A stretch of 64,000 nt of DNA from Blastocatellia bacterium (lineage in GTDB: Bacteria > Acidobacteriota > Blastocatellia > Chloracidobacteriales > Chloracidobacteriaceae). Both the position numbers and the translations under genes were made by a program. Below are positions 1 through 64,000 of the stretch, one piece after another (the first letter of the stretch is position 1; every line of letters starts with the position of its first letter). The stretch spans positions 62,001 to 126,000 of the forward strand of contig JAIBAN010000009.1 in the NCBI GenBank assembly GCA_019695185.1, given 5' to 3'. Under the pieces are notes generated by a model. It saw nothing but the letters and a program-made list of their open reading frames with translations, was not told the origin of the DNA and made no database searches.

Positions 1-2
1 CA

Positions 3-911
3 CCTGACTCGCAGATGTTGACTGACGCCCATACGAATTGTCTGGCACTCGACCAGCAGGGACGGCTCTGGGTTGGAACGTTTGACCACGGAATTGACCT
101 GCTTTCCCCGGTCAGTGGTGAACGACTGCACCACTTTCAGGATGAAACCATCCGTGAAATCAATTATTTGTTGCCAAGTCCCGAAAACGGAAACATGGTG
201 GTTGCCACCTCGGCGGGACTGGTCGCATTCGATGCGGCCTTAAAAGCCAAAAAATACGATGAGAAATCAGCCGGACTGGTCGGCAACAACGTGGCGCATG
301 TCCTGCCTTTGCCGGGTTATCCTCTGCCTGGAGCACCGGTTTCTCCGCAGGATGCCCCACTCGCTGTTTCAACCGCCAGAGGGCTGACCTTTTTGCAGTC
401 CGGCATTAGTCGCAGTCTGACTGCCTTTCATGGTCTGACGAGCAACTATTTATATTCGAGTGAACTGATGGCAGGAAAACTCTATGTGGGTAGTCTGGGT
501 GGATTGATGGAACTGGAGGGACTGAAGGTGGTGCGAACCTGGAAGATTGACAATTCCCGCCTCTCGGCCAACTGGATTAACGCCCTGCGGGCAGTGAATG
601 GGGTTTTGTACATCGGCACCTATGGCGGGGGGGTCAACGCCTTGCTGCCCAACGAGGAAATTATCAGGTTTGAAGAAACTGCCGGGATGGAAATCAACCC
701 CAACGCCATGGCTTCCGACGGCCAGTTTCTTTATGTGGGAACCCTTGACCGTGGCCTGTTGATTTATGACCTGAACCGGAAAGTCTGGAAAAATCGCACC
801 GGCGGGTTAGCGGCTGCGAACGTAACCGGAATCGTGGTGACGGACTCCCAGGTTTTTGTGGGCACAACCGGCGGTATTACGCGGATTGAAAAAAACCGGC
901 TGGTTGAATGA
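3..911 (+). CDS. beta-propeller sensor-type protein, C-terminal part (5' truncated)
   Basis: The reading frame is open to the left edge (codons before the ATG at 15 are P-D-S-Q), so this is the 3' part of a longer gene. The about 300 residues contain repeated blades of the type L-W-V-G-T-x-x-x-G-(I/V/L) (for example LWVGTFDHGIDLL, LYIGTYGGGVNAL, LYVGTLDRGLLIY, VFVGTTGGITRI), the pattern of two-component-regulator propellers. No kinase or DNA-binding domain follows; the protein ends soon after the last blade. The role of such propellers is usually extracellular or periplasmic ligand sensing, but the missing N-terminus prevents a specific call. Confidence 0.7.
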   Translation, partial: PDSQMLTDAHTNCLALDQQGRLWVGTFDHGIDLLSPVSGERLHHFQDETIREINYLLPSPENGNMVVATSAGLVAFDAALKAKKYDEKSAGLVGNNVAHVLPLPGYPLPGAPVSPQDAPLAVSTARGLTFLQSGISRSLTAFHGLTSNYLYSSELMAGKLYVGSLGGLMELEGLKVVRTWKIDNSRLSANWINALRAVNGVLYIGTYGGGVNALLPNEEIIRFEETAGMEINPNAMASDGQFLYVGTLDRGLLIYDLNRKVWKNRTGGLAAANVTGIVVTDSQVFVGTTGGITRIEKNRLVE

Positions 912-945
912 AGCCAAGCGGCTTGGCAAACTGAGAATTGCTGAT

Positions 946-2142
946 TTAGAGCAACTTTTTTGCAGCTTTGGGTGTTGAAACCACTCCAACCACTCCTGTG
1001 GCCCATTCTCTGACCGCCTGCCCGACCCTTTTGACCCAATCGGACATTTTGGCCCGCACACCTTTGGCCTTCCTGCCTGATTTTGGGCGGAGTGAAGTTC
1101 CTTCAAGTTCAGCCAACTGCTCAAAAAGCTTCCGTTGTTCTTTGGTCAATTTGGTGGGGGTCTGAATCTGGGCTTCAACCAGGATATCGCCCCGCCCGGC
1201 ACGCCCAATCTCCGGCATTCCGCGCCCTTTCAGGCGGATGACATCGCCGGCCTGCGTCCCTTCCGGAAAGTTGACCTTAACCTCGCCTTCCGGAGTTGCC
1301 AATGCCAGCGTTTCCCCCAAGGCAGCCTGGGCAAAACTGAGCGGCAGCCGGCACACCAGGTCTTTCCCTTTCCGGGTAAATACTGAATGCCGTTCAACTT
1401 CGATGACCACATGAAGGTCTCCGGAACGGCCTCCGGGAATCGTTCCCCCGGCTCCGGTCATGCGGAGCACGTTGCCTGTTTCGACACCGGCAGGCACAGC
1501 AACCGTGATTTCCTTGTGGGAATGAACCATCCCTTCCCCGTGACAGGTGCCACAAGGATGTGTAATCACCTGCCCCTCGCCGCCACAACGCACACAGGTT
1601 GTGCTCATGGCAAAAAACCCTTGCTGAATACGGATTTCCCCCAACCCTTTGCAGGTTGGGCAAACCGCCGGATGGGTTCCAGGACGAGCCCCGTCTCCCT
1701 GGCAGGTCGTACATACTTCCGGGCGCTGATAGGCAACCTTCACCTGTTTACCCGCAAAAGCATCCTCCAACGTCATGCGGACTTTGGTTTGCACATCCTC
1801 ACCACGTTGTGGTCGGGATTGCCCTCTGGCCGTATTTCCAAAAAAATCCTCGAAAATATCCCCAAACGGAAATCCTTCAAAACCAGACCTGAAACCGCTT
1901 CCACCAGCCGCTGCATTTGCCGAAACCCCGCCATGTCCATAGCGGTCATAGGCAGCCCGGCGTTCGTTGTCGGAAAGAACTCCATACGCCTCGGCGGCCT
2001 CCTTGAACCGGTCTTCGGCCTGCTTGTCACCTGGATTCCGGTCCGGATGCCATTTCATCGCCAGCTTCCGGTAGGCCGACTTCAGTTCACTTTCCGTCGC
2101 ATTCTTTCCAACACCCAGGATTTCATAGTAGTCGCGTTTCAT
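946..2142 (-). CDS. dnaJ: chaperone protein DnaJ
   Basis: Hsp70 co-chaperone that stimulates DnaK ATPase and binds unfolded clients in the cytoplasm. Seen: an N-terminal J domain (residues about 4-70) with the HPD motif in MKWHPDRNPGD, a G/F-rich segment (about 75-110), four CxxCxGxG-type zinc motifs (CTTCQGDG, CPTCKGLG, CVRCGGEG, CGTCHGEG; about 145-210), then the C-terminal substrate-binding domains. Length 398 aa is slightly longer than the usual 375-380, with a basic tail after about residue 350. It lies downstream of hsp20 on the same strand, a common heat-shock pairing; no dnaK or grpE is in the window. A heptamer inverted element lies between the two genes. No strong SD precedes the start. 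Confidence 0.97.
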   Translation of the reverse strand: MKRDYYEILGVGKNATESELKSAYRKLAMKWHPDRNPGDKQAEDRFKEAAEAYGVLSDNERRAAYDRYGHGGVSANAAAGGSGFRSGFEGFPFGDIFEDFFGNTARGQSRPQRGEDVQTKVRMTLEDAFAGKQVKVAYQRPEVCTTCQGDGARPGTHPAVCPTCKGLGEIRIQQGFFAMSTTCVRCGGEGQVITHPCGTCHGEGMVHSHKEITVAVPAGVETGNVLRMTGAGGTIPGGRSGDLHVVIEVERHSVFTRKGKDLVCRLPLSFAQAALGETLALATPEGEVKVNFPEGTQAGDVIRLKGRGMPEIGRAGRGDILVEAQIQTPTKLTKEQRKLFEQLAELEGTSLRPKSGRKAKGVRAKMSDWVKRVGQAVREWATGVVGVVSTPKAAKKLL

Positions 2143-2182
2143 ATTCGTGTGCCGTTTGCCGTTTCGTGACTGACTGAAAAGA

Positions 2183-2259
2183 GTGAATGGTAAAGGGTAG
2201 TGGTGAATGGTGCCCAGCAGTCAGTTCAACCATTTACCATTTACCATTTACCACTCACA
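2183..2259. repeat. inverted heptamer element (TGGTAAA/TTTACCA)
   Basis: The left arm (2183-2211) holds imperfect TGGTAAA/TGGTGAA units and the right arm (2227-2259) holds TTTACCA units. They face each other across about 15 bp between hsp20 and dnaJ. Confidence 0.75.
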
Positions 2260-2288
2260 CTTGGCGGCGTAAGAACAGCCGTCGTTAT

Positions 2289-2729
2289 TTAGTTGGTTTC
2301 AATGGCAATCGTACGGGCTTTGATGCCTTCACGTTTCGGCAGGCGAATGCTCAACACCCCGTCACGCAGATCGGCTTTGATGGCTTCGGCATCCACGGAA
2401 TCCGGGAAGGTGAACGAACGGCTGAACTCTCCGAAAAATCCTTCCACCCGGTGATATTTGCGGCCCTCCCCGTTGGGCAGCTCCCGATTCCCTTTTAAGG
2501 TCAGGGTGTGCTTGTCGAAATCAATCGTGATTTGGTCACGTCCCCAGCCGGGCAATTCCGCCTGGACGGTAAATTCTTCCGCCGTTTCAAAAATGATGAC
2601 CGACGGGTTGCTGGTTTCACTGAAAAAGGGTTGGTTCCAAAGCGTGAACGGATCCTGGAACAGACGGTTCAGGTTCCGAGTGGTCAAAGGCAGTGAACGA
2701 TTTGGTGTACACAAAGCCAAGGTGTTCAT
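2289..2729 (-). CDS. small heat shock protein, Hsp20/alpha-crystallin family
   Basis: ATP-independent holdase of 146 aa. The alpha-crystallin domain covers about residues 42-140 and includes the characteristic AELPGWGRDQITIDF and DGVLSIRLPK (the latter matching the A-x-x-x-n-G-v-L box), followed by a short tail. The start at 2729 has a good SD (GGGGAG, 2741-2746) with about 10-nt spacing. A near-consensus vegetative promoter lies 65-100 bp upstream. It is transcribed towards dnaJ, so a joint heat-shock unit is plausible; no CIRCE element was seen. Confidence 0.95.
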   Translation of the reverse strand: MNTLALCTPNRSLPLTTRNLNRLFQDPFTLWNQPFFSETSNPSVIIFETAEEFTVQAELPGWGRDQITIDFDKHTLTLKGNRELPNGEGRKYHRVEGFFGEFSRSFTFPDSVDAEAIKADLRDGVLSIRLPKREGIKARTIAIETN

Positions 2730-2799
2730 ATTCTGATTTTCTCCCCAAAGTTATGTTCTTAACCAGTATTGAAAGCTGTGAATCAGCTAACGTGACAAA

Positions 2800-2829
2800 G
2801 TTATAAATATCTGAGTGTAGTTTTGTCAA
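2800..2829 (-). promoter_or_regulatory. sigma-70-type promoter for hsp20 (dnaJ)
   Basis: On the minus strand a perfect TTGACA -35 box (2824-2829) is followed after 18 bp by TATAAC (2800-2805; or 17 bp to TTATAA). The predicted start of transcription near 2793 gives a leader of about 65 nt, which contains a small AGCTG/CAGCT hairpin. Confidence 0.6.
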
Positions 2830-3002
2830 TATTTTCTTCCGGAATTTTTTTAAGATCAATTTACACAATGATTTTTTCAGTTTTTTTCCATTTCTGAAAT
2901 TTCTTCGCTTCGATGTTTTTGTTCTTTAGGAAGAAAACCGGCAGATTTAATTTTTTGATTTAACTCAGATTTTTCTTAGCCAATTATCATGCCCTCCAAT
3001 TC
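2830..3002. other. AT-rich intergenic stretch
   Basis: Region between the hsp20 promoter and the gyrB terminator. It is very AT-rich, with TTTCTGAAATTTC-like short palindromes; no gene is seen. Confidence 0.5.
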
Positions 3003-3040
3003 AAGACAAAAAAAGAAGGCTGGGAACAACTCCCAGCCTT
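3003..3040 (-). terminator. intrinsic terminator of gyrB
   Basis: A perfect 10-bp stem (AAGGCTGGGA, 3016-3025; TCCCAGCCTT, 3031-3040) with a 5-nt loop is followed on the minus strand by a T-rich tract (3004-3014). It lies about 30 bp past the gyrB stop. Confidence 0.9.
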
Positions 3041-3071
3041 GGCTTGCCGAATTTGGTTATGTGAGTGGTTG

Positions 3072-5540
<2,469 letters not shown>

Positions 5541-5597
5541 TTACGTTCCTCTATGAGAGTTTTTCGTTTTCACTTTTTTCGATGGAGAGTCTTTCTT

Positions 5598-5711
5598 GGA
5601 ATTGAGAATTGAGAATTGAGAATGAAAAACCTTTTCCAACTGAAACATGAGGTAAAAAACATCAACTCAGGAAAAGTGATTTCCGTCATTTTCAATTCTC
5701 AATTCTCAATT
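5598..5711. repeat. inverted heptamer element (TGAGAAT/ATTCTCA) between recF and gyrB
   Basis: Arms 5598-5624 (TGAGAAT units) and 5691-5711 (ATTCTCA units) are separated by a 66-bp unique spacer. The right arm contains the last codons and stop of recF. Confidence 0.85.
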
Positions 5712-6811
5712 AAAACTGCGGTCAGGGCCTGACCACTGACAATCTGGCTCAGCGCAGCCCGTCCGGTATATTCCTCAGCCAGTGTTTTCTTGGAAGTGGT
5801 CACAAAAACCTGGACCTGGCCTTCCAAATGGTCCAGCAAAGTGCGAATCCGGTCACGGTCCAACTCGGCATCAATATCATCCAGCAAAAAGAGCGGATAT
5901 TCGTCAAAATGCCGATGATACAAGTTGAGTTGGGCCAGCTCCAGCACCAGCAAGGCGCTCCGTTGTTGGCCGGAACTGCCGAATTTCGCCACATCCTTGC
6001 CGTCGGCCAGAATTTCCAAATCATCCCGGTGCGGGCCGATTAAAGCATGTCCGGCAGCAATTTCAGCTTCCCGTCGGACTTGCAGCCGTTCGGTAATCAG
6101 CTTGGCGTAGTTTGCCAAATCACCGCGTCCCTCAAGGGAAGACTGGTATCGCACCGTTACCGTCTCATTGCCAAACAGGCGGGCGTCCAGCACCTGATTC
6201 AATTGATTGACATATTCAGTTCGGGCCCGATGAATGGCGGTTCCATGCTCGACCATCTGCACGTTCCACACGTCGAGCAGGTCATTGAACTGGGGTGGCC
6301 GGGTTCCATCCTCGCCAACGGTTTTCAGCAGGGCATTTTTCTGTTTCAGCGTTCGGTTGTAGTCGGCCAGGATTTGCACATACCCCGGCTTCAGGCTCAG
6401 GACCCCCCGGTCCATAAACCGCCGCCGTTCACCCGGTTCACCCCGGACAATCGCCATCTCTTCGCGGCTGTACAGAAAGGAATCCAAATGTCCCAGAAAA
6501 TCACCCACCGACACCCGTTTTGAATTGATGAAGAGGTGTTTTTGGGAGCCTTCCAAATGAATTTCGAGCTTTTCAACCCGGCTGCGACGATGCACTTCGG
6601 CAGTAAGGTGGGCGGCTTGGCCTCCGAAGGTAACGGTCTCACTCAAATGATGGGTGCGGAATGATTTTGTGCTTCCCAGGATGGCAATGGCTTCCAGCCA
6701 ACTGGTCTTTCCCTGACCATTTTGCCCCCACAGAAAGTTCAGTCCCGGTTGCCCGGAAAGACTCCCTGAAAGGTTGCGAAACCCGGACGCTTCTAACAGT
6801 GCCAAATTCAT
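5699..6811 (-). CDS. recF: DNA replication and repair protein RecF
   Basis: SMC-like ATPase that helps load RecA at single-stranded gaps. Seen: Walker A GQNGQGKTSWLEAI near the N-terminus, a central coiled region, GSSGQQRSALLVLELAQL (signature-like) and Walker B LFLLDDIDAELD. The first ATG is at 6811 (370 aa); a TTG three codons upstream is also possible and neither has a clear SD. The C-terminus runs into the heptamer array: the last codons ATT GAG AAT TGA are array sequence, so the terminal residues I-E-N and the stop come from the repeat. gyrB lies downstream. Confidence 0.93.
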   Translation of the reverse strand: MNLALLEASGFRNLSGSLSGQPGLNFLWGQNGQGKTSWLEAIAILGSTKSFRTHHLSETVTFGGQAAHLTAEVHRRSRVEKLEIHLEGSQKHLFINSKRVSVGDFLGHLDSFLYSREEMAIVRGEPGERRRFMDRGVLSLKPGYVQILADYNRTLKQKNALLKTVGEDGTRPPQFNDLLDVWNVQMVEHGTAIHRARTEYVNQLNQVLDARLFGNETVTVRYQSSLEGRGDLANYAKLITERLQVRREAEIAAGHALIGPHRDDLEILADGKDVAKFGSSGQQRSALLVLELAQLNLYHRHFDEYPLFLLDDIDAELDRDRIRTLLDHLEGQVQVFVTTSKKTLAEEYTGRAALSQIVSGQALTAVLIEN

Positions 6812-6878
6812 ATAAATCAATGATTTTCAAGAAAATAAGAGTATACCAAAAGACCGGGGTTGTGTCCAGAAAAGAACA

Positions 6879-6992
6879 AGGGTCCAGGGTCTGGGGTTGG
6901 GGGTCTTTTGGAGCTTGAAAGGTGAAAAATCACCCTTTCAAAACGCCTCATCCCTTAACCCTAGACCCTGGACCCTGGACCCTGGACCCTGG
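6879..6992. repeat. inverted heptamer element (GGGTCCA/TGGACCC)
   Basis: Left arm 6879-6904, right arm 6951-6992. The unit variants follow the same order in both arms (GGGTCC, then GGGTCT, then GGGTT), and the spacer itself holds a near-perfect 11-bp hairpin (6915-6925/6930-6941). The right arm ends 4 bp from the stop of the TlpA-like gene. Confidence 0.85.
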
Positions 6993-6996
6993 CTCC

Positions 6997-7533
6997 TTAC
7001 TTCTCTGCCAACAGGGCTTTCACAACCGCCTCGACATCCTGTTTTTTGATGCGGCCCACAAATTCCTTGCGGATATTCCCTTTCCGGTCAATCAGATAGG
7101 TGGTGGGCAGCACGCCCGTTTTGCCAAACTTGCTTTGCACGCTCGGATTGCCCATGCCCACCGTATAGTTCATCGGTGTGCCTTTCATAAAATGCTTGAC
7201 GGTTTCGGCATCGTCATCCATCGAAATCCCGACAATTTCAAATCCCTGCGGGTTGAATTCCTTTTGCAGGGCGTTCAATTCGGGTAATTCGCTCACGCAC
7301 GGACCACACCAGGTTGCCCAAAAATTGACGAGCACGACTTTCCCCTTGAAATTGCTCAAAGCGGCTGTGCCGCCTTTGATATTGGGAATGGAAAACACCG
7401 GAGCTTTTTTCGCAGCCTGCACCGGCGGTGCGGCAGTCGCTCGTTCAAACAGCCCGCCGGTGGTGGAAACCGTCACGGCAATGGCCAAAAACGTCAGTGC
7501 GGAAAGAAAAAAACGTTTAACTTGAGAATTCAT
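6997..7533 (-). CDS. TlpA/ResA-type thiol-disulfide oxidoreductase
   Basis: Secreted or membrane-anchored thioredoxin-fold protein of 178 aa. Seen: an N-terminal hydrophobic segment (signal peptide or anchor) ending near ATAAPP, then a thioredoxin/AhpC-TSA domain with the active-site motif ANFWATWCGPCVSELPEL-like (WCGPC) and the cis-proline region GVLPTTYLID. Known relatives reduce apocytochrome c haem-binding cysteines or other periplasmic disulfides; the substrate here is unknown. The ATG at 7533 has AAGGA at a good distance; the ATG at 7539 would overlap that SD. It stands alone, followed by a heptamer element. Confidence 0.9.
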   Translation of the reverse strand: MNSQVKRFFLSALTFLAIAVTVSTTGGLFERATAAPPVQAAKKAPVFSIPNIKGGTAALSNFKGKVVLVNFWATWCGPCVSELPELNALQKEFNPQGFEIVGISMDDDAETVKHFMKGTPMNYTVGMGNPSVQSKFGKTGVLPTTYLIDRKGNIRKEFVGRIKKQDVEAVVKALLAEK

Positions 7534-7685
7534 ATCCATCCTTTCGAAATACCCGAAAATTGCTTACTGAGATTGAAGTTGTGTGAAGGTAGCACAGTCA
7601 AATCCGAAAATTTGAGTCGTCCGGATTCCATTTGACGAACAATTTACAAGCGCTTCAGCGATGTAAAACCCGTCCAAAGGTTGCT

Positions 7686-8249
7686 TTATTCTTTGCGGCT
7701 GCGGAGTTCCGCCAGCATGTTGCAAAACAATGCGCCCTGTTCGATTGCATCCTCCAGCGCCAGATGGGTATGGGGCAACCCTTCGTCAAACCAGCGGGAA
7801 GGCATAATCCGCTTGGTGGTTTCCTTGAAGTCGGTTCCCAGCATGGTCATGGCCATGGTTTTGATGTCGAGCGAAATAAAGGTAAACGGACTTTCCCCGG
7901 TAAACCGAATCAGGTACCAGTTGACAAAAGTAAAATCAAAACCTGCCGGATATGCGACGAAAACCGGTTTTCCCGGCAGTGCTTTCAGCCAGTCACGGTA
8001 TTTGAGCATGGCCTGTTCAGGGTCCTGTACATCCTTGCGACAGGCTTCCCATGCTTCGGGTTGGGTCTTCCACCAGTCCATTGTCAGCGGATGGCCGGTT
8101 GCTCCGGGAAGGGTTTCCAAATTGGCGGTAAAGGTGCTGACCAGGGTTTTGTCCGGCCAATAGGCAGCGGAACCAATACTGAGCATTGAATATGGGCCGG
8201 GAATCGGCCCATCGGCTTCCACATCGGTGCTTACATAAATTTCTTTCAT
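7686..8249 (-). CDS. DEDDh-type 3'-5' exonuclease family protein
   Basis: About 187 aa from the ATG at 8249, where the conserved N-terminal strand begins ([15 protein letters not shown]). Motif I is D-x-E (DVEADGP), a central [10 protein letters not shown] fits ExoII, and the C-terminal H-x(4)-D is in [13 protein letters not shown]. These are the DnaQ/RNase T-type DEDDh residues. Members degrade single-stranded DNA or RNA ends; substrate not predictable here. An upstream in-frame extension to 8336 encodes heptamer-like sequence and is unlikely to be translated. The downstream neighbour of the methyltransferase gene, about 90 bp apart. Confidence 0.8.
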
Positions 8250-8321
8250 GTTCGTGGTGTTACGTGTGGTCCTTGTTTTGTTCTCCAGAGGTAAAACCCG
8301 CACTGTAGATGAATGCCTGCC

Positions 8322-8349
8322 AAATTCAAAATTCAAAACTCAAAATTCA
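8322..8349. repeat. tandem heptamer array (AAATTCA) x4
   Basis: Four units (third is AAACTCA), no facing arm found. It contains the stop codon of the methyltransferase gene (8340-8342). Confidence 0.8.
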
Positions 8350-9095
8350 ACACTGTAAACCGACGTAACCGCCGGCTGGCCGGTGTAATTCGGGCCACTA
8401 CGGTCATCCGCCCCAAGATAGGAAAAGGGAAAGGAAATTTGGTTTCCACCTGCGATTTGCAAGATATGGGTTTGTGAACTGAATGTAATTTCCTGTTTGC
8501 GAAATTCGGCCCGGAGCAGCTTTTCCGCCTGGGGATGGCCTTCAATCCGAAAATTGTTCACATCAAGGTGGGCCAGAAAGATACCATCCGAAGCCAGCCA
8601 CGAAGCAGCCCGTTCAAGCGTGCGGAGCTTGTCGCCCAGGTAATGCAATCCGTGAACGCAGGTAATCAAATCAAAAAAACCGGTGGGAACAAAGGAATCC
8701 ACTGGCTGAATCCGCAACTCGGGCAAAGGCAGGAAGGATCCAACCGGGGCAAACATCCCGACCAAATCAACTCCCACCAAACGGACTCCGGCAACAAAGG
8801 GTGAGGTTTGCAACCGGACGGCAGCTTCAATCAGTGCCTTGCCGCTGCCGCAACAAAGGTCCAGCCAGGAAACTTCCTGTTTGTCCTGCAATCTTTTTTC
8901 CAGAAAGTCGAGCACCGGAAATTTCAAATCCTTTTCATAGCTGTTTTTACCCTGGAGCACCCGTTCCCGGTTCATCAGACAATTGGCCACAACGGAGGAT
9001 CGCTCCAGCACCTGGGCGTTCAACAATTTGTTGGACTGAACTTTCAATTTTTTGCAACTCCGGTTTGAATTCTGCCACCTACCCGCGTTTACCAA
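8340..9095 (-). CDS. class I SAM-dependent methyltransferase
   Basis: Predicted 251 aa. The SAM-binding motif I is VSWLDLCCGSGKALIEAA and motif II is LVGVDLVGMF; motif post-II region FDLITCVHGLHYLG. The substrate is unknown. The N-terminal block ANCLMNRERVLQGKNSYEKD looks conserved in this kind of protein, so the start must lie upstream of the ATG at 8975. The first in-frame start is a TTG at 9095; a GTG at codon 29 is an alternative, and no strong SD marks either. The last codons and stop (GAA TTT TGA) fall in an AAATTCA array. Divergent from the S41-like gene with a very short spacer. Confidence 0.8.
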   Translation of the reverse strand: MVNAGRWQNSNRSCKKLKVQSNKLLNAQVLERSSVVANCLMNRERVLQGKNSYEKDLKFPVLDFLEKRLQDKQEVSWLDLCCGSGKALIEAAVRLQTSPFVAGVRLVGVDLVGMFAPVGSFLPLPELRIQPVDSFVPTGFFDLITCVHGLHYLGDKLRTLERAASWLASDGIFLAHLDVNNFRIEGHPQAEKLLRAEFRKQEITFSSQTHILQIAGGNQISFPFSYLGADDRSGPNYTGQPAVTSVYSVEF

Positions 9096-9122
9096 ATTCC
9101 ATTTCTATCAGGCGAGAATTTT

Positions 9123-10415
9123 ATGAACCTACCTATCCGAAATGCAATCAAACCACGATGGATTATTCCATTCCTGTGCTTTTCCGGCTGGCTGTGTTTG
9201 GTAACCGGCAGCATCCAGGCACAAACCGATATACCGGAGGCGGCACCGCTCTCCCGCGACGAACAATGGCGGCAGGATGTGCAGCTTTTGCGCCAGGAAT
9301 TGCCCAAGCGCCACCTCAATCTGTTTTTCCATCTGAAAAAAGATGAATTCGAAAAAAGGCTGGCTGAACTGGATATCCAAATCCCCAAATTGAATGACCA
9401 TGAAATCACGGTGGAGTTGATGCGAGCGGTGGCGGCGGTTCACGACTCACATACCTCCCTGAACTTTCCCCCCCGGCGGGTTTACCCCTTGGGCGCTTCG
9501 TGGTTTCAGGATGGACTGTTTGTTGCGGCAATCGCTCCCGAATATAAACAGCATTTGGGAGCACGGGTGGTCAAAATTGGCAATACCAGCCTGGAGCAGG
9601 CTTACGAAAAAATTTGCACCGTGTTTGCCTCTGAGACTCCCGGCTGGGCGCGGGTCAAAAGCCAGCTCATTCTGAATTCACCTGAAATCCTGCATGGTCT
9701 GCGCCTGTTGCCGGATGCGGAAACCGGCACCTTTACCCTGGAGGATAAAACCGGCAAGCAAACGGTGGTCAACCTTCCATCCATCCCGGTTGAAAAACTC
9801 AAATGGGAGTATCTGCTCGACCCGGCCCAGCCAACCACCCCGCTCTATCTGCGGAAATCTGACCAAAACTATTGGTTTGAGTATTTGCCGGAGTCAAAAA
9901 CTTTTTTCATCAAATACAATCGCTGCCGGGAAACCCCGGAATTGCCGTTCGCCACGTTTAACCAACAGGTATGGGATTTCATCGCCTCGCATCCGGTTGA
10001 AAAACTGGTCTTTGACCTGCGGCACAATTCAGGTGGGAATTCGGCCATCATGCAGCCTTTTTTCGAAGCCCTGCAAAAACACGGCAACCTCAACCGGAAA
10101 GGTCACCTGTTTGTCATTATCGGAGGGCGGACGTTTTCCTCCGGCTCCATGAATGCCTTTCAGTTCCGGGAATGGACCAAAGCGATTCTGGTTGGTCAAC
10201 CAACGGGAATGGGAACCAACCACTACGGAGAAACCAAGGATTTCAAACTGCCCCATTCGGCCCTCAATGTGACCTACTCAACCAGATTCTTCAAACAGAC
10301 CAAAGAAGACATCACGTTCATTCAACCGGAAATCCTGGTTCAACCAACCTCAACAGAAGTCTTCAGCGGGCACGACCCGGTTTTGGAGGCAATTTTGAAA
10401 TATGGCACCCGCTGA
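9123..10415 (+). CDS. secreted S41-family-like peptidase
   Basis: 430 aa with an N-terminal signal peptide ending near SIQAQ (residue 34). A helical N-terminal part is followed by a PDZ-like segment (about 127-160), then the core with FDLRHNSGGNS (298-306) and GGRTFSSGSMNAF (334-346), where Ser340 or Ser342 is the likely nucleophile of the C-terminal-processing/tail-specific type. It probably acts in the periplasm or outside. GGCGAG about 8 nt upstream of the ATG could serve as SD. Relatives include TSPc domain proteins of unknown substrate; full catalytic competence is not proved by sequence alone. Confidence 0.8.
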   Translation: MNLPIRNAIKPRWIIPFLCFSGWLCLVTGSIQAQTDIPEAAPLSRDEQWRQDVQLLRQELPKRHLNLFFHLKKDEFEKRLAELDIQIPKLNDHEITVELMRAVAAVHDSHTSLNFPPRRVYPLGASWFQDGLFVAAIAPEYKQHLGARVVKIGNTSLEQAYEKICTVFASETPGWARVKSQLILNSPEILHGLRLLPDAETGTFTLEDKTGKQTVVNLPSIPVEKLKWEYLLDPAQPTTPLYLRKSDQNYWFEYLPESKTFFIKYNRCRETPELPFATFNQQVWDFIASHPVEKLVFDLRHNSGGNSAIMQPFFEALQKHGNLNRKGHLFVIIGGRTFSSGSMNAFQFREWTKAILVGQPTGMGTNHYGETKDFKLPHSALNVTYSTRFFKQTKEDITFIQPEILVQPTSTEVFSGHDPVLEAILKYGTR

Positions 10416-10917
10416 CCTGTTTTGCAAAAGCCATGCTCTGCCAGAAGCCAGGCTCTGACTTTTCCACCAACCGCCAATCAAATTCAATGGCCCCTTTCTT
10501 TTGGAATCATGGCCCTTTTCTTTTGAAATTTACGCTTTCAGAAATAGTGAGATACATGTGAGCTACATTCACCCAAGTTGGGTCAATCCCTTTCGGTAGG
10601 CTGGTTAAAACTAGGAGAACCAGAGGTTCAATCCTCGCCTTTCAAAAACAGGTAAATACCAACTCTCCCGCTGAAAGTGTGTTTGGAAATTCGTTTTGAG
10701 GGGTCTAAAGACTTGTCGTTTCTTTGTTTTTCAGTAACTTGTCCCTGAATTTGGATGTTAATGTTTCCAATCAAGTGGTACCAGCTTGCTGCCATCAGCA
10801 AAAAAGGCACCTTGTCACGACATTCCGGACTTCCAAACACACTTTGTCCGACCCGCCGAAAACCAAGTAGCTCACTCCTCCTGGACTCTGTACCGAATAC
10901 TTTTTGGAGATGAAGCT
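10416..10917. other. 500-bp intergenic region with short direct repeats
   Basis: No gene is seen. It holds a 20-bp imperfect direct repeat (10487-10506 and 10509-10528, ATGGCCCCTTTCTTTTGGAA type), a second imperfect repeat near 10429-10460, and two adjacent small hairpins (10601-10623, 10623-10636). Confidence 0.5.
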
Positions 10918-11733
10918 ATGACCGATTCGCAGAATTTAAGACCTGAAGCAGATCGAATTTGTAACCTGGTTCCATCACGGAACACTGAAAAAGATTGGAA
11001 AATCGAACACGCATTGGCAGCAGGCTCCCTGGCCGCACCATTGGCGACATTACCGGCCAGTATTGATCTTCGTGCCGAGTGGTGGACTATTGGCAATCAG
11101 GAATCAACCGGATCATGTGTCGGTTGGGCCTCCACTGACAGCCTGCTCCGTTACCACATGGTTAAAGCTGGCAAACTCAGCAAGGACAAAAAACTGTCTT
11201 CGCGTTGCACGTGGATGGCTTCAAAAGAAACCGACCAGTTCACCAACAGGCCGGAAACGTTTATTGAAGAAGCAGGAACCAGCCTCAAGGCAGCCGTTGA
11301 TTTTCTGCGGAGATACGGAGCAGTGCCGGAATCCATGCTGCCGTTCCACATTACAACCAACATGTACCTGGGTGACGGGAATGTTTTCTTCAGTGTTGCG
11401 GCAGGTTATCGAATTGCCTCCTATCACAACCTCTTTCTCGACTTTAGCAACTGGCGCAACTGGCTTGCCACGCAAGGACCGATTCTGGTTGGGTTGAGTG
11501 TTGATGCGACCTGGGATCATGCCTCGGCGACTAATGGCAACCTTGATACATTCCAACCCGGCACAGTACGAGGGGGGCATGCTGTGTGCCTGGTTGGGTA
11601 TCAAAATGATGGGCGTTTTATCATTCGTAATAGCTGGGGGACAACCTGGGGAGACCATGGGTTTGGCTATGCAACCGAAGCCTACATCAAAGCGGCATTT
11701 TATCCTGAAAGCTATGGGGTAATTGTAAGCTGA
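10918..11733 (+). CDS. papain-like C1A cysteine peptidase
   Basis: 271 aa from the ATG at 10918, chosen because TTTTTGGAGATGAAGCT supplies a GGAG SD; an upstream in-frame extension to 10786 lacks one. The catalytic residues are visible: oxyanion Gln61 and Cys67 in NQESTGSCVGWAS, His221 in RGGHAVCLVGY, and Asn238 in FIIRNSWGTTWGDHGFGY. There is no signal peptide and only a short N-terminal extension rather than a long propeptide. Such bacterial C1A enzymes are seen in phages and in secreted or toxin-like contexts, but no partner is nearby. Convergent with icd across a perfect hairpin. Confidence 0.9.
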   Translation: MTDSQNLRPEADRICNLVPSRNTEKDWKIEHALAAGSLAAPLATLPASIDLRAEWWTIGNQESTGSCVGWASTDSLLRYHMVKAGKLSKDKKLSSRCTWMASKETDQFTNRPETFIEEAGTSLKAAVDFLRRYGAVPESMLPFHITTNMYLGDGNVFFSVAAGYRIASYHNLFLDFSNWRNWLATQGPILVGLSVDATWDHASATNGNLDTFQPGTVRGGHAVCLVGYQNDGRFIIRNSWGTTWGDHGFGYATEAYIKAAFYPESYGVIVS

Positions 11734-11752
11734 GAAACAAATGCTGTTGTTC

Positions 11753-11803
11753 ATTGGTGAATGGTGAAGTGAAACAAACCTTCAAAAATCACCATTCACC
11801 AAT
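11753..11803. terminator. 15-bp perfect inverted repeat between convergent genes (heptamer-like)
   Basis: Arms 11753-11767 (ATTGGTGAATGGTGA) and 11789-11803 flank a 21-nt loop. The arms consist of GGTGAAT-type units, so this is a short member of the inverted heptamer class, placed where a bidirectional terminator is expected. Confidence 0.7.
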
Positions 11804-11819
11804 TGGTGTTGCTCAAAAA

Positions 11820-13208
11820 CTATTCCCCTTGCGCCTTGCTGAACATGGCCACTCCGTTTTCCTCATGCAGTTTTTCCACATGCATCCAGGTAAACCGTTT
11901 GGAAATTTCCGCTAAAAGCAGGTCAATATCCGTTTGGGTAAGTGGTTCGGTGGCCTTGTAGCGCAGGCGGAACCAGTCCACCAGATAAATGTCGGGGCGT
12001 GGGCCGGGATAAATCTTGGTACCCCGGTTTGAAATCAAGGAAAGCTCCATTTTCCCGACTCGCTGCGGAACCTCAGGCATCCCCTCATGTTGAATGAACA
12101 CATCCGCCCCGCGTAAAACCCATTCACGGTCACTGACGTGGGCGGCTTCCGGTTCACAGGTCATCACCGCCGGAGAAGCCAGTTCCGAGGTTTCAAACGA
12201 GCCAAACGGCGGCAAGGCGTGAATAATCGCCTGGGTAAAGTCCCTGGTTGTGGCCTTGCCCCCCAAATCACGGGTTTTCAAACCATCCGCCAAAACGCTG
12301 TGCAAGGCGCGTTCAATCCGTTTGGCAAACGAAGGCAGCCGCAAGTAATACAGCATCAAAGTGGCTGACTGAAGCAATGCTGTCGGATTGGCCACCCCCA
12401 TGCCGGCAATGTCGGGAGCACTGCCGTGGACCGCCTCAAAAACTGCCCGGTCACGCCCGATGTTGCCAGCCGGAGCGACTCCCAAACCTCCGACCAGTCC
12501 GGCACACAAGTCGCTGACGATATCGCCGTAGAGATTTTGCGTAATCATCACGTCAAACTGTTCCGGTTTCGTAACAAGCTGCATACAGGCATTGTCAATC
12601 AAAATGTCGTCCGCTTGCAGGTGCGGATACTCTTTGGCCACTTCACGGAAACAATCCAGAAATAATCCGTCGGAGTATTTATGGATGTTGGCTTTATGCA
12701 CACAGGTCACCCGCTGCCGTCCCATCGCCGTAGCCATTTCAAAAGCATAGCGAATGACAGCCATGGAACCGGGTCGGGTGATGATTTTCAAACACTGCAC
12801 AACATCCGGCGTCTGCCAGTGTTCAATCCCGCCATAGGTATCCTCAATGTTTTCCCGCACCAAAATCACATCCACATTGTCAAAGCGGGTTTTGACGCCG
12901 GGCAGCGTTTTGGCCGGACGCACATTGGCAAATAAATCCAATGATTTCCGAATGGTCACATTGACGCTTTTGTGCCCTCCGGCAATCGGTGTGGTGGTTG
13001 GACCTTTGAGCGCAATCTGATTGCGGCGGATGGATTCAAGCGTCTCCTGCGGTAATCCGTTGCCGTATTTTTCCACACAACTGAGGCCGGCTTCGGCCTC
13101 TTCCCAGGTAATAGGAGCCTTGGCAGCTTCAAAAATTTCAAGTACGGCATCGGAAATTTCAGGGCCGATGCCATCCCCTTTGAGTAAGGTCACAGTGCGG
13201 TTTTTCAT
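11820..13208 (-). CDS. icd: isocitrate dehydrogenase (NADP-type, long Thermus/Rickettsia-like form)
   Basis: TCA-cycle oxidative decarboxylation of isocitrate to 2-oxoglutarate. Seen: LLKGDGIGPEI at the N-terminus, the substrate Ser region GHKSVNVTIRKSLDLFANVRP, VRENIEDTYGGIEH, the metal-ligand region YGDIVSDLCAGLVGGLGVAP, and the nucleotide loop FEAVHGSAPDIAG. After about residue 335 comes a C-terminal domain of some 125 aa, as in the longer IDH subfamily and unlike isopropylmalate dehydrogenase, which ends there. A GAGGAG SD supports the start. Cofactor preference is inferred from family, not proved. Confidence 0.9.
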   Translation of the reverse strand: MKNRTVTLLKGDGIGPEISDAVLEIFEAAKAPITWEEAEAGLSCVEKYGNGLPQETLESIRRNQIALKGPTTTPIAGGHKSVNVTIRKSLDLFANVRPAKTLPGVKTRFDNVDVILVRENIEDTYGGIEHWQTPDVVQCLKIITRPGSMAVIRYAFEMATAMGRQRVTCVHKANIHKYSDGLFLDCFREVAKEYPHLQADDILIDNACMQLVTKPEQFDVMITQNLYGDIVSDLCAGLVGGLGVAPAGNIGRDRAVFEAVHGSAPDIAGMGVANPTALLQSATLMLYYLRLPSFAKRIERALHSVLADGLKTRDLGGKATTRDFTQAIIHALPPFGSFETSELASPAVMTCEPEAAHVSDREWVLRGADVFIQHEGMPEVPQRVGKMELSLISNRGTKIYPGPRPDIYLVDWFRLRYKATEPLTQTDIDLLLAEISKRFTWMHVEKLHEENGVAMFSKAQGE

Positions 13209-13328
13209 ACGGGCTCCTCAAACGAAGAAAAAAAATTATCATTTCGAAATATTCAGATATATGAATATTTGAATTTCAAAATAATCGAATTCATGAAAAA
13301 GTCAAGCCGAACTTCCGAAGGCCGCCAT

Positions 13329-13378
13329 AACATCAAAAACCGCAAAGCCCAGGTGTCTTGCACCTGAACCTTGCGGTT
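13329..13378 (-). terminator. probable terminator of the carbonic anhydrase gene
   Basis: Outer arms AACCGCAA (13338-13345) and TTGCGGTT (13371-13378) enclose an inner CAGGTG/CACCTG stem. On the minus strand the hairpin is followed by five Ts. Confidence 0.6.
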
Positions 13379-13455
13379 CGCAGGAGATATGATTACCTCT
13401 TGAAACTGAGGATTGTGCGCAGAGGTTTTTGCCGCCGATGGGACCTGAGTGTCGC

Positions 13456-14109
13456 TTATGAGGTGCCCATTTCGTAAATATGACCGTGCTCGGCGTAAGC
13501 CGTTTCCAAATCAATCTCAAGGTCTTTAATCAGGCCCGTCCGGATTTCATAAACCCAGCCATGAATTTCCAGCGGTTTATGCGCCCGCCGAATGGCATTC
13601 TGGACAAATGAGATTTTGGCGACGTTATAGGCCTGTTCAATCACGTTCAATTCCACCAACCGGCGGCGTCTTTGCTCAGGGTCCGAAATGGCATCCAGTT
13701 CTCTGTAGTGCAACCGGTAGACATCCCGGATATTGCGCAACCAGTTGTCAATCAATCCATGTGGTTTGGACTCCATCGAAGCCGCCACGCCACCGCAATT
13801 GTAATGGCCGCAAACGATAATGTGTTGCACCTTGAGCACTTCCACCGAATATTGGAGCACGGAAAGAACATTCATATCCGTATGGTCCACCACGTTGGCA
13901 ACATTGCGATGGACAAACATGTCTCCCGGCGCAACTCCCGTGATACCTGTAATCGGCACCCGGCTGTCGGAACAACTGATCAGAAGGAAATGCGGTTTTT
14001 GCCCCCGTGCCATTTTTTCGAAATATTTGGGATCCTTCCGAAGATTCTCGGCTGCCCATTGGCGGTTGTTTTCAAACAATTCCTCATAGGTTGTGATTTT
14101 GCTGCGCAT
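13456..14109 (-). CDS. beta-class carbonic anhydrase
   Basis: 217-aa cytoplasmic enzyme that interconverts CO2 and bicarbonate. Zinc ligands are visible as Cys46 (ISCSDSRVP, with the Asp48/Arg50 dyad), His102 and Cys105 (IIVCGHYNCGGVAA). The length and the extended helix region DPEQRRRRLVELNVIEQ fit the bacterial Can type. An AAGGTGG SD precedes the ATG. It lies upstream of icd on the same strand but is separated by a predicted terminator. A role in supplying bicarbonate for carboxylation reactions is inference. Confidence 0.95.
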   Translation of the reverse strand: MRSKITTYEELFENNRQWAAENLRKDPKYFEKMARGQKPHFLLISCSDSRVPITGITGVAPGDMFVHRNVANVVDHTDMNVLSVLQYSVEVLKVQHIIVCGHYNCGGVAASMESKPHGLIDNWLRNIRDVYRLHYRELDAISDPEQRRRRLVELNVIEQAYNVAKISFVQNAIRRAHKPLEIHGWVYEIRTGLIKDLEIDLETAYAEHGHIYEMGTS

Positions 14110-14271
14110 CGTTTTTCCACCTTTTTAAGAAGTGTCAGTGTGAAAGAAACCGGGATTGGTCATAACCAAGTGTTCCCGGCCCGAAAACATGCTGGAAAAA
14201 ATTCACCTGCTGTGGCACTGTGGCCGCTCTCAAACCCAACTCACCAAAGTTTCAAATAAACCGAAAGTTTT

Positions 14272-14940
14272 ATGGATTCAGAGACCTTTTTGGGCCGCTG
14301 CCTGGCAGCCATGGGCGGGTTGTCGCACCTGCACGGAGTCCGCACCATTCGTATTCGCTCAGAGCGGACGGTTTTTCCCAGTCGTGAAACCGTCCAATTA
14401 ACCGTTTTTCGCAAAGCCGGGGGACGGATCCGGATTGAGGAATCCCTGGCCAGTGGCACGACCACAGTAACGATTGTCAATGGCTTGGCCGGAGTCCGCC
14501 ACACCTATGACAACCCTGACGACGTTGGTACGAAAAAATGGCCGCTCGTCTCCGAACGTCTGACCGGTCCTGAAGTTGAAACCGTAAAACGGTCCATTCG
14601 GCTGTATCCGCGTAATTTTCTGGCTCATGCGGATGAACACTCCTACAGTGACCCGATTCCGGATGAAGTCGCCGGACAATCCGTGTTTTGTGTTGAGCTT
14701 CCAGCCGAAAACGCCCGCTTTTGCTTTGATGGGGAAACGTTTTTGTGCCGGTCACTGCTGGACCGGAACCGTGGATTGCTGACGATTTATGAAGATTACC
14801 GGGCAATCAGCGAGGTGACCACCCCTTGCCGTGAACGTCGGTTCCTCAACAACCGGCTTCAGGAAGAGGAAACGGTTTCGGAAGTGCTTTATAACCTTGA
14901 AGTTGCCGATGAACTGTTTGAAGTAAAAATCAAAGATTGA
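14272..14940 (+). CDS. hypothetical protein
   Basis: 222 aa, not recognised. It starts MDSETFLGRCLAAMGGLSHL and is soluble, with no signal peptide or transmembrane segment. The sequence is rich in beta-strand-like stretches (TVFPSRETVQLTVFRKAGGRIRIEE; FCFDGETFLCRSLLDRNRGLLTIYEDYR), which faintly resembles LolA/LppX-type lipoprotein-localisation folds, but the usual signal peptide is absent, so no function is claimed. The SD is weak. It is isolated between the minus-strand carbonic anhydrase gene and the convergent sorbosone-dehydrogenase-like gene. Confidence 0.7.
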   Translation: MDSETFLGRCLAAMGGLSHLHGVRTIRIRSERTVFPSRETVQLTVFRKAGGRIRIEESLASGTTTVTIVNGLAGVRHTYDNPDDVGTKKWPLVSERLTGPEVETVKRSIRLYPRNFLAHADEHSYSDPIPDEVAGQSVFCVELPAENARFCFDGETFLCRSLLDRNRGLLTIYEDYRAISEVTTPCRERRFLNNRLQEEETVSEVLYNLEVADELFEVKIKD

Positions 14941-14967
14941 GCGGTTCAGCTCCTTCAGCTTCATCCC

Positions 14968-16299
14968 TCAGTCTTTCACGGATTTGCTGACGTAATAAAT
15001 CACTCCCGCAGCATCATCCGTCAGGAAAAAGGCATCCGGCCCCACCCTTAAAATTCCACAGGGGCGTCCGTGAACGGTTTCACCCTCTTTGAATCCGGTG
15101 ATGAAATCCTGCGGACGGATTCCCTTTTTCACCCGGACCACCCGATACCCCCGGTCAAGTTCCTTTTTCGTCGAGCCATGCAAAGCTGTCAAAAAGTAAT
15201 TCCGCAGGCTTTTTTCAGTGCTGCTGCTGTCAAAATACTCCAGACCGAGTGGCGCACTGTGGGCTGGAAAGCTGGCATAGGCCACCGGTACCCGACCACA
15301 GTCCATTCCTGCCTCCGAAGCATGATACTGCTCGTCGGCGTAGATTTTTGAACGATACTCAAAACAGTAGGGCCAGCCGTAATTCTGCTGGTCCTGCACC
15401 TGATACAGCGTTTCCTCGGGTTTGTCATCGCCCAAATGGTCCGAGCCCATATTGGTCGCCCACAACCGGCCAGCCAGCCATTTGAGTCCCACGGCATTGC
15501 GCAGTCCTTTGGCAAACAGGCGCTGGTTTTTGCCATCCGGGTCCATTTCAATCACAGTGGCGCGGACTTCCTCTTTTTCCTCACACGAATTGCAACTGCT
15601 CCCGACTGAAATGTAGAGCTTCCCGTTGTCGCCAATGACAATGGTTCGGGTCAAATGCCAGCCGCCGTATTTGTAGCTCAATCCATAATCAGGAAAGGTC
15701 GCCAGCGTCTCAGGCTCCGCCGTGGGAGCAGTTTCGCCGGCGGTGTAGCGGAACCGCACCAGTTTGTCGGTCAAAGCCAGGTAAAACCACATCACCCCTT
15801 GAGCGTCGGTCCAAAAGGCAATGCTGTTGGGATTGCGCAACCCGGTCAGATACGGAATGACTTCGGCAAACCGGCCCTGTTTCGGGTCAAAATCCTTGAG
15901 GATGTACACTGCCCCTTTCGAGTTATCAGTAAGGTTGTACATATCAGTCACGAAATACCGGTTGTCGGGGCTCTTGGCAAAAAAACGAACCCGTTTCAGA
16001 CCTTCGGCGGCAACCGTAAGCTCGAACCCCTGGGCCACATTCAAAACGTAGGACTTTCCGTTTTGTAATTGAATCGGGTGTGGCTCCAGCTTGACAGGAT
16101 GGGTATCAACCGGCTCCGCATCAATGTCTTGGGGAAGTGGTAACGGGCTTTTGCTGACGGGTTTGGCAGCTTCAACCGGAGTTTGCAATTTGGCAGGGGA
16201 GGTTTGCAGCTTGGCAGGAGGGGTTTCGTGACAGGCCAGCACCAGGCACATCCCGGCCAGTCCAACCCACTTTTTGAGGTTTGTTCGCCGTAATTTCAT
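14968..16299 (-). CDS. lipoprotein with sorbosone dehydrogenase-like (PQQ sugar dehydrogenase) propeller
   Basis: 443 aa. The N-terminus is a lipoprotein signal with lipobox LVLAC (Cys23). A proline-rich linker contains a duplicated PAKLQT. From about residue 80 follows a six-bladed propeller of the glucose/sorbosone dehydrogenase family: KRVRFFAKSPDNRYFVTDM, GLRNPNSIAFW, LYISVGSSCNSCEEKEE, FAKGLRNAVGLKW, ATNMGSDHLGDDKPEE, GRPCGILRVGPDAFFLTDD. Relatives bind PQQ and oxidise aldoses periplasmically; PQQ use here is inferred. The gene follows the EamA transporter gene with an 17-bp gap, suggesting co-transcription. Confidence 0.85.
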   Translation of the reverse strand: MKLRRTNLKKWVGLAGMCLVLACHETPPAKLQTSPAKLQTPVEAAKPVSKSPLPLPQDIDAEPVDTHPVKLEPHPIQLQNGKSYVLNVAQGFELTVAAEGLKRVRFFAKSPDNRYFVTDMYNLTDNSKGAVYILKDFDPKQGRFAEVIPYLTGLRNPNSIAFWTDAQGVMWFYLALTDKLVRFRYTAGETAPTAEPETLATFPDYGLSYKYGGWHLTRTIVIGDNGKLYISVGSSCNSCEEKEEVRATVIEMDPDGKNQRLFAKGLRNAVGLKWLAGRLWATNMGSDHLGDDKPEETLYQVQDQQNYGWPYCFEYRSKIYADEQYHASEAGMDCGRVPVAYASFPAHSAPLGLEYFDSSSTEKSLRNYFLTALHGSTKKELDRGYRVVRVKKGIRPQDFITGFKEGETVHGRPCGILRVGPDAFFLTDDAAGVIYYVSKSVKD

Positions 16300-16316
16300 T
16301 AGAGAATAGCCTTGGT

Positions 16317-17207
16317 TTAGCGCAGTCGGGTAATCATCCCCAAAGAAACCATCACCAAAAAAGCCCCGCCGATTTGATTGGGCAACAGTTTGTCTCCGAG
16401 CACCACTGCCGCAATCAGAATTGCCAGCACCGGCTGGGCGGTGGCAATCAGAGAAACCAGCCGCGCTCCGATGCGCCCGATACCCATGAACTTCAACTGG
16501 AGAGCCAAAAACAGCATTGTGCCCATAAACCCTCCGACGGTCAGGTTGGGAAGCTCACCCAGATGGCCAATTGCCTGAACGTTATAGACGGCCAAGGCCA
16601 TGAGCGCCGTAAAAAAATTGACCCAGCCAATCGCCTGCCCTGGTTTCATCTGAACCGTCAATCGTTGGATGAGCAAATCATTGCCGGCCAGGGTCATGGT
16701 GGCGGTCACCGGGAACACATATTCCCACAGCGGGCGTTTGATTGCCGGAGCCGTGCTCATCGCCAGCACCACCCCTGAGACAGCCACCAGCAATGCCAGA
16801 AACCATTTCAACGTGGGCCGCTGTTTTTCAAAAACCCATAAATAGAGACCTACAATACCGGGATACAGGGAAAGAATGATGGCCGTTGGAGCGACCCCCA
16901 ACCGGGCATACCCCTCAATCATGCAGATGGCCCCGGTTCCGCCAACCAGAGAAAGGCAAAGGACATTAAAAGTTGAATGCCGTTCCAACCGGGGAAATTC
17001 GCGGACGGAAGCCCAGGCCAGAAGAGCAGCCACCAAAGCCTGAATCACCATCATTCCAGCCGTTTGGGCTCCAACCGCAACACCAAACCTTGTGACGGTT
17101 CCGGCCCCCGCAAACAGGGTGGAAGCTGAAAAAGCCAACATCATGCCGGGAAAGAGCGGTTCATGAGAAAGTTTTTGAGTACTGGTCGGAGTGGGTGGTT
17201 GTGTCAA
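16317..17207 (-). CDS. EamA/DMT-superfamily transporter
   Basis: 296-aa integral membrane protein with about ten hydrophobic segments arranged as two EamA halves (about 22-150 and 165-296). The second half contains LVSLIATAQPVLAILIAAVVLGDKL, the typical end of a DMT carrier. Such proteins export metabolites or amino acids; the substrate is unknown. The first start is TTG at 17207; the first ATG (17144) would remove only a hydrophilic tail. Neither has a clear SD. A GGTTCAG array lies just upstream. Confidence 0.85.
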   Translation of the reverse strand: MTQPPTPTSTQKLSHEPLFPGMMLAFSASTLFAGAGTVTRFGVAVGAQTAGMMVIQALVAALLAWASVREFPRLERHSTFNVLCLSLVGGTGAICMIEGYARLGVAPTAIILSLYPGIVGLYLWVFEKQRPTLKWFLALLVAVSGVVLAMSTAPAIKRPLWEYVFPVTATMTLAGNDLLIQRLTVQMKPGQAIGWVNFFTALMALAVYNVQAIGHLGELPNLTVGGFMGTMLFLALQLKFMGIGRIGARLVSLIATAQPVLAILIAAVVLGDKLLPNQIGGAFLVMVSLGMITRLR

Positions 17208-17225
17208 TCAGGTGCTCAGTCTTGA

Positions 17226-17256
17226 GGGTTCAGGGTTCAGGGTTCAGGGTTCAGGG
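17226..17256. repeat. tandem heptamer array (GGTTCAG) x4
   Basis: Four clean units upstream of the EamA gene. No facing arm is found nearby. Confidence 0.85.
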
Positions 17257-17313
17257 CTTTTGAATATCACAAAAAGCAGTTTTTTGAACCAGATACAATT
17301 CTCAATTCGAACT

Positions 17314-17547
17314 TCAATGAACCGGTTTGACTACCCGTTTGGTGGAGGCAGGGTATTTTTCCAACAGTTGGGCCGGACGCCGGGGCCGCCGTACCAGCTC
17401 GCCCCCACAATTTGGGCATGTTCCGTGGAGGATGGTTTCGGCACAGCCGGTGCAAAAGGTGCATTCAAACGTACACATCACAGCCTCAAGTGAATCAGGT
17501 GGTAAATCCTTGTCACAAGATTCGCAATTCGGGCGTAATTCGAGCAT
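17314..17547 (-). CDS. DUF1272 zinc-ribbon protein
   Basis: 77-aa protein matching the DUF1272 pattern: MLELRPNCESCDKDLPPDS, then CTFECTFCTGCAE and HGTCPNCGGELVRRPRRPA. The CxxC pairs should bind zinc. The function of the family is not known. The strong SD (GGGGAGGAA) supports the start. It is followed by a heptamer-free spacer and preceded by the zinc-ribbon membrane protein gene on the same strand. Confidence 0.9.
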   Translation of the reverse strand: MLELRPNCESCDKDLPPDSLEAVMCTFECTFCTGCAETILHGTCPNCGGELVRRPRRPAQLLEKYPASTKRVVKPVH

Positions 17548-17570
17548 TTCAATTCCTCCCCGGTTTTCAA

Positions 17571-17597
17571 TCCTCAGTCCTCAGCCCTCAGGCCTTA
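17571..17597. repeat. CAGTCCT-type heptamer array
   Basis: Three to four CAGTCCT/CAGCCCT units directly after the stop codon of the zinc-ribbon membrane protein gene (minus strand). Confidence 0.75.
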
Positions 17598-18086
17598 CAT
17601 GGATTCCATACGCCGCCGCAATTGGGTGCGGTCTTCTTGCAACTTCATGATTTTACGGTTGTAGACCGGGTTGAAAGCAAGCCAGTAGGCTGCCCCCAGA
17701 AAAATCAGGAAAATGACCAGCACAAAATTGAACTCTGACCAGGTACCGCGTGGAGCGAGCGCTGCTTTCAGTTCAAATATCAGAAAACCAAAAGGAATCA
17801 CCGCCGCAATCAGGGCAACATAACTGAATCGCTCCAATCGTGTCACTTTGTCGAGCAAAATTGAAATCTCGAAATTGATGCTTTCAATTTCAGCCGAGGC
17901 AACCGCCAAGTCATCCTTGCGGTCCGGCTCCTTTAACTGAATCTTGCCCTCTTCCTTATAAACCCGAAACGTCTGTCGGCATTTGGGGCACAAAACCGTT
18001 TTTACATCATCCGGGAATGTAATGCGGGCGTCACATTTGGGGCAAATGCGGTCAGTTACGGTGGGCTTGGGGGGTTTGGTGCTCAT
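17595..18086 (-). CDS. zinc-ribbon membrane protein
   Basis: 163 aa from the ATG at 18086; an in-frame extension upstream (to 18125) translates heptamer sequence and is rejected. Seen: an N-terminal zinc ribbon with CPKC and CPKC pairs (about residues 13-33, like MJ0042-type ribbons), a short acidic/basic helix with SAEIESINFEISILLDKV, then two transmembrane segments (about 90-110 and 125-145) and a basic coiled tail. No function is recognised. The heptamer element on its upstream side separates it from purA. Confidence 0.75.
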   Translation of the reverse strand: MSTKPPKPTVTDRICPKCDARITFPDDVKTVLCPKCRQTFRVYKEEGKIQLKEPDRKDDLAVASAEIESINFEISILLDKVTRLERFSYVALIAAVIPFGFLIFELKAALAPRGTWSEFNFVLVIFLIFLGAAYWLAFNPVYNRKIMKLQEDRTQLRRRMESM

Positions 18087-18094
18087 ATTTTTCC

Positions 18095-18203
18095 AAGGAC
18101 TGAGGACTGAGGACTGAGGAACCAAGAACTCTTTCCTGATCGTAATTCTTGACCGACTTCAGAGAAACTCAGTCCTCAGTCCTCAGTCCTCAGTCCTCAG
18201 TCC

Positions 18204-18205
<2 letters not shown>
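18095..18205. repeat. inverted heptamer element (AGGACTG/CAGTCCT)
   Basis: Left arm 18095-18120 (three units), right arm 18168-18205 (five units), spacer about 47 bp. The right arm abuts the purA stop codon (18204-18206). Confidence 0.9.
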
Positions 18206-19553
<1,348 letters not shown>

Positions 19554-19568
19554 TTACACACACGAATG

Positions 19569-19600
19569 CCTGAAAACGTCTGGCTTGCGACGTTCTCAGG
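19569..19600. promoter_or_regulatory. 12-bp hairpin in the purA leader
   Basis: Arms 19569-19580 and 19589-19600 pair with one mismatch around an 8-nt loop, 60 bp upstream of purA. It could be a regulatory RNA hairpin or an operator; no family was recognised. Confidence 0.4.
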
Positions 19601-19751
19601 GACTCACCAACCAAAACTCGTTTTGAATGGGATTGGCGGACTGTTCACCAACCGGGATCACATTAGCATTCGGCTTCCGAAAAGGACGCCCGGAATGCAA
19701 CCGCGAAATTAAACGACAAACCTGCCGGAGCCGTCAAGCCACTCTGAGTAA

Positions 19752-19880
19752 GCCAGGACTGAGGGCTGAGGACTGAGGCCCGAGCATTTTCACTTGCGGC
19801 AGGTCACTGTTTCCTGAGGCTGGTGAGGGGTATTCGTACAACCAGGTCCTCAGCCCTCAGTCCTCAGTCCTCAGTCCTTC
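19752..19880. repeat. inverted heptamer element (AGGACTG/CAGTCCT)
   Basis: Left arm 19752-19779, right arm 19848-19880. A GGGCTGA variant unit occupies a matching inner position in both arms. Confidence 0.85.
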
Positions 19881-20019
19881 AAAGAATTGACATCCCGCCC
19901 TCCCGCCATTTAGTGTAGGTGCTACTCCAACGACCAGACAGATTGTGCTCCCACCGGAGGGCACAACCCGTGCCAAGCCTTCCAAAGGTTTGTTTTTGCA
20001 CGACTTGCAAGGAATCGAA

Positions 20020-23000
20020 ATGCTACGTCTCGACAAGCTGGAAATTCGCGGTTTTAAGAGTTTTTGTGACTACACTGAAGTCCTCTTTCATGAAGGCGTG
20101 ACCGCCATCGTCGGCCCCAACGGATGCGGAAAATCAAACGTCATGGATGCCATCACCTGGGTGCTGGGTGAGCAATCCGCCAAAAATCTGCGCGGCGGCA
20201 AGATGGAAGACGTGATTTTTAACGGCACCCGTGACCGAAAACCGGTCGGAATGGCGGAAGTCCTGCTGACCCTCACCGCCGTGGTTGACATTGAACCCAA
20301 CAAACGTGACGAAGAGGAACTGTCCGCCGACGAACTGGTCGTTCCTGAAATTGACATTGAGGCAATTGAAGACACCCTGGAAGCCTCAACGACTGATTTA
20401 CCGGTTATTTCCGATAGTTTTGGGGAATCTGCCGCTGGTGAAACTCAGTCCTCAGTCCGAGAGTATCAGTCCTCAAAGAAAAAACCTCCCCGCCGGTACC
20501 GGATTCCGACGCTGGCCGCCGGTGAAAAAATCACCATCGGGCGGCGGCTCTATCGTTCCGGAGAAAGTGATTACCTCATCAATGGCCGCACCTGCCGTCT
20601 GCGGGACATTCTTGATTTTTTCAGTGGAACCGGCCTCAGCCGCGCCCATTACGCCATTATCGAGCAGGGCCGGATCGGGCAAGTGCTCTCTTCCAAACCA
20701 CATGACCGGCGGGCGTTGATTGAGGAAGCCGCCGGCATCAGCAAGTTCAAAGCCAAGCGGCACACGACCGAACTCAAACTGGAAAGCACCCGTCAGAACC
20801 TTTCCCGGCTCAATGACCTGGTTTCCGAAATCGAACGACAGGTTGGCAGCCTCAAACGACAGGCCGCCCGTTCACGCCGTTATGTTGCCCTGCGTGATGA
20901 AATGCGAGTCGTCGCCCGTGTCTTTTTTGCCAAAAGCGCTGACCACGTGCTCGAAACCCATGCCGCCATCCGGGCTGCCCTGACGGCTTCCGCCGAACAA
21001 TTGGGCACGTTGGCCGAACAGCTCCACGGCTGTCAGGTCGAGAGCGCCCAGGCACGGACAGCCGCCCGTGAGGCTGAAGCCTTGCTGGCCGAAGAACGGC
21101 GCAAAGCGGCTCAGATTGAACTGGAACATGACCGCGCCCTCAATCTGCATGTTCATCTCAAGGAACAAATCGAACAAACCTCCGCCCGCCGGAGCGAGCT
21201 TTCTGCCGAAGCCGGACGCTACGAGGAACGGCGGCGGCTGGTCGAAAAGGAAATCGAACGCAGCCGCCGGGAAAACGAAGCCCTGGCCACGGAATTGAGT
21301 GGGGATGAACAGCGGTTGAGCACAGTGGAAGCCCGTTACCGGGCGGAGTATCAGGCCCTCCAGGAATGCGAAAAAGCCCAGGAGCAGACGCGCTCGCACC
21401 TGCTCGCACATGTCACCCGCACCGAGCGCTTGCGCAGCCTCGAACAACAGCACCGCGATACCGAAGCCCGGTTGGTGCGTCAAACAGCCAATCTGGAAAG
21501 CGAAAGCGTCCGTGCCGCCGAACGCCAGACCCACGCCGAAGAGGAACTGAAGGCCAGCCTTTCCGAACAACAACAGATTCAGTCCCAGGCCCAGCGCCTG
21601 CGGGAACAGCTTTCCGCTGCCGGTGCAGCCGTGACCCAGGCCACTGAAAATGTCAAACAGGCCCAGGGAAGGTTGAATGAACTGCAGCGCGAACGCAGCC
21701 GCACCGAAGACCGGTTGGGCAATCTGCGCAAACTGGACGACCATCACGCCTATTTTTCAAGCACGGTCCAGACGTTCTTTAACGAAGCCAATAAAATACC
21801 GGGTTTGCATGTGGTCGGAACGCTGGCGGATTTTCTGAACGTTCCGAGCAGCCATGAATCACTGGTTGAAAATGTTTTGGGCGAACGTTTACAGGCGATT
21901 GTGGTACCGACGATTGATGATGCGGTCACCGCCACCACCTGGTTGAATCAAAAAAAAGGCGGACGAGCCACTTTTCTTGTGACCGGCATGCACGGCGGGC
22001 AAACAGAGGGTTCAGGGTTCAGGGTCCAGGGTTCAGGGGAAGGAGCATTGGGAGCAGGCACCCAAAAGTCCAACATTCCCCTTTCCAGCTCTCGCCTTCT
22101 CGATTTTCTGGGCCTGCCGGAACATCTGGCCGCCACCTTTGCTCGTGCCCTGCCCCAATTGGCCGAAGCCGGGCTTGCTCCTGATTTGAATCAGGCGCTG
22201 GAACGTTCCCTGACCGAACCGAAACGGCTTTTTCTGACCGCCGAAGGCGAACAGGTCTTTGCCGGTTCGCTGGTTGTGACCCGTGGCGGCGAGCGTCCGC
22301 CCACCAGCGTGCTGGCCCTCAAACGCGAAATCAAGGAACTGACCAAGCAGGTGGCCACCCTTGGGAAACAGGTTGAAACCGCCACCGAGGCCCTGGAAAC
22401 CGCCAATGCCGAGCTGGCTGAATTCCGCAGCGAACGGCAAACCCTCGACAACCAGCTTCGTGAAACGGAAACCAAGTCCGCTGCCTTGGGAGTCGAGGTC
22501 CAGCAACGGCGGCGCGAAGTGGACCGGGCCGTTCAGCACCTGAATGTGATTGCCTCCGAACGGAACCAACTGGACCAGGAAAAGAAACAGTTGGCTGAAC
22601 GGATGAAGCAAAATTCGGCGGAACTGGTGCGGGCCGAGGAACATCACTCCGCGCTGGAAGAACAACTGGCCGCAGCGGCCCAAAAACTGGCGACGCTCAA
22701 GCCCACCGTTGAAAAAATTTCGCACGAACTGTCCGAAATGCGCTCTGCCGTAGCCGCCCGGCTGGAGCGGCGGCGGGCGGCCTCCACCGAACTCCGGCGG
22801 CTGGAACACGAACGCCAGGAAGCCGAACGCGCCCGCAGTCAATCAGAATTTGAACAGGTGGAAACCGCCGGACGGCTCGAACAGTTGAAAAAACAACTGG
22901 CCGAATGCGAAGCCCAGAGTTCGCGGCTGGCCAAAGACCGCAGCCAATCCAGTGAAATTGTGACCAAAGCCGTGACGCATTTGGAAACCACCCGCACGGC

Positions 23001-23916
23001 TGCGGACGCACTTGAAACGCTGCTCAACGAACTGCACAGCCGCGAAAGCGGCTTACGCGAAGCACGCACCGCACAGGAAGTCGAGGACGCCCGGCTGACC
23101 TCGGAATTTGAACACCTTGCCCGCACCTGCCGCAACGAACTGGGCGAACCGCTTGAAACCGTCCGCGCCGGAGTCAAATCAGGCACACCGGAAACACTGG
23201 AACCTTCCGAAAGTCCGGCACTCAAGGAAACAGCTCCGACTTTCAAATGCGAGGACTTTCTGGAACATTCCCTGGATGATTTGGCCGAACGCCTGGAAGA
23301 CCTGCGTGGCAAAATCGAGGCGCTGGGTCCGGTCAATATGCTGGCACTGGAAGAACTTGAGGAATCCGAAAAACGGCAGGAATTCCTCGTCCGGCAACGG
23401 GCCGACCTGCTGGCCGCCATTGCCGCAACCGAAGAAGCGCTCAAGGAAATCCGCCGTCACACGAAACAGCGGTTCCTTGATGCCTTCACCCAAATCAATA
23501 CCAACTTCACAAAGATTTTTTCCGAACTGTTTGGCGGTGGACGCGGTGAAATGGTTTTGATTGACCAGGAAGACGTGCTGGAAAGCGGCCTCGACATCAT
23601 CGCCCAACCACCCGGCAAACGGCTGCAATCGGTGCTGCTCCTTTCCGGCGGAGAAAAAGCCATGGCGGCTCTGTCGCTGGTCCTGGCCATCTTCCGCTAT
23701 CGTCCCAGCCCTTTCTGTATCCTGGATGAAGTTGACGCTCCGCTCGACGATGCGAACATCGGGCGGTTTACCCATAAAATCACCGAAATGAGCATGCAAA
23801 CTCAATTTCTGGTCATCACGCACAGCAAAAAGACCATGGAGGCTTCGCAATCCATCTACGGCGTGACCATGCAGGAACCGGGCGTTTCGAAATTGCTGTC
23901 GGTGAAGTTTGATTGA
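20020..23916 (+). CDS. smc: chromosome segregation protein SMC
   Basis: Condensin-type ATPase, 1298 aa from the ATG at 20020, chosen because AAGGA lies 8 nt upstream and the family's MxRLxKLEIRGFKSF N-terminus begins there. Seen: Walker A GPNGCGKSNVMDAI, two long Ala/Glu/Arg-rich coiled coils (about 265-550 and 760-1080), a hinge (about 580-750, LHVVGTLADFLNV), the signature LLSGGEKAMAALSL and Walker B FCILDEVDAPLDD. It is longer than the usual 1150-1200 aa. An extra segment of about 75 aa in the head (about 95-170) and another in the hinge (about 657-690) both contain translated heptamer repeats. No scpA or scpB is adjacent. Confidence 0.96.
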   Translation: MLRLDKLEIRGFKSFCDYTEVLFHEGVTAIVGPNGCGKSNVMDAITWVLGEQSAKNLRGGKMEDVIFNGTRDRKPVGMAEVLLTLTAVVDIEPNKRDEEELSADELVVPEIDIEAIEDTLEASTTDLPVISDSFGESAAGETQSSVREYQSSKKKPPRRYRIPTLAAGEKITIGRRLYRSGESDYLINGRTCRLRDILDFFSGTGLSRAHYAIIEQGRIGQVLSSKPHDRRALIEEAAGISKFKAKRHTTELKLESTRQNLSRLNDLVSEIERQVGSLKRQAARSRRYVALRDEMRVVARVFFAKSADHVLETHAAIRAALTASAEQLGTLAEQLHGCQVESAQARTAAREAEALLAEERRKAAQIELEHDRALNLHVHLKEQIEQTSARRSELSAEAGRYEERRRLVEKEIERSRRENEALATELSGDEQRLSTVEARYRAEYQALQECEKAQEQTRSHLLAHVTRTERLRSLEQQHRDTEARLVRQTANLESESVRAAERQTHAEEELKASLSEQQQIQSQAQRLREQLSAAGAAVTQATENVKQAQGRLNELQRERSRTEDRLGNLRKLDDHHAYFSSTVQTFFNEANKIPGLHVVGTLADFLNVPSSHESLVENVLGERLQAIVVPTIDDAVTATTWLNQKKGGRATFLVTGMHGGQTEGSGFRVQGSGEGALGAGTQKSNIPLSSSRLLDFLGLPEHLAATFARALPQLAEAGLAPDLNQALERSLTEPKRLFLTAEGEQVFAGSLVVTRGGERPPTSVLALKREIKELTKQVATLGKQVETATEALETANAELAEFRSERQTLDNQLRETETKSAALGVEVQQRRREVDRAVQHLNVIASERNQLDQEKKQLAERMKQNSAELVRAEEHHSALEEQLAAAAQKLATLKPTVEKISHELSEMRSAVAARLERRRAASTELRRLEHERQEAERARSQSEFEQVETAGRLEQLKKQLAECEAQSSRLAKDRSQSSEIVTKAVTHLETTRTAADALETLLNELHSRESGLREARTAQEVEDARLTSEFEHLARTCRNELGEPLETVRAGVKSGTPETLEPSESPALKETAPTFKCEDFLEHSLDDLAERLEDLRGKIEALGPVNMLALEELEESEKRQEFLVRQRADLLAAIAATEEALKEIRRHTKQRFLDAFTQINTNFTKIFSELFGGGRGEMVLIDQEDVLESGLDIIAQPPGKRLQSVLLLSGGEKAMAALSLVLAIFRYRPSPFCILDEVDAPLDDANIGRFTHKITEMSMQTQFLVITHSKKTMEASQSIYGVTMQEPGVSKLLSVKFD
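20445..20478 (+). repeat. CAGTCCT units translated within smc head domain
   Basis: Three CAGTCC-type units, partly separated, are read in frame as TQSSVREYQSS (about residues 142-152) within the extra head segment. Confidence 0.8.
22008..22039 (+). repeat. GGTTCAG array translated within smc hinge
   Basis: Four GGTTCAG/GGTCCAG units are read in frame as GSGFRVQGSGE (about residues 664-674), in the orientation without stop codons. Confidence 0.9.
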
Positions 23917-23917
23917 T

Positions 23918-24074
23918 TGAGAATTGAGAATTGAGAATTGAGAATTGAGAATTGAGAATTGAGAATTAAAACACTTGGGTTGGCCGTGATAACCTGCGCT
24001 TGCGCATTCATCCAGCCTGTAACCGCTTGATGTTCAAACATATCCTCTCAATTCTCAATTCTCAATTCTCAATT
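23918..24074. repeat. inverted heptamer element (TGAGAAT/ATTCTCA)
   Basis: Seven perfect TGAGAAT units (23918-23966) begin just after the smc stop. The facing arm of three to four ATTCTCA units (24046-24074) ends about 25 bp before the OsmC gene; spacer about 80 bp. Confidence 0.95.
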
Positions 24075-24100
24075 AAAAGCCCTAGCCCCCTGGAGGAAAA

Positions 24101-24511
24101 ATGTCCGTCGAAATCACTGGAACGTATCTTGGAAACTTGAAGCTGGAACTAACCCACGGCCCTTCGGGAACCAAAATCCGGACCGCCGCCCCGGTTGACA
24201 ACAACGGAGACGGCAGTTCCTTTTCGCCAACCGACATGGTGGCCGCTGCGCTGGGAGCCTGCATGGTGACCATCATTGCCATGGTGGCCGAACGGGACGG
24301 CATTGATTGTACCGGGCTGGGCTATCGGGTCGAAAAACACATGACGAAAACGCCGCCCCGCCGGATTGATGCGCTCCCGGTGAGCATCACCATGCCGAAA
24401 GGGCTTTCTCCTGAACAAAAAGCCAAACTGGAGCGGGCTGCCTTGACCTGTCCCGTCCATCACAGCCTGCTCCCGGAAATCAAAAAAGAAGTGGAATTTC
24501 TCTACGAGTAA
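24101..24511 (+). CDS. OsmC/Ohr-family peroxiredoxin-like protein
   Basis: 136-aa cytoplasmic protein. The two conserved cysteines of the family are Cys54 (ALGACMVT) and Cys117 (ALTCPVHHSL), with the NNGDGSSFSPTDMVAAAL segment that carries the family's catalytic surroundings. Known OsmC/Ohr proteins reduce organic hydroperoxides with a Cys pair; this shorter YhfA-like form may act on other thiols. GGAGG with 6-nt spacing fixes the start. Located between a heptamer element and the MITE-like element A. Confidence 0.9.
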   Translation: MSVEITGTYLGNLKLELTHGPSGTKIRTAAPVDNNGDGSSFSPTDMVAAALGACMVTIIAMVAERDGIDCTGLGYRVEKHMTKTPPRRIDALPVSITMPKGLSPEQKAKLERAALTCPVHHSLLPEIKKEVEFLYE

Positions 24512-24522
24512 ATCCGGCTTGG

Positions 24523-24768
24523 CTGTGCTCCAGAGGAGCGCATTATGGTAGCCAGGGTATGGAGCGCAGCGAAATCCCTGGTTCCCTGGTTCCCCACCCT
24601 CAGCACTCCGGCAAGAGTGCCTGAACAAATATCTGGTTGCTCTTAGGCCATAATTCTTTCGTAGCAAAAGCGCCCCTCCAGGGCACCGGGTTGTTTCACT
24701 TTGAATTCCAGGGGTGTTCGCTCTGCTCGCACACCCTGGCTACCATATTGTGCTCCTCTGGAGCACAG
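24523..24768. mobile_element. MITE-like inverted-repeat element A
   Basis: Terminal arms 24523-24581 and 24708-24768 are about 60 bp and are inverted copies of each other with roughly 85% identity by eye. The interior holds the palindrome GCACTCCGGCAAGAGTGC (24603-24620). No transposase is encoded. The same outer block (TAGCCAGGGTGTGG type) and inner palindrome type recur in element B at 45.4 kb. Confidence 0.75.
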
Positions 24769-24828
24769 TCCCCACTTTGCTTACAGGTTCGGAAAAAACT
24801 CGACAATTCTTACTTACGGGAGTCCTTT

Positions 24829-27800
24829 ATGCCCTGTCACCTTTCCCGTTTACTTACTTTCTGTTTGATGGGATTGCTCCTCAATGGCCCGAATCTGGCC
24901 GGTTCGCCCGTGGTTCAAAGTCCCTCCGGTCAGGCCACACCAGCCGATACCCAAACACAGTCACCCACTGAAAAAGAACAGACCGAGGCTGAAATCCGCA
25001 AGTTGAACGATGAAGTGAAAAAACTCTTTCAGGCGGGAAAGTATGACCAGGGGCTGACAGCAGCCAAACAGGCCGTGGAAAAAGGCGAAAAAGCCTTTGG
25101 TGAACAACCACTGTTGGCCGAAAGCCTCAATCTGCTGGCGGAAGGCTACTGGCGCAAGGCGGATATCAGCCAGGCGGAAGCCGGTTTTCGGCGGGCGTTG
25201 CGGATTCGGGAGAAAACCCTGGGGCCGGACCATCCGAACACGGCTGAAAGTCTCAATGATTTGGCCATCGTGGTCAAAGGCAAAGGCGATTTTGCCGGGG
25301 CCGAAACGCTCTACCAACGGGCTTTGACCATCAAAGAAAAAACCCTGGGGCCAGATAATCCGGAAGTGGCCGTCACCCTCAACAATTTATCCCAGCTCTA
25401 TTTTGACAAAGGGGATTACGGCAAGGCGGAACAACTCCAACAGCGGGCTTTGCGAATTCGGGAAAAGGCGTTTGGCCAGGAACATGCCGATGTGGCCAAC
25501 AGCCTGCACAACCTCGCTCTGGTTTTCCAGGCCAAAGGAGATTACCCCCAAGCCGAACCGCTGTTTCAGCGGGCCTTGGTCATGCGAGAGAAGCTGCTGG
25601 GGTCGGAACACCCGGAAGTAGCTGTCACACTCAACAACATCGGGCTTTTTTACTGGAACAAGGGCGATTTCCAGCGGGCGGAACCATATTACCAGCGAAC
25701 TTTGGCCATTTATGAAAAGACGCTTGGCCCCACCCATCGCTGGGTGGCCACGACGCTCAATAATCTGGCTTTGGTCTATCAATCCACCAGAGAATTCTCC
25801 AAGGCCGAACCACTGTTCCAGCGGTCATTGACCATCCGGGAAAAAGCCTTTGGCCCCAACCATCGGGATTATGCCGTTGGGCTCAATAACCTGGGGCGGT
25901 TTTACTATGAAACCGGCGATTACAAACGGGCGGAACCGCTCTTTCAGCAGGCTTTGACCGTCTTTGAAAAAGCGCTCGGCCCGAATCACCGGCTGGTGGG
26001 AGCCACGAATTTTTTTCTGGCGTTGCTCTCTCATGCCCAAGGCAAATTGGACCAGGCCGAGACGTTTTATCAACGGGCGCTGGCGATTCGGGAGAAGGTG
26101 CTGGGTCCGGACCACTCCGATGTTGCCCAAACCTTTGAGAATCTGGCCGGTTTGTATCAGGCCAAAGGGAATGTGGACCAAACCTTTGAATATCTCACCA
26201 AAGGAAATGAAGCCAGCGAGCGGGATTTGGTCCGGAATCTTGCTTCAGGTTCCGAACAACAAAAACTGCTTTATCTCAAGCGAACCGAAAAAAACACCGA
26301 CCGCACCATCTCCGCCAATGTGCAACTGGCACCGCAGAACAAAGCAGCCCAACAGGCAGCATTGACCATTCTCCTGCGCCGCAAAGGACGGGCGCTGGAT
26401 GCCCTGACCTCCTCCATCGAGGTGTTGCGGGGACAACAAAACCCGGAAATCCAAAAACTGCTTGAGACCTATTCCAGTCTGGCCAGCCAAATCTCAGCCA
26501 TGTCATTGCGGAGTTCCGACCGGCAAAAACCCGAAGAAATGCTCAAAGCCCTGCACGACCTGGAAGAGCAAAAAGGACAAATTGAAAACGAAATCAGCCA
26601 GCGCAGCAAGGAATTTCAAGCCCAGGTTGCACCTATCACCCTCAGCGGAGTGCAACAACAAATCCCGACGGATGCAGTTTTGCTGGAGTATGCCGTCTAT
26701 CAGCCTTATGACGCCAAAACCGATAGATTCGGAAAACCTCGGTATGTGGCCTACACATTGAACCGGCAGGGCCTCATCAATCTGGCTGATTTGGGCGAAA
26801 CGGAACTGATTGACCGCACGGTGACCAAATTCCGGCAGGTGTTGAAAAACCCCAAAGCGGACCTCAAAAAAGAAGTCAAACCCGCCTCCCAGGCCCTGGA
26901 AAAGCTGGTGGTTGCCCCCCTTCAGAATTGGCTGGGAAAAGCCAATCATTTACTGATTTCACCTGACGGAGCGTTGAGCCTGATTCCGTTTGCCGCTCTC
27001 GTCAATCAGAAGGGGAAATATCTGAATGAACAATATCGGTTGACCTACCTGACCAGCGGACGTGATTTATTGCGGCTGGCGGTGAAGGTTGAGAGCCGCA
27101 ATCCGCCGTTTTTCCTGGCCGACCCGGACTATGCAGACGGGCGGGGACCGGTGCTGGCCGGTCAGCAATACGCTCCGTTGCCACGCCTGAAAGGTGCCGA
27201 AAGCGAAGGAACCACCTTAAAAACGCTTTTTCCCCAGGCCGACTTGAAAACACGGGCCACGGCCACGGTGCAGTCGGTCAAAGCGGTCTCCCGGCCTGAA
27301 TTGCTTCATATCGCCACGCATGGATATTTTCTGGAAGATACTGCTCCCGCCCCGCCTCGCGCCGACCAGCGGGGGTTGTTGCGCAACATCATTCTGGGAG
27401 ACGAGGAAGATTTCCGGGTGGAAAATCCACTTTTGCGGGCATGGCTCTTTTTTGCCGGAGCCAATCGCGGGAACGCCGCGCCGGGAACCGGAACTTTGAC
27501 GGCACTGGAAGCCTCGCAACTGGATTTGTGGGGGACCAAACTGGTGGTGCTATCGGCTTGCCAAACCGGTGTCGGTGAAGCCAAGAACGGAGACGGTGTC
27601 TATGGCCTGCGTCGGGCACTGGTCCTGGCAGGCAGCGAAGCCCAGGTCATCAGTCTCTGGTCGGTTTCGGACCAGGAAACCGGCGCATTGATGGTGGATT
27701 ATTACAAACGACTCAAAGCCGGCGAGGGCCGCAGTGATGCCCTCCGCAATGCTCAACTTTCCATGCTCAAAAATCCCAGCCTCCAGCACCCATTTTACTG

Positions 27801-27855
27801 GGCGGCGTTTATTCAATCGGGCGAATGGGCCAATCTGGCGGGACAGCGCAAATAA
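24829..27855 (+). CDS. TPR-CHAT domain protein (caspase-like)
   Basis: 1008 aa from the ATG at 24829 (GGGAG SD); upstream extension to 24637 would translate MITE sequence. Seen: a signal peptide or anchor (about 1-26), about nine kinesin-light-chain-type 42-residue TPRs (about 90-470; motif LYQRALxIxEKxLGPxHPxVA), a helical linker, then a CHAT peptidase domain with His831 (LLHIATHGYF) and Cys911 (LVVLSACQTGVGE), and the typical ending PFYWAAFIQSGEW. CHAT proteins are separase/caspase-like peptidases; the substrate is unknown. Being secreted or membrane-facing is inferred from the N-terminus. Confidence 0.92.
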   Translation: MPCHLSRLLTFCLMGLLLNGPNLAGSPVVQSPSGQATPADTQTQSPTEKEQTEAEIRKLNDEVKKLFQAGKYDQGLTAAKQAVEKGEKAFGEQPLLAESLNLLAEGYWRKADISQAEAGFRRALRIREKTLGPDHPNTAESLNDLAIVVKGKGDFAGAETLYQRALTIKEKTLGPDNPEVAVTLNNLSQLYFDKGDYGKAEQLQQRALRIREKAFGQEHADVANSLHNLALVFQAKGDYPQAEPLFQRALVMREKLLGSEHPEVAVTLNNIGLFYWNKGDFQRAEPYYQRTLAIYEKTLGPTHRWVATTLNNLALVYQSTREFSKAEPLFQRSLTIREKAFGPNHRDYAVGLNNLGRFYYETGDYKRAEPLFQQALTVFEKALGPNHRLVGATNFFLALLSHAQGKLDQAETFYQRALAIREKVLGPDHSDVAQTFENLAGLYQAKGNVDQTFEYLTKGNEASERDLVRNLASGSEQQKLLYLKRTEKNTDRTISANVQLAPQNKAAQQAALTILLRRKGRALDALTSSIEVLRGQQNPEIQKLLETYSSLASQISAMSLRSSDRQKPEEMLKALHDLEEQKGQIENEISQRSKEFQAQVAPITLSGVQQQIPTDAVLLEYAVYQPYDAKTDRFGKPRYVAYTLNRQGLINLADLGETELIDRTVTKFRQVLKNPKADLKKEVKPASQALEKLVVAPLQNWLGKANHLLISPDGALSLIPFAALVNQKGKYLNEQYRLTYLTSGRDLLRLAVKVESRNPPFFLADPDYADGRGPVLAGQQYAPLPRLKGAESEGTTLKTLFPQADLKTRATATVQSVKAVSRPELLHIATHGYFLEDTAPAPPRADQRGLLRNIILGDEEDFRVENPLLRAWLFFAGANRGNAAPGTGTLTALEASQLDLWGTKLVVLSACQTGVGEAKNGDGVYGLRRALVLAGSEAQVISLWSVSDQETGALMVDYYKRLKAGEGRSDALRNAQLSMLKNPSLQHPFYWAAFIQSGEWANLAGQRK

Positions 27856-27942
27856 TCGAACAACAGCACAGAATTGGAGTACAAGGCTGGCTGGAATTCC
27901 CACGCTACGTGGACAATAGTGCTTGTCTGACGCTATAACCTC

Positions 27943-27975
27943 AGCCCTCAGTCCTCAGTCTTCAGTCCTCAGAAC
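27943..27975. repeat. CAGTCCT heptamer array upstream of hemF
   Basis: About four units (variants CAGCCCT, CAGTCTT) end within 6 bp of the hemF ATG, where an SD would be expected. No facing arm. Confidence 0.85.
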
Positions 27976-27978
27976 TCT

Positions 27979-28896
27979 ATGTCAACCAATCAAACTTTAT
28001 TACTTGACCGTGCCCGTACTTATTTTGCCAATTTACAGGATGAAATCTGCCATGCCCTGGAAAACCTGGATGGACAGGCGACCTTCCGCGAAGACGTGTG
28101 GGAACGTCCCGGTGGTGGAGGCGGCAGAACCAGAGTGATTGAAGCAGGTCGGGTTTTTGAAAAAGGCGGGGTCAATTTTTCCTATGTTTTTGGCGACATG
28201 CCGGAAAAACTGGCCTCAAAAATGGCGGGCAGCGAAGGCTTGACCTTTGCGGCCACCGGGGTTTCGCTGGTGCTCCATCCGCGCAACCCGATGGTGCCGA
28301 CGGTTCATGCCAATTTTCGTTTTTTCCAACAAAAAACCACCGCCTGGTTTGGCGGTGGCGCGGATTTGACCCCGTACTACCCCTATCGTGAAGACGCAGT
28401 ACATTTTCACCGCACGCTGAAGGCAGCCTGCGATGGTTACGACCCTGATTACTATCCGCGTTTCAAGAAATGGTGCGACGAATATTTTTACCTGCCTCAT
28501 CGCAGGGAAACGCGCGGCGTGGGTGGTTTGTTTTTTGATTACCTCAAGGGCACGCCGGAGGAACTTGAACACACGTTCGCGTTTGTCCAGGGAGTGGGCA
28601 ACGCGTTCCTGCCCGCCTATCTGCCGATTGCCGCACAGCGTCACAGCGAACCGTTTACCGAGGCCGAGCGCGAACACCAACTTTTACGGCGCGGGCGCTA
28701 TGTTGAATTCAATTTGGTCTATGACCGGGGAACCCTCTTTGGGCTGGAAACCAACGGGCGCACCGAATCCATTTTAATGTCGCTGCCGCCGCTGGCCCGC
28801 TGGTCGTATGATTACCAACCGGCTCCCGGCTCCCGCGAAGCCGAGGCGATGGATTTCTATCGCCCGCATGATTGGCTTTCCGAAATTGAGAATTGA
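27979..28896 (+). CDS. hemF: oxygen-dependent coproporphyrinogen III oxidase
   Basis: 305 aa; converts coproporphyrinogen III to protoporphyrinogen IX using O2, so the organism can make haem aerobically. Characteristic blocks: VWERPGGGGGRTRVIE, VFEKGGVNFSYVFG, FAATGVSLVLHPRNP, VPTVHANFRFF, WFGGGADLTPYYPYREDA and RRGRYVEFNLVYDRGT. No SD is visible because a CAGTCCT array fills the leader. The C-terminus ends in TGAGAAT array sequence (…S-E-I-E-N-stop), so the final residues I-E-N are repeat-derived. Confidence 0.97.
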   Translation: MSTNQTLLLDRARTYFANLQDEICHALENLDGQATFREDVWERPGGGGGRTRVIEAGRVFEKGGVNFSYVFGDMPEKLASKMAGSEGLTFAATGVSLVLHPRNPMVPTVHANFRFFQQKTTAWFGGGADLTPYYPYREDAVHFHRTLKAACDGYDPDYYPRFKKWCDEYFYLPHRRETRGVGGLFFDYLKGTPEELEHTFAFVQGVGNAFLPAYLPIAAQRHSEPFTEAEREHQLLRRGRYVEFNLVYDRGTLFGLETNGRTESILMSLPPLARWSYDYQPAPGSREAEAMDFYRPHDWLSEIEN

Positions 28897-29058
28897 GAAT
28901 TGAGAATTGAGAATCAAAGGCAATTCTTTGTTTCACTGGATAGTGCGAATCAATATAAGGATTGCCGGAGAATTGAAAGCCCCTTTCCAAGCGGGTTGCT
29001 CCAAATTGTTTGCACCTGTAACCAGAGCCTCAATTCTCAATTCTCAATTCTCAATTCT
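28884..29058. repeat. inverted heptamer element (TGAGAAT/ATTCTCA)
   Basis: Left arm 28884-28914 contains the end of hemF; right arm 29030-29058 abuts the stop of the next (minus-strand) gene. Spacer about 115 bp. Confidence 0.9.
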
Positions 29059-29429
29059 TACTGGTTCGGCTGGGCGGCCACGCCTTGGTTAATCACTACA
29101 TTTTGGTCGGAGCCTTCGAAAGCAAACCCCTTCAATTCAAAACCACCGTCTTTGGCGGTCTGGTGAATTTCCGTGCGATAGGTCTTGCTCTGCCGGCCTT
29201 GGATGGCGGCTTTGGTGCGGAGCACTTCATTTTTCCCTTGGGACATAATGAAATCACCGGTTTTTTCATCGAATTTGACTTTATAATTGCCCTTTTTGAG
29301 TACAACTCCGTTGACGGTCATATCCTTGGTCAAGGTGACTTCTTTTTTGATTTCTCCAGCGAAGCTGACACCCGTCAACATGAGGCACATTGCACCGGCA
29401 AACAATGAACGAAACAGATTCTTTTTCAT
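29058..29429 (-). CDS. small secreted protein of unknown function
   Basis: 123 aa from the ATG at 29429 (AGGAG SD, 8-nt spacing). It has a clear signal peptide (MKKNLFRSLFAGAMCLMLTGVSFAG, cleavage after about residue 25) followed by a small beta-rich domain with TVNGVVLKKGNYKVKFDEKTGDF and KTYRTEIHQTAKDGG. Proteins of this style (secreted, DUF2911-like repeat of 'gn Y-x-V') occur widely in Acidobacteriota, but I do not recognise a defined function. A GGCGCA/TGCGCC hairpin (29465-29483) lies in the leader. Divergent from the Clp-N/GNAT gene. Confidence 0.75.
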   Translation of the reverse strand: MKKNLFRSLFAGAMCLMLTGVSFAGEIKKEVTLTKDMTVNGVVLKKGNYKVKFDEKTGDFIMSQGKNEVLRTKAAIQGRQSKTYRTEIHQTAKDGGFELKGFAFEGSDQNVVINQGVAAQPNQ

Positions 29430-29664
29430 GACAAATTCTCCTGTGGTTTTGGCTATGTGTGTGTGGCGCAATGGCGGTGCGCCTTGTCTCCAGTGTTTGC
29501 CAAAACGATTCAGGTGTTATTTTGTTCCGAGTAAAATTAAATATATTTCAAAAAAAATTCATTACAAAATCATGAAATAAGAATTAAAAATTCAATAAAA
29601 AATTCAACATTTATTTGAATAAACACAGAGATTTTTCAAGATTCGATAGAAAAAACTACGGGAT

Positions 29665-29684
29665 TTTGTGAAAAAATTCACAAA
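29665..29684. promoter_or_regulatory. CRP/FNR-type operator palindrome
   Basis: TTTGTGAAAAAATTCACAAA is a perfect 20-bp palindromic site with the CRP half-sites TGTGA-N6-TCACA. It is centred 32 bp upstream of the Clp-N/GNAT start, which implies repression from that position or a promoter further upstream. Confidence 0.6.
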
Positions 29685-29706
29685 GTCAAATAAAAAGGAA
29701 TTCAAA

Positions 29707-30663
29707 ATGTTTGATCAGTTTTCAAACCGAGCCAGACGGATTATTTTCTTTAGCCTGCACGCAGCCCAACATTTCCGGACAACTGCCATTGAGCCGGAAC
29801 ATATCCTCTGGGGATTGCTCCAGGAAGCACCCGAACTGTTTCACCAACTTTCCGGCGGATCCAAACAGACTGCCCAACACATTCGGGAGTCACTGTTCAA
29901 AAGTTGTTCCCAGCCAGCCGTTCCGGCTTCTCCCCATGGCCTTCCCTTATCACCCCAAAGCCAGGAAGTGGTCCGGACCAGTCAGCATCTGCTGGAAAAA
30001 ACCGGACTTGTTTTGGTTGAGCCGGAACATGTTCTGGCCAGCCTTCTGCTGGTGGTTCGTCCGAAAGAAGGATTTCTGGGATTTCAGGCACCGCCGCCAC
30101 CCCTCATTCACGTCCTGGAATCACACGGCATCAACCTGGAGCAGGCCCAGGCTCACTTTTTTTCATTAAAGCCGCCTGGTCCGCACCAGTGGATGACACT
30201 CGAACCGGAAACCATCACCCTGCGTGAAGCCTACCCTCATGAACTTGACTGGATTAACCAGTGTTATGGGGTGGTGGATTTTGTTCCTTCGGATTTTTCC
30301 CGCGAGTTTATTGCCGTGGCCGAGGTTTCCGGAGTGCGGGCAGGCTTGGGCCGGTTGGTTGAAGCGGATGAAAACACGGTGGAATTGGGCGGGATGCTGG
30401 TTTTTGAACCGTTCCGTCGCCTGGGACTGGCCCAACGGCTGATTCACTTCCTGCTTGGGCAGGCAGCCAACCGGGAGGTTTACTGCATTCCCTTCATGTA
30501 TTTATGTGACTTGTACCGGAAAGCGGGGTTTGAGTCCTGTCATGAGTTGGAAGGGGTTCCCCTCGTCGTACGGGAAAAACTGGAGTGGTGTCAAAACCAT
30601 TATCCGCAAAAAGTGAGTTTGCTTACATACCGAGGAGGCAAAAGACCGAGAATTGAGGACTGA
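29707..30663 (+). CDS. Clp N-terminal repeat / GNAT acetyltransferase fusion
   Basis: 318 aa from the ATG at 29707 (AAGGA SD). Residues about 1-145 form two ClpA/ClpC-type N-domain repeats: MFDQFSNRARRIIFFSLHAA with EPEHILWGLL, then VVRTSQHLLEKTG with EPEHVLASLLL. Residues about 165-300 form a GNAT fold with ELGGMLVFEPFRRLGLAQRL (the R-x-x-G-x-A acetyl-CoA loop) and LYRKAGFESC. There is no AAA+ domain, so this is not a Clp ATPase. The Clp-N part probably binds a protein or degron; the acetylation target is unknown. The stop codon lies in an AGGACTG unit. Confidence 0.8.
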   Translation: MFDQFSNRARRIIFFSLHAAQHFRTTAIEPEHILWGLLQEAPELFHQLSGGSKQTAQHIRESLFKSCSQPAVPASPHGLPLSPQSQEVVRTSQHLLEKTGLVLVEPEHVLASLLLVVRPKEGFLGFQAPPPPLIHVLESHGINLEQAQAHFFSLKPPGPHQWMTLEPETITLREAYPHELDWINQCYGVVDFVPSDFSREFIAVAEVSGVRAGLGRLVEADENTVELGGMLVFEPFRRLGLAQRLIHFLLGQAANREVYCIPFMYLCDLYRKAGFESCHELEGVPLVVREKLEWCQNHYPQKVSLLTYRGGKRPRIED

Positions 30664-30751
30664 GCAGCCAAAAACTGGTTTTGGCGTTGAGTCTTTCACA
30701 CAAATAAAACAAACGCAGTCCTCAGTCCGCAGTCCTCAGTCCGCAGTCCTT
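30652..30751. repeat. inverted heptamer element (AGGACTG/CAGTCCT)
   Basis: The short left arm (30652-30666) contains the end of the Clp-N/GNAT gene; the right arm (30716-30751) has alternating CAGTCCT and CAGTCCG units and ends 5 bp from the M16 gene stop. Confidence 0.8.
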
Positions 30752-30755
30752 AAAA

Positions 30756-32303
30756 CTATTTTTCAAAGACTTGTGCCACTGGCACAATCCGGATTTTTTC
30801 GGCCTTCACCGCCAATGGAAATTTTTCAATTTCCTTGTCTTCGGCCAGAATTTCCGCCGGAGTTTCGCTGTCATACTTCATGGGCGAAACAGCACCGGAA
30901 AGCATCTGTTTTTTCAGCCCCTCGGCATCCCTGGTCACCATGACAACTTTGAAATTCCGGGCGTTGAGATATTTTCGCAGGGCGGCATTGACATCCTTGA
31001 CGGTCAGTTTCGGCAGATTGGTCTGAATTGCCGCGATGTAATCGTCAATCCCGTAGAACTGTGAATCCAGTCGGTACCCCAAGCGCCGGCTGAGGGTTTG
31101 CGTCCATAAACGGCTGTAGTTGAGCAGGAATTTGCGGGTTGATTCAAATTCCGCTTCGGTCATGCCTTTTTGAATGTAGCGGTCGGTTTCCCACATTGCC
31201 TGACGCAAAGCAAAGAGCCGCACTGCATTAGGCACAGGACGAATCCAGATGCTGAAATACTGGGCCGAACGGGGCGTATTCGGCAGGGCAAAGGTGGAGC
31301 CGCCTTCCTGGAAGAAATGCTCAACATAGGAGTAATCCCCGTAATTGAGTCCTCGTTTACCGCGCATGTTATTCATCAGCAAACCGTTAAAGGTGCGATG
31401 TTCGCCCAGGAAGGAATTGGCCACCAGCAGAGCGTAAAAATCCTTGTCCTTGCGTGTCAGCGGAAGCTGGTAACCCAGCGAAATGGCCGTGGCGTCGGTT
31501 TCCTTTTCAATCAGAGTGACATCCAAACCATCCAGCGAGACGGCAGAAACAGGTGCCAGCGAGACGGGTTTGCCCGCCGGAAGCGTGCTGAAATCCTTTT
31601 CCATGCGCGCCAGCACCGGGGCCGGCACATCCCCGGCAGCGGCCAACTTGATCGCGGCACGGGTGTAATTGGCTGCGTAAAATGCCTTAACGTCATCCAA
31701 AGTCAGCTTTTTCAACGATTCCACCGTGCCGGTAACGGCATGCCCATACGGATGGCCTTGGAACAATTCGATTTCAAACGCCTGTTTGCCGAGTTCCTCG
31801 TCATTGGTGCCACGCAGGTTTTTTTCCAGACGATTGACGGCATCATCGCGCAACCGTTCAAATTCGGATTTGTCAAAGCGTGGTTTGAGCAGCACGTCGG
31901 CAAACATGGGATAAAATTTGTCCAGATGGTCCTTGTGGACTTCTCCGACAAACGTCACGGTTTCCTTGTCGGTGACCACGCCAATCGAAGCCGCCATGGG
32001 AAACAGCTTCTCCAGCATTTCCTTGTAGGTCGCCGCCTGGGTTCCGCCTTCGGCCAGCAGGGAGGCGGTCAGTGCCGCCACACCATATTTTCCAGCCGGG
32101 TCAAATGCCGAACCGGCCCGCACCACCACCCGAAACGTAATCAAAGGAGATTGGCTTTGCAGAAAGAGCATGGTTTTCTTTGTTGCAGTGGATTTTTTTC
32201 CTTGTGCCCACACGGCAGGAGTACCGGTGGCCACCAGCCCCAGCAGGACCGCCAGCGTGCAAAACCACGCCCGGACCATGAAAAGATTCCTTCGTTTCGT
32301 CAT
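30756..32303 (-). CDS. M16-family peptidase-like protein, non-catalytic partner
   Basis: 515 aa with a signal peptide (to about VWAQG, residue 35). It has the M16 fold (ASLLAEGGTQAATYKEM where active members have the zinc site), but HxxEH is missing. The C-terminal half keeps RGLNYGDYSYVEHFFQEGGS, the R/Y substrate-binding segment typical of the partner subunit. Such proteins pair with an active M16 subunit encoded upstream, and here the ATG overlaps the stop of the active gene by 4 bp (32300-32303), a sign of translational coupling. Probable periplasmic heterodimer. Confidence 0.9.
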   Translation of the reverse strand: MTKRRNLFMVRAWFCTLAVLLGLVATGTPAVWAQGKKSTATKKTMLFLQSQSPLITFRVVVRAGSAFDPAGKYGVAALTASLLAEGGTQAATYKEMLEKLFPMAASIGVVTDKETVTFVGEVHKDHLDKFYPMFADVLLKPRFDKSEFERLRDDAVNRLEKNLRGTNDEELGKQAFEIELFQGHPYGHAVTGTVESLKKLTLDDVKAFYAANYTRAAIKLAAAGDVPAPVLARMEKDFSTLPAGKPVSLAPVSAVSLDGLDVTLIEKETDATAISLGYQLPLTRKDKDFYALLVANSFLGEHRTFNGLLMNNMRGKRGLNYGDYSYVEHFFQEGGSTFALPNTPRSAQYFSIWIRPVPNAVRLFALRQAMWETDRYIQKGMTEAEFESTRKFLLNYSRLWTQTLSRRLGYRLDSQFYGIDDYIAAIQTNLPKLTVKDVNAALRKYLNARNFKVVMVTRDAEGLKKQMLSGAVSPMKYDSETPAEILAEDKEIEKFPLAVKAEKIRIVPVAQVFEK

Positions 32304-33661
32304 TTTTTGGCTCCTTTCAGGGTCACGACCGTGCGGTTTCCTTTGACAAACACCTGTTTGGCAACCCGTTGAATATCAGCCGGAGTCACCTGGTCATAGA
32401 GTTCAAAGGCAGCGTTGACGGCTTCGGGGTCACCAGTCAATTGAATGTATTTGCCCAGCACATTGGCCAGGTTGTCAGGCGTGCGCAACCCCATGGCAAA
32501 GGAATAACGGAAGTTGGATTTCACATCCGCCAACCGGCTTGCGGAAACCGGGTTGGCTTTCATTTCCTCCAGCGTGGCCAAAATCTCATCCCGGAGGGCC
32601 GGCAAATCCTTGCCGTCCTTGGCCCGCAGATAAATATCAAACAACCCAGGGTCGCGGTTGTCGTCGGCACCGGCTCCCAGAAGGTCAACCCGCTGCTGTT
32701 CAAGGACCAGTTTTTGGTACAGCGGCGAGGTTTCGGAAAACGCCACCTGTCCCAGCAAATCAAGCGCCGCCTTGTCTTTGCCGGTGGTGGAAAAAGCCGG
32801 GGCGTGATACCCAATCAACATATATGGCAAGGCTGGGCCTTTCCATTCGGCAGTCAGGATTTTTTCTTCCTGCTGGGCCGGTTCGGTGGGAATTTGCACC
32901 GTGTGGGAACCGCGCTTCCAGTTGCCGTAATATTTCTCGGCCAAGGCGAAAAAGGCATTTGGTTTCACATCACCGACCACCAACACCGTGCAGTATTCGG
33001 GACGATAAAACCGGTCGAAAAATTTCCGGCTGTACTCATACTGATTGGGCATGTCCAAAATGTCTTTCAGAAACCCAATCGTCGTGTGTTTGTAGGTATG
33101 GGTCGAAAAGGCGGCATCGTGCTCGGCTTCAACCAGCACGCTAAAGGGGGACGAAGCGCTTTTGTTGTATTCCCCCAAAACCGCTTTGGATTCCTTCTGA
33201 AATCCTTCAAGCGAATATTCCAGATGCTGGAACCGGTCTGCTTCCAGGTCCATGATTTTTTCCAGCGCATTGGCTGGAGCCGTGTTGTGATAACAGGTCC
33301 AGTCATCAGTGGTAAAAGCGTTGGAATCCACCCCCAGTTCTTTCAGTTCTGCGGTGTATTTATCGGCGGAATATTTCTTTGTGCCACGAAACATCATGTG
33401 TTCAAAGAAATGGGCAAAGCCGGTGACGCCGGGTTCGATTTCGTTGCGCGAACCGACCCGCACCACCGTGTAGTAAGCAATGATTCCCGGACTGTCAAAT
33501 GGAACCGCCACCAGTTTCAACCCGTTGGGCAATTCCTTTTTGTGCATGGGATAAGGAAAAATTTTGCGATTTTGTCCGTAGCTTGAGGCTGTCATAAGCG
33601 TCATCCAAAGCAGGCAGACGGCAATTTTTCTGAACACGATTTCTTTGTGCCCCGCTTTCAT
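32300..33661 (-). CDS. M16-family zinc metallopeptidase, catalytic subunit
   Basis: 453 aa with a signal peptide (cleavage near SSYGQ, residue 30). The inverted zinc motif H84-x-x-E87-H88 is in GFAHFFEHMMFRGT, and the third ligand Glu lies in the KAVLGEYNKS region about 75 residues later. It probably degrades peptides in the periplasm together with the inactive partner it overlaps. No SD is clear upstream. A 9-mer/8-mer repeat element lies between it and the histidine kinase gene. Confidence 0.93.
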   Translation of the reverse strand: MKAGHKEIVFRKIAVCLLWMTLMTASSYGQNRKIFPYPMHKKELPNGLKLVAVPFDSPGIIAYYTVVRVGSRNEIEPGVTGFAHFFEHMMFRGTKKYSADKYTAELKELGVDSNAFTTDDWTCYHNTAPANALEKIMDLEADRFQHLEYSLEGFQKESKAVLGEYNKSASSPFSVLVEAEHDAAFSTHTYKHTTIGFLKDILDMPNQYEYSRKFFDRFYRPEYCTVLVVGDVKPNAFFALAEKYYGNWKRGSHTVQIPTEPAQQEEKILTAEWKGPALPYMLIGYHAPAFSTTGKDKAALDLLGQVAFSETSPLYQKLVLEQQRVDLLGAGADDNRDPGLFDIYLRAKDGKDLPALRDEILATLEEMKANPVSASRLADVKSNFRYSFAMGLRTPDNLANVLGKYIQLTGDPEAVNAAFELYDQVTPADIQRVAKQVFVKGNRTVVTLKGAKK

Positions 33662-33723
33662 TCAAGATTTTCGGTGTCCGTTCAAGTAGTTCAACCCGTG
33701 GGGTTTGTCAATCCTTGAGAGGA

Positions 33724-33865
33724 AGAAGTCCGGGGAGTCCGGGGAGTCTGGGGAGTCGAAAACCTGACAGGGTGACAGGGTAACAGGGTGACAAGGTGAT
33801 AAAGTGACAGTTTCCTGATGCCCCAGACTCCCCAGACTCCCAAGACTCCCAAGACTCCCAAGACA
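33724..33865. repeat. inverted 9-mer element with 8-mer core
   Basis: Left arm of about three GTCCGGGGA-type 9-mers (33726-33758), a middle run of 8-mers (GTGACAGG type, 33763-33813), and a right arm of CCCAAGACT-type 9-mers (33821-33863). It abuts the stop of the kinase gene. Same architecture as the heptamer elements but other periods. Confidence 0.85.
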
Positions 33866-33873
33866 TTTTCTTC

Positions 33874-36800
33874 TTACTTTGATTGAGGCTCGTATAAGTC
33901 GGAGTGGTTTGCCTCTGAAGGTTCCGGCAACGGGAGGGCCGGAATTTCAAGCGTGAAGCAACTGCCCACCCCCACCTGACTCCGGACCGAGAGATGGCCG
34001 CCATGAGCTGCCACGACCCGTTTGACAATCGCCAGTCCCAACCCGACGCCCAGCCCGGCATTTTTGGAGGCCGCCTGCCGATACGGGTCAAAGACATACG
34101 GCAGGTCTTCGGCAGGAATGCCTTCTCCCGTATCAGTGACGGAAAGAGCCAGCCGGGTGAGCCCCGTTTCAACTCCGGTTCCCATTAACACCTGCGCGGT
34201 GACGGTGACGGTGCCGCCTGCGGAGGTGAACTTGATGGCATTGGAAACCAGATTGGCCATTGCCCGCCCCAGTTTTTCCCGGTCAGCCACAATCAGCGGC
34301 AGCCGGGCCGGAATTTCCGCCTTGACCTGAATGCACTTGGCCAGTGCGGCCAGCCGGGCATCCTCCACGCATTCGCGCAAAAACCGTTCGGCGTCCAGTC
34401 GCTCAAGCTGCACGGTGACATCCTGTTGTTCACTCCGGAAAACTTCCAGGATTTCCTGAATCATGCGCAGCATTTTCTCAACGCTCCGGGAAGAAGCTCC
34501 CAGCAGTTTTCCCGAACCGGTTTCCTCAATCACCGGGTCGGCTTCCAGCAAATCCAACGTTGCTTTGACCACACTCAAAGGGGATTTCAAGTCATGCACC
34601 AGCATCGCCGTGAAATCGGCCTTGATGCGGTCCAGTTCCCGCAACTTGAAGTTGGCTTCCTCCAATTCCAGGTTTTTGGAACGGATTTCCGCTTCGGCCT
34701 GGGCCCGTTGCAGATTTTCTTTTTCAAGCGCCTGGGTTTCGATTTCCGCCGCTTCGGCCCGCGCCCCGGCCAGGGCCACCCGCAATTCGGCTTCCCGGAT
34801 GGCCGCCTGTTCCCGCAAGCGGTTGCTTTGATAGCGAAACGCTCCCATGACGGCCAGCACCAGCGCTATCATATAAAGCGCATAGGCCCAGGGCGTTCGC
34901 CAGGGCGGCGGCAGAATTTTGATCCGTAACGAGGCTCCGGTTTCATTCCATAAACCGTCATTATTGGAGCCCTTGACCCGAAACACATATTCACCGGGCG
35001 GGAGGTTCGTATAGCTGGCATAGCGCCGGGTGCCGCAATCAATCCAGCGCGGGTCAACCCCTTCCAGCCGGAAGGCAAACCGGTTTCGCTCGGTTGAAAC
35101 AAAATTGAGGGCGGCGAATTCGAGTGCGAAAAAGTTTTCGTCATAGGACAAAACCCGCACGTCCCGTCCATTGAAATCCTCGACCTTGCGGTCAAAAATC
35201 TGAAACCCGGTAATCACAATCGGCGGCACAAAAGGATTGGGGGTCACCGTTTCAGGGCGAAACCGGTTGAATCCATTCGGTCCGCCCACAAATATTTCCC
35301 CATCAGTTGTGTGCAGATAAGCGCCGCCGTTGAATTCATTGCCCTGCAATCCATCCCGCTGGTCATACACCCGCAGAGCCCCTGTGACAAAATCCAGGCG
35401 GCACAGCCCATTGTTGGTGGTTAGCCACAACGCCCCCTGTTTGTCTTCCAACACGGCATAGACATGGCTGTTGGGAAGGCCATTCTGTTTGGAAAAAAAC
35501 CGGATGGCACCGCTTTTCCGGTCCAACCGGCACAACCCAAGGGAGGTCCCAAGCCAAAGTTCCCCGGTGTGGCCTTCGACGATGCAAAAAACCTGAACAC
35601 CCCGAAAATCTTTGGGTTGGTCAGGAACCACGGCAACTGGTTCAAACACTCTGCGTTGGCGGTCAAACCGGCCAAAACCTCCGCCAATCATGCCCACCCA
35701 GAGGTTCCCGTCCCGGTCTTCACAAAGCGAATAGACATCATTGCTGGGCAGGCTGGCCGGGTTGGCCGGGTCATGCTGAAACCGCAGAGCCGTTCCGGTG
35801 GAGCGGTCAAACCGGTTGAGGCCGCCCCCCATGGTTCCGACCCACAGGTTCCCTTCCCGGTCTTCCAATATCTGCCGAATCTGATTGCTGCCCAGACTCT
35901 GCGGGTTCTGCGGGTCAAAGGTGTACCGGGTGAAGCGTTTGGTCTGCCGGTCAAACCGGTTCAGTCCGCCTCCGTCCGTGCCCACCCACAAGACGCCGGC
36001 CCGGTCCAGATAGATGCGCCGAACGATATTGTTTCCCAGACTGCCGGGGTCGTCCGGATCATGGGAGAAAGGAGTGAACTGTGTCGTCTTCCGGTCGAAA
36101 TAATTGAGGCCGCCACTGGTCCCAATCCACACATTGCCATCCGGGTCCTCACAAAATGACCAAATCCGGTCATTTTCCAAACCATTGGGGCTGTCGGAGC
36201 GATGAAACAGTTGAAAATGCCGGGCCCCTCGCCCAAGCGCATTCACTCCGTCGGAACTACCAAACCATAAAACGCCCTGGCGATCCTGCACCATTGGCCC
36301 CAGGCTGTCGGAAGTCAACCCGCCCGGACGGTCAGCGTCCTTCCGAAACGAGCGAAAGGTTCCGCTGTGCCGGTCCATCAGATTCAAACCGGCGTCACCG
36401 GTGGCAATCCACAACCGCTGCGAGCGGTCTTCGAAAATTCCCCGAATCTGCACCCCGCTGATACTGCCCGGCACATCCGGATTGGGACGGAATGGGGTAA
36501 ACCGCTCCGTCGTGCGATCAAATCGGTTCAAGCCTCCACCGCCCACGGTGCCGACCCACAGCGTCCGGGCCGAATCTTCAAAAACAGCCGTCACCTGATT
36601 ACTGCCCAGGCTCGTGGGGTCCTCCGGATGATGCTGGAACCGACGAAATGTTCGGGTCTGAGGGTCAAACCCATGGAGACCGTTGTCGGTGCCGACCCAA
36701 ATCCAGCCATCCTGCCCCACACATACCGAACTGATGCGATTCCCGGCCAGCTTGCGCGGATTGGCCGGATCGGGATAGTGAATCTGGACCTGTCCGGTGG

Positions 36801-37350
36801 CCGGGTTCAGACAGGCGAGCCCTTTCATGGTGCCAACCCACAACAAACCGTTGTGATCTTCATCCAATCCGCCGACCGGGGTTCCCGCCAGCAACGTATC
36901 CAGGCTTGGCACCTGGGGATAACGGACAAACCCCATGGTGGCCGGGTCAAACCGGGAAAGCCCGCTGCCCGTCACCACCCACAGGCGTTCCTGCCGGTCG
37001 GAAAGCAGAGCCCGGACATGGTTATGAGGCAAACTGTTGGGGTCATTTGGGTTGGAGCGAAAAACCCGGACATCACCGCCATCATAACGGTTCAACCCAT
37101 CAATCGTTCCAATCCAGAGAAACCCTTCCCGGTCCTGCGCCAAAGCAGTCACACTGCTGTGCGAAAGTCCTTGGGCAACCGAAACCGCCTGAAATTCAAA
37201 AATACGAGTTTCCTGGGCAGCAATCGGCCCTCCCAGCCACAGCAGCATCCACAGCCAAATGAAACCACCACGAAACAATGCAGGAAGGAATCGAAGTCGC
37301 ACAGGGTTATCCACTACCCGGAAGAAAACCTGGAATCCGGAAACAATCAT
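33874..37350 (-). CDS. two-component propeller hybrid-type sensor histidine kinase (no receiver)
   Basis: 1158 aa from the ATG at 37350 (GTG at 37416 possible). Seen: a signal/anchor segment (about 28-45), about 14 Reg_prop blades of the type LWVGTxGGGLNRFDRxT (about 55-710), a Y_Y_Y domain (about 715-790), a transmembrane segment (WAYALYMIALVLAVMGAF), a coiled linker, the H-box with His919 (AMLVHDLKSPLSVVKATL), and HATPase motifs NLVSNAIKFTSAGG, DTGEGIPAEDLPYVF and GLGVGLGLAIVKRV. A periplasmic sensor with cytoplasmic kinase; many relatives regulate polysaccharide use. The receiver and DNA-binding domains of classical HTCS proteins are absent, so a separate partner is needed. Confidence 0.93.
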   Translation of the reverse strand: MIVSGFQVFFRVVDNPVRLRFLPALFRGGFIWLWMLLWLGGPIAAQETRIFEFQAVSVAQGLSHSSVTALAQDREGFLWIGTIDGLNRYDGGDVRVFRSNPNDPNSLPHNHVRALLSDRQERLWVVTGSGLSRFDPATMGFVRYPQVPSLDTLLAGTPVGGLDEDHNGLLWVGTMKGLACLNPATGQVQIHYPDPANPRKLAGNRISSVCVGQDGWIWVGTDNGLHGFDPQTRTFRRFQHHPEDPTSLGSNQVTAVFEDSARTLWVGTVGGGGLNRFDRTTERFTPFRPNPDVPGSISGVQIRGIFEDRSQRLWIATGDAGLNLMDRHSGTFRSFRKDADRPGGLTSDSLGPMVQDRQGVLWFGSSDGVNALGRGARHFQLFHRSDSPNGLENDRIWSFCEDPDGNVWIGTSGGLNYFDRKTTQFTPFSHDPDDPGSLGNNIVRRIYLDRAGVLWVGTDGGGLNRFDRQTKRFTRYTFDPQNPQSLGSNQIRQILEDREGNLWVGTMGGGLNRFDRSTGTALRFQHDPANPASLPSNDVYSLCEDRDGNLWVGMIGGGFGRFDRQRRVFEPVAVVPDQPKDFRGVQVFCIVEGHTGELWLGTSLGLCRLDRKSGAIRFFSKQNGLPNSHVYAVLEDKQGALWLTTNNGLCRLDFVTGALRVYDQRDGLQGNEFNGGAYLHTTDGEIFVGGPNGFNRFRPETVTPNPFVPPIVITGFQIFDRKVEDFNGRDVRVLSYDENFFALEFAALNFVSTERNRFAFRLEGVDPRWIDCGTRRYASYTNLPPGEYVFRVKGSNNDGLWNETGASLRIKILPPPWRTPWAYALYMIALVLAVMGAFRYQSNRLREQAAIREAELRVALAGARAEAAEIETQALEKENLQRAQAEAEIRSKNLELEEANFKLRELDRIKADFTAMLVHDLKSPLSVVKATLDLLEADPVIEETGSGKLLGASSRSVEKMLRMIQEILEVFRSEQQDVTVQLERLDAERFLRECVEDARLAALAKCIQVKAEIPARLPLIVADREKLGRAMANLVSNAIKFTSAGGTVTVTAQVLMGTGVETGLTRLALSVTDTGEGIPAEDLPYVFDPYRQAASKNAGLGVGLGLAIVKRVVAAHGGHLSVRSQVGVGSCFTLEIPALPLPEPSEANHSDLYEPQSK

Positions 37351-37712
37351 TTGCAGCACGCGGCGTGAAGGCTGCAAGCATACACGACCCTGGTGTATTT
37401 TTCGACAAACGGACACAGTTCACTCCTTTTTTCCCTGTAAAACAGACCTCTTTGCCCAAACCGCCATTGGTTGACATTCGAAAAGGGAACGGTTCTAATG
37501 CCAATCACATTTCTTTGGACACATCCCGCTTGTAAGCCCGGCCAAGAGTTTTGCACCGGTGGCGTTTGGTGATCCCGCCAGTTGGATTGTGTCGGTACCG
37601 GTCGCCCTGGCAGCCGGATTCATTCTGTTTCAAAAAGGCACCCGCCACCCGTTCTCGCTGGTGGCATTGATGTGCGATTTCTCAGACAGACAGCATCTAT
37701 TTTCGAGGAACT
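37351..37712. other. intergenic region between divergent kinase and LeuA-like genes
   Basis: About 360 bp. It holds a small ATACAC/GTGTAT hairpin (37380-37398) and the GAGGAA SD of the next gene. No gene or clear promoter is seen. Confidence 0.5.
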
Positions 37713-38999
37713 ATGTCGGACGCTCACAACTCGATTCCAAAACCAACTGCATCGGGACAATTTGAAGAACTGATTTACGACTGGAATTTGGTCAACACCA
37801 CAACGCCGACGCGCACGGTTGAATTTGATGACGAAACCTTGCGCGATGGGTTGCAATGCCCTTCGGTCACCGACCCGCCGATTGAAAAAAAACTGGAGAT
37901 TCTGCATTTGATGGAATCGCTCGGCATTAACACCGCCGACCTGGGGTTGCCGGGTGCCGGGCCGCGAGCTGTGGCGGATGTCACGCGCCTCGTCCAGGAA
38001 ATCGTCAACCAGCGGATGAAAATCGTTCCGAATGCCGCAACCCGGACCCACAAAAACGACATTACCCCCATCATTGAAATTGCCAATCACGTGGGCATTC
38101 CCATCGAAGCCGCCATGTTTATCGGGTCCAGTCCGGTGCGGCAGTACACAGAGGATTGGACTCTGGACCATATGGTCCGGTTGACGGAGGACGCCGTCAG
38201 CTTTGCCGTTCAAAACGGGATTCCGGTGATGTATGTCACCGAAGACACGACCCGCGCCCATCCCGATACCATCCGGGCCTTGTACAAAGCCGCCATCAAC
38301 GCCGGAGCCTATCGTATCTGCATCTGCGACACGGTTGGCCATGCCACCCCTTACGGTGTGCGGCAACTGGTTTCCTTTGTCAAACAGGTGGTGGCCGAAA
38401 CCGGTGCAGACATTAAAATAGACTGGCATGGCCACCGGGACCGGGGCCTGGATGTCATCAACACGATTGCTGCTGTCGAAGCCGGTGTGGACCGGGTGCA
38501 TGGTGCCGGTCTGGGTGTTGGTGAACGGGCAGGCAACACTCCCATGGACCAGTTGCTGGTCAATCTGCACCTGATGGGGTATATCAACCGCGACCTGTCG
38601 CAACTGGGAGCCTATGTCAAAGCCGTCGCGGAAGCATGTCAGGTTCCAATTCCGTACAATTACCCGGTTTTCGGCTATGACGCATTCCGGACAGCCACCG
38701 GAGTTCATGCCGCCGCAGTCATGAAAGCCTTCCGGAAAGGGGACCACCAGTTGGCCAACCTGATTTATTCGGGTGTTCCGGCCCATCTGTTCGGACGGGA
38801 GCAGATGATTGAAATCGGTTCCATGAGTGGCAAATCCAATGTTGTTTTCTGGCTTGAACAACGCGGGCTCAAAGCCACGCCGGAACTGGTTGACCTGATT
38901 TTCAGCCGCGCCAAACAGGCGGACCATGTTTTTTCCGACCAGGAAGTATTTGACATCATCAAGAGCAATCAACAGACAGCCACCTCAACTGCGAATTGA
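37713..38999 (+). CDS. LeuA-like acyltransferase (2-isopropylmalate/homocitrate/citramalate synthase family)
   Basis: 428 aa, DRE-TIM metallolyase fold. Motifs: VEFDDETLRDGLQCPS (catalytic Arg and metal Asp), metal HxH in DWHGHRDRGLDVINT, and the signature HGAGLGVGERAGNTPMDQL. It condenses acetyl-CoA with a 2-oxoacid, but the substrate cannot be read from these motifs. It lacks the C-terminal allosteric LeuA domain of full-length (about 510 aa) 2-isopropylmalate synthase, so a specialised role is possible. GAGGAA precedes the ATG. The stop lies in the first TGAGAAT unit, following an N-residue tail T-A-T-S-T-A-N. Confidence 0.85.
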   Translation: MSDAHNSIPKPTASGQFEELIYDWNLVNTTTPTRTVEFDDETLRDGLQCPSVTDPPIEKKLEILHLMESLGINTADLGLPGAGPRAVADVTRLVQEIVNQRMKIVPNAATRTHKNDITPIIEIANHVGIPIEAAMFIGSSPVRQYTEDWTLDHMVRLTEDAVSFAVQNGIPVMYVTEDTTRAHPDTIRALYKAAINAGAYRICICDTVGHATPYGVRQLVSFVKQVVAETGADIKIDWHGHRDRGLDVINTIAAVEAGVDRVHGAGLGVGERAGNTPMDQLLVNLHLMGYINRDLSQLGAYVKAVAEACQVPIPYNYPVFGYDAFRTATGVHAAAVMKAFRKGDHQLANLIYSGVPAHLFGREQMIEIGSMSGKSNVVFWLEQRGLKATPELVDLIFSRAKQADHVFSDQEVFDIIKSNQQTATSTAN

Positions 39000-39113
39000 G
39001 AATTGAGAATTGAGAATTGAGAATCAGGAAAGATTCCCGTCAGCAGGCTGGAACCGTGATTCCTCACTTCGTTCAAGCACCGGTTTTCATTCTCAATTCT
39101 CAATTCTCAATTA
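38994..39113. repeat. inverted heptamer element (TGAGAAT/ATTCTCA)
   Basis: Left arm 38994-39024 carries the stop of the LeuA-like gene; right arm 39089-39113 ends 11 bp before the next start codon. Spacer about 65 bp. Confidence 0.9.
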
Positions 39114-39123
39114 TTTGGAGAAA

Positions 39124-40194
39124 ATGACCGACGAATATCCTTACGAACTCAGTCCCAAACGTCTGGCATCGGAAATGTCGGTGCTCTGGACCGTGAGTCA
39201 GTTTTTCACCAGTTTGCAGGCCACCATGCTGCAAACCGAACGCTCGACCACGGTTAATATGAGGGAGTTGTATCAACGGGTTGAAGCCATTCGAACCGTT
39301 CCCGCCCAGATACCGATGGTGGTTCTGGCCGAAACCGCCCAAAAGCTGCACCAGGCCCGCATTGAAATCTCAATGATTGATTTGCAACTGCCGCCAGCCA
39401 TCTTCCGGCGTTTTTTTGAACGGGTCACTTCTTACGACCGCACCCTTCTGCGCAACATCGTGCGGTATTACATCACCAAAAGCCCCAAAAACGACCAGGA
39501 CCGGGACAAACTGGACTTGCTGGCGACCCGTCTCTGTACTCACTTCTTTCAAAATGAACAGGGAATCAAGGTGATGTCCGTGCTGGAAAATACCCGACAA
39601 CTGCTGGAAGACTGTTTTCCCGGCAGTGCCGCCGACTACCCGCCGGTCAATATTCAGGAGGCAACCCTGCTCACCCTGCGCAAACTGGCCCGTTCCATTA
39701 CAGAGGTCCGCAACTTCAATACCCTGATTGAAGGCAAACTGGTGACCCAGATGCGGCAGACCAAAATCGAATTAGGGGAAAATTTCTATACCCCGGCCAT
39801 CCTCAATGAAGTGGTCCATATCAATGTCATTGTGCATAACAAGTTCCAGGAACTGTACGGCATGGAGCAGGCCCGCCTGCGGATGGAAAGCGCCCGCCTG
39901 ATGCGCAGTTCGCTGGCCACCGGAAGACATGTGGCGCTGGGCAGCACGCCGCGCCACCCCACCCTCACCCAAATGAACGAGCTGACCATCCAGATGCAAC
40001 GCCTGATGCAGGATTTCAAACAGGATATGGCCACCCGGGCACTGAACGACCGCCAAATCCGGCTTAATCTGGAAGATGACAATATGGGATTGGCGAACCT
40101 GATTCGGAACCTGGAGGATTCACTCCGCCGCTCCCGTGAATTGATGGAAGAAGTTCAAGGCAGATTGCTTAAATTATCTTCCACGGAAGAATAG
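39124..40194 (+). CDS. hypothetical protein, helical
   Basis: 356 aa from the ATG at 39124 (GGAG SD); an in-frame extension to 39010 translates array sequence and is rejected. It has no signal peptide or membrane segment. It is mostly helical with several heptad-like stretches, notably at the C-terminus (LMQDFKQDMATRALNDRQ, NLEDSLRRSRELMEE), suggesting a coiled-coil or scaffold protein. I do not recognise a family. Its position after the LeuA-like gene across one heptamer element suggests possible co-transcription. Confidence 0.7.
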   Translation: MTDEYPYELSPKRLASEMSVLWTVSQFFTSLQATMLQTERSTTVNMRELYQRVEAIRTVPAQIPMVVLAETAQKLHQARIEISMIDLQLPPAIFRRFFERVTSYDRTLLRNIVRYYITKSPKNDQDRDKLDLLATRLCTHFFQNEQGIKVMSVLENTRQLLEDCFPGSAADYPPVNIQEATLLTLRKLARSITEVRNFNTLIEGKLVTQMRQTKIELGENFYTPAILNEVVHINVIVHNKFQELYGMEQARLRMESARLMRSSLATGRHVALGSTPRHPTLTQMNELTIQMQRLMQDFKQDMATRALNDRQIRLNLEDDNMGLANLIRNLEDSLRRSRELMEEVQGRLLKLSSTEE

Positions 40195-40338
40195 TCCCCA
40201 AAGGAGTTGCCAACACTCCGAAAAACAAACTCCGGATGACATACCAACCTGCTCAGGCCGTATGTTCCCTGTTTTACCTGAGTAGCCCCAAGAGGGGTAC
40301 CAAGTCCTGGAGCATGAGCATTTTGAGGAGCATTGTTC

Positions 40339-42006
40339 ATGATGGCTTCAACTATTTTCCCTCAAAGGCCATTCCCCATCAGGCTGTTTGGCCGACTCCT
40401 CAGCTATTGGCAAGCCATGTCAGCCAAAATAGAGGCTTTGTCAAAACAGAGTTCGGCACACCGCTCCCTCACTTCCCAACAAATCAAATTCATCAGCATA
40501 GGGGTTTTGGGAATCGTATCCGCATTGTTTTTTTGTAATGCTTGGGTTAGTGACGATGCTTATATTACCTTCCGTAGCGTCGAGCAGCTTTTCGCCGGTC
40601 ATGGCCCGCGCTGGAATCCACATGAACGGGTCCAAAGTTTTAGCCACCCACTTTGGTTTTGGTTTTTGGCGCTTCTCCGAATCGGTACAACCAATCTCTT
40701 TCTGGCTGCAATCCTCGGCTCATACGTCTTTTTTACCTTGACTTTATTGGCCAGTAAGCGGTTCCTTCTGCACCCAAGCCATTGGGTGGCAGCCGTTATG
40801 CTGTTTTCAGCTTCACGAGCGTTTTTCGACTTTACAACTTCAGGACTTGAAAACCCGCTCTCCTATTTCCTTCTCGTCCTTTACCTCGAATTCACCTTCA
40901 AACTGCTCACATCATCTGACGAGAATGGACCGTCTGCAGGCACACTTTTGCGGTTGGTTTTGGTGGTCAGCCTCCTCCTTCTCTGTCGCCATGACCTGAT
41001 TACCCTGGTTGGGCCATCATTGTTAATTGTAGTTTGGAGGCACCAAACCCTTTTCAGGAAACACTTGGCTTGGCTTGGCCTGCTTGGAACTTCACCTTTT
41101 TGGGTTTGGACATTATTTAGTCTGTTTTATTATGGGTTTCCCGTCCCCAACCCGGCCTATGCCAAACTTTTCACGGGTATCCCTTTCTCTGTTTCACTCC
41201 TTCAGGGATGCCATTACCTGATGGATTCGGTTCAGGGAGATTTTGTCAGCCTCCCTGTCATTGCCGGAGCGCTGTTGCTTGGATTTGGCTCAAAAACGTG
41301 GTTTGGAGGCGGTATCGCGGCTGGGCTCATCTGTAATCTCACTTACATACTGAAAGTTGGGGGTGATTTCATGCATGGGCGTTTTGTCGCCTGCGCCACC
41401 TTGGTTGCAATTCTTCTATGTTGTCGTCTCATTGCTTCGCCCAAAGTGATTATGGTTGTCATGACAGTCGGGCTGGGATTATCCCTGGGAACTCCGTTGT
41501 CCCCTCTCAAAACGAATACCTTCCACCCTCCCTTCTTTCTGCTCTCGTATGGCATTGCTGATGAACGAGGGTACTATTTACCGCAACAGTCATTTTTGGT
41601 GTATTGTTTTACTGATCCAGGACAACATTTTCCGCTCTCCATGCAAACCGAAAAAGGACTCTGGTTTCGCCAGTCGACCAGTTCAGTTGTACTTGAGGCC
41701 CATCAAATTGGAGTTTTCGGCTATTGGGCCGGAACCGATAAAATCATTATTGATGAACTGGCCCTGACCGATCCATTGCTTGCGCAGTTGCCTATGGGGT
41801 ACCCTTCCCGGATCGGGCATTTTCGCCGAAAGATTCCCGAAGGGTATGTGCTAAGTCTCAAAACCGCTTCCAATCAGATCAAGGATCCCCAAATCCGTGA
41901 GTTTTATGCAAAAATCCGATTAATCACTCAGGGAAATCTCTGTTCTTCTGAACGATTCAGAGCAATCCTGGAGATGAATCTTGGGATGATTCCTCGCCCA
42001 GGATAA
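40339..42006 (+). CDS. GT-C-type membrane glycosyltransferase (AftB/ZomB-like)
   Basis: 555 aa from the ATG at 40339 (GAGGAG, 8-nt spacing; the earlier TTG at 40333 is less likely). It has about ten hydrophobic segments. The first loop after the first TM contains AWVSDDAYITFRSVEQLFAG with an Asp-Asp pair, then RWNPHERVQSFSHPLW, the layout of GT-C enzymes related to the AftB/ZomB group that use polyprenyl-linked sugars. A soluble C-terminal domain (about 400-555) follows. It would glycosylate envelope polymers or surface structures; the acceptor is unknown. The next gene also encodes a membrane transferase. Confidence 0.75.
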   Translation: MMASTIFPQRPFPIRLFGRLLSYWQAMSAKIEALSKQSSAHRSLTSQQIKFISIGVLGIVSALFFCNAWVSDDAYITFRSVEQLFAGHGPRWNPHERVQSFSHPLWFWFLALLRIGTTNLFLAAILGSYVFFTLTLLASKRFLLHPSHWVAAVMLFSASRAFFDFTTSGLENPLSYFLLVLYLEFTFKLLTSSDENGPSAGTLLRLVLVVSLLLLCRHDLITLVGPSLLIVVWRHQTLFRKHLAWLGLLGTSPFWVWTLFSLFYYGFPVPNPAYAKLFTGIPFSVSLLQGCHYLMDSVQGDFVSLPVIAGALLLGFGSKTWFGGGIAAGLICNLTYILKVGGDFMHGRFVACATLVAILLCCRLIASPKVIMVVMTVGLGLSLGTPLSPLKTNTFHPPFFLLSYGIADERGYYLPQQSFLVYCFTDPGQHFPLSMQTEKGLWFRQSTSSVVLEAHQIGVFGYWAGTDKIIIDELALTDPLLAQLPMGYPSRIGHFRRKIPEGYVLSLKTASNQIKDPQIREFYAKIRLITQGNLCSSERFRAILEMNLGMIPRPG

Positions 42007-42010
42007 GGTC

Positions 42011-43363
42011 TTGCCAATCATCCTGACAGTGTCCTCAGTAAAACCTGCTCTCAACTTCTGTTTGTTTGGCAACCGGAAAAAACAAGTGGTCTCAGTAAAC
42101 CAAGGTGGAGATCAAATTCCCCCTTCTTGTCTCAGCATGCCCGAATCAAACCCTGAACCTGGCTTGAGCCCCATCGAACAGACTGAAGCCCAAGCACCAG
42201 AAACCGTGATTCCTTTTTCCAACCAGAAATGGTTGCAAATTCGTAGTTTGCAGTTGGCAGTTCCGCTCATTTTGTACAAATGTTGTTTGATCTTCTTTAT
42301 TTGGATGACGCATTCCATGCTGCCGGACCTGTTTCGGCAGGATGTGTTTCAGGCCAATCATATCTGGCCTCCCAACGAAACCGTTTCTTTTGCCACGTTG
42401 CTCCGAACCTGGGACGCCCAACAATATTTGTATCTCAGTGAAGTCGGATACCAACCGGGAACGCCCTCAGCCGCGTTTTACCCCCTCTGGCCCCTCTGTA
42501 TCAAACTGGGAGCCCTGGTCACTGGTGGAAACCACCTGCTTTCCGGCCTGCTGCTGGCCAATGTTTTTTCGCTGGCGGGAATTGTGTTGCTGCATTATTG
42601 GCTATCCCAACGGTTTTCCCATCGCCTGGCTGATGTGACGGTTGTGCTGTTGCTGGCCTTTCCGGGTGCCTTGTTTCTGCTTTTCCCTTTTTCCGAAGCA
42701 TTGTTCCTCTTGCTCGTCGCGGTTTTCTTTCTGAGCCTGGAACAAAAACACTATCGCTTGACCGCATTGGTTGTGTTTTTGCTGCCGCTGACCCGTGCCG
42801 TCGGGCTTTTTTGCATGTTGCCGCTGGCAATGACGCTCTATCTGCAAAACCGGGGAAAAAAATGGGTTCCCGAATATGCCCTGTGCTTTGTGCCGTTGCT
42901 TGGATTTGGAATGTATCTCTTTTTGATGCAGCGGTTGACAGGAAATGCCTTTGAAGGTTTTGGGGTGCAAAAACAGTTTGTTTCCCAACCTTCGCTGGCC
43001 AAACTGTTTGATGTGGCTGGCTTTTTCAAGCTGACGTTTTCAGCCGTCTATTTTCATGGAGTCTTTGATTCAGCCATTGACCGAATCTGCTTTTTTGGTT
43101 TTCTGCTCTCATTACCGGCGCTGTTCAAACTCGACAAAGCTTTGTTTGTCTATGCGGTTCCGATGGGCATTGTTCCTGCAATGACGGTTTCCTACATGTC
43201 GTTTACCCGCTACATGCTGGTGATTTTTCCTGTGTTTCTGGTGGCGGCAAAATTTCTCGAACCGGAAACCCGTATCCCCTATCGTTGGCTGCTACTGGCG
43301 GTTCTCTTCATCCTTCAGATTTTTCTCTTGCTTTTGCACGTCAACTATTATTGGGTGGGCTGA
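42011..43363 (+). CDS. PIG-V/Gpi18-like membrane mannosyltransferase-type protein
   Basis: The frame runs from a TTG at 42011; the first ATG is at 42137 (408 aa) and is a better but SD-poor start. About ten hydrophobic segments; the first periplasmic loop has LLRTWDAQQYLYLSEVGYQPG, with the W-D-A-x-x-Y pattern of PIG-V/GT-C enzymes, then AAFYPLWPLCIKLG. A soluble tail is missing. Members add sugars to lipid- or protein-linked acceptors. It starts 4 bp after the preceding glycosyltransferase, so the two likely act in one pathway. GT-C type is inferred from layout. Confidence 0.75.
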   Translation: MPIILTVSSVKPALNFCLFGNRKKQVVSVNQGGDQIPPSCLSMPESNPEPGLSPIEQTEAQAPETVIPFSNQKWLQIRSLQLAVPLILYKCCLIFFIWMTHSMLPDLFRQDVFQANHIWPPNETVSFATLLRTWDAQQYLYLSEVGYQPGTPSAAFYPLWPLCIKLGALVTGGNHLLSGLLLANVFSLAGIVLLHYWLSQRFSHRLADVTVVLLLAFPGALFLLFPFSEALFLLLVAVFFLSLEQKHYRLTALVVFLLPLTRAVGLFCMLPLAMTLYLQNRGKKWVPEYALCFVPLLGFGMYLFLMQRLTGNAFEGFGVQKQFVSQPSLAKLFDVAGFFKLTFSAVYFHGVFDSAIDRICFFGFLLSLPALFKLDKALFVYAVPMGIVPAMTVSYMSFTRYMLVIFPVFLVAAKFLEPETRIPYRWLLLAVLFILQIFLLLLHVNYYWVG

Positions 43364-43418
43364 GTCATTTGCGGTTATTCCGTTGCAGCCAATATTCCAC
43401 ACATAACCTGACACACCT

Positions 43419-43589
43419 ATGAAATGTCCAATTTGCGGAAAAGAAACCACCTGGGAAAATAACCCGACACGTCCCTTTTGCTCCGAACGCTGCCAGACCA
43501 TTGACTTGGGAAACTGGGCATCGGAGGAGTACCATATGCCGGCCTCAGCACCGGAACAACTGGAAAACATTGAAGAAATTGAGAATTGA
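43419..43589 (+). CDS. yacG: DNA gyrase inhibitor YacG
   Basis: A 56-codon gene, easily missed. The product begins [12 protein letters not shown], with Cys3 and Cys6, then [19 protein letters not shown] with Cys21 and Cys25, exactly the zinc-knuckle layout of YacG, followed by IP-type residues HMPASAP. Known YacG binds GyrB and inhibits gyrase; gyrB is 38 kb away in this window. The last residues (E-E-I-E-N) and the stop come from a TGAGAAT array. It lies 55 bp after the PIG-V-like gene, with no obvious SD. Confidence 0.88.
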
Positions 43590-43768
43590 GAATTGAGAAT
43601 TGAGAACCAAGTTCTGGACTCGAAAGTTCTTTGGTTTCCGATGAATTTTTTGTAAAAGCCGGGCCGGTGAACTTCATTTCCGGAACCAACCAGACAGGCA
43701 ATTCTGACTGCCCACACGGTTTCCATTCTCAATTCTCAATTCTCAATTCTCAATTCTCAATTCTCAAC
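43580..43768. repeat. inverted heptamer element (TGAGAAT/ATTCTCA)
   Basis: Left arm 43580-43606 (contains yacG stop), right arm 43734-43768 (about five ATTCTCA units), spacer about 130 bp. The right arm ends just before the pyruvate kinase SD. Confidence 0.9.
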
Positions 43769-43783
43769 TCACTTGGGAGAATT

Positions 43784-45220
43784 ATGGCCAGAGCAAAAAT
43801 CGTTGCCACCATCGGTCCGGCTTCACGCAGCCGGGAAATGTTACGCGCCTTGATTTCCGCCGGAATGAATGTTGCACGAATTAACATGTCGCATGGTGCG
43901 CACGAAAGCCATGCCGAAGTCATTTCCGCCATCCGCTCCATTGCCGAGGAAATGAACCTTCCGGTTGCCATTCTCATGGATTTATGCGGGCCGAAAATCC
44001 GCACCGGAAAACTGGTCAACGGAACTCCGGTGGAACTCAAAACCGGCGAGCGGATTACCATCACCCCCGAAGAAATCGAAGGAACCGCCCAGCGCATTAC
44101 GTGCAGCTATGGTTCGCTGGCCCTGGATGCCAAACCCGGCGACCGGATTCTGATTGACGATGGGCTGATTGAACTCCAGGTGGTCGAAATCCACCCGCCT
44201 GAAGTCACCTGCCTGGTTATCAACGGAGGATTGTTGAACGAACGCAAAGGCATCAACCTGCCCAGCATTCCGACTTCCCTGCCCTCGCTGACGGAAAAAG
44301 ACCGGGCTGACCTTGAATTCGGCCTCCGGCATAATGTGGACTTCGTGGCCATTTCCTTTGTCCGGAAACCTGAAGATTGCCGTCTGGCCAAAGCCCTGAT
44401 TGCCGAACATGGTGCCCAGACGCCCCTCATTGCCAAAATTGAGAAACCTGAAGCGGTTGAGCATCTGGCTGAAATTCTGGATGTGGTTGACGGGGTGATG
44501 GTCGCCCGTGGCGACCTCGGAGTCGAAACAGAAACGGAAAAGGTTCCGATTTTTCAGAAGGAAATCATCCGCCACGCCAACCGGGAACGCAAAGTGGTCA
44601 TTACCGCCACCCAAATGCTCCAATCCATGGTGGAAAATCCGCGCCCGACCAGGGCCGAGGCTTCCGACGTAGCCAATGCCATTTTGGACGGCAGCGATGC
44701 CGTCATGCTGTCAGCCGAAACGGCGGCGGGAAATTATCCGGTTGAGTCGGTCCGCACCATGCGCCGGATTATCGAATACACGGAAACGGCGACGGCAGAG
44801 CATCGCCCCGCCACCAAAGGGTATCTGTGGTCAACTCCAACCGGAACAACCATTCGGGCGCTGTCTGAGGCCGCCTTGTTTGCGGCTGATGAAATCAAGG
44901 CCAAGCTGATTTTGGTGTATACCGAACAAGGCCAAATGGCCGGTCACATGGCAACCCTGCGCCCGGTGCAGCGGATTATTGCGATGACCCATTACCCGGA
45001 AACCTACCGGCGGTTGACGCTGATTTGGGGAGTGGAGCCGATGTTGCTCAAAAAAGCCCCGGCGGTTGAGGCACTTTTTCATCAGGGTGACGAAATGCTG
45101 GTTGAATTAGGACTGGCTCAGCGGGGCGAAAAGGTGATTGTCGTCAATGGCCGGGTGACCGGACTCCCGATTTCCAATATGGTGCGGGTTCACCGGGTGG
45201 GCGAGTTCAGCCATCTCTAG
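43784..45220 (+). CDS. pyk: pyruvate kinase
   Basis: 478 aa from the ATG at 43784 (GGGAGA SD); an earlier ATG-like start would translate the heptamer array. Converts PEP and ADP to pyruvate and ATP, the last step of glycolysis. Seen: the N-terminal MARAKIVATIGPASR, INMSHG, MDLCGPKIRTG, the B domain, IAKIEKPEAVEHL, ARGDLGVETE, TATQMLQSM, PTRAEASDVANAILDGSDAVMLSAETA and the C-terminal allosteric domain. It is followed by a GGTTCAG array. Confidence 0.97.
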   Translation: MARAKIVATIGPASRSREMLRALISAGMNVARINMSHGAHESHAEVISAIRSIAEEMNLPVAILMDLCGPKIRTGKLVNGTPVELKTGERITITPEEIEGTAQRITCSYGSLALDAKPGDRILIDDGLIELQVVEIHPPEVTCLVINGGLLNERKGINLPSIPTSLPSLTEKDRADLEFGLRHNVDFVAISFVRKPEDCRLAKALIAEHGAQTPLIAKIEKPEAVEHLAEILDVVDGVMVARGDLGVETETEKVPIFQKEIIRHANRERKVVITATQMLQSMVENPRPTRAEASDVANAILDGSDAVMLSAETAAGNYPVESVRTMRRIIEYTETATAEHRPATKGYLWSTPTGTTIRALSEAALFAADEIKAKLILVYTEQGQMAGHMATLRPVQRIIAMTHYPETYRRLTLIWGVEPMLLKKAPAVEALFHQGDEMLVELGLAQRGEKVIVVNGRVTGLPISNMVRVHRVGEFSHL

Positions 45221-45221
45221 G

Positions 45222-45302
45222 CAAGGTCAGGGTTCAGGGTTCAGAGTTCAGGGTCCAGGGTCCAGGGTTCAGGGTTCAGGGTTGACTGGGGATTGCTTTT
45301 TT
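45222..45302. repeat. left arm of GGTTCAG inverted element plus unique extension
   Basis: About eight GGTTCAG/GGTCCAG units (45226-45280), then a unique stretch (inner end 45302). Positions 45277-45302 are perfectly mirrored by 45687-45712. Confidence 0.9.
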
Positions 45303-45420
45303 TCAGCGGGTCTCGACTGAACCTGAAAGAACGAGTCAGGACCGCCTGCGGCAACCTTGTCTTTCGTCATCAGAAGTTCATTGACCGGCACGGCGGCACG
45401 CATTCCACGCATTCCGGAGG

Positions 45421-45632
45421 AATGCCACCTGCTCCGGCAGGAGCAGATTCAGATAGCCAGGGTGTGGAGCGGAGCGCAACCCCTGGAAAACAGTTCCAGC
45501 CTGATTCCGCGCTCCGGCAGGAGCGCCATCTCTCCGTGGGGAACGCACTCCTGCCGGAGTGCGGGCGGATTGGGCATCCCAGTCCAGGGGTTGCGCTCCG
45601 CTTCACACCCTGGCTACCAGATGGCCTTCCTC
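45421..45632. mobile_element. MITE-like inverted-repeat element B
   Basis: Inner arms 45454-45486 and 45584-45616 (33 bp, one mismatch) carry the same TAGCCAGGGTGTGG-type block as element A. It contains three GCTCCGGCAGGAGC-type palindromes (45431-45444, 45511-45524, 45546-45561). The element lies in the loop between the two arms of a GGTTCAG element; no coding gene is supported here. Confidence 0.8.
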
Positions 45633-45686
45633 CGGAAGACTCCAAGGTATGGTCAAGCCGGTTCGAGTTCAATCGCTGGTTGGCCG

Positions 45687-45747
45687 AAAAAAGCAATCCC
45701 CAGTCAACCCTGAACCCTGGACCCTGAACCCTGAACCCTGAACCCAC
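45687..45747. repeat. right arm of GGTTCAG inverted element
   Basis: Mirror of 45222-45302: a 26-bp perfect unique extension (45687-45712) followed by five CTGAACC/CTGGACC units. It abuts the stop of the DUF3108-like gene. Confidence 0.9.
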
Positions 45748-46644
45748 TTACTTCCCTTTGCTGAATTTAACCAGTTCCCCCACAGCAGTTCCGGCATCGG
45801 TCTTGAATTTGACCCGGACCGGAAACCGCCGTGCGTCCTCCGTAATCCAGACGTAATACTCGCCTTTGCGCCGGATGAAGTTGGCTTCGTAGGCTTTGAT
45901 TTCTATCCGCCGGGCTTTGAATTTACCGGCATCGGTTTTTATCTTCTCCGATTTCTGGGAGACAAATTCAACCGTGTAGGTTTTCCCGTCCTCGGTAATC
46001 ACAATCGGGGTCTTCTTGTTTTCTTCCAGCGGGATACATCGCAAAACATACCAGATGGAGAGCAAGTCTGCCGTCCAGGGCGTACTTGTGACAGTGCGCG
46101 TGGTGGGAACCGGTTTTTCCTGAGTCAAATCCGTATCGGTCAGGGTCAAAACCGATTTTTCGCGGTCAAAAACGGCCAGTTGCTTTTTCTTGCGTTTGTT
46201 TTCCTCAATCTCACGTTTGCCAAACAGATTTCCCAAATCCTGCCCATCAACCGTGGTGGTAAAGATATCCCGCACTTTCAATCCCAGCAACGAAGGAAAA
46301 AATCCGCGCGACTCGGCCTTGGCCTGAAAGGTTTGCCGTTCTTTGCTTTTGAACTCGATGGAGACGTTTTCCGGCGGGGCTTCCGGCTCGACCACGCTCA
46401 GTTCAATCTGTCCGAGTAAACCAAAGAACGGAAAACGGGTGAATTTGAAATCATAGGTCAGGGTTTCCCCCTTCTGAAAAGGAAACGGATGCTTGAGCGC
46501 CGGGGGCGGAGCGGTACTGGTTACCGCCGGTTTTTCAGCCGGTGTGGCGATGCTCGCACTTCGCTCTTGCGCAGGTACAAAGGCGAAACCGACAACAAAC
46601 AACCAAAAGCAAACAAGTCCCAGGTGAAAACGAAGAAGTTTCAT
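45748..46644 (-). CDS. DUF3108-like secreted protein
   Basis: 298 aa with a signal peptide (cleavage near FVPAQE, residue 26). The body is beta-rich: FPFQKGETLTYDFKFTRF at the start, KVRDIFTTTVDG, an RTVTSTPW segment and the terminal EYYVWITEDARRFPVRVKFK with TDAGTAVGELVKFSK. This is the layout of DUF3108 family proteins, whose cellular role is unknown; some appear linked to cell envelope or outer-membrane functions. Divergent from the FG-GAP protein gene with a 227-bp spacer. Confidence 0.75.
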   Translation of the reverse strand: MKLLRFHLGLVCFWLFVVGFAFVPAQERSASIATPAEKPAVTSTAPPPALKHPFPFQKGETLTYDFKFTRFPFFGLLGQIELSVVEPEAPPENVSIEFKSKERQTFQAKAESRGFFPSLLGLKVRDIFTTTVDGQDLGNLFGKREIEENKRKKKQLAVFDREKSVLTLTDTDLTQEKPVPTTRTVTSTPWTADLLSIWYVLRCIPLEENKKTPIVITEDGKTYTVEFVSQKSEKIKTDAGKFKARRIEIKAYEANFIRRKGEYYVWITEDARRFPVRVKFKTDAGTAVGELVKFSKGK

Positions 46645-46871
46645 AATTTTTGACAGCCTGTGGGCAAACGCACTGCGATGAAAGAATTTCTGATATTATT
46701 TTCGTGTGCTTCCGATGGCGCTGGTGTTCGGATAGGTTGCGACACGACTTGGGCAAAGAGCAACCTTTTCCGAAGAAAAGTTTCTCCTAGCACTGCTCAT
46801 TTTGAGCCGCACATTTCTTTCATTCTTAATTTGAACTTCTCAATTCTTCAAACTGAAGGGGGGAACGCCCC

Positions 46872-49676
46872 ATGAAACACATTTTATCATTCCTGGTGAC
46901 CCTGCTTTTGATTTCCGGCTTGGCTGGCCCGACACAGGCACAGACCCCGCAAGGCTGGCCCCAATATCGCAAGGAAAACACCCTGGCCGGACGGGTGGAG
47001 CCGACCACGGTGGCACTGAAAGACCCGGCCAACTTTATGAATATTCCCGTCGGAGGCGCGCCCGCCACTTCATTTGCGGCTGACCTGCTGGGAAGCGGAA
47101 ACCCGGATATTATTTTAGTCCGGAATGGCCGGGTCACCGTGGTACGCCTCGGCGTCACGGTTTTTGATACTTTTTTGGGAATTACCGATATTGCCACCAT
47201 TACCGACTTGGATGGCGACAACCGCCTGGAAATCATTGCCTACAGTTCCTATACCCTGGATTTATTTATCATTAACGCCGATGGAAACCTGCGCAGCAGC
47301 TTCCGCTTTCCGGAAGTTGTTACCTTGCTGCCTGCTTTTATCAAAGTTGCCGACATCAATCCTGAATTGCCCGGCAAGGAAATCATCTGCTTTCCGGACC
47401 ATACCAACACGGAAGGTGACGCCAAGGGATACTTTTTTGACTCTTCTTTGCGCCCTTATGCCACGCCGCTTATCAAAAACCTGAACGGTGGGCAGTTGAA
47501 CTCCCCGCAATTGGCCGTGGGCGATATCGAAGGCAAAGGAATCCAACAGGTGGTCGTGGTGGGGCGGCCCTGGCTGTTTGTGTTTGACGGGAGCGGAAAA
47601 ATGCTCAGTCAAACCGAATTCCGTGAAGGCGACCCCGAAGGACGCCATTACGGTATGCTGACGCTGGCCAATATGGACGACGACCCCGCCTTGGAAGCAG
47701 TTATCATTGCGGACGAGATTCCGGTCTTGCTCGGCAATGGAAAATTGCAGGCGCTGACGGTTTTTGACCTGGTTCCAACCCCCAGAATCATCAGCAGCAT
47801 GACATTTCCCGGCGAAAATCCAAGAGCCATCACCCACAGTGTGGCCGACCTGGATGGAAACGGAAAAGCCGAAATTGTTTTGAATGTCTGGAATGGCAAG
47901 ACTCAGGCGGTCCGGGTTTATGGTGCCACGCCGGATGTTACCGGCAAGCCCCGGCTGTTGATTTCACTTGAAAATCACTATGCCTGGGATGTGCTGGATG
48001 TCAGTGGCGACGGAAAACCGGAAATCTACACTTCGGTTTCGACCGAGGAGTTTCCTTCACTGCCGTTAAGCTCAACTTTGGAACTCTATGGCTTTAGCCG
48101 GGTCCCGGCGACCGGAGCCGACCCGGAAGCAGCCAAATTCACCCTCATCGGAACCAGTCTGGCCAATTCGCAATATGTCATGCAGGCCACTGATTTTTCC
48201 CTGCTGGCCAATTCCGGAGCCTCCACCACCACTCGCTCCCAACTGCTGGTGCCGGACCGGGGCAACCGTTCGTTTCTCTTTTTCCAGGGAAAGAATGCCA
48301 AGGCCCGCCTCCAAGTGGCTGTGCTTGCTCCGGAAGGTGTCGTGGTGGACCAGTCATTTCCGCGACCGGGCAGCATTCGGGGATTGTTCCGGGCCAATAC
48401 GCTGGCGGCTGTCCGGTATCTGGTGGCGGAGGAAGCGGATGGTGTGTTAACCGGGAAAATCGGCATTTACGATGTTCAGGCCCGACGCAAACTGATGGCT
48501 GCCACGACCAGTTTCGTCAATGCTCCCTCCGGACAACTTGAACCACGAGTGGCCGACCTGGATGCGGATGGCGTCAACGAACTGGTGCTGCGGCTGTCCT
48601 CGCGCCGCATCAGCGTCTTTTCGGTGGACCCTGCCACCGGAACCAGCAGCAACCGCACCACCTTTGAAGGCAACTCCGTGCCGGTGATTGCCGATTTGGA
48701 CCCGCCGGGTACGGCTCCGGCCCGCCCGGAAATCATTGTCACCCGCAACGATGGCGGACGGCTGCTGGTCCAGGTCTATGACACCGCCGGTTCTCTCACG
48801 GCTGGAACCTTTACCGTGCGCCAGCGCTGGGGCCGCACCTTTCCGGAACATCCGTCGGACGCAGCCGTCACCATCACGGTCGGACGCTTTTTTGGCAAAA
48901 CCCTCCGGGCCGGAGTGTTTGTCTCGTTTTCCCGGTCGGAAGGCATCATGCTCACCGGCGACGGTGGCGATATTGTCTGGCGGCGTCCGGAAGCCTTTTC
49001 CTTTTCCAATCAGGTCAGCGTGCGCGATGCCGATGGTGACGGTGACGATGAACTGTATCTGGTTTCAAACGAACAGTTCAGCATCCGCAAAGGGACCGAT
49101 GGAACAGCGCTCTTTGGCCCGGTGGACATCCGCACCCTTGAAGGGGATTTTTATGCCACCCCGCTTTTACTGAGCGGAAATGAAATGTTGCTCGCCGGTC
49201 CGGCCCGTGTCGCCCGGATTTCCAGCAAAAATCAATGGATTTGGGACTTTGCCAAAGTCGTTGGGACCGAAATCGTCCGCCGGACTGTGCGCGACCCGTT
49301 GCCGGGTGTGGCCACGGTCCGGGCCAATAGCGGGGATGTGGTCGTTGGGGCCAATTACGGGCCGGAAGGAACCTTTTCCCTCTATCGGATGACCGATGGA
49401 ATTCTCCTCCGGCGCACCTTGCAGCGTCCGGTGACTGATATTGTGACGGTTTTAGGTGTCCGTGAAGCAGCCGGACGCGAAGGCATCAGCCGGTTTGTCT
49501 TTGGCACAACCGAAGGAAACATGGTGGCGGTCCGGGCGGATACGGGTGAAGTTTCCTGGCAGCTTTCGCTCGGTGCCTTTCCCACCGCGCCGATTGTCGC
49601 CCAGCTTGGGGCTTCGCAGACAATGTGTTTGATTTGTTCCGCCGGAGATGGGATGGTGCGGATTTACCCGCTGTAA
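46872..49676 (+). CDS. secreted FG-GAP/VCBS repeat protein
   Basis: 934 aa, signal peptide with cleavage after about residue 23 (GPTQAQ). It carries at least five Asp-rich, calcium-loop-like repeats: DLDGDNRLEI, DLDGNGKAEIVL, DVSGDGKPEIY, DLDADGVNELVL and DADGDGDDELYL, each after a hydrophobic strand, which is typical of FG-GAP beta-propellers. The C-terminal part (GNMVAVRADTGEVSWQLSL, GDGMVRIYPL) looks like PQQ/BamB-type blades. Probably a surface or periplasmic propeller; no ligand is predicted. The upstream sequence has a G-rich SD (AAGGGGGG). It runs towards the M56 gene across a perfect hairpin. Confidence 0.85.
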   Translation: MKHILSFLVTLLLISGLAGPTQAQTPQGWPQYRKENTLAGRVEPTTVALKDPANFMNIPVGGAPATSFAADLLGSGNPDIILVRNGRVTVVRLGVTVFDTFLGITDIATITDLDGDNRLEIIAYSSYTLDLFIINADGNLRSSFRFPEVVTLLPAFIKVADINPELPGKEIICFPDHTNTEGDAKGYFFDSSLRPYATPLIKNLNGGQLNSPQLAVGDIEGKGIQQVVVVGRPWLFVFDGSGKMLSQTEFREGDPEGRHYGMLTLANMDDDPALEAVIIADEIPVLLGNGKLQALTVFDLVPTPRIISSMTFPGENPRAITHSVADLDGNGKAEIVLNVWNGKTQAVRVYGATPDVTGKPRLLISLENHYAWDVLDVSGDGKPEIYTSVSTEEFPSLPLSSTLELYGFSRVPATGADPEAAKFTLIGTSLANSQYVMQATDFSLLANSGASTTTRSQLLVPDRGNRSFLFFQGKNAKARLQVAVLAPEGVVVDQSFPRPGSIRGLFRANTLAAVRYLVAEEADGVLTGKIGIYDVQARRKLMAATTSFVNAPSGQLEPRVADLDADGVNELVLRLSSRRISVFSVDPATGTSSNRTTFEGNSVPVIADLDPPGTAPARPEIIVTRNDGGRLLVQVYDTAGSLTAGTFTVRQRWGRTFPEHPSDAAVTITVGRFFGKTLRAGVFVSFSRSEGIMLTGDGGDIVWRRPEAFSFSNQVSVRDADGDGDDELYLVSNEQFSIRKGTDGTALFGPVDIRTLEGDFYATPLLLSGNEMLLAGPARVARISSKNQWIWDFAKVVGTEIVRRTVRDPLPGVATVRANSGDVVVGANYGPEGTFSLYRMTDGILLRRTLQRPVTDIVTVLGVREAAGREGISRFVFGTTEGNMVAVRADTGEVSWQLSLGAFPTAPIVAQLGASQTMCLICSAGDGMVRIYPL

Positions 49677-49705
49677 GTTTTTTAGGATTTACCGCCGTAC
49701 GTGCG

Positions 49706-49760
49706 GAGGGCACAGAGGTTACACAGGTTCTTCATTTCTCTGTGTAACCTCTGTGCCCTC
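49706..49760. terminator. 21-bp perfect hairpin between convergent genes (9-mer repeat family)
   Basis: Arms 49706-49726 and 49740-49760 pair perfectly around a 13-nt loop; the right arm and following bases form CTCTGTGCC 9-mer units. It can act as a bidirectional terminator and belongs to the same mirrored-repeat class. Confidence 0.85.
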
Positions 49761-49787
49761 TGTGCCCGCGGTGCTGAGAAAGAAAAT

Positions 49788-52124
49788 TTACAATACAAAC
49801 CGGAAGGTCAGCCGGCCCTGCACTTTCACCGGTTTGGCTTCGACCACGGTTGGCTTGAACGTCCATTGCCGGGCCGCTGTGACACAGGCGTCACGAAGCA
49901 ATTCCGGCCCTTCCACGACTTCGGCGGCAATCACAGTTCCGGCTTCATCAATCGTAATTTGAAGGACAACATCACCTTGTACTCCTTCTGTCTTCGCCTG
50001 TTCCGGATATTGAGGAACGGCACGATTCAAGGCGGAACCACGAATCACCCCTTCGGAGCGGCGAATGTAATCCCTCATCTCATGTTTATCTTTATCATTC
50101 AAGTCAAACCGATAGGTCATTCTGGCACTGGCCCTGACCGAAGAGCCTTGAATTCGAGCCGGTTCAAATTCAGATTCTTTTGCAGCACTCAAAGCCGCCT
50201 GCTGTAACAGTGGATGTCCTGAAATAACACGAGCTTCCACTACTTGGCCATTCTCGTCCACAGTTACTTCCAGAATCACTTCCCCACTGGCTCGGGCTGC
50301 TTTGGCCAAAGGAGGATATACAGCCTCAGCCCGTTTAATCAGGAGAGGCTTTCCTTCAGCCCGCTTTTCGGCTGGATGCGAGGTTCGCAAAGGCATTCCC
50401 CACGTTGGACCATCTTTGAATTGCACCCCTGTCACTTTGAGTTTGTACCCTTCGGCCTTTCCTTTGACCATAATCACAACTCCAAATGGAATGGATGGTG
50501 TCTCAGAGAAATCAAATGAAAAAGCAAAGGGAACTTCGGTTTTGCCTTTGATAAAGCTATAGGTGGCTATGCCGGCAATCGGTCGGTTGGTTCCGTTTGT
50601 GATGGTGCATTTCCCTTCAACCACATCATTTCCATCCGTGGTTGTGGTGGTGACCCAGGTTTGCAGATGGGTGATGGCAATTGGGGTTCCGGCTGAATTT
50701 TCAAACGTCATGGGGACAAAGGTTTTGCTGGGTTCCTGCGGTGCCAAAGGTGCGGCAGGCGCTCCCGGTGGTGGTGTCAGCGCGCTTGGAGCGGCGGGCG
50801 GGGCGGGCACTCCTGCGGCTGAAGGCGGAGCCGGAGGTGCAGCCATTTCAGCGGCACTGGGAGGCACAGGAGGTGTCGGAGCCGTCATGGCCATATCCGG
50901 CGGAGCCGGTTCGCCGGGAGCCGCTGGCGGGGCGGGCGGCAGCGGAGCGTCGGGGACCGCTGGTGGGGCGGGCGGTCTGCGTTTGGATTTTTGCGGGTCA
51001 AGGCCAATCAGCGCGGCGCTCCCAAAGGTGCCGGTGGAAAAGAGCAGTCCACAGAAAAGTACGGCCAGTGTCCCGACAGCCAGGCGGTGCAACAAAGTTC
51101 GCTTGGAGGTAGGTGAGGTATGCATGATGTGTTCGATTCTCCTGTGTAAACTTGAACCGGTGGCGTAGGAAACCCCGGCGACGGCCTTCCAATCGAGGCA
51201 AAAACGAAAGACTTTCAGAATTCCAGTGGCGTAATCGGTTGAATTTCCCGTCATTTCAATCACGGTTTCATCACATGCCTGCTCCCGTTCAGTGAGCAGA
51301 CGCCGGTCAACCAGCCAGACCAACGGGTGAAACCAAAGAATGCAACAGAGCAGGTAATGCACCTGAGCCAGCAGGTTGTCCCAGCGGAGCATGTGAACCA
51401 GCTCGTGCATGAGCACGATTTTGAGTTCCGTGTCGGAAAGATGAACGGCCAGTTCAGCGGGCAGCGCAATCACCGGCCTCCAGACACCCCAAACTCCCGG
51501 CTCGGTGATTTCGGGCGACGTGACCAGCCGTATTGGACGGCGCAGCCAGTTGGGCGTGCGCAGGTCGCTCGGCGACTGCATGGCAAAATCCGCCGTTTGA
51601 AAAATGCGAATATGAAGCAGGGCCTGCTCCAGCGCGTCGTACTCACGTCCGCTGGTCCGGGTTTGCGCCTCCCGGATGATGCGGGCCAGCTTCCGGTGCT
51701 GGAGCCACCACCGCAGGAAAAATGCTCCGCATCCCACCGCCCAGACGCCAAAGAAAATGCCCGTCAGCCAGTCGGTCGTTTCTTTCATGCCAGCCCGGAT
51801 GATGACGGTTTCGTCAAACGCCGCCACTGGCCTTGTCATCAGGGCAACCACCGGAGTGGATTGCACGGTCTGTACGGTGTGAAACCACGAGGTCACTGCC
51901 TCCAGCGGAAGCTGGGCCACCAGCGTCGAAATCAGCATGCTGGGAATCGCAAATTTGGCCGCAGCCAACAGCCAGAGCGTATAGCGGGTGCGGCCCGAAG
52001 CCTGATTGAGCAGCCAGGCCGCCGTCCCCACAAGCAATCCAAAGAGCGTGGCCTGCCAAAGGTGAGTGGCAACCGGTGACCACAGGGAATGAAACATTTC
52101 ACCAAGCCAGTGGGAGAGTGTCAT
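49788..52124 (-). CDS. M56 (BlaR1-like) membrane peptidase with two C-terminal TonB domains
   Basis: 778 aa. Four N-terminal membrane segments surround the zinc protease motif H240-E241-x-x-H244 (VLMHELVHMLRWD) with DRRLLTEREQACDE downstream. A long Pro/Ala-rich linker (about 384-460) is followed by a family-specific domain and two TonB_C domains (PPLAKAARASGEVILEVTVD… and YPEQAKTEGVQGDVVLQITID…). Signal transduction with BlaI is inferred: the peptidase would inactivate the repressor. The gap from blaI is 6 bp and the SD (AAAGGG) overlaps the blaI end, so translation is coupled. What the TonB parts bind is unknown. Confidence 0.88.
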   Translation of the reverse strand: MTLSHWLGEMFHSLWSPVATHLWQATLFGLLVGTAAWLLNQASGRTRYTLWLLAAAKFAIPSMLISTLVAQLPLEAVTSWFHTVQTVQSTPVVALMTRPVAAFDETVIIRAGMKETTDWLTGIFFGVWAVGCGAFFLRWWLQHRKLARIIREAQTRTSGREYDALEQALLHIRIFQTADFAMQSPSDLRTPNWLRRPIRLVTSPEITEPGVWGVWRPVIALPAELAVHLSDTELKIVLMHELVHMLRWDNLLAQVHYLLCCILWFHPLVWLVDRRLLTEREQACDETVIEMTGNSTDYATGILKVFRFCLDWKAVAGVSYATGSSLHRRIEHIMHTSPTSKRTLLHRLAVGTLAVLFCGLLFSTGTFGSAALIGLDPQKSKRRPPAPPAVPDAPLPPAPPAAPGEPAPPDMAMTAPTPPVPPSAAEMAAPPAPPSAAGVPAPPAAPSALTPPPGAPAAPLAPQEPSKTFVPMTFENSAGTPIAITHLQTWVTTTTTDGNDVVEGKCTITNGTNRPIAGIATYSFIKGKTEVPFAFSFDFSETPSIPFGVVIMVKGKAEGYKLKVTGVQFKDGPTWGMPLRTSHPAEKRAEGKPLLIKRAEAVYPPLAKAARASGEVILEVTVDENGQVVEARVISGHPLLQQAALSAAKESEFEPARIQGSSVRASARMTYRFDLNDKDKHEMRDYIRRSEGVIRGSALNRAVPQYPEQAKTEGVQGDVVLQITIDEAGTVIAAEVVEGPELLRDACVTAARQWTFKPTVVEAKPVKVQGRLTFRFVL

Positions 52125-52130
52125 GGAGGG

Positions 52131-52556
52131 TTAGCCCTTTCTTTGCTTGTCTGCGGTGGTGGTCTGAACGGCTTTTTCCGCTTCAATCCGGTTGAGCGTG
52201 GATTCCATTTCCCGTACATCCTCAAGCGTCACTTTTCCGCTCTCAACCAGATGTGACATCAACGGACGGGCGGAACCGCCGAGCAAATCAAGCAGTTCGT
52301 CAAACAACCGCCGATGGACTGATTTCCGTGTGATGGTCGGCTCAAAGACAAACGCATTGCCAATTTTCTTGGCGCGCCGAACTGCTCCTTTTTCCTCCAG
52401 CCGGTTGACGATGGTTTGCACGGTCGTATAGGCGGGACGGCGGCTTTCGGGCAGGTGCTCCTGAATTTCGCGGACCGAAGCCGTTCCCAAACCCCAGAGC
52501 GCGTCCATGATTTCAAGTTCGAATTTGGTCAGTTGAATGTTTTTTGGTGTCGTCAC
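52131..52556 (-). CDS. BlaI/MecI-family transcriptional repressor
   Basis: 141 aa, GTG start with GGAG at about 9 nt. Winged-helix N-terminus (KFELEIMDALWGLGTASVREI; YTTVQTIVNRLEEKGAVRR) followed by a dimerisation helix. BlaI/MecI proteins repress their own operon and are cleaved or inactivated when the cognate M56 protein senses a signal. Here the M56 gene follows by 6 bp. A perfect BlaI-style palindrome (52608-52623) lies upstream. A beta-lactam link is not implied; no beta-lactamase gene is seen. Confidence 0.92.
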   Translation of the reverse strand: MTTPKNIQLTKFELEIMDALWGLGTASVREIQEHLPESRRPAYTTVQTIVNRLEEKGAVRRAKKIGNAFVFEPTITRKSVHRRLFDELLDLLGGSARPLMSHLVESGKVTLEDVREMESTLNRIEAEKAVQTTTADKQRKG

Positions 52557-52586
52557 AAGGTTTTTCTCCGCAGACTACGTTAGAAC

Positions 52587-52623
52587 TACTACAACCAAAG
52601 TAAGAAATACTACAATTGTAGTA
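52587..52623. promoter_or_regulatory. BlaI-type operators upstream of blaI
   Basis: A perfect 16-bp palindrome TACTACAATTGTAGTA (52608-52623) and a half-site TACTACAA (52587-52594) exactly 21 bp away, all 30-70 bp upstream of blaI. The TACTACA core matches known BlaI-family operators, so this is the probable autoregulatory site. Confidence 0.75.
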
Positions 52624-52721
52624 AATCGTCAAACACTTTTTTCACAATGGCTCGGCCCAACCCAACCAGAACCGGAGCGCAAGCGAACCGTTTGTGCGTC
52701 AAATCCTGCTTGATTGGGAAG

Positions 52722-54137
52722 TCAGGAAACTTTCTTCAAGCCGTATTCCTTGATTTTTTGTTTGAGGGTGGTCAATGAAATTCCCAGGGCTTTGGCGGTT
52801 TGAGTCTGGTTTCCCTGAAAAACGGCAAAGACCTCTGTGATATGACGGCGTTCCACTTCGGCAAGCGAGGGCAGGTCAGCAGATAGTGCCGGAGCGGGAG
52901 CCGGTGGTGGGCCAACATCAGGAGGACTGCCTTTGACCAACAGGCGGGAAGGGTACAGTTTTTCGTCATTGGCTAAAATCAGGCTCCGCTCAATGACATT
53001 CCGCAGTTCCCTGACGTTGCCGGGCCAGTGATACGCTTGCAACCGGCTGCACTCATCTTCCGCCAGCGTCAAAGCCCGCCCCGGTGCCAACAACCGGATA
53101 AAATGCCGGGCCAGAGCCGGAATGTCTATGCGTCGTTCGGCCAGCGAAGGTAGCGGCAGACGCAACACATTCAGCCGGTAATAAAGGTCCTGGCGGAGTT
53201 TTCCCTGGCGGATGGCAGCTTCCGGGTCGGAATTGGTGGCGGCTATGATTCGAACCCTGACCGGGATGCTGCGTTCCCCGCCCAGCCGTTTGATGCAATG
53301 TTCTTCCAGCACCGAAAGCAGCTTGGACTGCAAAGCAATCGGCATTTCCCCGATTTCGTCCAAAAAGAGCGTTCCGCCATGGGCCAATTCGAACACGCCT
53401 TTGCGGGTTGCGGTGGCCCCGGTGTAGGCCCCTTTTTCGGCTCCAAACAGTTCGGCTTCAATCAGGGATTCCGGCAAAGCAGCACAATTGACACTGATAA
53501 ACGGCCCCTTGGATTGCTGGGCATGGTGGATGGTGCGGGCCACCAACCCTTTTCCGGTTCCGGTTTCACCGGTAATCAAGATCGACGACGACACTGCTGC
53601 AGCACGGGCAATCAGTTCGCGGACCTCCATAACCGACGGGCTGTTTCCAACCAGACTCCATTCACTTTTTTCAGTTTCTTCAATGTAATCCTGCGCCTGT
53701 TTGAATTGTTGGAGCCCGGCCAGTTTTCGTTCAGCCTGGGCAATCCGGGCCAGATGCAGCGTGCGCTGACGTAACACCGGCCAATGGAGCGGTTTGGTAA
53801 TGTAGTCAGTGGCTCCGGCAGCAAATCCTTCGTCAATCAGGGCGGCATCCACCATCGCCGTGATGAGGAGAATGGGAACGGTTGCCCCGCCGGGTAGTTT
53901 GCGGATGTGGCTACAGGCCTCGATTCCGGTGAGTCCCGGCATATTGACATCCATTAAAATTACTTCGGGCTGCATTTCCTGAAACAACGAAATGGCCTGG
54001 TGCCCGTCCTGGGCTTCGACAACCCGGTGCCCGTTTTGTTTGAACATAATGCGGGCCATCGCCCGGATATTGGCATCGTCGTCAACCACCAAAATGACTG
54101 AAGCAGGTTCAGCCCTGAGAGCACCGGTACCATTCAT
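52722..54137 (-). CDS. sigma-54-dependent response regulator (NtrC family)
   Basis: 471 aa from the ATG at 54137 (AGGA SD; the ATG at 54140 is an alternative; TTG extension rejected). Seen: receiver domain with VILVVDDDANI and phosphoacceptor Asp in ILMDVNMPGLTGI, AAA+ domain with Walker A GETGTGKGL, the sigma-54 contact loop GAYTGA (a Tyr variant of GAFTGA), LFLDEIGEMP, and a Fis-type HTH (TQTAKALGISLTTLKQKIKEYGL). It activates sigma-54 promoters when phosphorylated; the cognate kinase is unknown. It is divergent from the porin gene whose leader holds a consensus-like sigma-54 promoter. Confidence 0.95.
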   Translation of the reverse strand: MNGTGALRAEPASVILVVDDDANIRAMARIMFKQNGHRVVEAQDGHQAISLFQEMQPEVILMDVNMPGLTGIEACSHIRKLPGGATVPILLITAMVDAALIDEGFAAGATDYITKPLHWPVLRQRTLHLARIAQAERKLAGLQQFKQAQDYIEETEKSEWSLVGNSPSVMEVRELIARAAAVSSSILITGETGTGKGLVARTIHHAQQSKGPFISVNCAALPESLIEAELFGAEKGAYTGATATRKGVFELAHGGTLFLDEIGEMPIALQSKLLSVLEEHCIKRLGGERSIPVRVRIIAATNSDPEAAIRQGKLRQDLYYRLNVLRLPLPSLAERRIDIPALARHFIRLLAPGRALTLAEDECSRLQAYHWPGNVRELRNVIERSLILANDEKLYPSRLLVKGSPPDVGPPPAPAPALSADLPSLAEVERRHITEVFAVFQGNQTQTAKALGISLTTLKQKIKEYGLKKVS

Positions 54138-54690
54138 CATATTCCTACTCGCACATCGCCCCGGAAGGCAGTCATGGTGCGCACTGCCAATCAAGGAAAT
54201 TTCCCCGTTTGCAATCCGGGTGGTCCAGCAGGCAAAACCCAAGGCATTGCTTCTTCAGAAAGCCGTCCGTCTTTTTTCCGGCAACAGACAGACTTGCCAC
54301 AGAAACGATACATGAGGTGGAAATCCTGGGAGGGCAGGGTTGCAGGTTGCTCGGCGAGGTCTCACTCGGTCCGAAAAAACCCATGGTCGGTTTTTAGTAG
54401 GCGGTTTCCGCCCAGTTCATTCTTTGATTGTTGTTTTTTGACCAAAACCGAGAAGCATTATTTCACAAGAAACCAAGCTTGAAAATATTTTTTCCAGTCC
54501 GGCCAAGGCAGTTTTAGGACAGTGGAGGCTTGGCCCATCAAGTGCCACAAGGAAACCGGGACAACGGCGGCGGCAATCCGGTCATTCCTTTTGTGGCATA
54601 CCGTTTGCACCTTTTGAGGGCAAATAACAACGTATCCGGTCGCATAGACGGCCAAACGACAATCAGCACCTGTTTTTGTGAGTGAGACCT
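54138..54690. other. regulatory region between the sigma-54 activator and the porin gene
   Basis: About 550 bp with no supported gene. It contains the sigma-54 promoter at 54594-54609. No obvious activator-binding inverted repeat was identified. Confidence 0.6.
54594..54609 (+). promoter_or_regulatory. sigma-54 promoter
   Basis: TGGCATA-CCGT-TTGCA fits the -24/-12 consensus (TGGCACG-N4-TTGCW) with correct spacing. The predicted start of transcription is near 54620, 70 bp upstream of the porin ATG. Confidence 0.75.
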
Positions 54691-56211
54691 ATGCCGAATA
54701 CAATGAAATGCACTTTTGTGCGGATGGCCATCGGCTGTCTGTTCTGGGTGGTGGCCTTCACCACCACTCTTGCCGCCCAGCAAAAAAGCGATTATCCCCC
54801 CATCAAAGCCGGCCCGGTCGAATTCTCCGGCTCATTACGGTTGCGCAACGAAAACTGGGGCTGGTTTGAGGTTCCGGGACGCGACAGCCAGCAGAATTTT
54901 CTGGGAGGAACCTTTCGCTTTTCCATCAAAAGTTCCCACCTGCTCCGCAAAAACCACACGTTGGATTGGCAAGCTGAACTGGAAGCCCCGTTTTTGGCCG
55001 GGCTCCCCCAAAATGCTTTGGCTCCGGCTCCACAAGGAGCCTTGGGACTGGGGGGCACCTATGTTTCCGCCAGCGGTAACGAACGAGCGGCTGTGTTCCT
55101 CAAACAGGCGTTTGTCCGTTATGTGGTCAAAGGGGAGAAAGTCACTTCCGCTTTCCGGGTCGGACGTTTTGAGTTTTCCGATGGTGCGGAACTGGCAGCG
55201 CCCGACCCCACTGTCGCGGCACTCAAACGCCAACGTATTCAGGAACGCCTGATTGGTCCTTTTGGATTCACTCATGTCGGACGCAGTTTCGACGGCGGCC
55301 AGCTTTCGTTTTCCACGGCAGCCTCCAATCTGACAGTTTTCGCAGCCCGCCCAACGGAAGGCGTCTTTCAAGTTGACGGGTTACGGCAGGTTCCCAGCGT
55401 ATCGTTGGTGTATGGAGCCTTCAGCCATGCCCTGCATAAGGAAAAAGTGGCTGACAAACTGACGCCGCGCGGTGAGTTCCGGGTTTTCGGCCTGTGGTAT
55501 CGGGACGGGCGGTCCATCCTCAAAACCGACAACCGCCCTGCCCCGCTCCGTGAAGCGGACCGCCGCAACGACATCCAATTGACCACCATCGGCGGGCATT
55601 ACCTGCGGGCGTTTACACTCGGCACAGGAACGGCAGACGTCCTTTTCTGGGGAGCCGGTCAGTTTGGCGATTGGGGCAATCTGAGCCATCGGGCCGGGGC
55701 AGTCGCCGTGGAGGGCGGGTATCAGCCCAAGCTCAAATGGAAGCCCTGGATTCGAGGCGGATACTTCCGGTCGAGCGGTGACGGCAATCCCACCGACAAC
55801 CGCCACGGAACCTTTTTCCAGGTGCTGCCCACCCCGCGTATTTATGCCCGCACCCCGTTTTTCAACCTCATGAACAACGAAGACAGTTTCGCCTCGCTGA
55901 CCTTGCGGCCCAACAAAAAGTTCAATCTCCGGTCCGACTTTCACAAACTGCGCCTGAGCAACAGCCGGGATTTGTGGTACCTCGGCGGCGGGGCCTTTCA
56001 AAAACAGACTTTTGGTTTTGTAGGCCGCCCGGCCAACAACCAGCGCAATCTCGGCGGGTTGCTGGATGTCAGCGTGGATTATCAACTCAATCCGAGAGTG
56101 ACCATTTCAGGCTACTACGGCCATATCTTTGGCGGACGGCTGGTTTCCAGCATTTACCCGGCAGGGCAAAACGGCCATCTGGGTTATGTCGAACTGACCG
56201 TGCGGTTCTAA
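54691..56211 (+). CDS. alginate-export-like outer membrane beta-barrel protein
   Basis: 506 aa from the ATG at 54691 (GTG at 54682 also possible). Signal peptide with cleavage near TLAAQ (about residue 30), then a beta-barrel rich in alternating aromatic strands (GSLRLRNENWGWF, FRFSIKSSHLLRKNHTLDW, WIRGGYFRSSGDGNPTDNRHG, DVSVDYQLNPRVTISGYYGHIF) ending in Phe (ELTVRF), the outer-membrane insertion signal. It resembles the alginate export/porin family; the sugar transported is unproven. First gene after the sigma-54 promoter; the next gene begins 19 bp downstream. Confidence 0.85.
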   Translation: MPNTMKCTFVRMAIGCLFWVVAFTTTLAAQQKSDYPPIKAGPVEFSGSLRLRNENWGWFEVPGRDSQQNFLGGTFRFSIKSSHLLRKNHTLDWQAELEAPFLAGLPQNALAPAPQGALGLGGTYVSASGNERAAVFLKQAFVRYVVKGEKVTSAFRVGRFEFSDGAELAAPDPTVAALKRQRIQERLIGPFGFTHVGRSFDGGQLSFSTAASNLTVFAARPTEGVFQVDGLRQVPSVSLVYGAFSHALHKEKVADKLTPRGEFRVFGLWYRDGRSILKTDNRPAPLREADRRNDIQLTTIGGHYLRAFTLGTGTADVLFWGAGQFGDWGNLSHRAGAVAVEGGYQPKLKWKPWIRGGYFRSSGDGNPTDNRHGTFFQVLPTPRIYARTPFFNLMNNEDSFASLTLRPNKKFNLRSDFHKLRLSNSRDLWYLGGGAFQKQTFGFVGRPANNQRNLGGLLDVSVDYQLNPRVTISGYYGHIFGGRLVSSIYPAGQNGHLGYVELTVRF

Positions 56212-56230
56212 AGCGGGGAGCGGGGTTGCT

Positions 56231-57253
56231 ATGCCAGAACAAAAAATTACCGAGTTGATGCAGGCTGGAATTCAGGCAGTCAAGCAGGGTGAAAAAAGTC
56301 AGGCCAGGGTGCTGTTTCTGGAAGTCACGGAATTGCATCCCAAACATGAAACCGTCTGGCTGTGGCTCGCCCAAATTACGGAAATTCCACGGCTCAAAAT
56401 CACCTATCTGCGCCGGGCCTTTCACATCACGCCGGACCATAAACCGGTTCGGGACTCGTTCCGCACAGCCCTCATGCAGGAAGGCGTCCATTTGGCCAAA
56501 ACCGGCAACAAGACGGAAGCCTTCGGCTTTTTTGCGGAAATCACAGGGTTTGACGAAACATTCGAACCGGCCTGGCTGTGGCTGGCGTCCCTGGCCGAAG
56601 AACCAGCCGCCACCAGAGACTATCTCAAGCGGGTTCTGACCCTCAATCCGGCCAACCAAAACGCCAAAAGCTGGCTGGAACGACTCCCCAGGGAATCCGC
56701 TCCCCAACCGACTGCGGTTGTGGCAGTGGTTCCGCCAGCGGCCTCCGCACCAGTGTCAACCCCAACCACTCCGGTCGCATTGCCAACGGTTGAACCTGCG
56801 CTGCCCCCGGAAACGCCTCCGGCTTTCCCGGTCCGACATAAAGGACTGGTGCTGACCATAGATGACAGTTCCATCATTCGACAGGCAGTTGTTTTGACCC
56901 TGGAGAAAGAAGGCTTCAAGGTGCTGGAGGCCGAAAACGGGATGGAAGCCCTGACCATTCTGAACGACATCGTGCCGGACCTCATCCTGCTCGACATCAA
57001 TATGCCCATGATGGACGGCTATGAAGTTTGCAAAGTGATTCGCAAAAGCCAGCATGCCCGTCATGTGCCGGTGGTTATGCTGTCAGGCAAAGACGGCTTC
57101 TTCGATAAGGTCAAGGGGAAAATGGCCGGTTCGACCGAGTATCTGACCAAGCCCTTCAACCCCGAACAATTACGCAAAACCGTTGAAAAACACGTGCAAG
57201 CCGCCAAACCGGAGGAGGTAATTCCGGGTCGGTCGGTGTTTCGGCTGGTCTGA
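56231..57253 (+). CDS. TPR-like protein with C-terminal receiver domain (PilG-like)
   Basis: 340 aa. N-terminal part (1-150) with TPR-like helices (AGIQAVKQGEKSQARVLFLEV; WLWLASLAEEPAATRDYLKRVLTLNPANQNA), a Pro/Ala/Val-rich linker (about 155-205), and a receiver domain (about 210-325) with VLTIDDSSIIR, phosphoacceptor Asp in LILLDINMPMMDGYEV, and K in YLTKPFN. Likely output or adaptor of the chemosensory system encoded downstream, comparable with PilG of twitching motility. It follows the porin gene with a 19-bp gap. An inverted AGGACTG element lies after it. Confidence 0.88.
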   Translation: MPEQKITELMQAGIQAVKQGEKSQARVLFLEVTELHPKHETVWLWLAQITEIPRLKITYLRRAFHITPDHKPVRDSFRTALMQEGVHLAKTGNKTEAFGFFAEITGFDETFEPAWLWLASLAEEPAATRDYLKRVLTLNPANQNAKSWLERLPRESAPQPTAVVAVVPPAASAPVSTPTTPVALPTVEPALPPETPPAFPVRHKGLVLTIDDSSIIRQAVVLTLEKEGFKVLEAENGMEALTILNDIVPDLILLDINMPMMDGYEVCKVIRKSQHARHVPVVMLSGKDGFFDKVKGKMAGSTEYLTKPFNPEQLRKTVEKHVQAAKPEEVIPGRSVFRLV

Positions 57254-57257
57254 AATT

Positions 57258-57382
57258 TTAAGGACTGAGGGCTGAGGGCTGAGTTTTTGCCTTGGACCTC
57301 AATCCTCAGCTTCGCACAGATACTGTGGCAAAACAAACCAGCCAAATTAGGGCAATAATCAGCCCTCAGTCCTCAGTCCTGG
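57258..57382. repeat. inverted heptamer element (AGGACTG/CAGTCCT)
   Basis: Left arm 57258-57285 (units GGACTGA, GGGCTGA, GGGCTGA), right arm 57360-57382 with the same GGGCTGA variant innermost in mirror order. Similarity continues a few bases into the spacer (TTxTTGCC). Confidence 0.85.
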
Positions 57383-57389
57383 ATTTGAT

Positions 57390-58211
57390 ATGGCTTCAAC
57401 AGGCGCACTTTTTCTAGTGATGGCGGATTCACCGTACCGGCAGGCAGTGGTGGAAGCATGTGCAACGGTCTGTCCGGTGATTGTGGCGGAAACCCTCCGG
57501 GTGGCTGTTGAGGAATATGAAACGCATGCAGTTGCCATCCGGGCGGTGGTGACGGACCTGATTATGGAGGCCACTGAAACCAGTCGGTTTGTTGAATGGT
57601 TGCGCACGGTCAACCCGCTGGTTCCGATTCTGGTGGTGCCGGGAATACGGGTTCATCCGGAAGTCCTCCAGGTACTGGCTTTACCCAGCGTGCTGTTGGT
57701 TTCGGGAACCACGGACCCAGGCATGGTTTCTGCTTTAGCTCTGCATTTGTCCCAAACTCCCGGCGAAGCTGCCGCTGCTTCGGCAGAAATACCGGAAGTT
57801 GACGCTCCAACCTGCATTTTCACACTTTTTCATTCAGGAGAAATTATGGCGAAAGAAACGATTTTGGTGGTGGATGACAGTCCCCTTGAATTGCGCCTGG
57901 TCACCAACCTGCTGACCGCCCAGGGGTATCGGGTCCTGACGGCAGGTGACGGCGACGAGGCCATTGCCAAAGCCCAGCAGGAAAAGCCCCATCTCATGGT
58001 GCTTGATGTAGTCATGCCCAAACAAAACGGGTTTGAAACCTGCCGGGCCATCAAGGAAACCCCGGCGACCAGCAATATCAAGGTGGTGCTCCTGACCAGC
58101 AAAAACCAGCGAAGTGACCGGTTTTGGGGCATGTCGCTCGGAGCCGACGAATACCTGACCAAACCATTTCAGGACCAGGATTTGCTCAATGCCATCACCA
58201 AACACCTTTAG
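57390..58211 (+). CDS. tandem receiver protein (degenerate plus PilH-like), possible dual start
   Basis: 273 aa. The first part (about 1-135) has a receiver-like fold but no phosphoacceptor Asp at the usual place (VTDLIMEATETSRFVEWL). The second part (from Met153 at 57846) is a normal PilH/CheY-type receiver: TILVVDDSPLELRLV, LMVLDVVMPKQNGFET (Asp), VVLLTSKNQ and EYLTKPFQ. AGGAG sits 7 nt upstream of that internal ATG, so a separate 121-aa PilH-like protein may also be made. Within the chemosensory cluster; partner of ChpA-like kinase is inferred. Confidence 0.8.
   Translation: MASTGALFLVMADSPYRQAVVEACATVCPVIVAETLRVAVEEYETHAVAIRAVVTDLIMEATETSRFVEWLRTVNPLVPILVVPGIRVHPEVLQVLALPSVLLVSGTTDPGMVSALALHLSQTPGEAAAASAEIPEVDAPTCIFTLFHSGEIMAKETILVVDDSPLELRLVTNLLTAQGYRVLTAGDGDEAIAKAQQEKPHLMVLDVVMPKQNGFETCRAIKETPATSNIKVVLLTSKNQRSDRFWGMSLGADEYLTKPFQDQDLLNAITKHL
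57846..58211 (+). CDS. alternative internal product: PilH-like single receiver
   Basis: In-frame internal start ATG 57846 preceded by TCAGGAGAAATT. It would yield a 121-aa receiver beginning MAKETILVVDDS, matching the usual size and start of PilH/CheY proteins. The sequence shows both options; which is used is unknown. Confidence 0.5.
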   Translation: MAKETILVVDDSPLELRLVTNLLTAQGYRVLTAGDGDEAIAKAQQEKPHLMVLDVVMPKQNGFETCRAIKETPATSNIKVVLLTSKNQRSDRFWGMSLGADEYLTKPFQDQDLLNAITKHL

Positions 58212-58306
58212 CCATCAATGGCGACCGAACCGGTGACTTGGTGCATGGTTTCTGGGGCGGAGCGGTGTGACTCAGATGAAACAGTACCGGAAAGGGAGAC
58301 AGTTGT

Positions 58307-59080
58307 ATGGCTTTGGACGAATATGGCGAACTGCCTGAATTGGTGGCGGAACCGGCCCCTGAATTTGAACTGCCTGCGTGTGTGACCACACCTGCTTCGG
58401 AAGCCGAATTGCCTGCCGGTTTTTCGGCCTCCCTGCCGGTCACACCGGAGGCGTTTGAACTTCCGCCGGAAATGCTGCCTCAGCCGGAACCCGCCGAACC
58501 GGTGCCGACAGCGGCTGAACCGGTCAACCCGCTCGCGGTCTTGATGGGAACCATGCAACAGGAACTGGAGACCCATCCGCGTGCCATGCCGGTGACGCCA
58601 ACTCGAACGGCTCCCGAAGCCGGCACAGTCCGCAAATATCTGGGGTTTGTGCTGCATGGCCGCCGTTTTGCCGTGCCAATGACCGGGATTGCCGAAATCG
58701 GACTGGTTCCTCCGGTGACCATGCTGCCGGGTGCTCCGCAGTGGTTGCGCGGGGTTGCCAATCTGCGGGGCGACATTGTTTCCGTTGTGGATTTACAAGT
58801 CTTTATGGGCGGAGAACCAACCTTGACGGATGCGTTTCACAATCGCCTGCTGGTTGCCCAATCTGCCCGGCGCGACCTGGCTGCCGGATTGGTGGTGGAG
58901 CGGGTAACGGGCCTTGTGAAATGCGCGGAGCATGAAATCGAAGCTGTGGCCTTTGATACGACCGATGCCATTTCGCCCTTTGTGCAGGGGGTTTGTGACC
59001 ATGCCACCGGCCTGCTGACCGTGCTGGACCTGAACCGGCTGTTGACGGCTCCGGAGTTCCGCTGTTTTGAACCGTTTTAA
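58307..59080 (+). CDS. CheW-like chemotaxis coupling protein (PilI-like)
   Basis: 257 aa; GGGAGA SD. An N-terminal acidic/Pro-rich extension (1-105) precedes a CheW domain: FVLHGRRFAVPMTGIAEIG, MLPGAPQWLRGVANLRGDIVSVVDLQVFMG, and LTVLDLNRLLTAPEF. It should couple the MCP to the CheA-type kinase in the inner-membrane array. The long N-terminal extension is unusual for CheW. Fits order PilG/PilH/PilI/PilJ/ChpA. Confidence 0.92.
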   Translation: MALDEYGELPELVAEPAPEFELPACVTTPASEAELPAGFSASLPVTPEAFELPPEMLPQPEPAEPVPTAAEPVNPLAVLMGTMQQELETHPRAMPVTPTRTAPEAGTVRKYLGFVLHGRRFAVPMTGIAEIGLVPPVTMLPGAPQWLRGVANLRGDIVSVVDLQVFMGGEPTLTDAFHNRLLVAQSARRDLAAGLVVERVTGLVKCAEHEIEAVAFDTTDAISPFVQGVCDHATGLLTVLDLNRLLTAPEFRCFEPF

Positions 59081-59210
59081 GTACCGTGTGCGGGAATTAC
59101 GCCGCCACTTTCCAAACCGAGACGTGCTGATTCACCATCGGGGCTGGCATTAAAAAACATTGAAATTGCAGCGTTTACCTTGAGGTTGAGACCTTAAGCG
59201 GGGAGCAGTT

Positions 59211-61478
59211 ATGTTCAAATTACGTGACCTGAAAATCTGGCAGAAACTGACGCTCATCATTGTGGCAACCGGGTTGTTGTTGCCGGTGGTGGGGTATCTG
59301 GTGGTGTCCGACCGCTACACCCGTGTGGCAGCGGCCCGCCGCGAACTGCAAGGAGTAGCCTATCTCAAACCCTTGAAACTGTTTATCGAACATCTGCCCC
59401 AGCATCGCGGCACAGCCAACGGGTTTCTCAACGGAAACACAGCCCTCAAAGACCGGCTGACCGCCCTCGGCGATAAACTGGACCAGGACGTGAAAGCCAT
59501 CGAGGCAGCGGACCTGCGGTTGGGAGCCGAACTGGGCACCACCTCGAAATTTACCGACATCAAAGAAAAATGGCGGGTCCTGAAATCACAGACACCGACC
59601 CTGGCTCCCAAAGAAAGTTTTGACCGGCATACGGCTCTGATTGCGGAAACCAACGACTTTATCGCTTTGATTGGAGACGTTTCAGGATTGATTCTGGACC
59701 CGGAGCGGGATACCTACTATGCGGCTTTTCTGGTAACCAGCTCAATCCCCAACACGGCGGAAAGCCTGGGGCAGTTACGCGGTTACGGCAACGGATTGGC
59801 CGCGCGCAAGGCGGTTACGCAGGACGAATTCGGGCGCTTTTCCGCCATCCAGGAAGTGGTCCGGGCCAACCGCGACGGCTATATGCGCAGTATCAAAGCA
59901 GCGGCCCAATCCAACCCGGATTACGAACGGCAACTTTTACCCAAGTACAACGACCTCACCAGCGCCATCAACGCCTATCTCGAACTGGGCGACAAACGAC
60001 TTATCAAAACCACCACCATTGACATCGAAGGAGCCGAATATTTCGACACCGGCACACGGGTGATTGACAAGCTGTTTGCCCTGTTTGACGAACAAATCAA
60101 TGTGTTGGAAACCAGGCTTCAGGCTCGGACCGACAGCCTCCAGCGGGGCATGTTGGTTGTGATTGGGGCGCTCCTCCTGGCAATTACGGTCACCGTGCTT
60201 TTGGCGGCCTACATTGCCCGCACCATTGCCCAGCAATTGGGGTCGGTGGCGCAGGTGGCGCAGGAAGTGCAAAAGGAAAATCTGGCGGCACGAGCCACGG
60301 TCCTCAACCGGGACGAACTGGGCGAGGTGGCAACGGCTGTCAACCAAATGCTTGACAACACCGTCAACCTGATTCAGACCCGCGAACATGAACGTGACCA
60401 ACGGCAAAAAGAGCGCGACGAACTGGAAGACGAAATCATCAAGCTGCTCATGGAAATCCGCGACATCGCCAAAGGCGACCTGACCGTCAAGGCTGAGGTT
60501 TCGGCGGGTCCGACCGGAGCACTGGCCGACTCGTTCAATTACACGGTGACCGAATTGCGCAAACTCATCGGACGCATCAACGAAGTGACCGCCAAAGTCA
60601 ACCGGGCCGCCGATAAGATTCAGGGTACCACCATCACACTGGCACGCGGCAGCGAATCCCAGTTGGCGCAAATCGTGACCACCTCCGACGGCCTGCGCGC
60701 CATGGCCGATTCGATGACCGAAGTTTCCAACCGGGCCGTGGAAACCGTGCATGTGGCCGAACAATCGCTCCAAAAAGCCCAGACCGGCATGAAAGCCGTG
60801 GAAAAAACCATCACCGGTATGAACGGCATCCGCGACCAGGTGCAAAAAACCGCCAAACGTATCAAGCGGCTCGGCGAAAGCTCGCAGGAAATCGGCGAAA
60901 TCGTGCAGTTGATTAGTGAAATCGCCAACCAAACCAGCATTCTGGCGCTCAATGCCTCAATTCAGGCAGCCATGGCCGGAGAGGCCGGACGCGGGTTCGC
61001 CGTCGTGGCCGAAGAAGTCGAACATCTGGCCGACCGCTCTTCCGAAGCCACCAAACGGATTGCCGGACTGATTAAAGCCATTCAGACGGAAACCAACGAA
61101 GCCGTGACCGCCATGGAAGACACAACCCGCGAAGTGGTCAACGGTTCGGTGGTGGCCAACGAAGCCGGTCAATCGCTGGTTGAAATCCAGCAGGTGTCAA
61201 ACCAACTGGCGCACATCATTCAGACCATCTCCGAAGCCTCGCTCAAACAGGCAGCCAACTCCGAATGCCTGGCCCAGGCCATGACTGGAATTTCCACCAT
61301 TACCCAGGAAACCACCGAAGGAACCCAGCAGGTGGTGCTCTCAGTCAACGAACTGGCCGTGCTGGCCGGAAACCTGCGCGAATCCATCAGCACGTTCAAG
61401 GTTTCAAAGGCTCCAGCCAACGTCAATCTGTACGCTCCGGGAGCAACCGCGACAACTCCGGAAATGGTAATGGCCTAG
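59211..61478 (+). CDS. methyl-accepting chemotaxis protein (PilJ-like)
   Basis: 755 aa with GGGGAG SD. TM1 (about 13-32), a periplasmic/extracytoplasmic sensor helix-rich domain (about 33-310), TM2 (about 313-334), HAMP, a second HAMP-like linker (EIIKLLMEIRDIAKGDL), and the MCP signalling domain with the hairpin tip QTSILALNASIQAAMAGEAGR-type and FAVVAEEVEHLADRS. It lies upstream of the CheA gene. The N-terminal domain resembles PilJ-type sensors; the ligand is unknown. Confidence 0.95.
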   Translation: MFKLRDLKIWQKLTLIIVATGLLLPVVGYLVVSDRYTRVAAARRELQGVAYLKPLKLFIEHLPQHRGTANGFLNGNTALKDRLTALGDKLDQDVKAIEAADLRLGAELGTTSKFTDIKEKWRVLKSQTPTLAPKESFDRHTALIAETNDFIALIGDVSGLILDPERDTYYAAFLVTSSIPNTAESLGQLRGYGNGLAARKAVTQDEFGRFSAIQEVVRANRDGYMRSIKAAAQSNPDYERQLLPKYNDLTSAINAYLELGDKRLIKTTTIDIEGAEYFDTGTRVIDKLFALFDEQINVLETRLQARTDSLQRGMLVVIGALLLAITVTVLLAAYIARTIAQQLGSVAQVAQEVQKENLAARATVLNRDELGEVATAVNQMLDNTVNLIQTREHERDQRQKERDELEDEIIKLLMEIRDIAKGDLTVKAEVSAGPTGALADSFNYTVTELRKLIGRINEVTAKVNRAADKIQGTTITLARGSESQLAQIVTTSDGLRAMADSMTEVSNRAVETVHVAEQSLQKAQTGMKAVEKTITGMNGIRDQVQKTAKRIKRLGESSQEIGEIVQLISEIANQTSILALNASIQAAMAGEAGRGFAVVAEEVEHLADRSSEATKRIAGLIKAIQTETNEAVTAMEDTTREVVNGSVVANEAGQSLVEIQQVSNQLAHIIQTISEASLKQAANSECLAQAMTGISTITQETTEGTQQVVLSVNELAVLAGNLRESISTFKVSKAPANVNLYAPGATATTPEMVMA

Positions 61479-61487
61479 AGAGAGAGA

Positions 61488-61628
61488 AATTGAGAATTGA
61501 GAATTGAGAGTGAAACCCGGTATTCAGGATTCAGAGTCCAGGATTTACCAGTAAAGAAAAATTAAAGGTTCTCAATTCTCAATTCTCAATTCTCAATTCT
61601 CAATTCTCAATTCTCAGTTCTCAATTCC
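61488..61628. repeat. inverted heptamer element (TGAGAAT/ATTCTCA)
   Basis: Left arm 61488-61508, right arm 61569-61628 with about eight ATTCTCA units (one ATTCTCAG variant), ending just before the SD of the CheA gene. Spacer about 60 bp. Confidence 0.9.
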
Positions 61629-61642
61629 CCCAGGAGGAAAAT

Positions 61643-64000
61643 ATGGCAACGGCCCACCCTGAATTGCTTCACGATTTGGTGGCGGAGGTGCGGGATTTTC
61701 TTCCCCGGATTACCGAACACCTGCGCCGTTTTTGGCAGGATGCAAGCCTGCTTGACGATGCCCATCAAGCCTACCGGCTGCTCCATACGATTGTGGGAGA
61801 TGCCGCCATTGTCGGGCAGATGGCCCTCAGCCGCTCGGCATATTTTGGTGAAACCGTGTTGGAGGAACTGACTTCCGGCACCCTGGAACGCAGTCCGGAA
61901 ACCGGCGAATTTTTGGGAAACCTGCTGACGGAAATGGACGGATTTGTAGCCGACATTAAGGAAGCCGACCCCCAAGGGCTGCTTCTGGGCACGGTGGTCG
62001 CCTACCGCCGGCTCAAAAATCTGCCCGAAGCCGATGACGAAGCAGCGGTGTGTGAAGCCTTGCAGGTACTGGAAATCAACGAGGCTCCGACAGTTGAACC
62101 GAGTGAAGCCCTTGTTGCCGGACCGGACCTGCCGTTGGAAGACGAAGAGGAAGAGGCTCCGTTTCCTGAGCTGATGGATATTTTCAACCTGGAAGCTCCG
62201 GAAAAAATGGACCTGATTGCCGCCCGGCTGCCGGAATATCTCCGCCATCCGGAGTCACAGCGGGAAACCTTGCAGGAAATCCGGCGCGCCGTGCATACCC
62301 TCAAGGGCGGAGCCAACATGGTCGGCTTGAAATCCGTGGCACAACTGACACACCGGATGGAAGACCTGCTGGACCGGCTCTATGAAGCCGAAGTGACTTT
62401 TACGGCAGCACTGGGCCAAACCCTGGTGGCAGCGGTTGATACGCTGCACGGATTGGTCGAAGGCAAAGGCAACAAGACCGAAATCCGGTTCCATCTGCGG
62501 CAGGTGCTGGCAGAATTTGACACGATTTTACAGACCGAACCGGCCCCGGCCCCGCTCACGGCAGAACTGCCCCCGTTGCCCGCAGCCGTGGCCGAAAACA
62601 GTCACCCGGCGGCGGAAGCAGCTTCGGAAGCCGGAGAAACCGAGCTTTACGTTCGGGTTCCGCTCAAAAAGCTGGATGAAATGGTGCGCCTGATGAGCGA
62701 ACTGGTCATCAACCGGTCCACCTTTGAGCGCCACGTGGGTGTCTATGCGGAAAATGTTACGGAACTGAGCGTCAGCGCCCGCCAGATGAAACGGGTGACT
62801 GCCCGGCTCGAAACCGAATATGAGGTGGCCACCCTGGGCAGCGGGCGGATGGCAGCCGTGCTGCCCACGGGTAATGCGTTCCCGCGCAGCACATTTCAAA
62901 CGGAGTTCGATGACCTGGAATTCGACCGCTACAATGAATTTCACTTGCTGACCCGGCGGATTACCGAAGGAAACGGCGATATTGATGCCATCGGGCACCG
63001 CTTGCAGATGTTGAACGGTGATTTTGACGCCGCTGTGAATCGGTTGGGACGCCTGACCGGCGAATTGCAGGACAAACTGATGCACCTTCGCATGGTGCCC
63101 TTCTCCTCCCTTGCCATGCGGCTGGAGCGGACTGTCCGCATGGCGGCGGGAACATGCCGCAAATCCGCTCAACTGGTCTTTGAAGGGGAAGCCGTCGAAT
63201 TGGACAAGGCCGTCATTGAAGCCCTGGCCGACCCGTTGGAGCACATGCTCCGGAACGCGGTTGACCACGGGTTGGAACTTCCTGACCGGCGGCTGGCGGT
63301 GGGCAAAGCCGAAACCGGCGTGGTTCGGGTTTCAGGCCGCTATGAAGGTGCTGAAGTTGTGATTCGGGTGACAGACGACGGGGCCGGACTGTCGCCGCAT
63401 CACCTGCGTGAAAAAGCCCTGGCTCTGGGCTGGGTTTCAGAAAGCGAAGCGACATCCCTCACACCGGAAGCGTTGTTGTCTTTGATTTTCCAACCCGGCT
63501 TCAGCACCGCCGCCCGGCTGACCGAAATCAGCGGACGGGGCGTGGGGATGGATGTGGTCAAAGCCACTGTGCAAAAACTGAAAGGCGTCATTACGGTTGA
63601 GTCGGCACCCGGCATGGGAACCACCTTTACCCTGCGGCTGCCGATGACGCTTGCCGTCACCAAGGCTTTTTTGGTGCGCGTGGGCAGCGAACGCTACGCG
63701 GTTCCCTTTAATCTGGTCGCCCGGATTGCCCAGCTTCCGGCCCGCTCGGTCGAAATGGTCGGACATCAGCCGATGGTCCGCATTGAAGGCAAAATGATTC
63801 CGTTGACCCGGCTGGAACAGGCGCTCCACCTTGATGAACCTGTGTGTGAGCCGGAAAACCTCATGCTTTCCCTGCTGGTGGTGCAAATCGGGAATCGGCG
63901 CTCGGCCCTGGCGGTGGATGAAATCCTTTCGCAGCGGGAAATCGTGGTGAAACCGTTGGGAACGCATATCCGCTATTACCGGGGGATTTCGGGGGCAACC
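61643..64000 (+). CDS. CheA/ChpA-type chemotaxis histidine kinase (3' truncated by window)
   Basis: The ATG at 61643 has a strong GGAGG SD; the frame stays open to the window end (786 codons), so the gene continues outside. Seen: two Hpt-type modules with His48 (LLHTIVGDAAIVG, weak) and His218 (VHTLKGGANMVG, canonical), a dimerisation region (LYVRVPLKKLDEMVRLMSEL), HATPase with N538 in EHMLRNAVDHGLE, DDGAGLSPH and SGRGVGMDVVKATV, then the start of a CheW-like P5 domain (AFLVRVGSERYAVPFNLV). The extra Hpt suggests ChpA-like. Final gene of the chemosensory cluster seen here. Confidence 0.93.
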   Translation, partial: MATAHPELLHDLVAEVRDFLPRITEHLRRFWQDASLLDDAHQAYRLLHTIVGDAAIVGQMALSRSAYFGETVLEELTSGTLERSPETGEFLGNLLTEMDGFVADIKEADPQGLLLGTVVAYRRLKNLPEADDEAAVCEALQVLEINEAPTVEPSEALVAGPDLPLEDEEEEAPFPELMDIFNLEAPEKMDLIAARLPEYLRHPESQRETLQEIRRAVHTLKGGANMVGLKSVAQLTHRMEDLLDRLYEAEVTFTAALGQTLVAAVDTLHGLVEGKGNKTEIRFHLRQVLAEFDTILQTEPAPAPLTAELPPLPAAVAENSHPAAEAASEAGETELYVRVPLKKLDEMVRLMSELVINRSTFERHVGVYAENVTELSVSARQMKRVTARLETEYEVATLGSGRMAAVLPTGNAFPRSTFQTEFDDLEFDRYNEFHLLTRRITEGNGDIDAIGHRLQMLNGDFDAAVNRLGRLTGELQDKLMHLRMVPFSSLAMRLERTVRMAAGTCRKSAQLVFEGEAVELDKAVIEALADPLEHMLRNAVDHGLELPDRRLAVGKAETGVVRVSGRYEGAEVVIRVTDDGAGLSPHHLREKALALGWVSESEATSLTPEALLSLIFQPGFSTAARLTEISGRGVGMDVVKATVQKLKGVITVESAPGMGTTFTLRLPMTLAVTKAFLVRVGSERYAVPFNLVARIAQLPARSVEMVGHQPMVRIEGKMIPLTRLEQALHLDEPVCEPENLMLSLLVVQIGNRRSALAVDEILSQREIVVKPLGTHIRYYRGISGAT

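Follow-up and report, generated by a model that had tools for sequence, protein, structure and literature searches.

Several families of short tandem repeats described in other bacteria resemble the repeats analyzed here. Heptamers form the commonest long simple-sequence class in bacteria, a prevalence credited to polymerase slippage by Mrazek et al. (2007), as cited in PMC4679880 and PMC4692102. In Xanthomonas and Nostoc, GGGNATC heptamers (GGGGA(C/T)T) are dispersed in arrays of typically ~4 units (Rehm et al. 2015, PMC4692102). The arrays, 7-11% of which are intragenic in Xanthomonas, are depleted in ORFs and between divergent genes; their G-rich strand is the sense strand up to 50 bp from stop codons and the antisense strand in the 50 bp preceding ORFs (PMC4692102). 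Each Xanthomonas genome holds 70-75 convergent pairs, and G-quadruplexes have been suggested for these heptamers (Rehm et al. 2015, PMC4692102).

TAACTGA direct repeats are distributed patchily across Beggiatoaceae, Cyanobacteria, and Bacteroidetes (MacGregor 2015, PMC4679880). One strand stops all reading frames and the other is open, and the repeats are translated in ORFs that include an RNA polymerase β′-like gene; arrays overlap stop codons, lie mostly just 5′ of start codons, and include one indirect repeat (PMC4679880). The survival argument for heptamers in the open orientation was already stated in that work (MacGregor 2015, PMC4679880). Rickettsia palindromic elements, as the studies of Ogata (2000, 2002) are summarized in PMC10969869, are non-tandem palindromes of ~100-150 bp with a conserved sequence, translated in frame within genes for unrelated proteins at fold-compatible sites. 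They are the classic example of selfish DNA that enters genes in frame.

Judged by analogy with these three systems, the heptamers of the Blastocatellia bacterium studied here are known in kind and make an unusually clear new case. They share with GGGNATC the dispersion, the polarity at gene edges, the convergent pairs, the ~4-unit length, and the depletion in genes and divergent gaps, but differ in their units (ACTGAGG, AATTCTC, AACCCTG, and rotations), in the presence of several families in one genome, and in that the in-gene arrays are analyzed here as translated loops. Two of the units, GGACTGA and GAATTGA, lack GGG tracts and would form no three-tier G-quadruplex, whereas GGGTTCA could form one. 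Units without G-tracts obey the same polarity, which argues against the G-quadruplex as a general cause. As with TAACTGA, open arrays are translated in ORFs, arrays in the stop orientation lie at ORF ends, and the distribution is patchy; unlike TAACTGA, the units are others, and the arrays occur mostly at gene 3′ ends and in convergent pairs. The likeness to the Rickettsia elements lies in the in-frame entry at tolerated sites (a receiver-domain element, an insert in an M20 peptidase, and the SMC loops), and the difference in the tandem, mostly solo heptamers, whose pairs have unrelated cores (87/95). New are the several unit families, two without G-tracts, under one polarity rule, a whole element in frame within a receiver domain, and an smc gene struck at two sites.

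Two heptamer arrays within the smc reading frame

The smc gene, an essential gene that organizes the chromosome, lies within the window (the whole 64,000-nucleotide stretch of DNA that was analyzed) and is present as a single copy, with one match in the 8.33 Mb, 222-contig genome. The gene carries one array in the head region and one in the hinge, and is flanked on both sides by convergent pairs:

19755-19778, + strand: left arm of the upstream pair, GGACTGA units, intergenic, 5′ of smc
19848-19878, + strand: right arm of the upstream pair, TCAGTCC units, convergent with the arm at 19755-19778
20020-23916, + strand: smc, ORF for the chromosome-partition SMC ATPase, 1298 aa, Pfam SMC_N and SMC_hinge
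20444-20475, + strand: head-linker array, CTCAGTC units, ACTGAGG family, C-rich strand sense, open, aa 143-156
22007-22038, + strand: hinge-loop array, GGGTTCA units, AACCCTG family, G-rich strand sense, open, aa 663-673
23916-23967, + strand: left arm of the downstream pair, GAATTGA units, 3′ of smc
24046-24074, + strand: right arm of the downstream pair, TCAATTC units

The downstream left arm begins on the final base of the stop codon of smc (TGA, 23914-23916). Membership among the SMC ATPases is borne out by an intact Walker A (GPNGCGKSN), the hinge, the signature (LLSGGEK), and Walker B (FCILDEVDAPL), and the protein would presumably work normally with its arrays.

The head array reads CTCAGTC CTCAGTC CGAGAGT ATCAGTC CTCA, ~4.5 units in register with a degenerate third unit that marks it as decayed, and is translated as ...ETQSSVREYQSSKK... 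The hinge array consists of AGGGTTC repeated 4.6 times with one T>C change; its translation, EGSGFRVQGSG, falls inside Pfam SMC_hinge (598-727). The translated SMC stretches spanning the arrays are ETQSSVREYQSS and EGSGFRVQGSGEGALGAG, and both arrays are solo. The heptamers are translated in the smc frame in the stop-free orientation, as the earlier note had claimed: both arrays are open and their complements carry TGA. Its further point that the array lengths keep frame holds as well, but follows from the open ORF and adds no separate evidence.

Comparison of the lag-7 score with those of 2000 codon-shuffled smc genes sets the hinge array (score 19) far above the maximum reached by chance (10). 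The periodicity of the head array is not significant by the same measure (score 8, with 8 or more in 88/2000 shuffles); periodicity alone was dropped as proof of this array, and family identity was used instead. Its exact 14-mer, TCAGTCCTCAGTCC, occurs in 0/2000 codon shuffles, and no heptamer is commoner in the genome than its unit, a 16-mer of which gives 2358 matches versus 0 when reversed as a control.

The head linker and hinge loop are present in most Acidobacteriota relatives, with variable length (54-142 aa for the head region and 97-124 aa for the hinge region), variable sequence, and no heptamers. The nearest relative compared, at 62% protein identity, has both linkers without heptamers, and a genome-contig search for close relatives returned none above 41% identity. 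In Nitrospira, for instance, the linkers are much shorter (54 versus 116 aa for the head linker region). The two segments, which the earlier note described as absent from typical SMC proteins, are not newly inserted. On the sequences compared, both linkers would already have been variable before the heptamers came, and the heptamers would have colonized existing linkers. Alignment with the smc of G003, a genome of the same family, makes the two regions 7 and 6 aa longer here; these values were rejected as insertion sizes, the loops being too divergent for such a reading. Unusual length and variability of the two linkers is a property of most Acidobacteriota relatives (L002-L040), independent of heptamers.

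AlphaFold2 models place both arrays in low-confidence segments. In the hinge fragment, the lowest-confidence stretch spans residues 121-143, with pLDDT below 50 at 121-139 and mostly above 90 outside the stretch, and the array corresponds to fragment residues 124-134. The head fragment, a weaker model (mean pLDDT 75), falls below 50 at residues 131-150, overlapping the array. The two sites are thus predicted to be disordered loops in otherwise folded domains.

Heptamer families and their polarity at gene edges

Stretches totaling 1.486 Mb of the 8.33 Mb genome (G000) were sampled, 806 kb of the genome served for a survey of periods, and 982 genes were called with a simple, purpose-written codon-bias finder. 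The survey revealed 250 exact arrays of period 7. Period 9 followed with 48, and most other periods had 1-13. Three families dominate: ACTGAGG (GGACTGA/TCAGTCC), AATTCTC (GAATTGA/TCAATTC), and AACCCTG (GGGTTCA/TGAACCC). The 1.486 Mb sample holds 439 arrays, ~1 per 3.4 kb, in sequence that is 86% coding. Array length differs among arrays, typically 4-5 units with a mode of 4, and a second family gives 1778 genomic 16-mer matches versus 3 for its reversed control. One GGGTTCA array is very long, at least 17 units (L149, ~8019-8150, contig C9), with a short convergent partner arm. Period 9, with the unit AAGACTCCC, ranks second in enrichment genome-wide, and a cluster of period-9 and period-8 arrays (AGTCCGGGG, TGACAGGG, CCCAAGACT) occupies positions 33727-33864 of the window.

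G003 has 2228 matches to the GGGTTCA 16-mer and almost none to GGACTGA. Neither heptamer set occurs in the 7/7 small-genome relatives examined in genus g3, and two genomes of the same class (G021 and G029) have GGGTTCA arrays. The same units are patchy across distant genera of the class (G021, G029, G025, G014).

Array placement follows a strict polarity. Within 50 nt of gene ends, the G-rich strand of the three families is sense at 3′ ends (151:3) and antisense at 5′ ends (76:0), with the same polarity in G003 (41:6 and 14:1, respectively). Gene 3′ ends predominate among array positions, and divergent gaps are avoided (17/285 arrays versus 138/790 gaps). A stop codon falls within a heptamer array in 65/982 called genes, mostly in the TGA-bearing GAATTGA and GGACTGA families. 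All 95 inverted pairs are convergent, with the G/purine-rich strand first and a fixed polarity within each family. Both arrays at the edges of a gap point into it, so that a pair amounts to two arrays at the two edges of one intergenic gap.

The pairs also bear on an improbable alternative, in which the arrays are MITE- or REP-like transposons moved by a transposase, with the heptamer arrays as terminal inverted repeats. Convergent pairs of fixed polarity, a weak sub-terminal core sequence common to some AACCCTG elements, and Y1/RAYT-type transposase genes in the genome would fit such elements. The spacers, however, mostly 40-115 nt long, are unrelated to one another in 87/95 pairs; direct repeats in the flanks of pairs, sought as target-site duplications, are no more frequent than in shuffled sequences; and solo arrays are common (249 single arrays versus 95 pairs). 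A MITE identity was rejected for having neither target-site duplication nor a conserved core beyond the weak one in part of the AACCCTG family. A REP/RAYT system was likewise rejected, the heptamers lying near only 3/8 Y1 transposase loci, without enrichment and adjacent to none. Extended palindromes in the pair flanks give no general signal, being confined to two pairs with 14-15 nt palindromes, and inspection of the pair arms by eye revealed no mirrored unit variants of the kind left by hairpin-templated correction.

Arrays inside other genes

Despite the 86% coding sequence, only 23/439 arrays fall within genes at a depth of 60 nt or more. Among exact in-gene arrays of at least 13 nt, open and stop orientations stand at 27:2 (16:1 for ACTGAGG and 11:1 for AACCCTG); AATTCTC has none of this length in genes, and control heptamers have 0-1. 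Neither TCAGTCC nor GGGTTCA closes any frame, and their complements carry TGA. The open strand is C-rich in ACTGAGG and G-rich in AACCCTG, which indicates that the reading frame, not strand polarity, sets the in-gene orientation. Most of this bias follows of necessity: on the wrong strand, an array of three or more units closes all frames. In part it is also built into the calling of ORFs, and by itself it is no evidence of selection.

Two loci reveal entry into coding sequence at finer detail. In a hybrid histidine kinase, a complete convergent element is translated within a receiver domain:

L175:3640-3781 (contig C34): complete convergent element translated in the receiver domain of a hybrid histidine kinase

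With the element in place, Pfam Response_reg matches in two stretches; after its excision, the match forms one stretch covering 1-110 of 111. In the stop-bearing right arm, CGA replaces the in-frame TGA expected from the unit. One loop of an M20 peptidase contains a composite insert built from GGGTTCA, TCAATTC, and TCAGTCC units, and the G001 orthologue (65% identity) lacks it. Arrays also occur in PKS, NRPS, CHAT, LarC, A2M, peptidase, kinase, and other genes, with the same peptides recurring. Among these, the megaenzyme genes for PKS and PKS/NRPS (L146:7806-9196 and L227:2403-14408) have several arrays apiece, located in inter-domain linkers and loops. The earlier note's proposal that the elements invade coding sequence and survive only in open frame gains from the many unrelated genes affected, the 27:2 ratio, the lost TGA of the receiver domain, and the M20 insert.

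The deviations from the unit in in-gene arrays comprise 16 synonymous and 36 non-synonymous changes, a synonymous share (16/52 = 0.308) close to the expected 0.315, and mismatches are more frequent in in-gene than in intergenic arrays (5.6% versus 2.2%, p = 8e-5). Translated heptamer peptides decay without amino-acid constraint. No array of the AATTCTC family, with SILNSQF as its open peptide, lies in a gene (0/97 versus 16/215, p = 0.004). This would be expected if proteins tolerated flexible peptides only, and suggests filtering by tolerance at the protein level, not recruitment; alternatively, this AT-rich family may insert at different places.

These data make it unlikely that selection recruited the smc arrays and retained them as flexible SMC linkers with a function at the protein level, which the earlier note had offered as its other reading. 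Both arrays do lie in linkers, the retained peptides SPQSSVL and GSGFRVQ are flexible, and the exclusion of SILNSQF would suit a choice of peptide. That family bias is equally explained by tolerance, however, and the lack of synonymous bias, the recurrence of the same peptides in unrelated proteins (PKS/NRPS, CHAT, LarC, peptidase, A2M, and kinase), and the linkers of relatives, similar in length, unrelated in sequence, and older than the arrays, all stand against selection for linker function.

Origin and persistence of the in-gene arrays

We favor, with a probability of roughly 0.78, the explanation that heptamers from gene edges occasionally enter coding sequence and persist in tolerant loops, including the smc head and hinge. 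Arrays normally reside at gene edges, their G/purine-rich strand running outward from the nearest gene. Occasional copies would land in coding sequence, or form there through copying and slippage. An in-gene array would persist only if the strand read is stop-free, the net length is in frame, and the protein can accommodate a short flexible peptide in a loop at that site; two such sites would be the head linker and the hinge loop of smc.

The evidence for movement between loci comes from shared variants. The same 24-mer with two variant positions recurs at one intergenic site and in a pair of unrelated genes, one of which has it twice, and composite arrays of several families occur within one loop. 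Together they favor block copying between loci over independent slippage; on these few common variants, we infer that blocks are copied between loci and that the smc arrays may have arrived in this way from elsewhere in the genome. Formation of each array in place by local slippage from a chance seed, with no inter-locus copying, accords with the slippage origin credited to bacterial heptamers and with the variable copy numbers, but it is a doubtful account of a few specific units recurring hundreds of times with fixed strand polarity, of composite arrays of different units in one loop, and of shared variant blocks. Under the favored explanation of entry from gene edges, slippage probably sets the copy number after an array has arrived.

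A broader proposal is tentative: an array-writing process that depends neither on unit sequence nor on G-quadruplexes could act with fixed polarity at gene edges in unrelated phyla, the in-gene copies being its leakage. Protein loops made from non-coding repeats are rarely caught in bacteria, and this one genome offers many recognizable cases in genes both essential and non-essential. The strict polarity of units without G-tracts makes the spreading agent testable by comparison of sister strains. If the proposal is true, the array-writing process would be a source of new disordered protein loops, in the Acidobacteriota described here and in the Xanthomonas and Nostoc of the literature.
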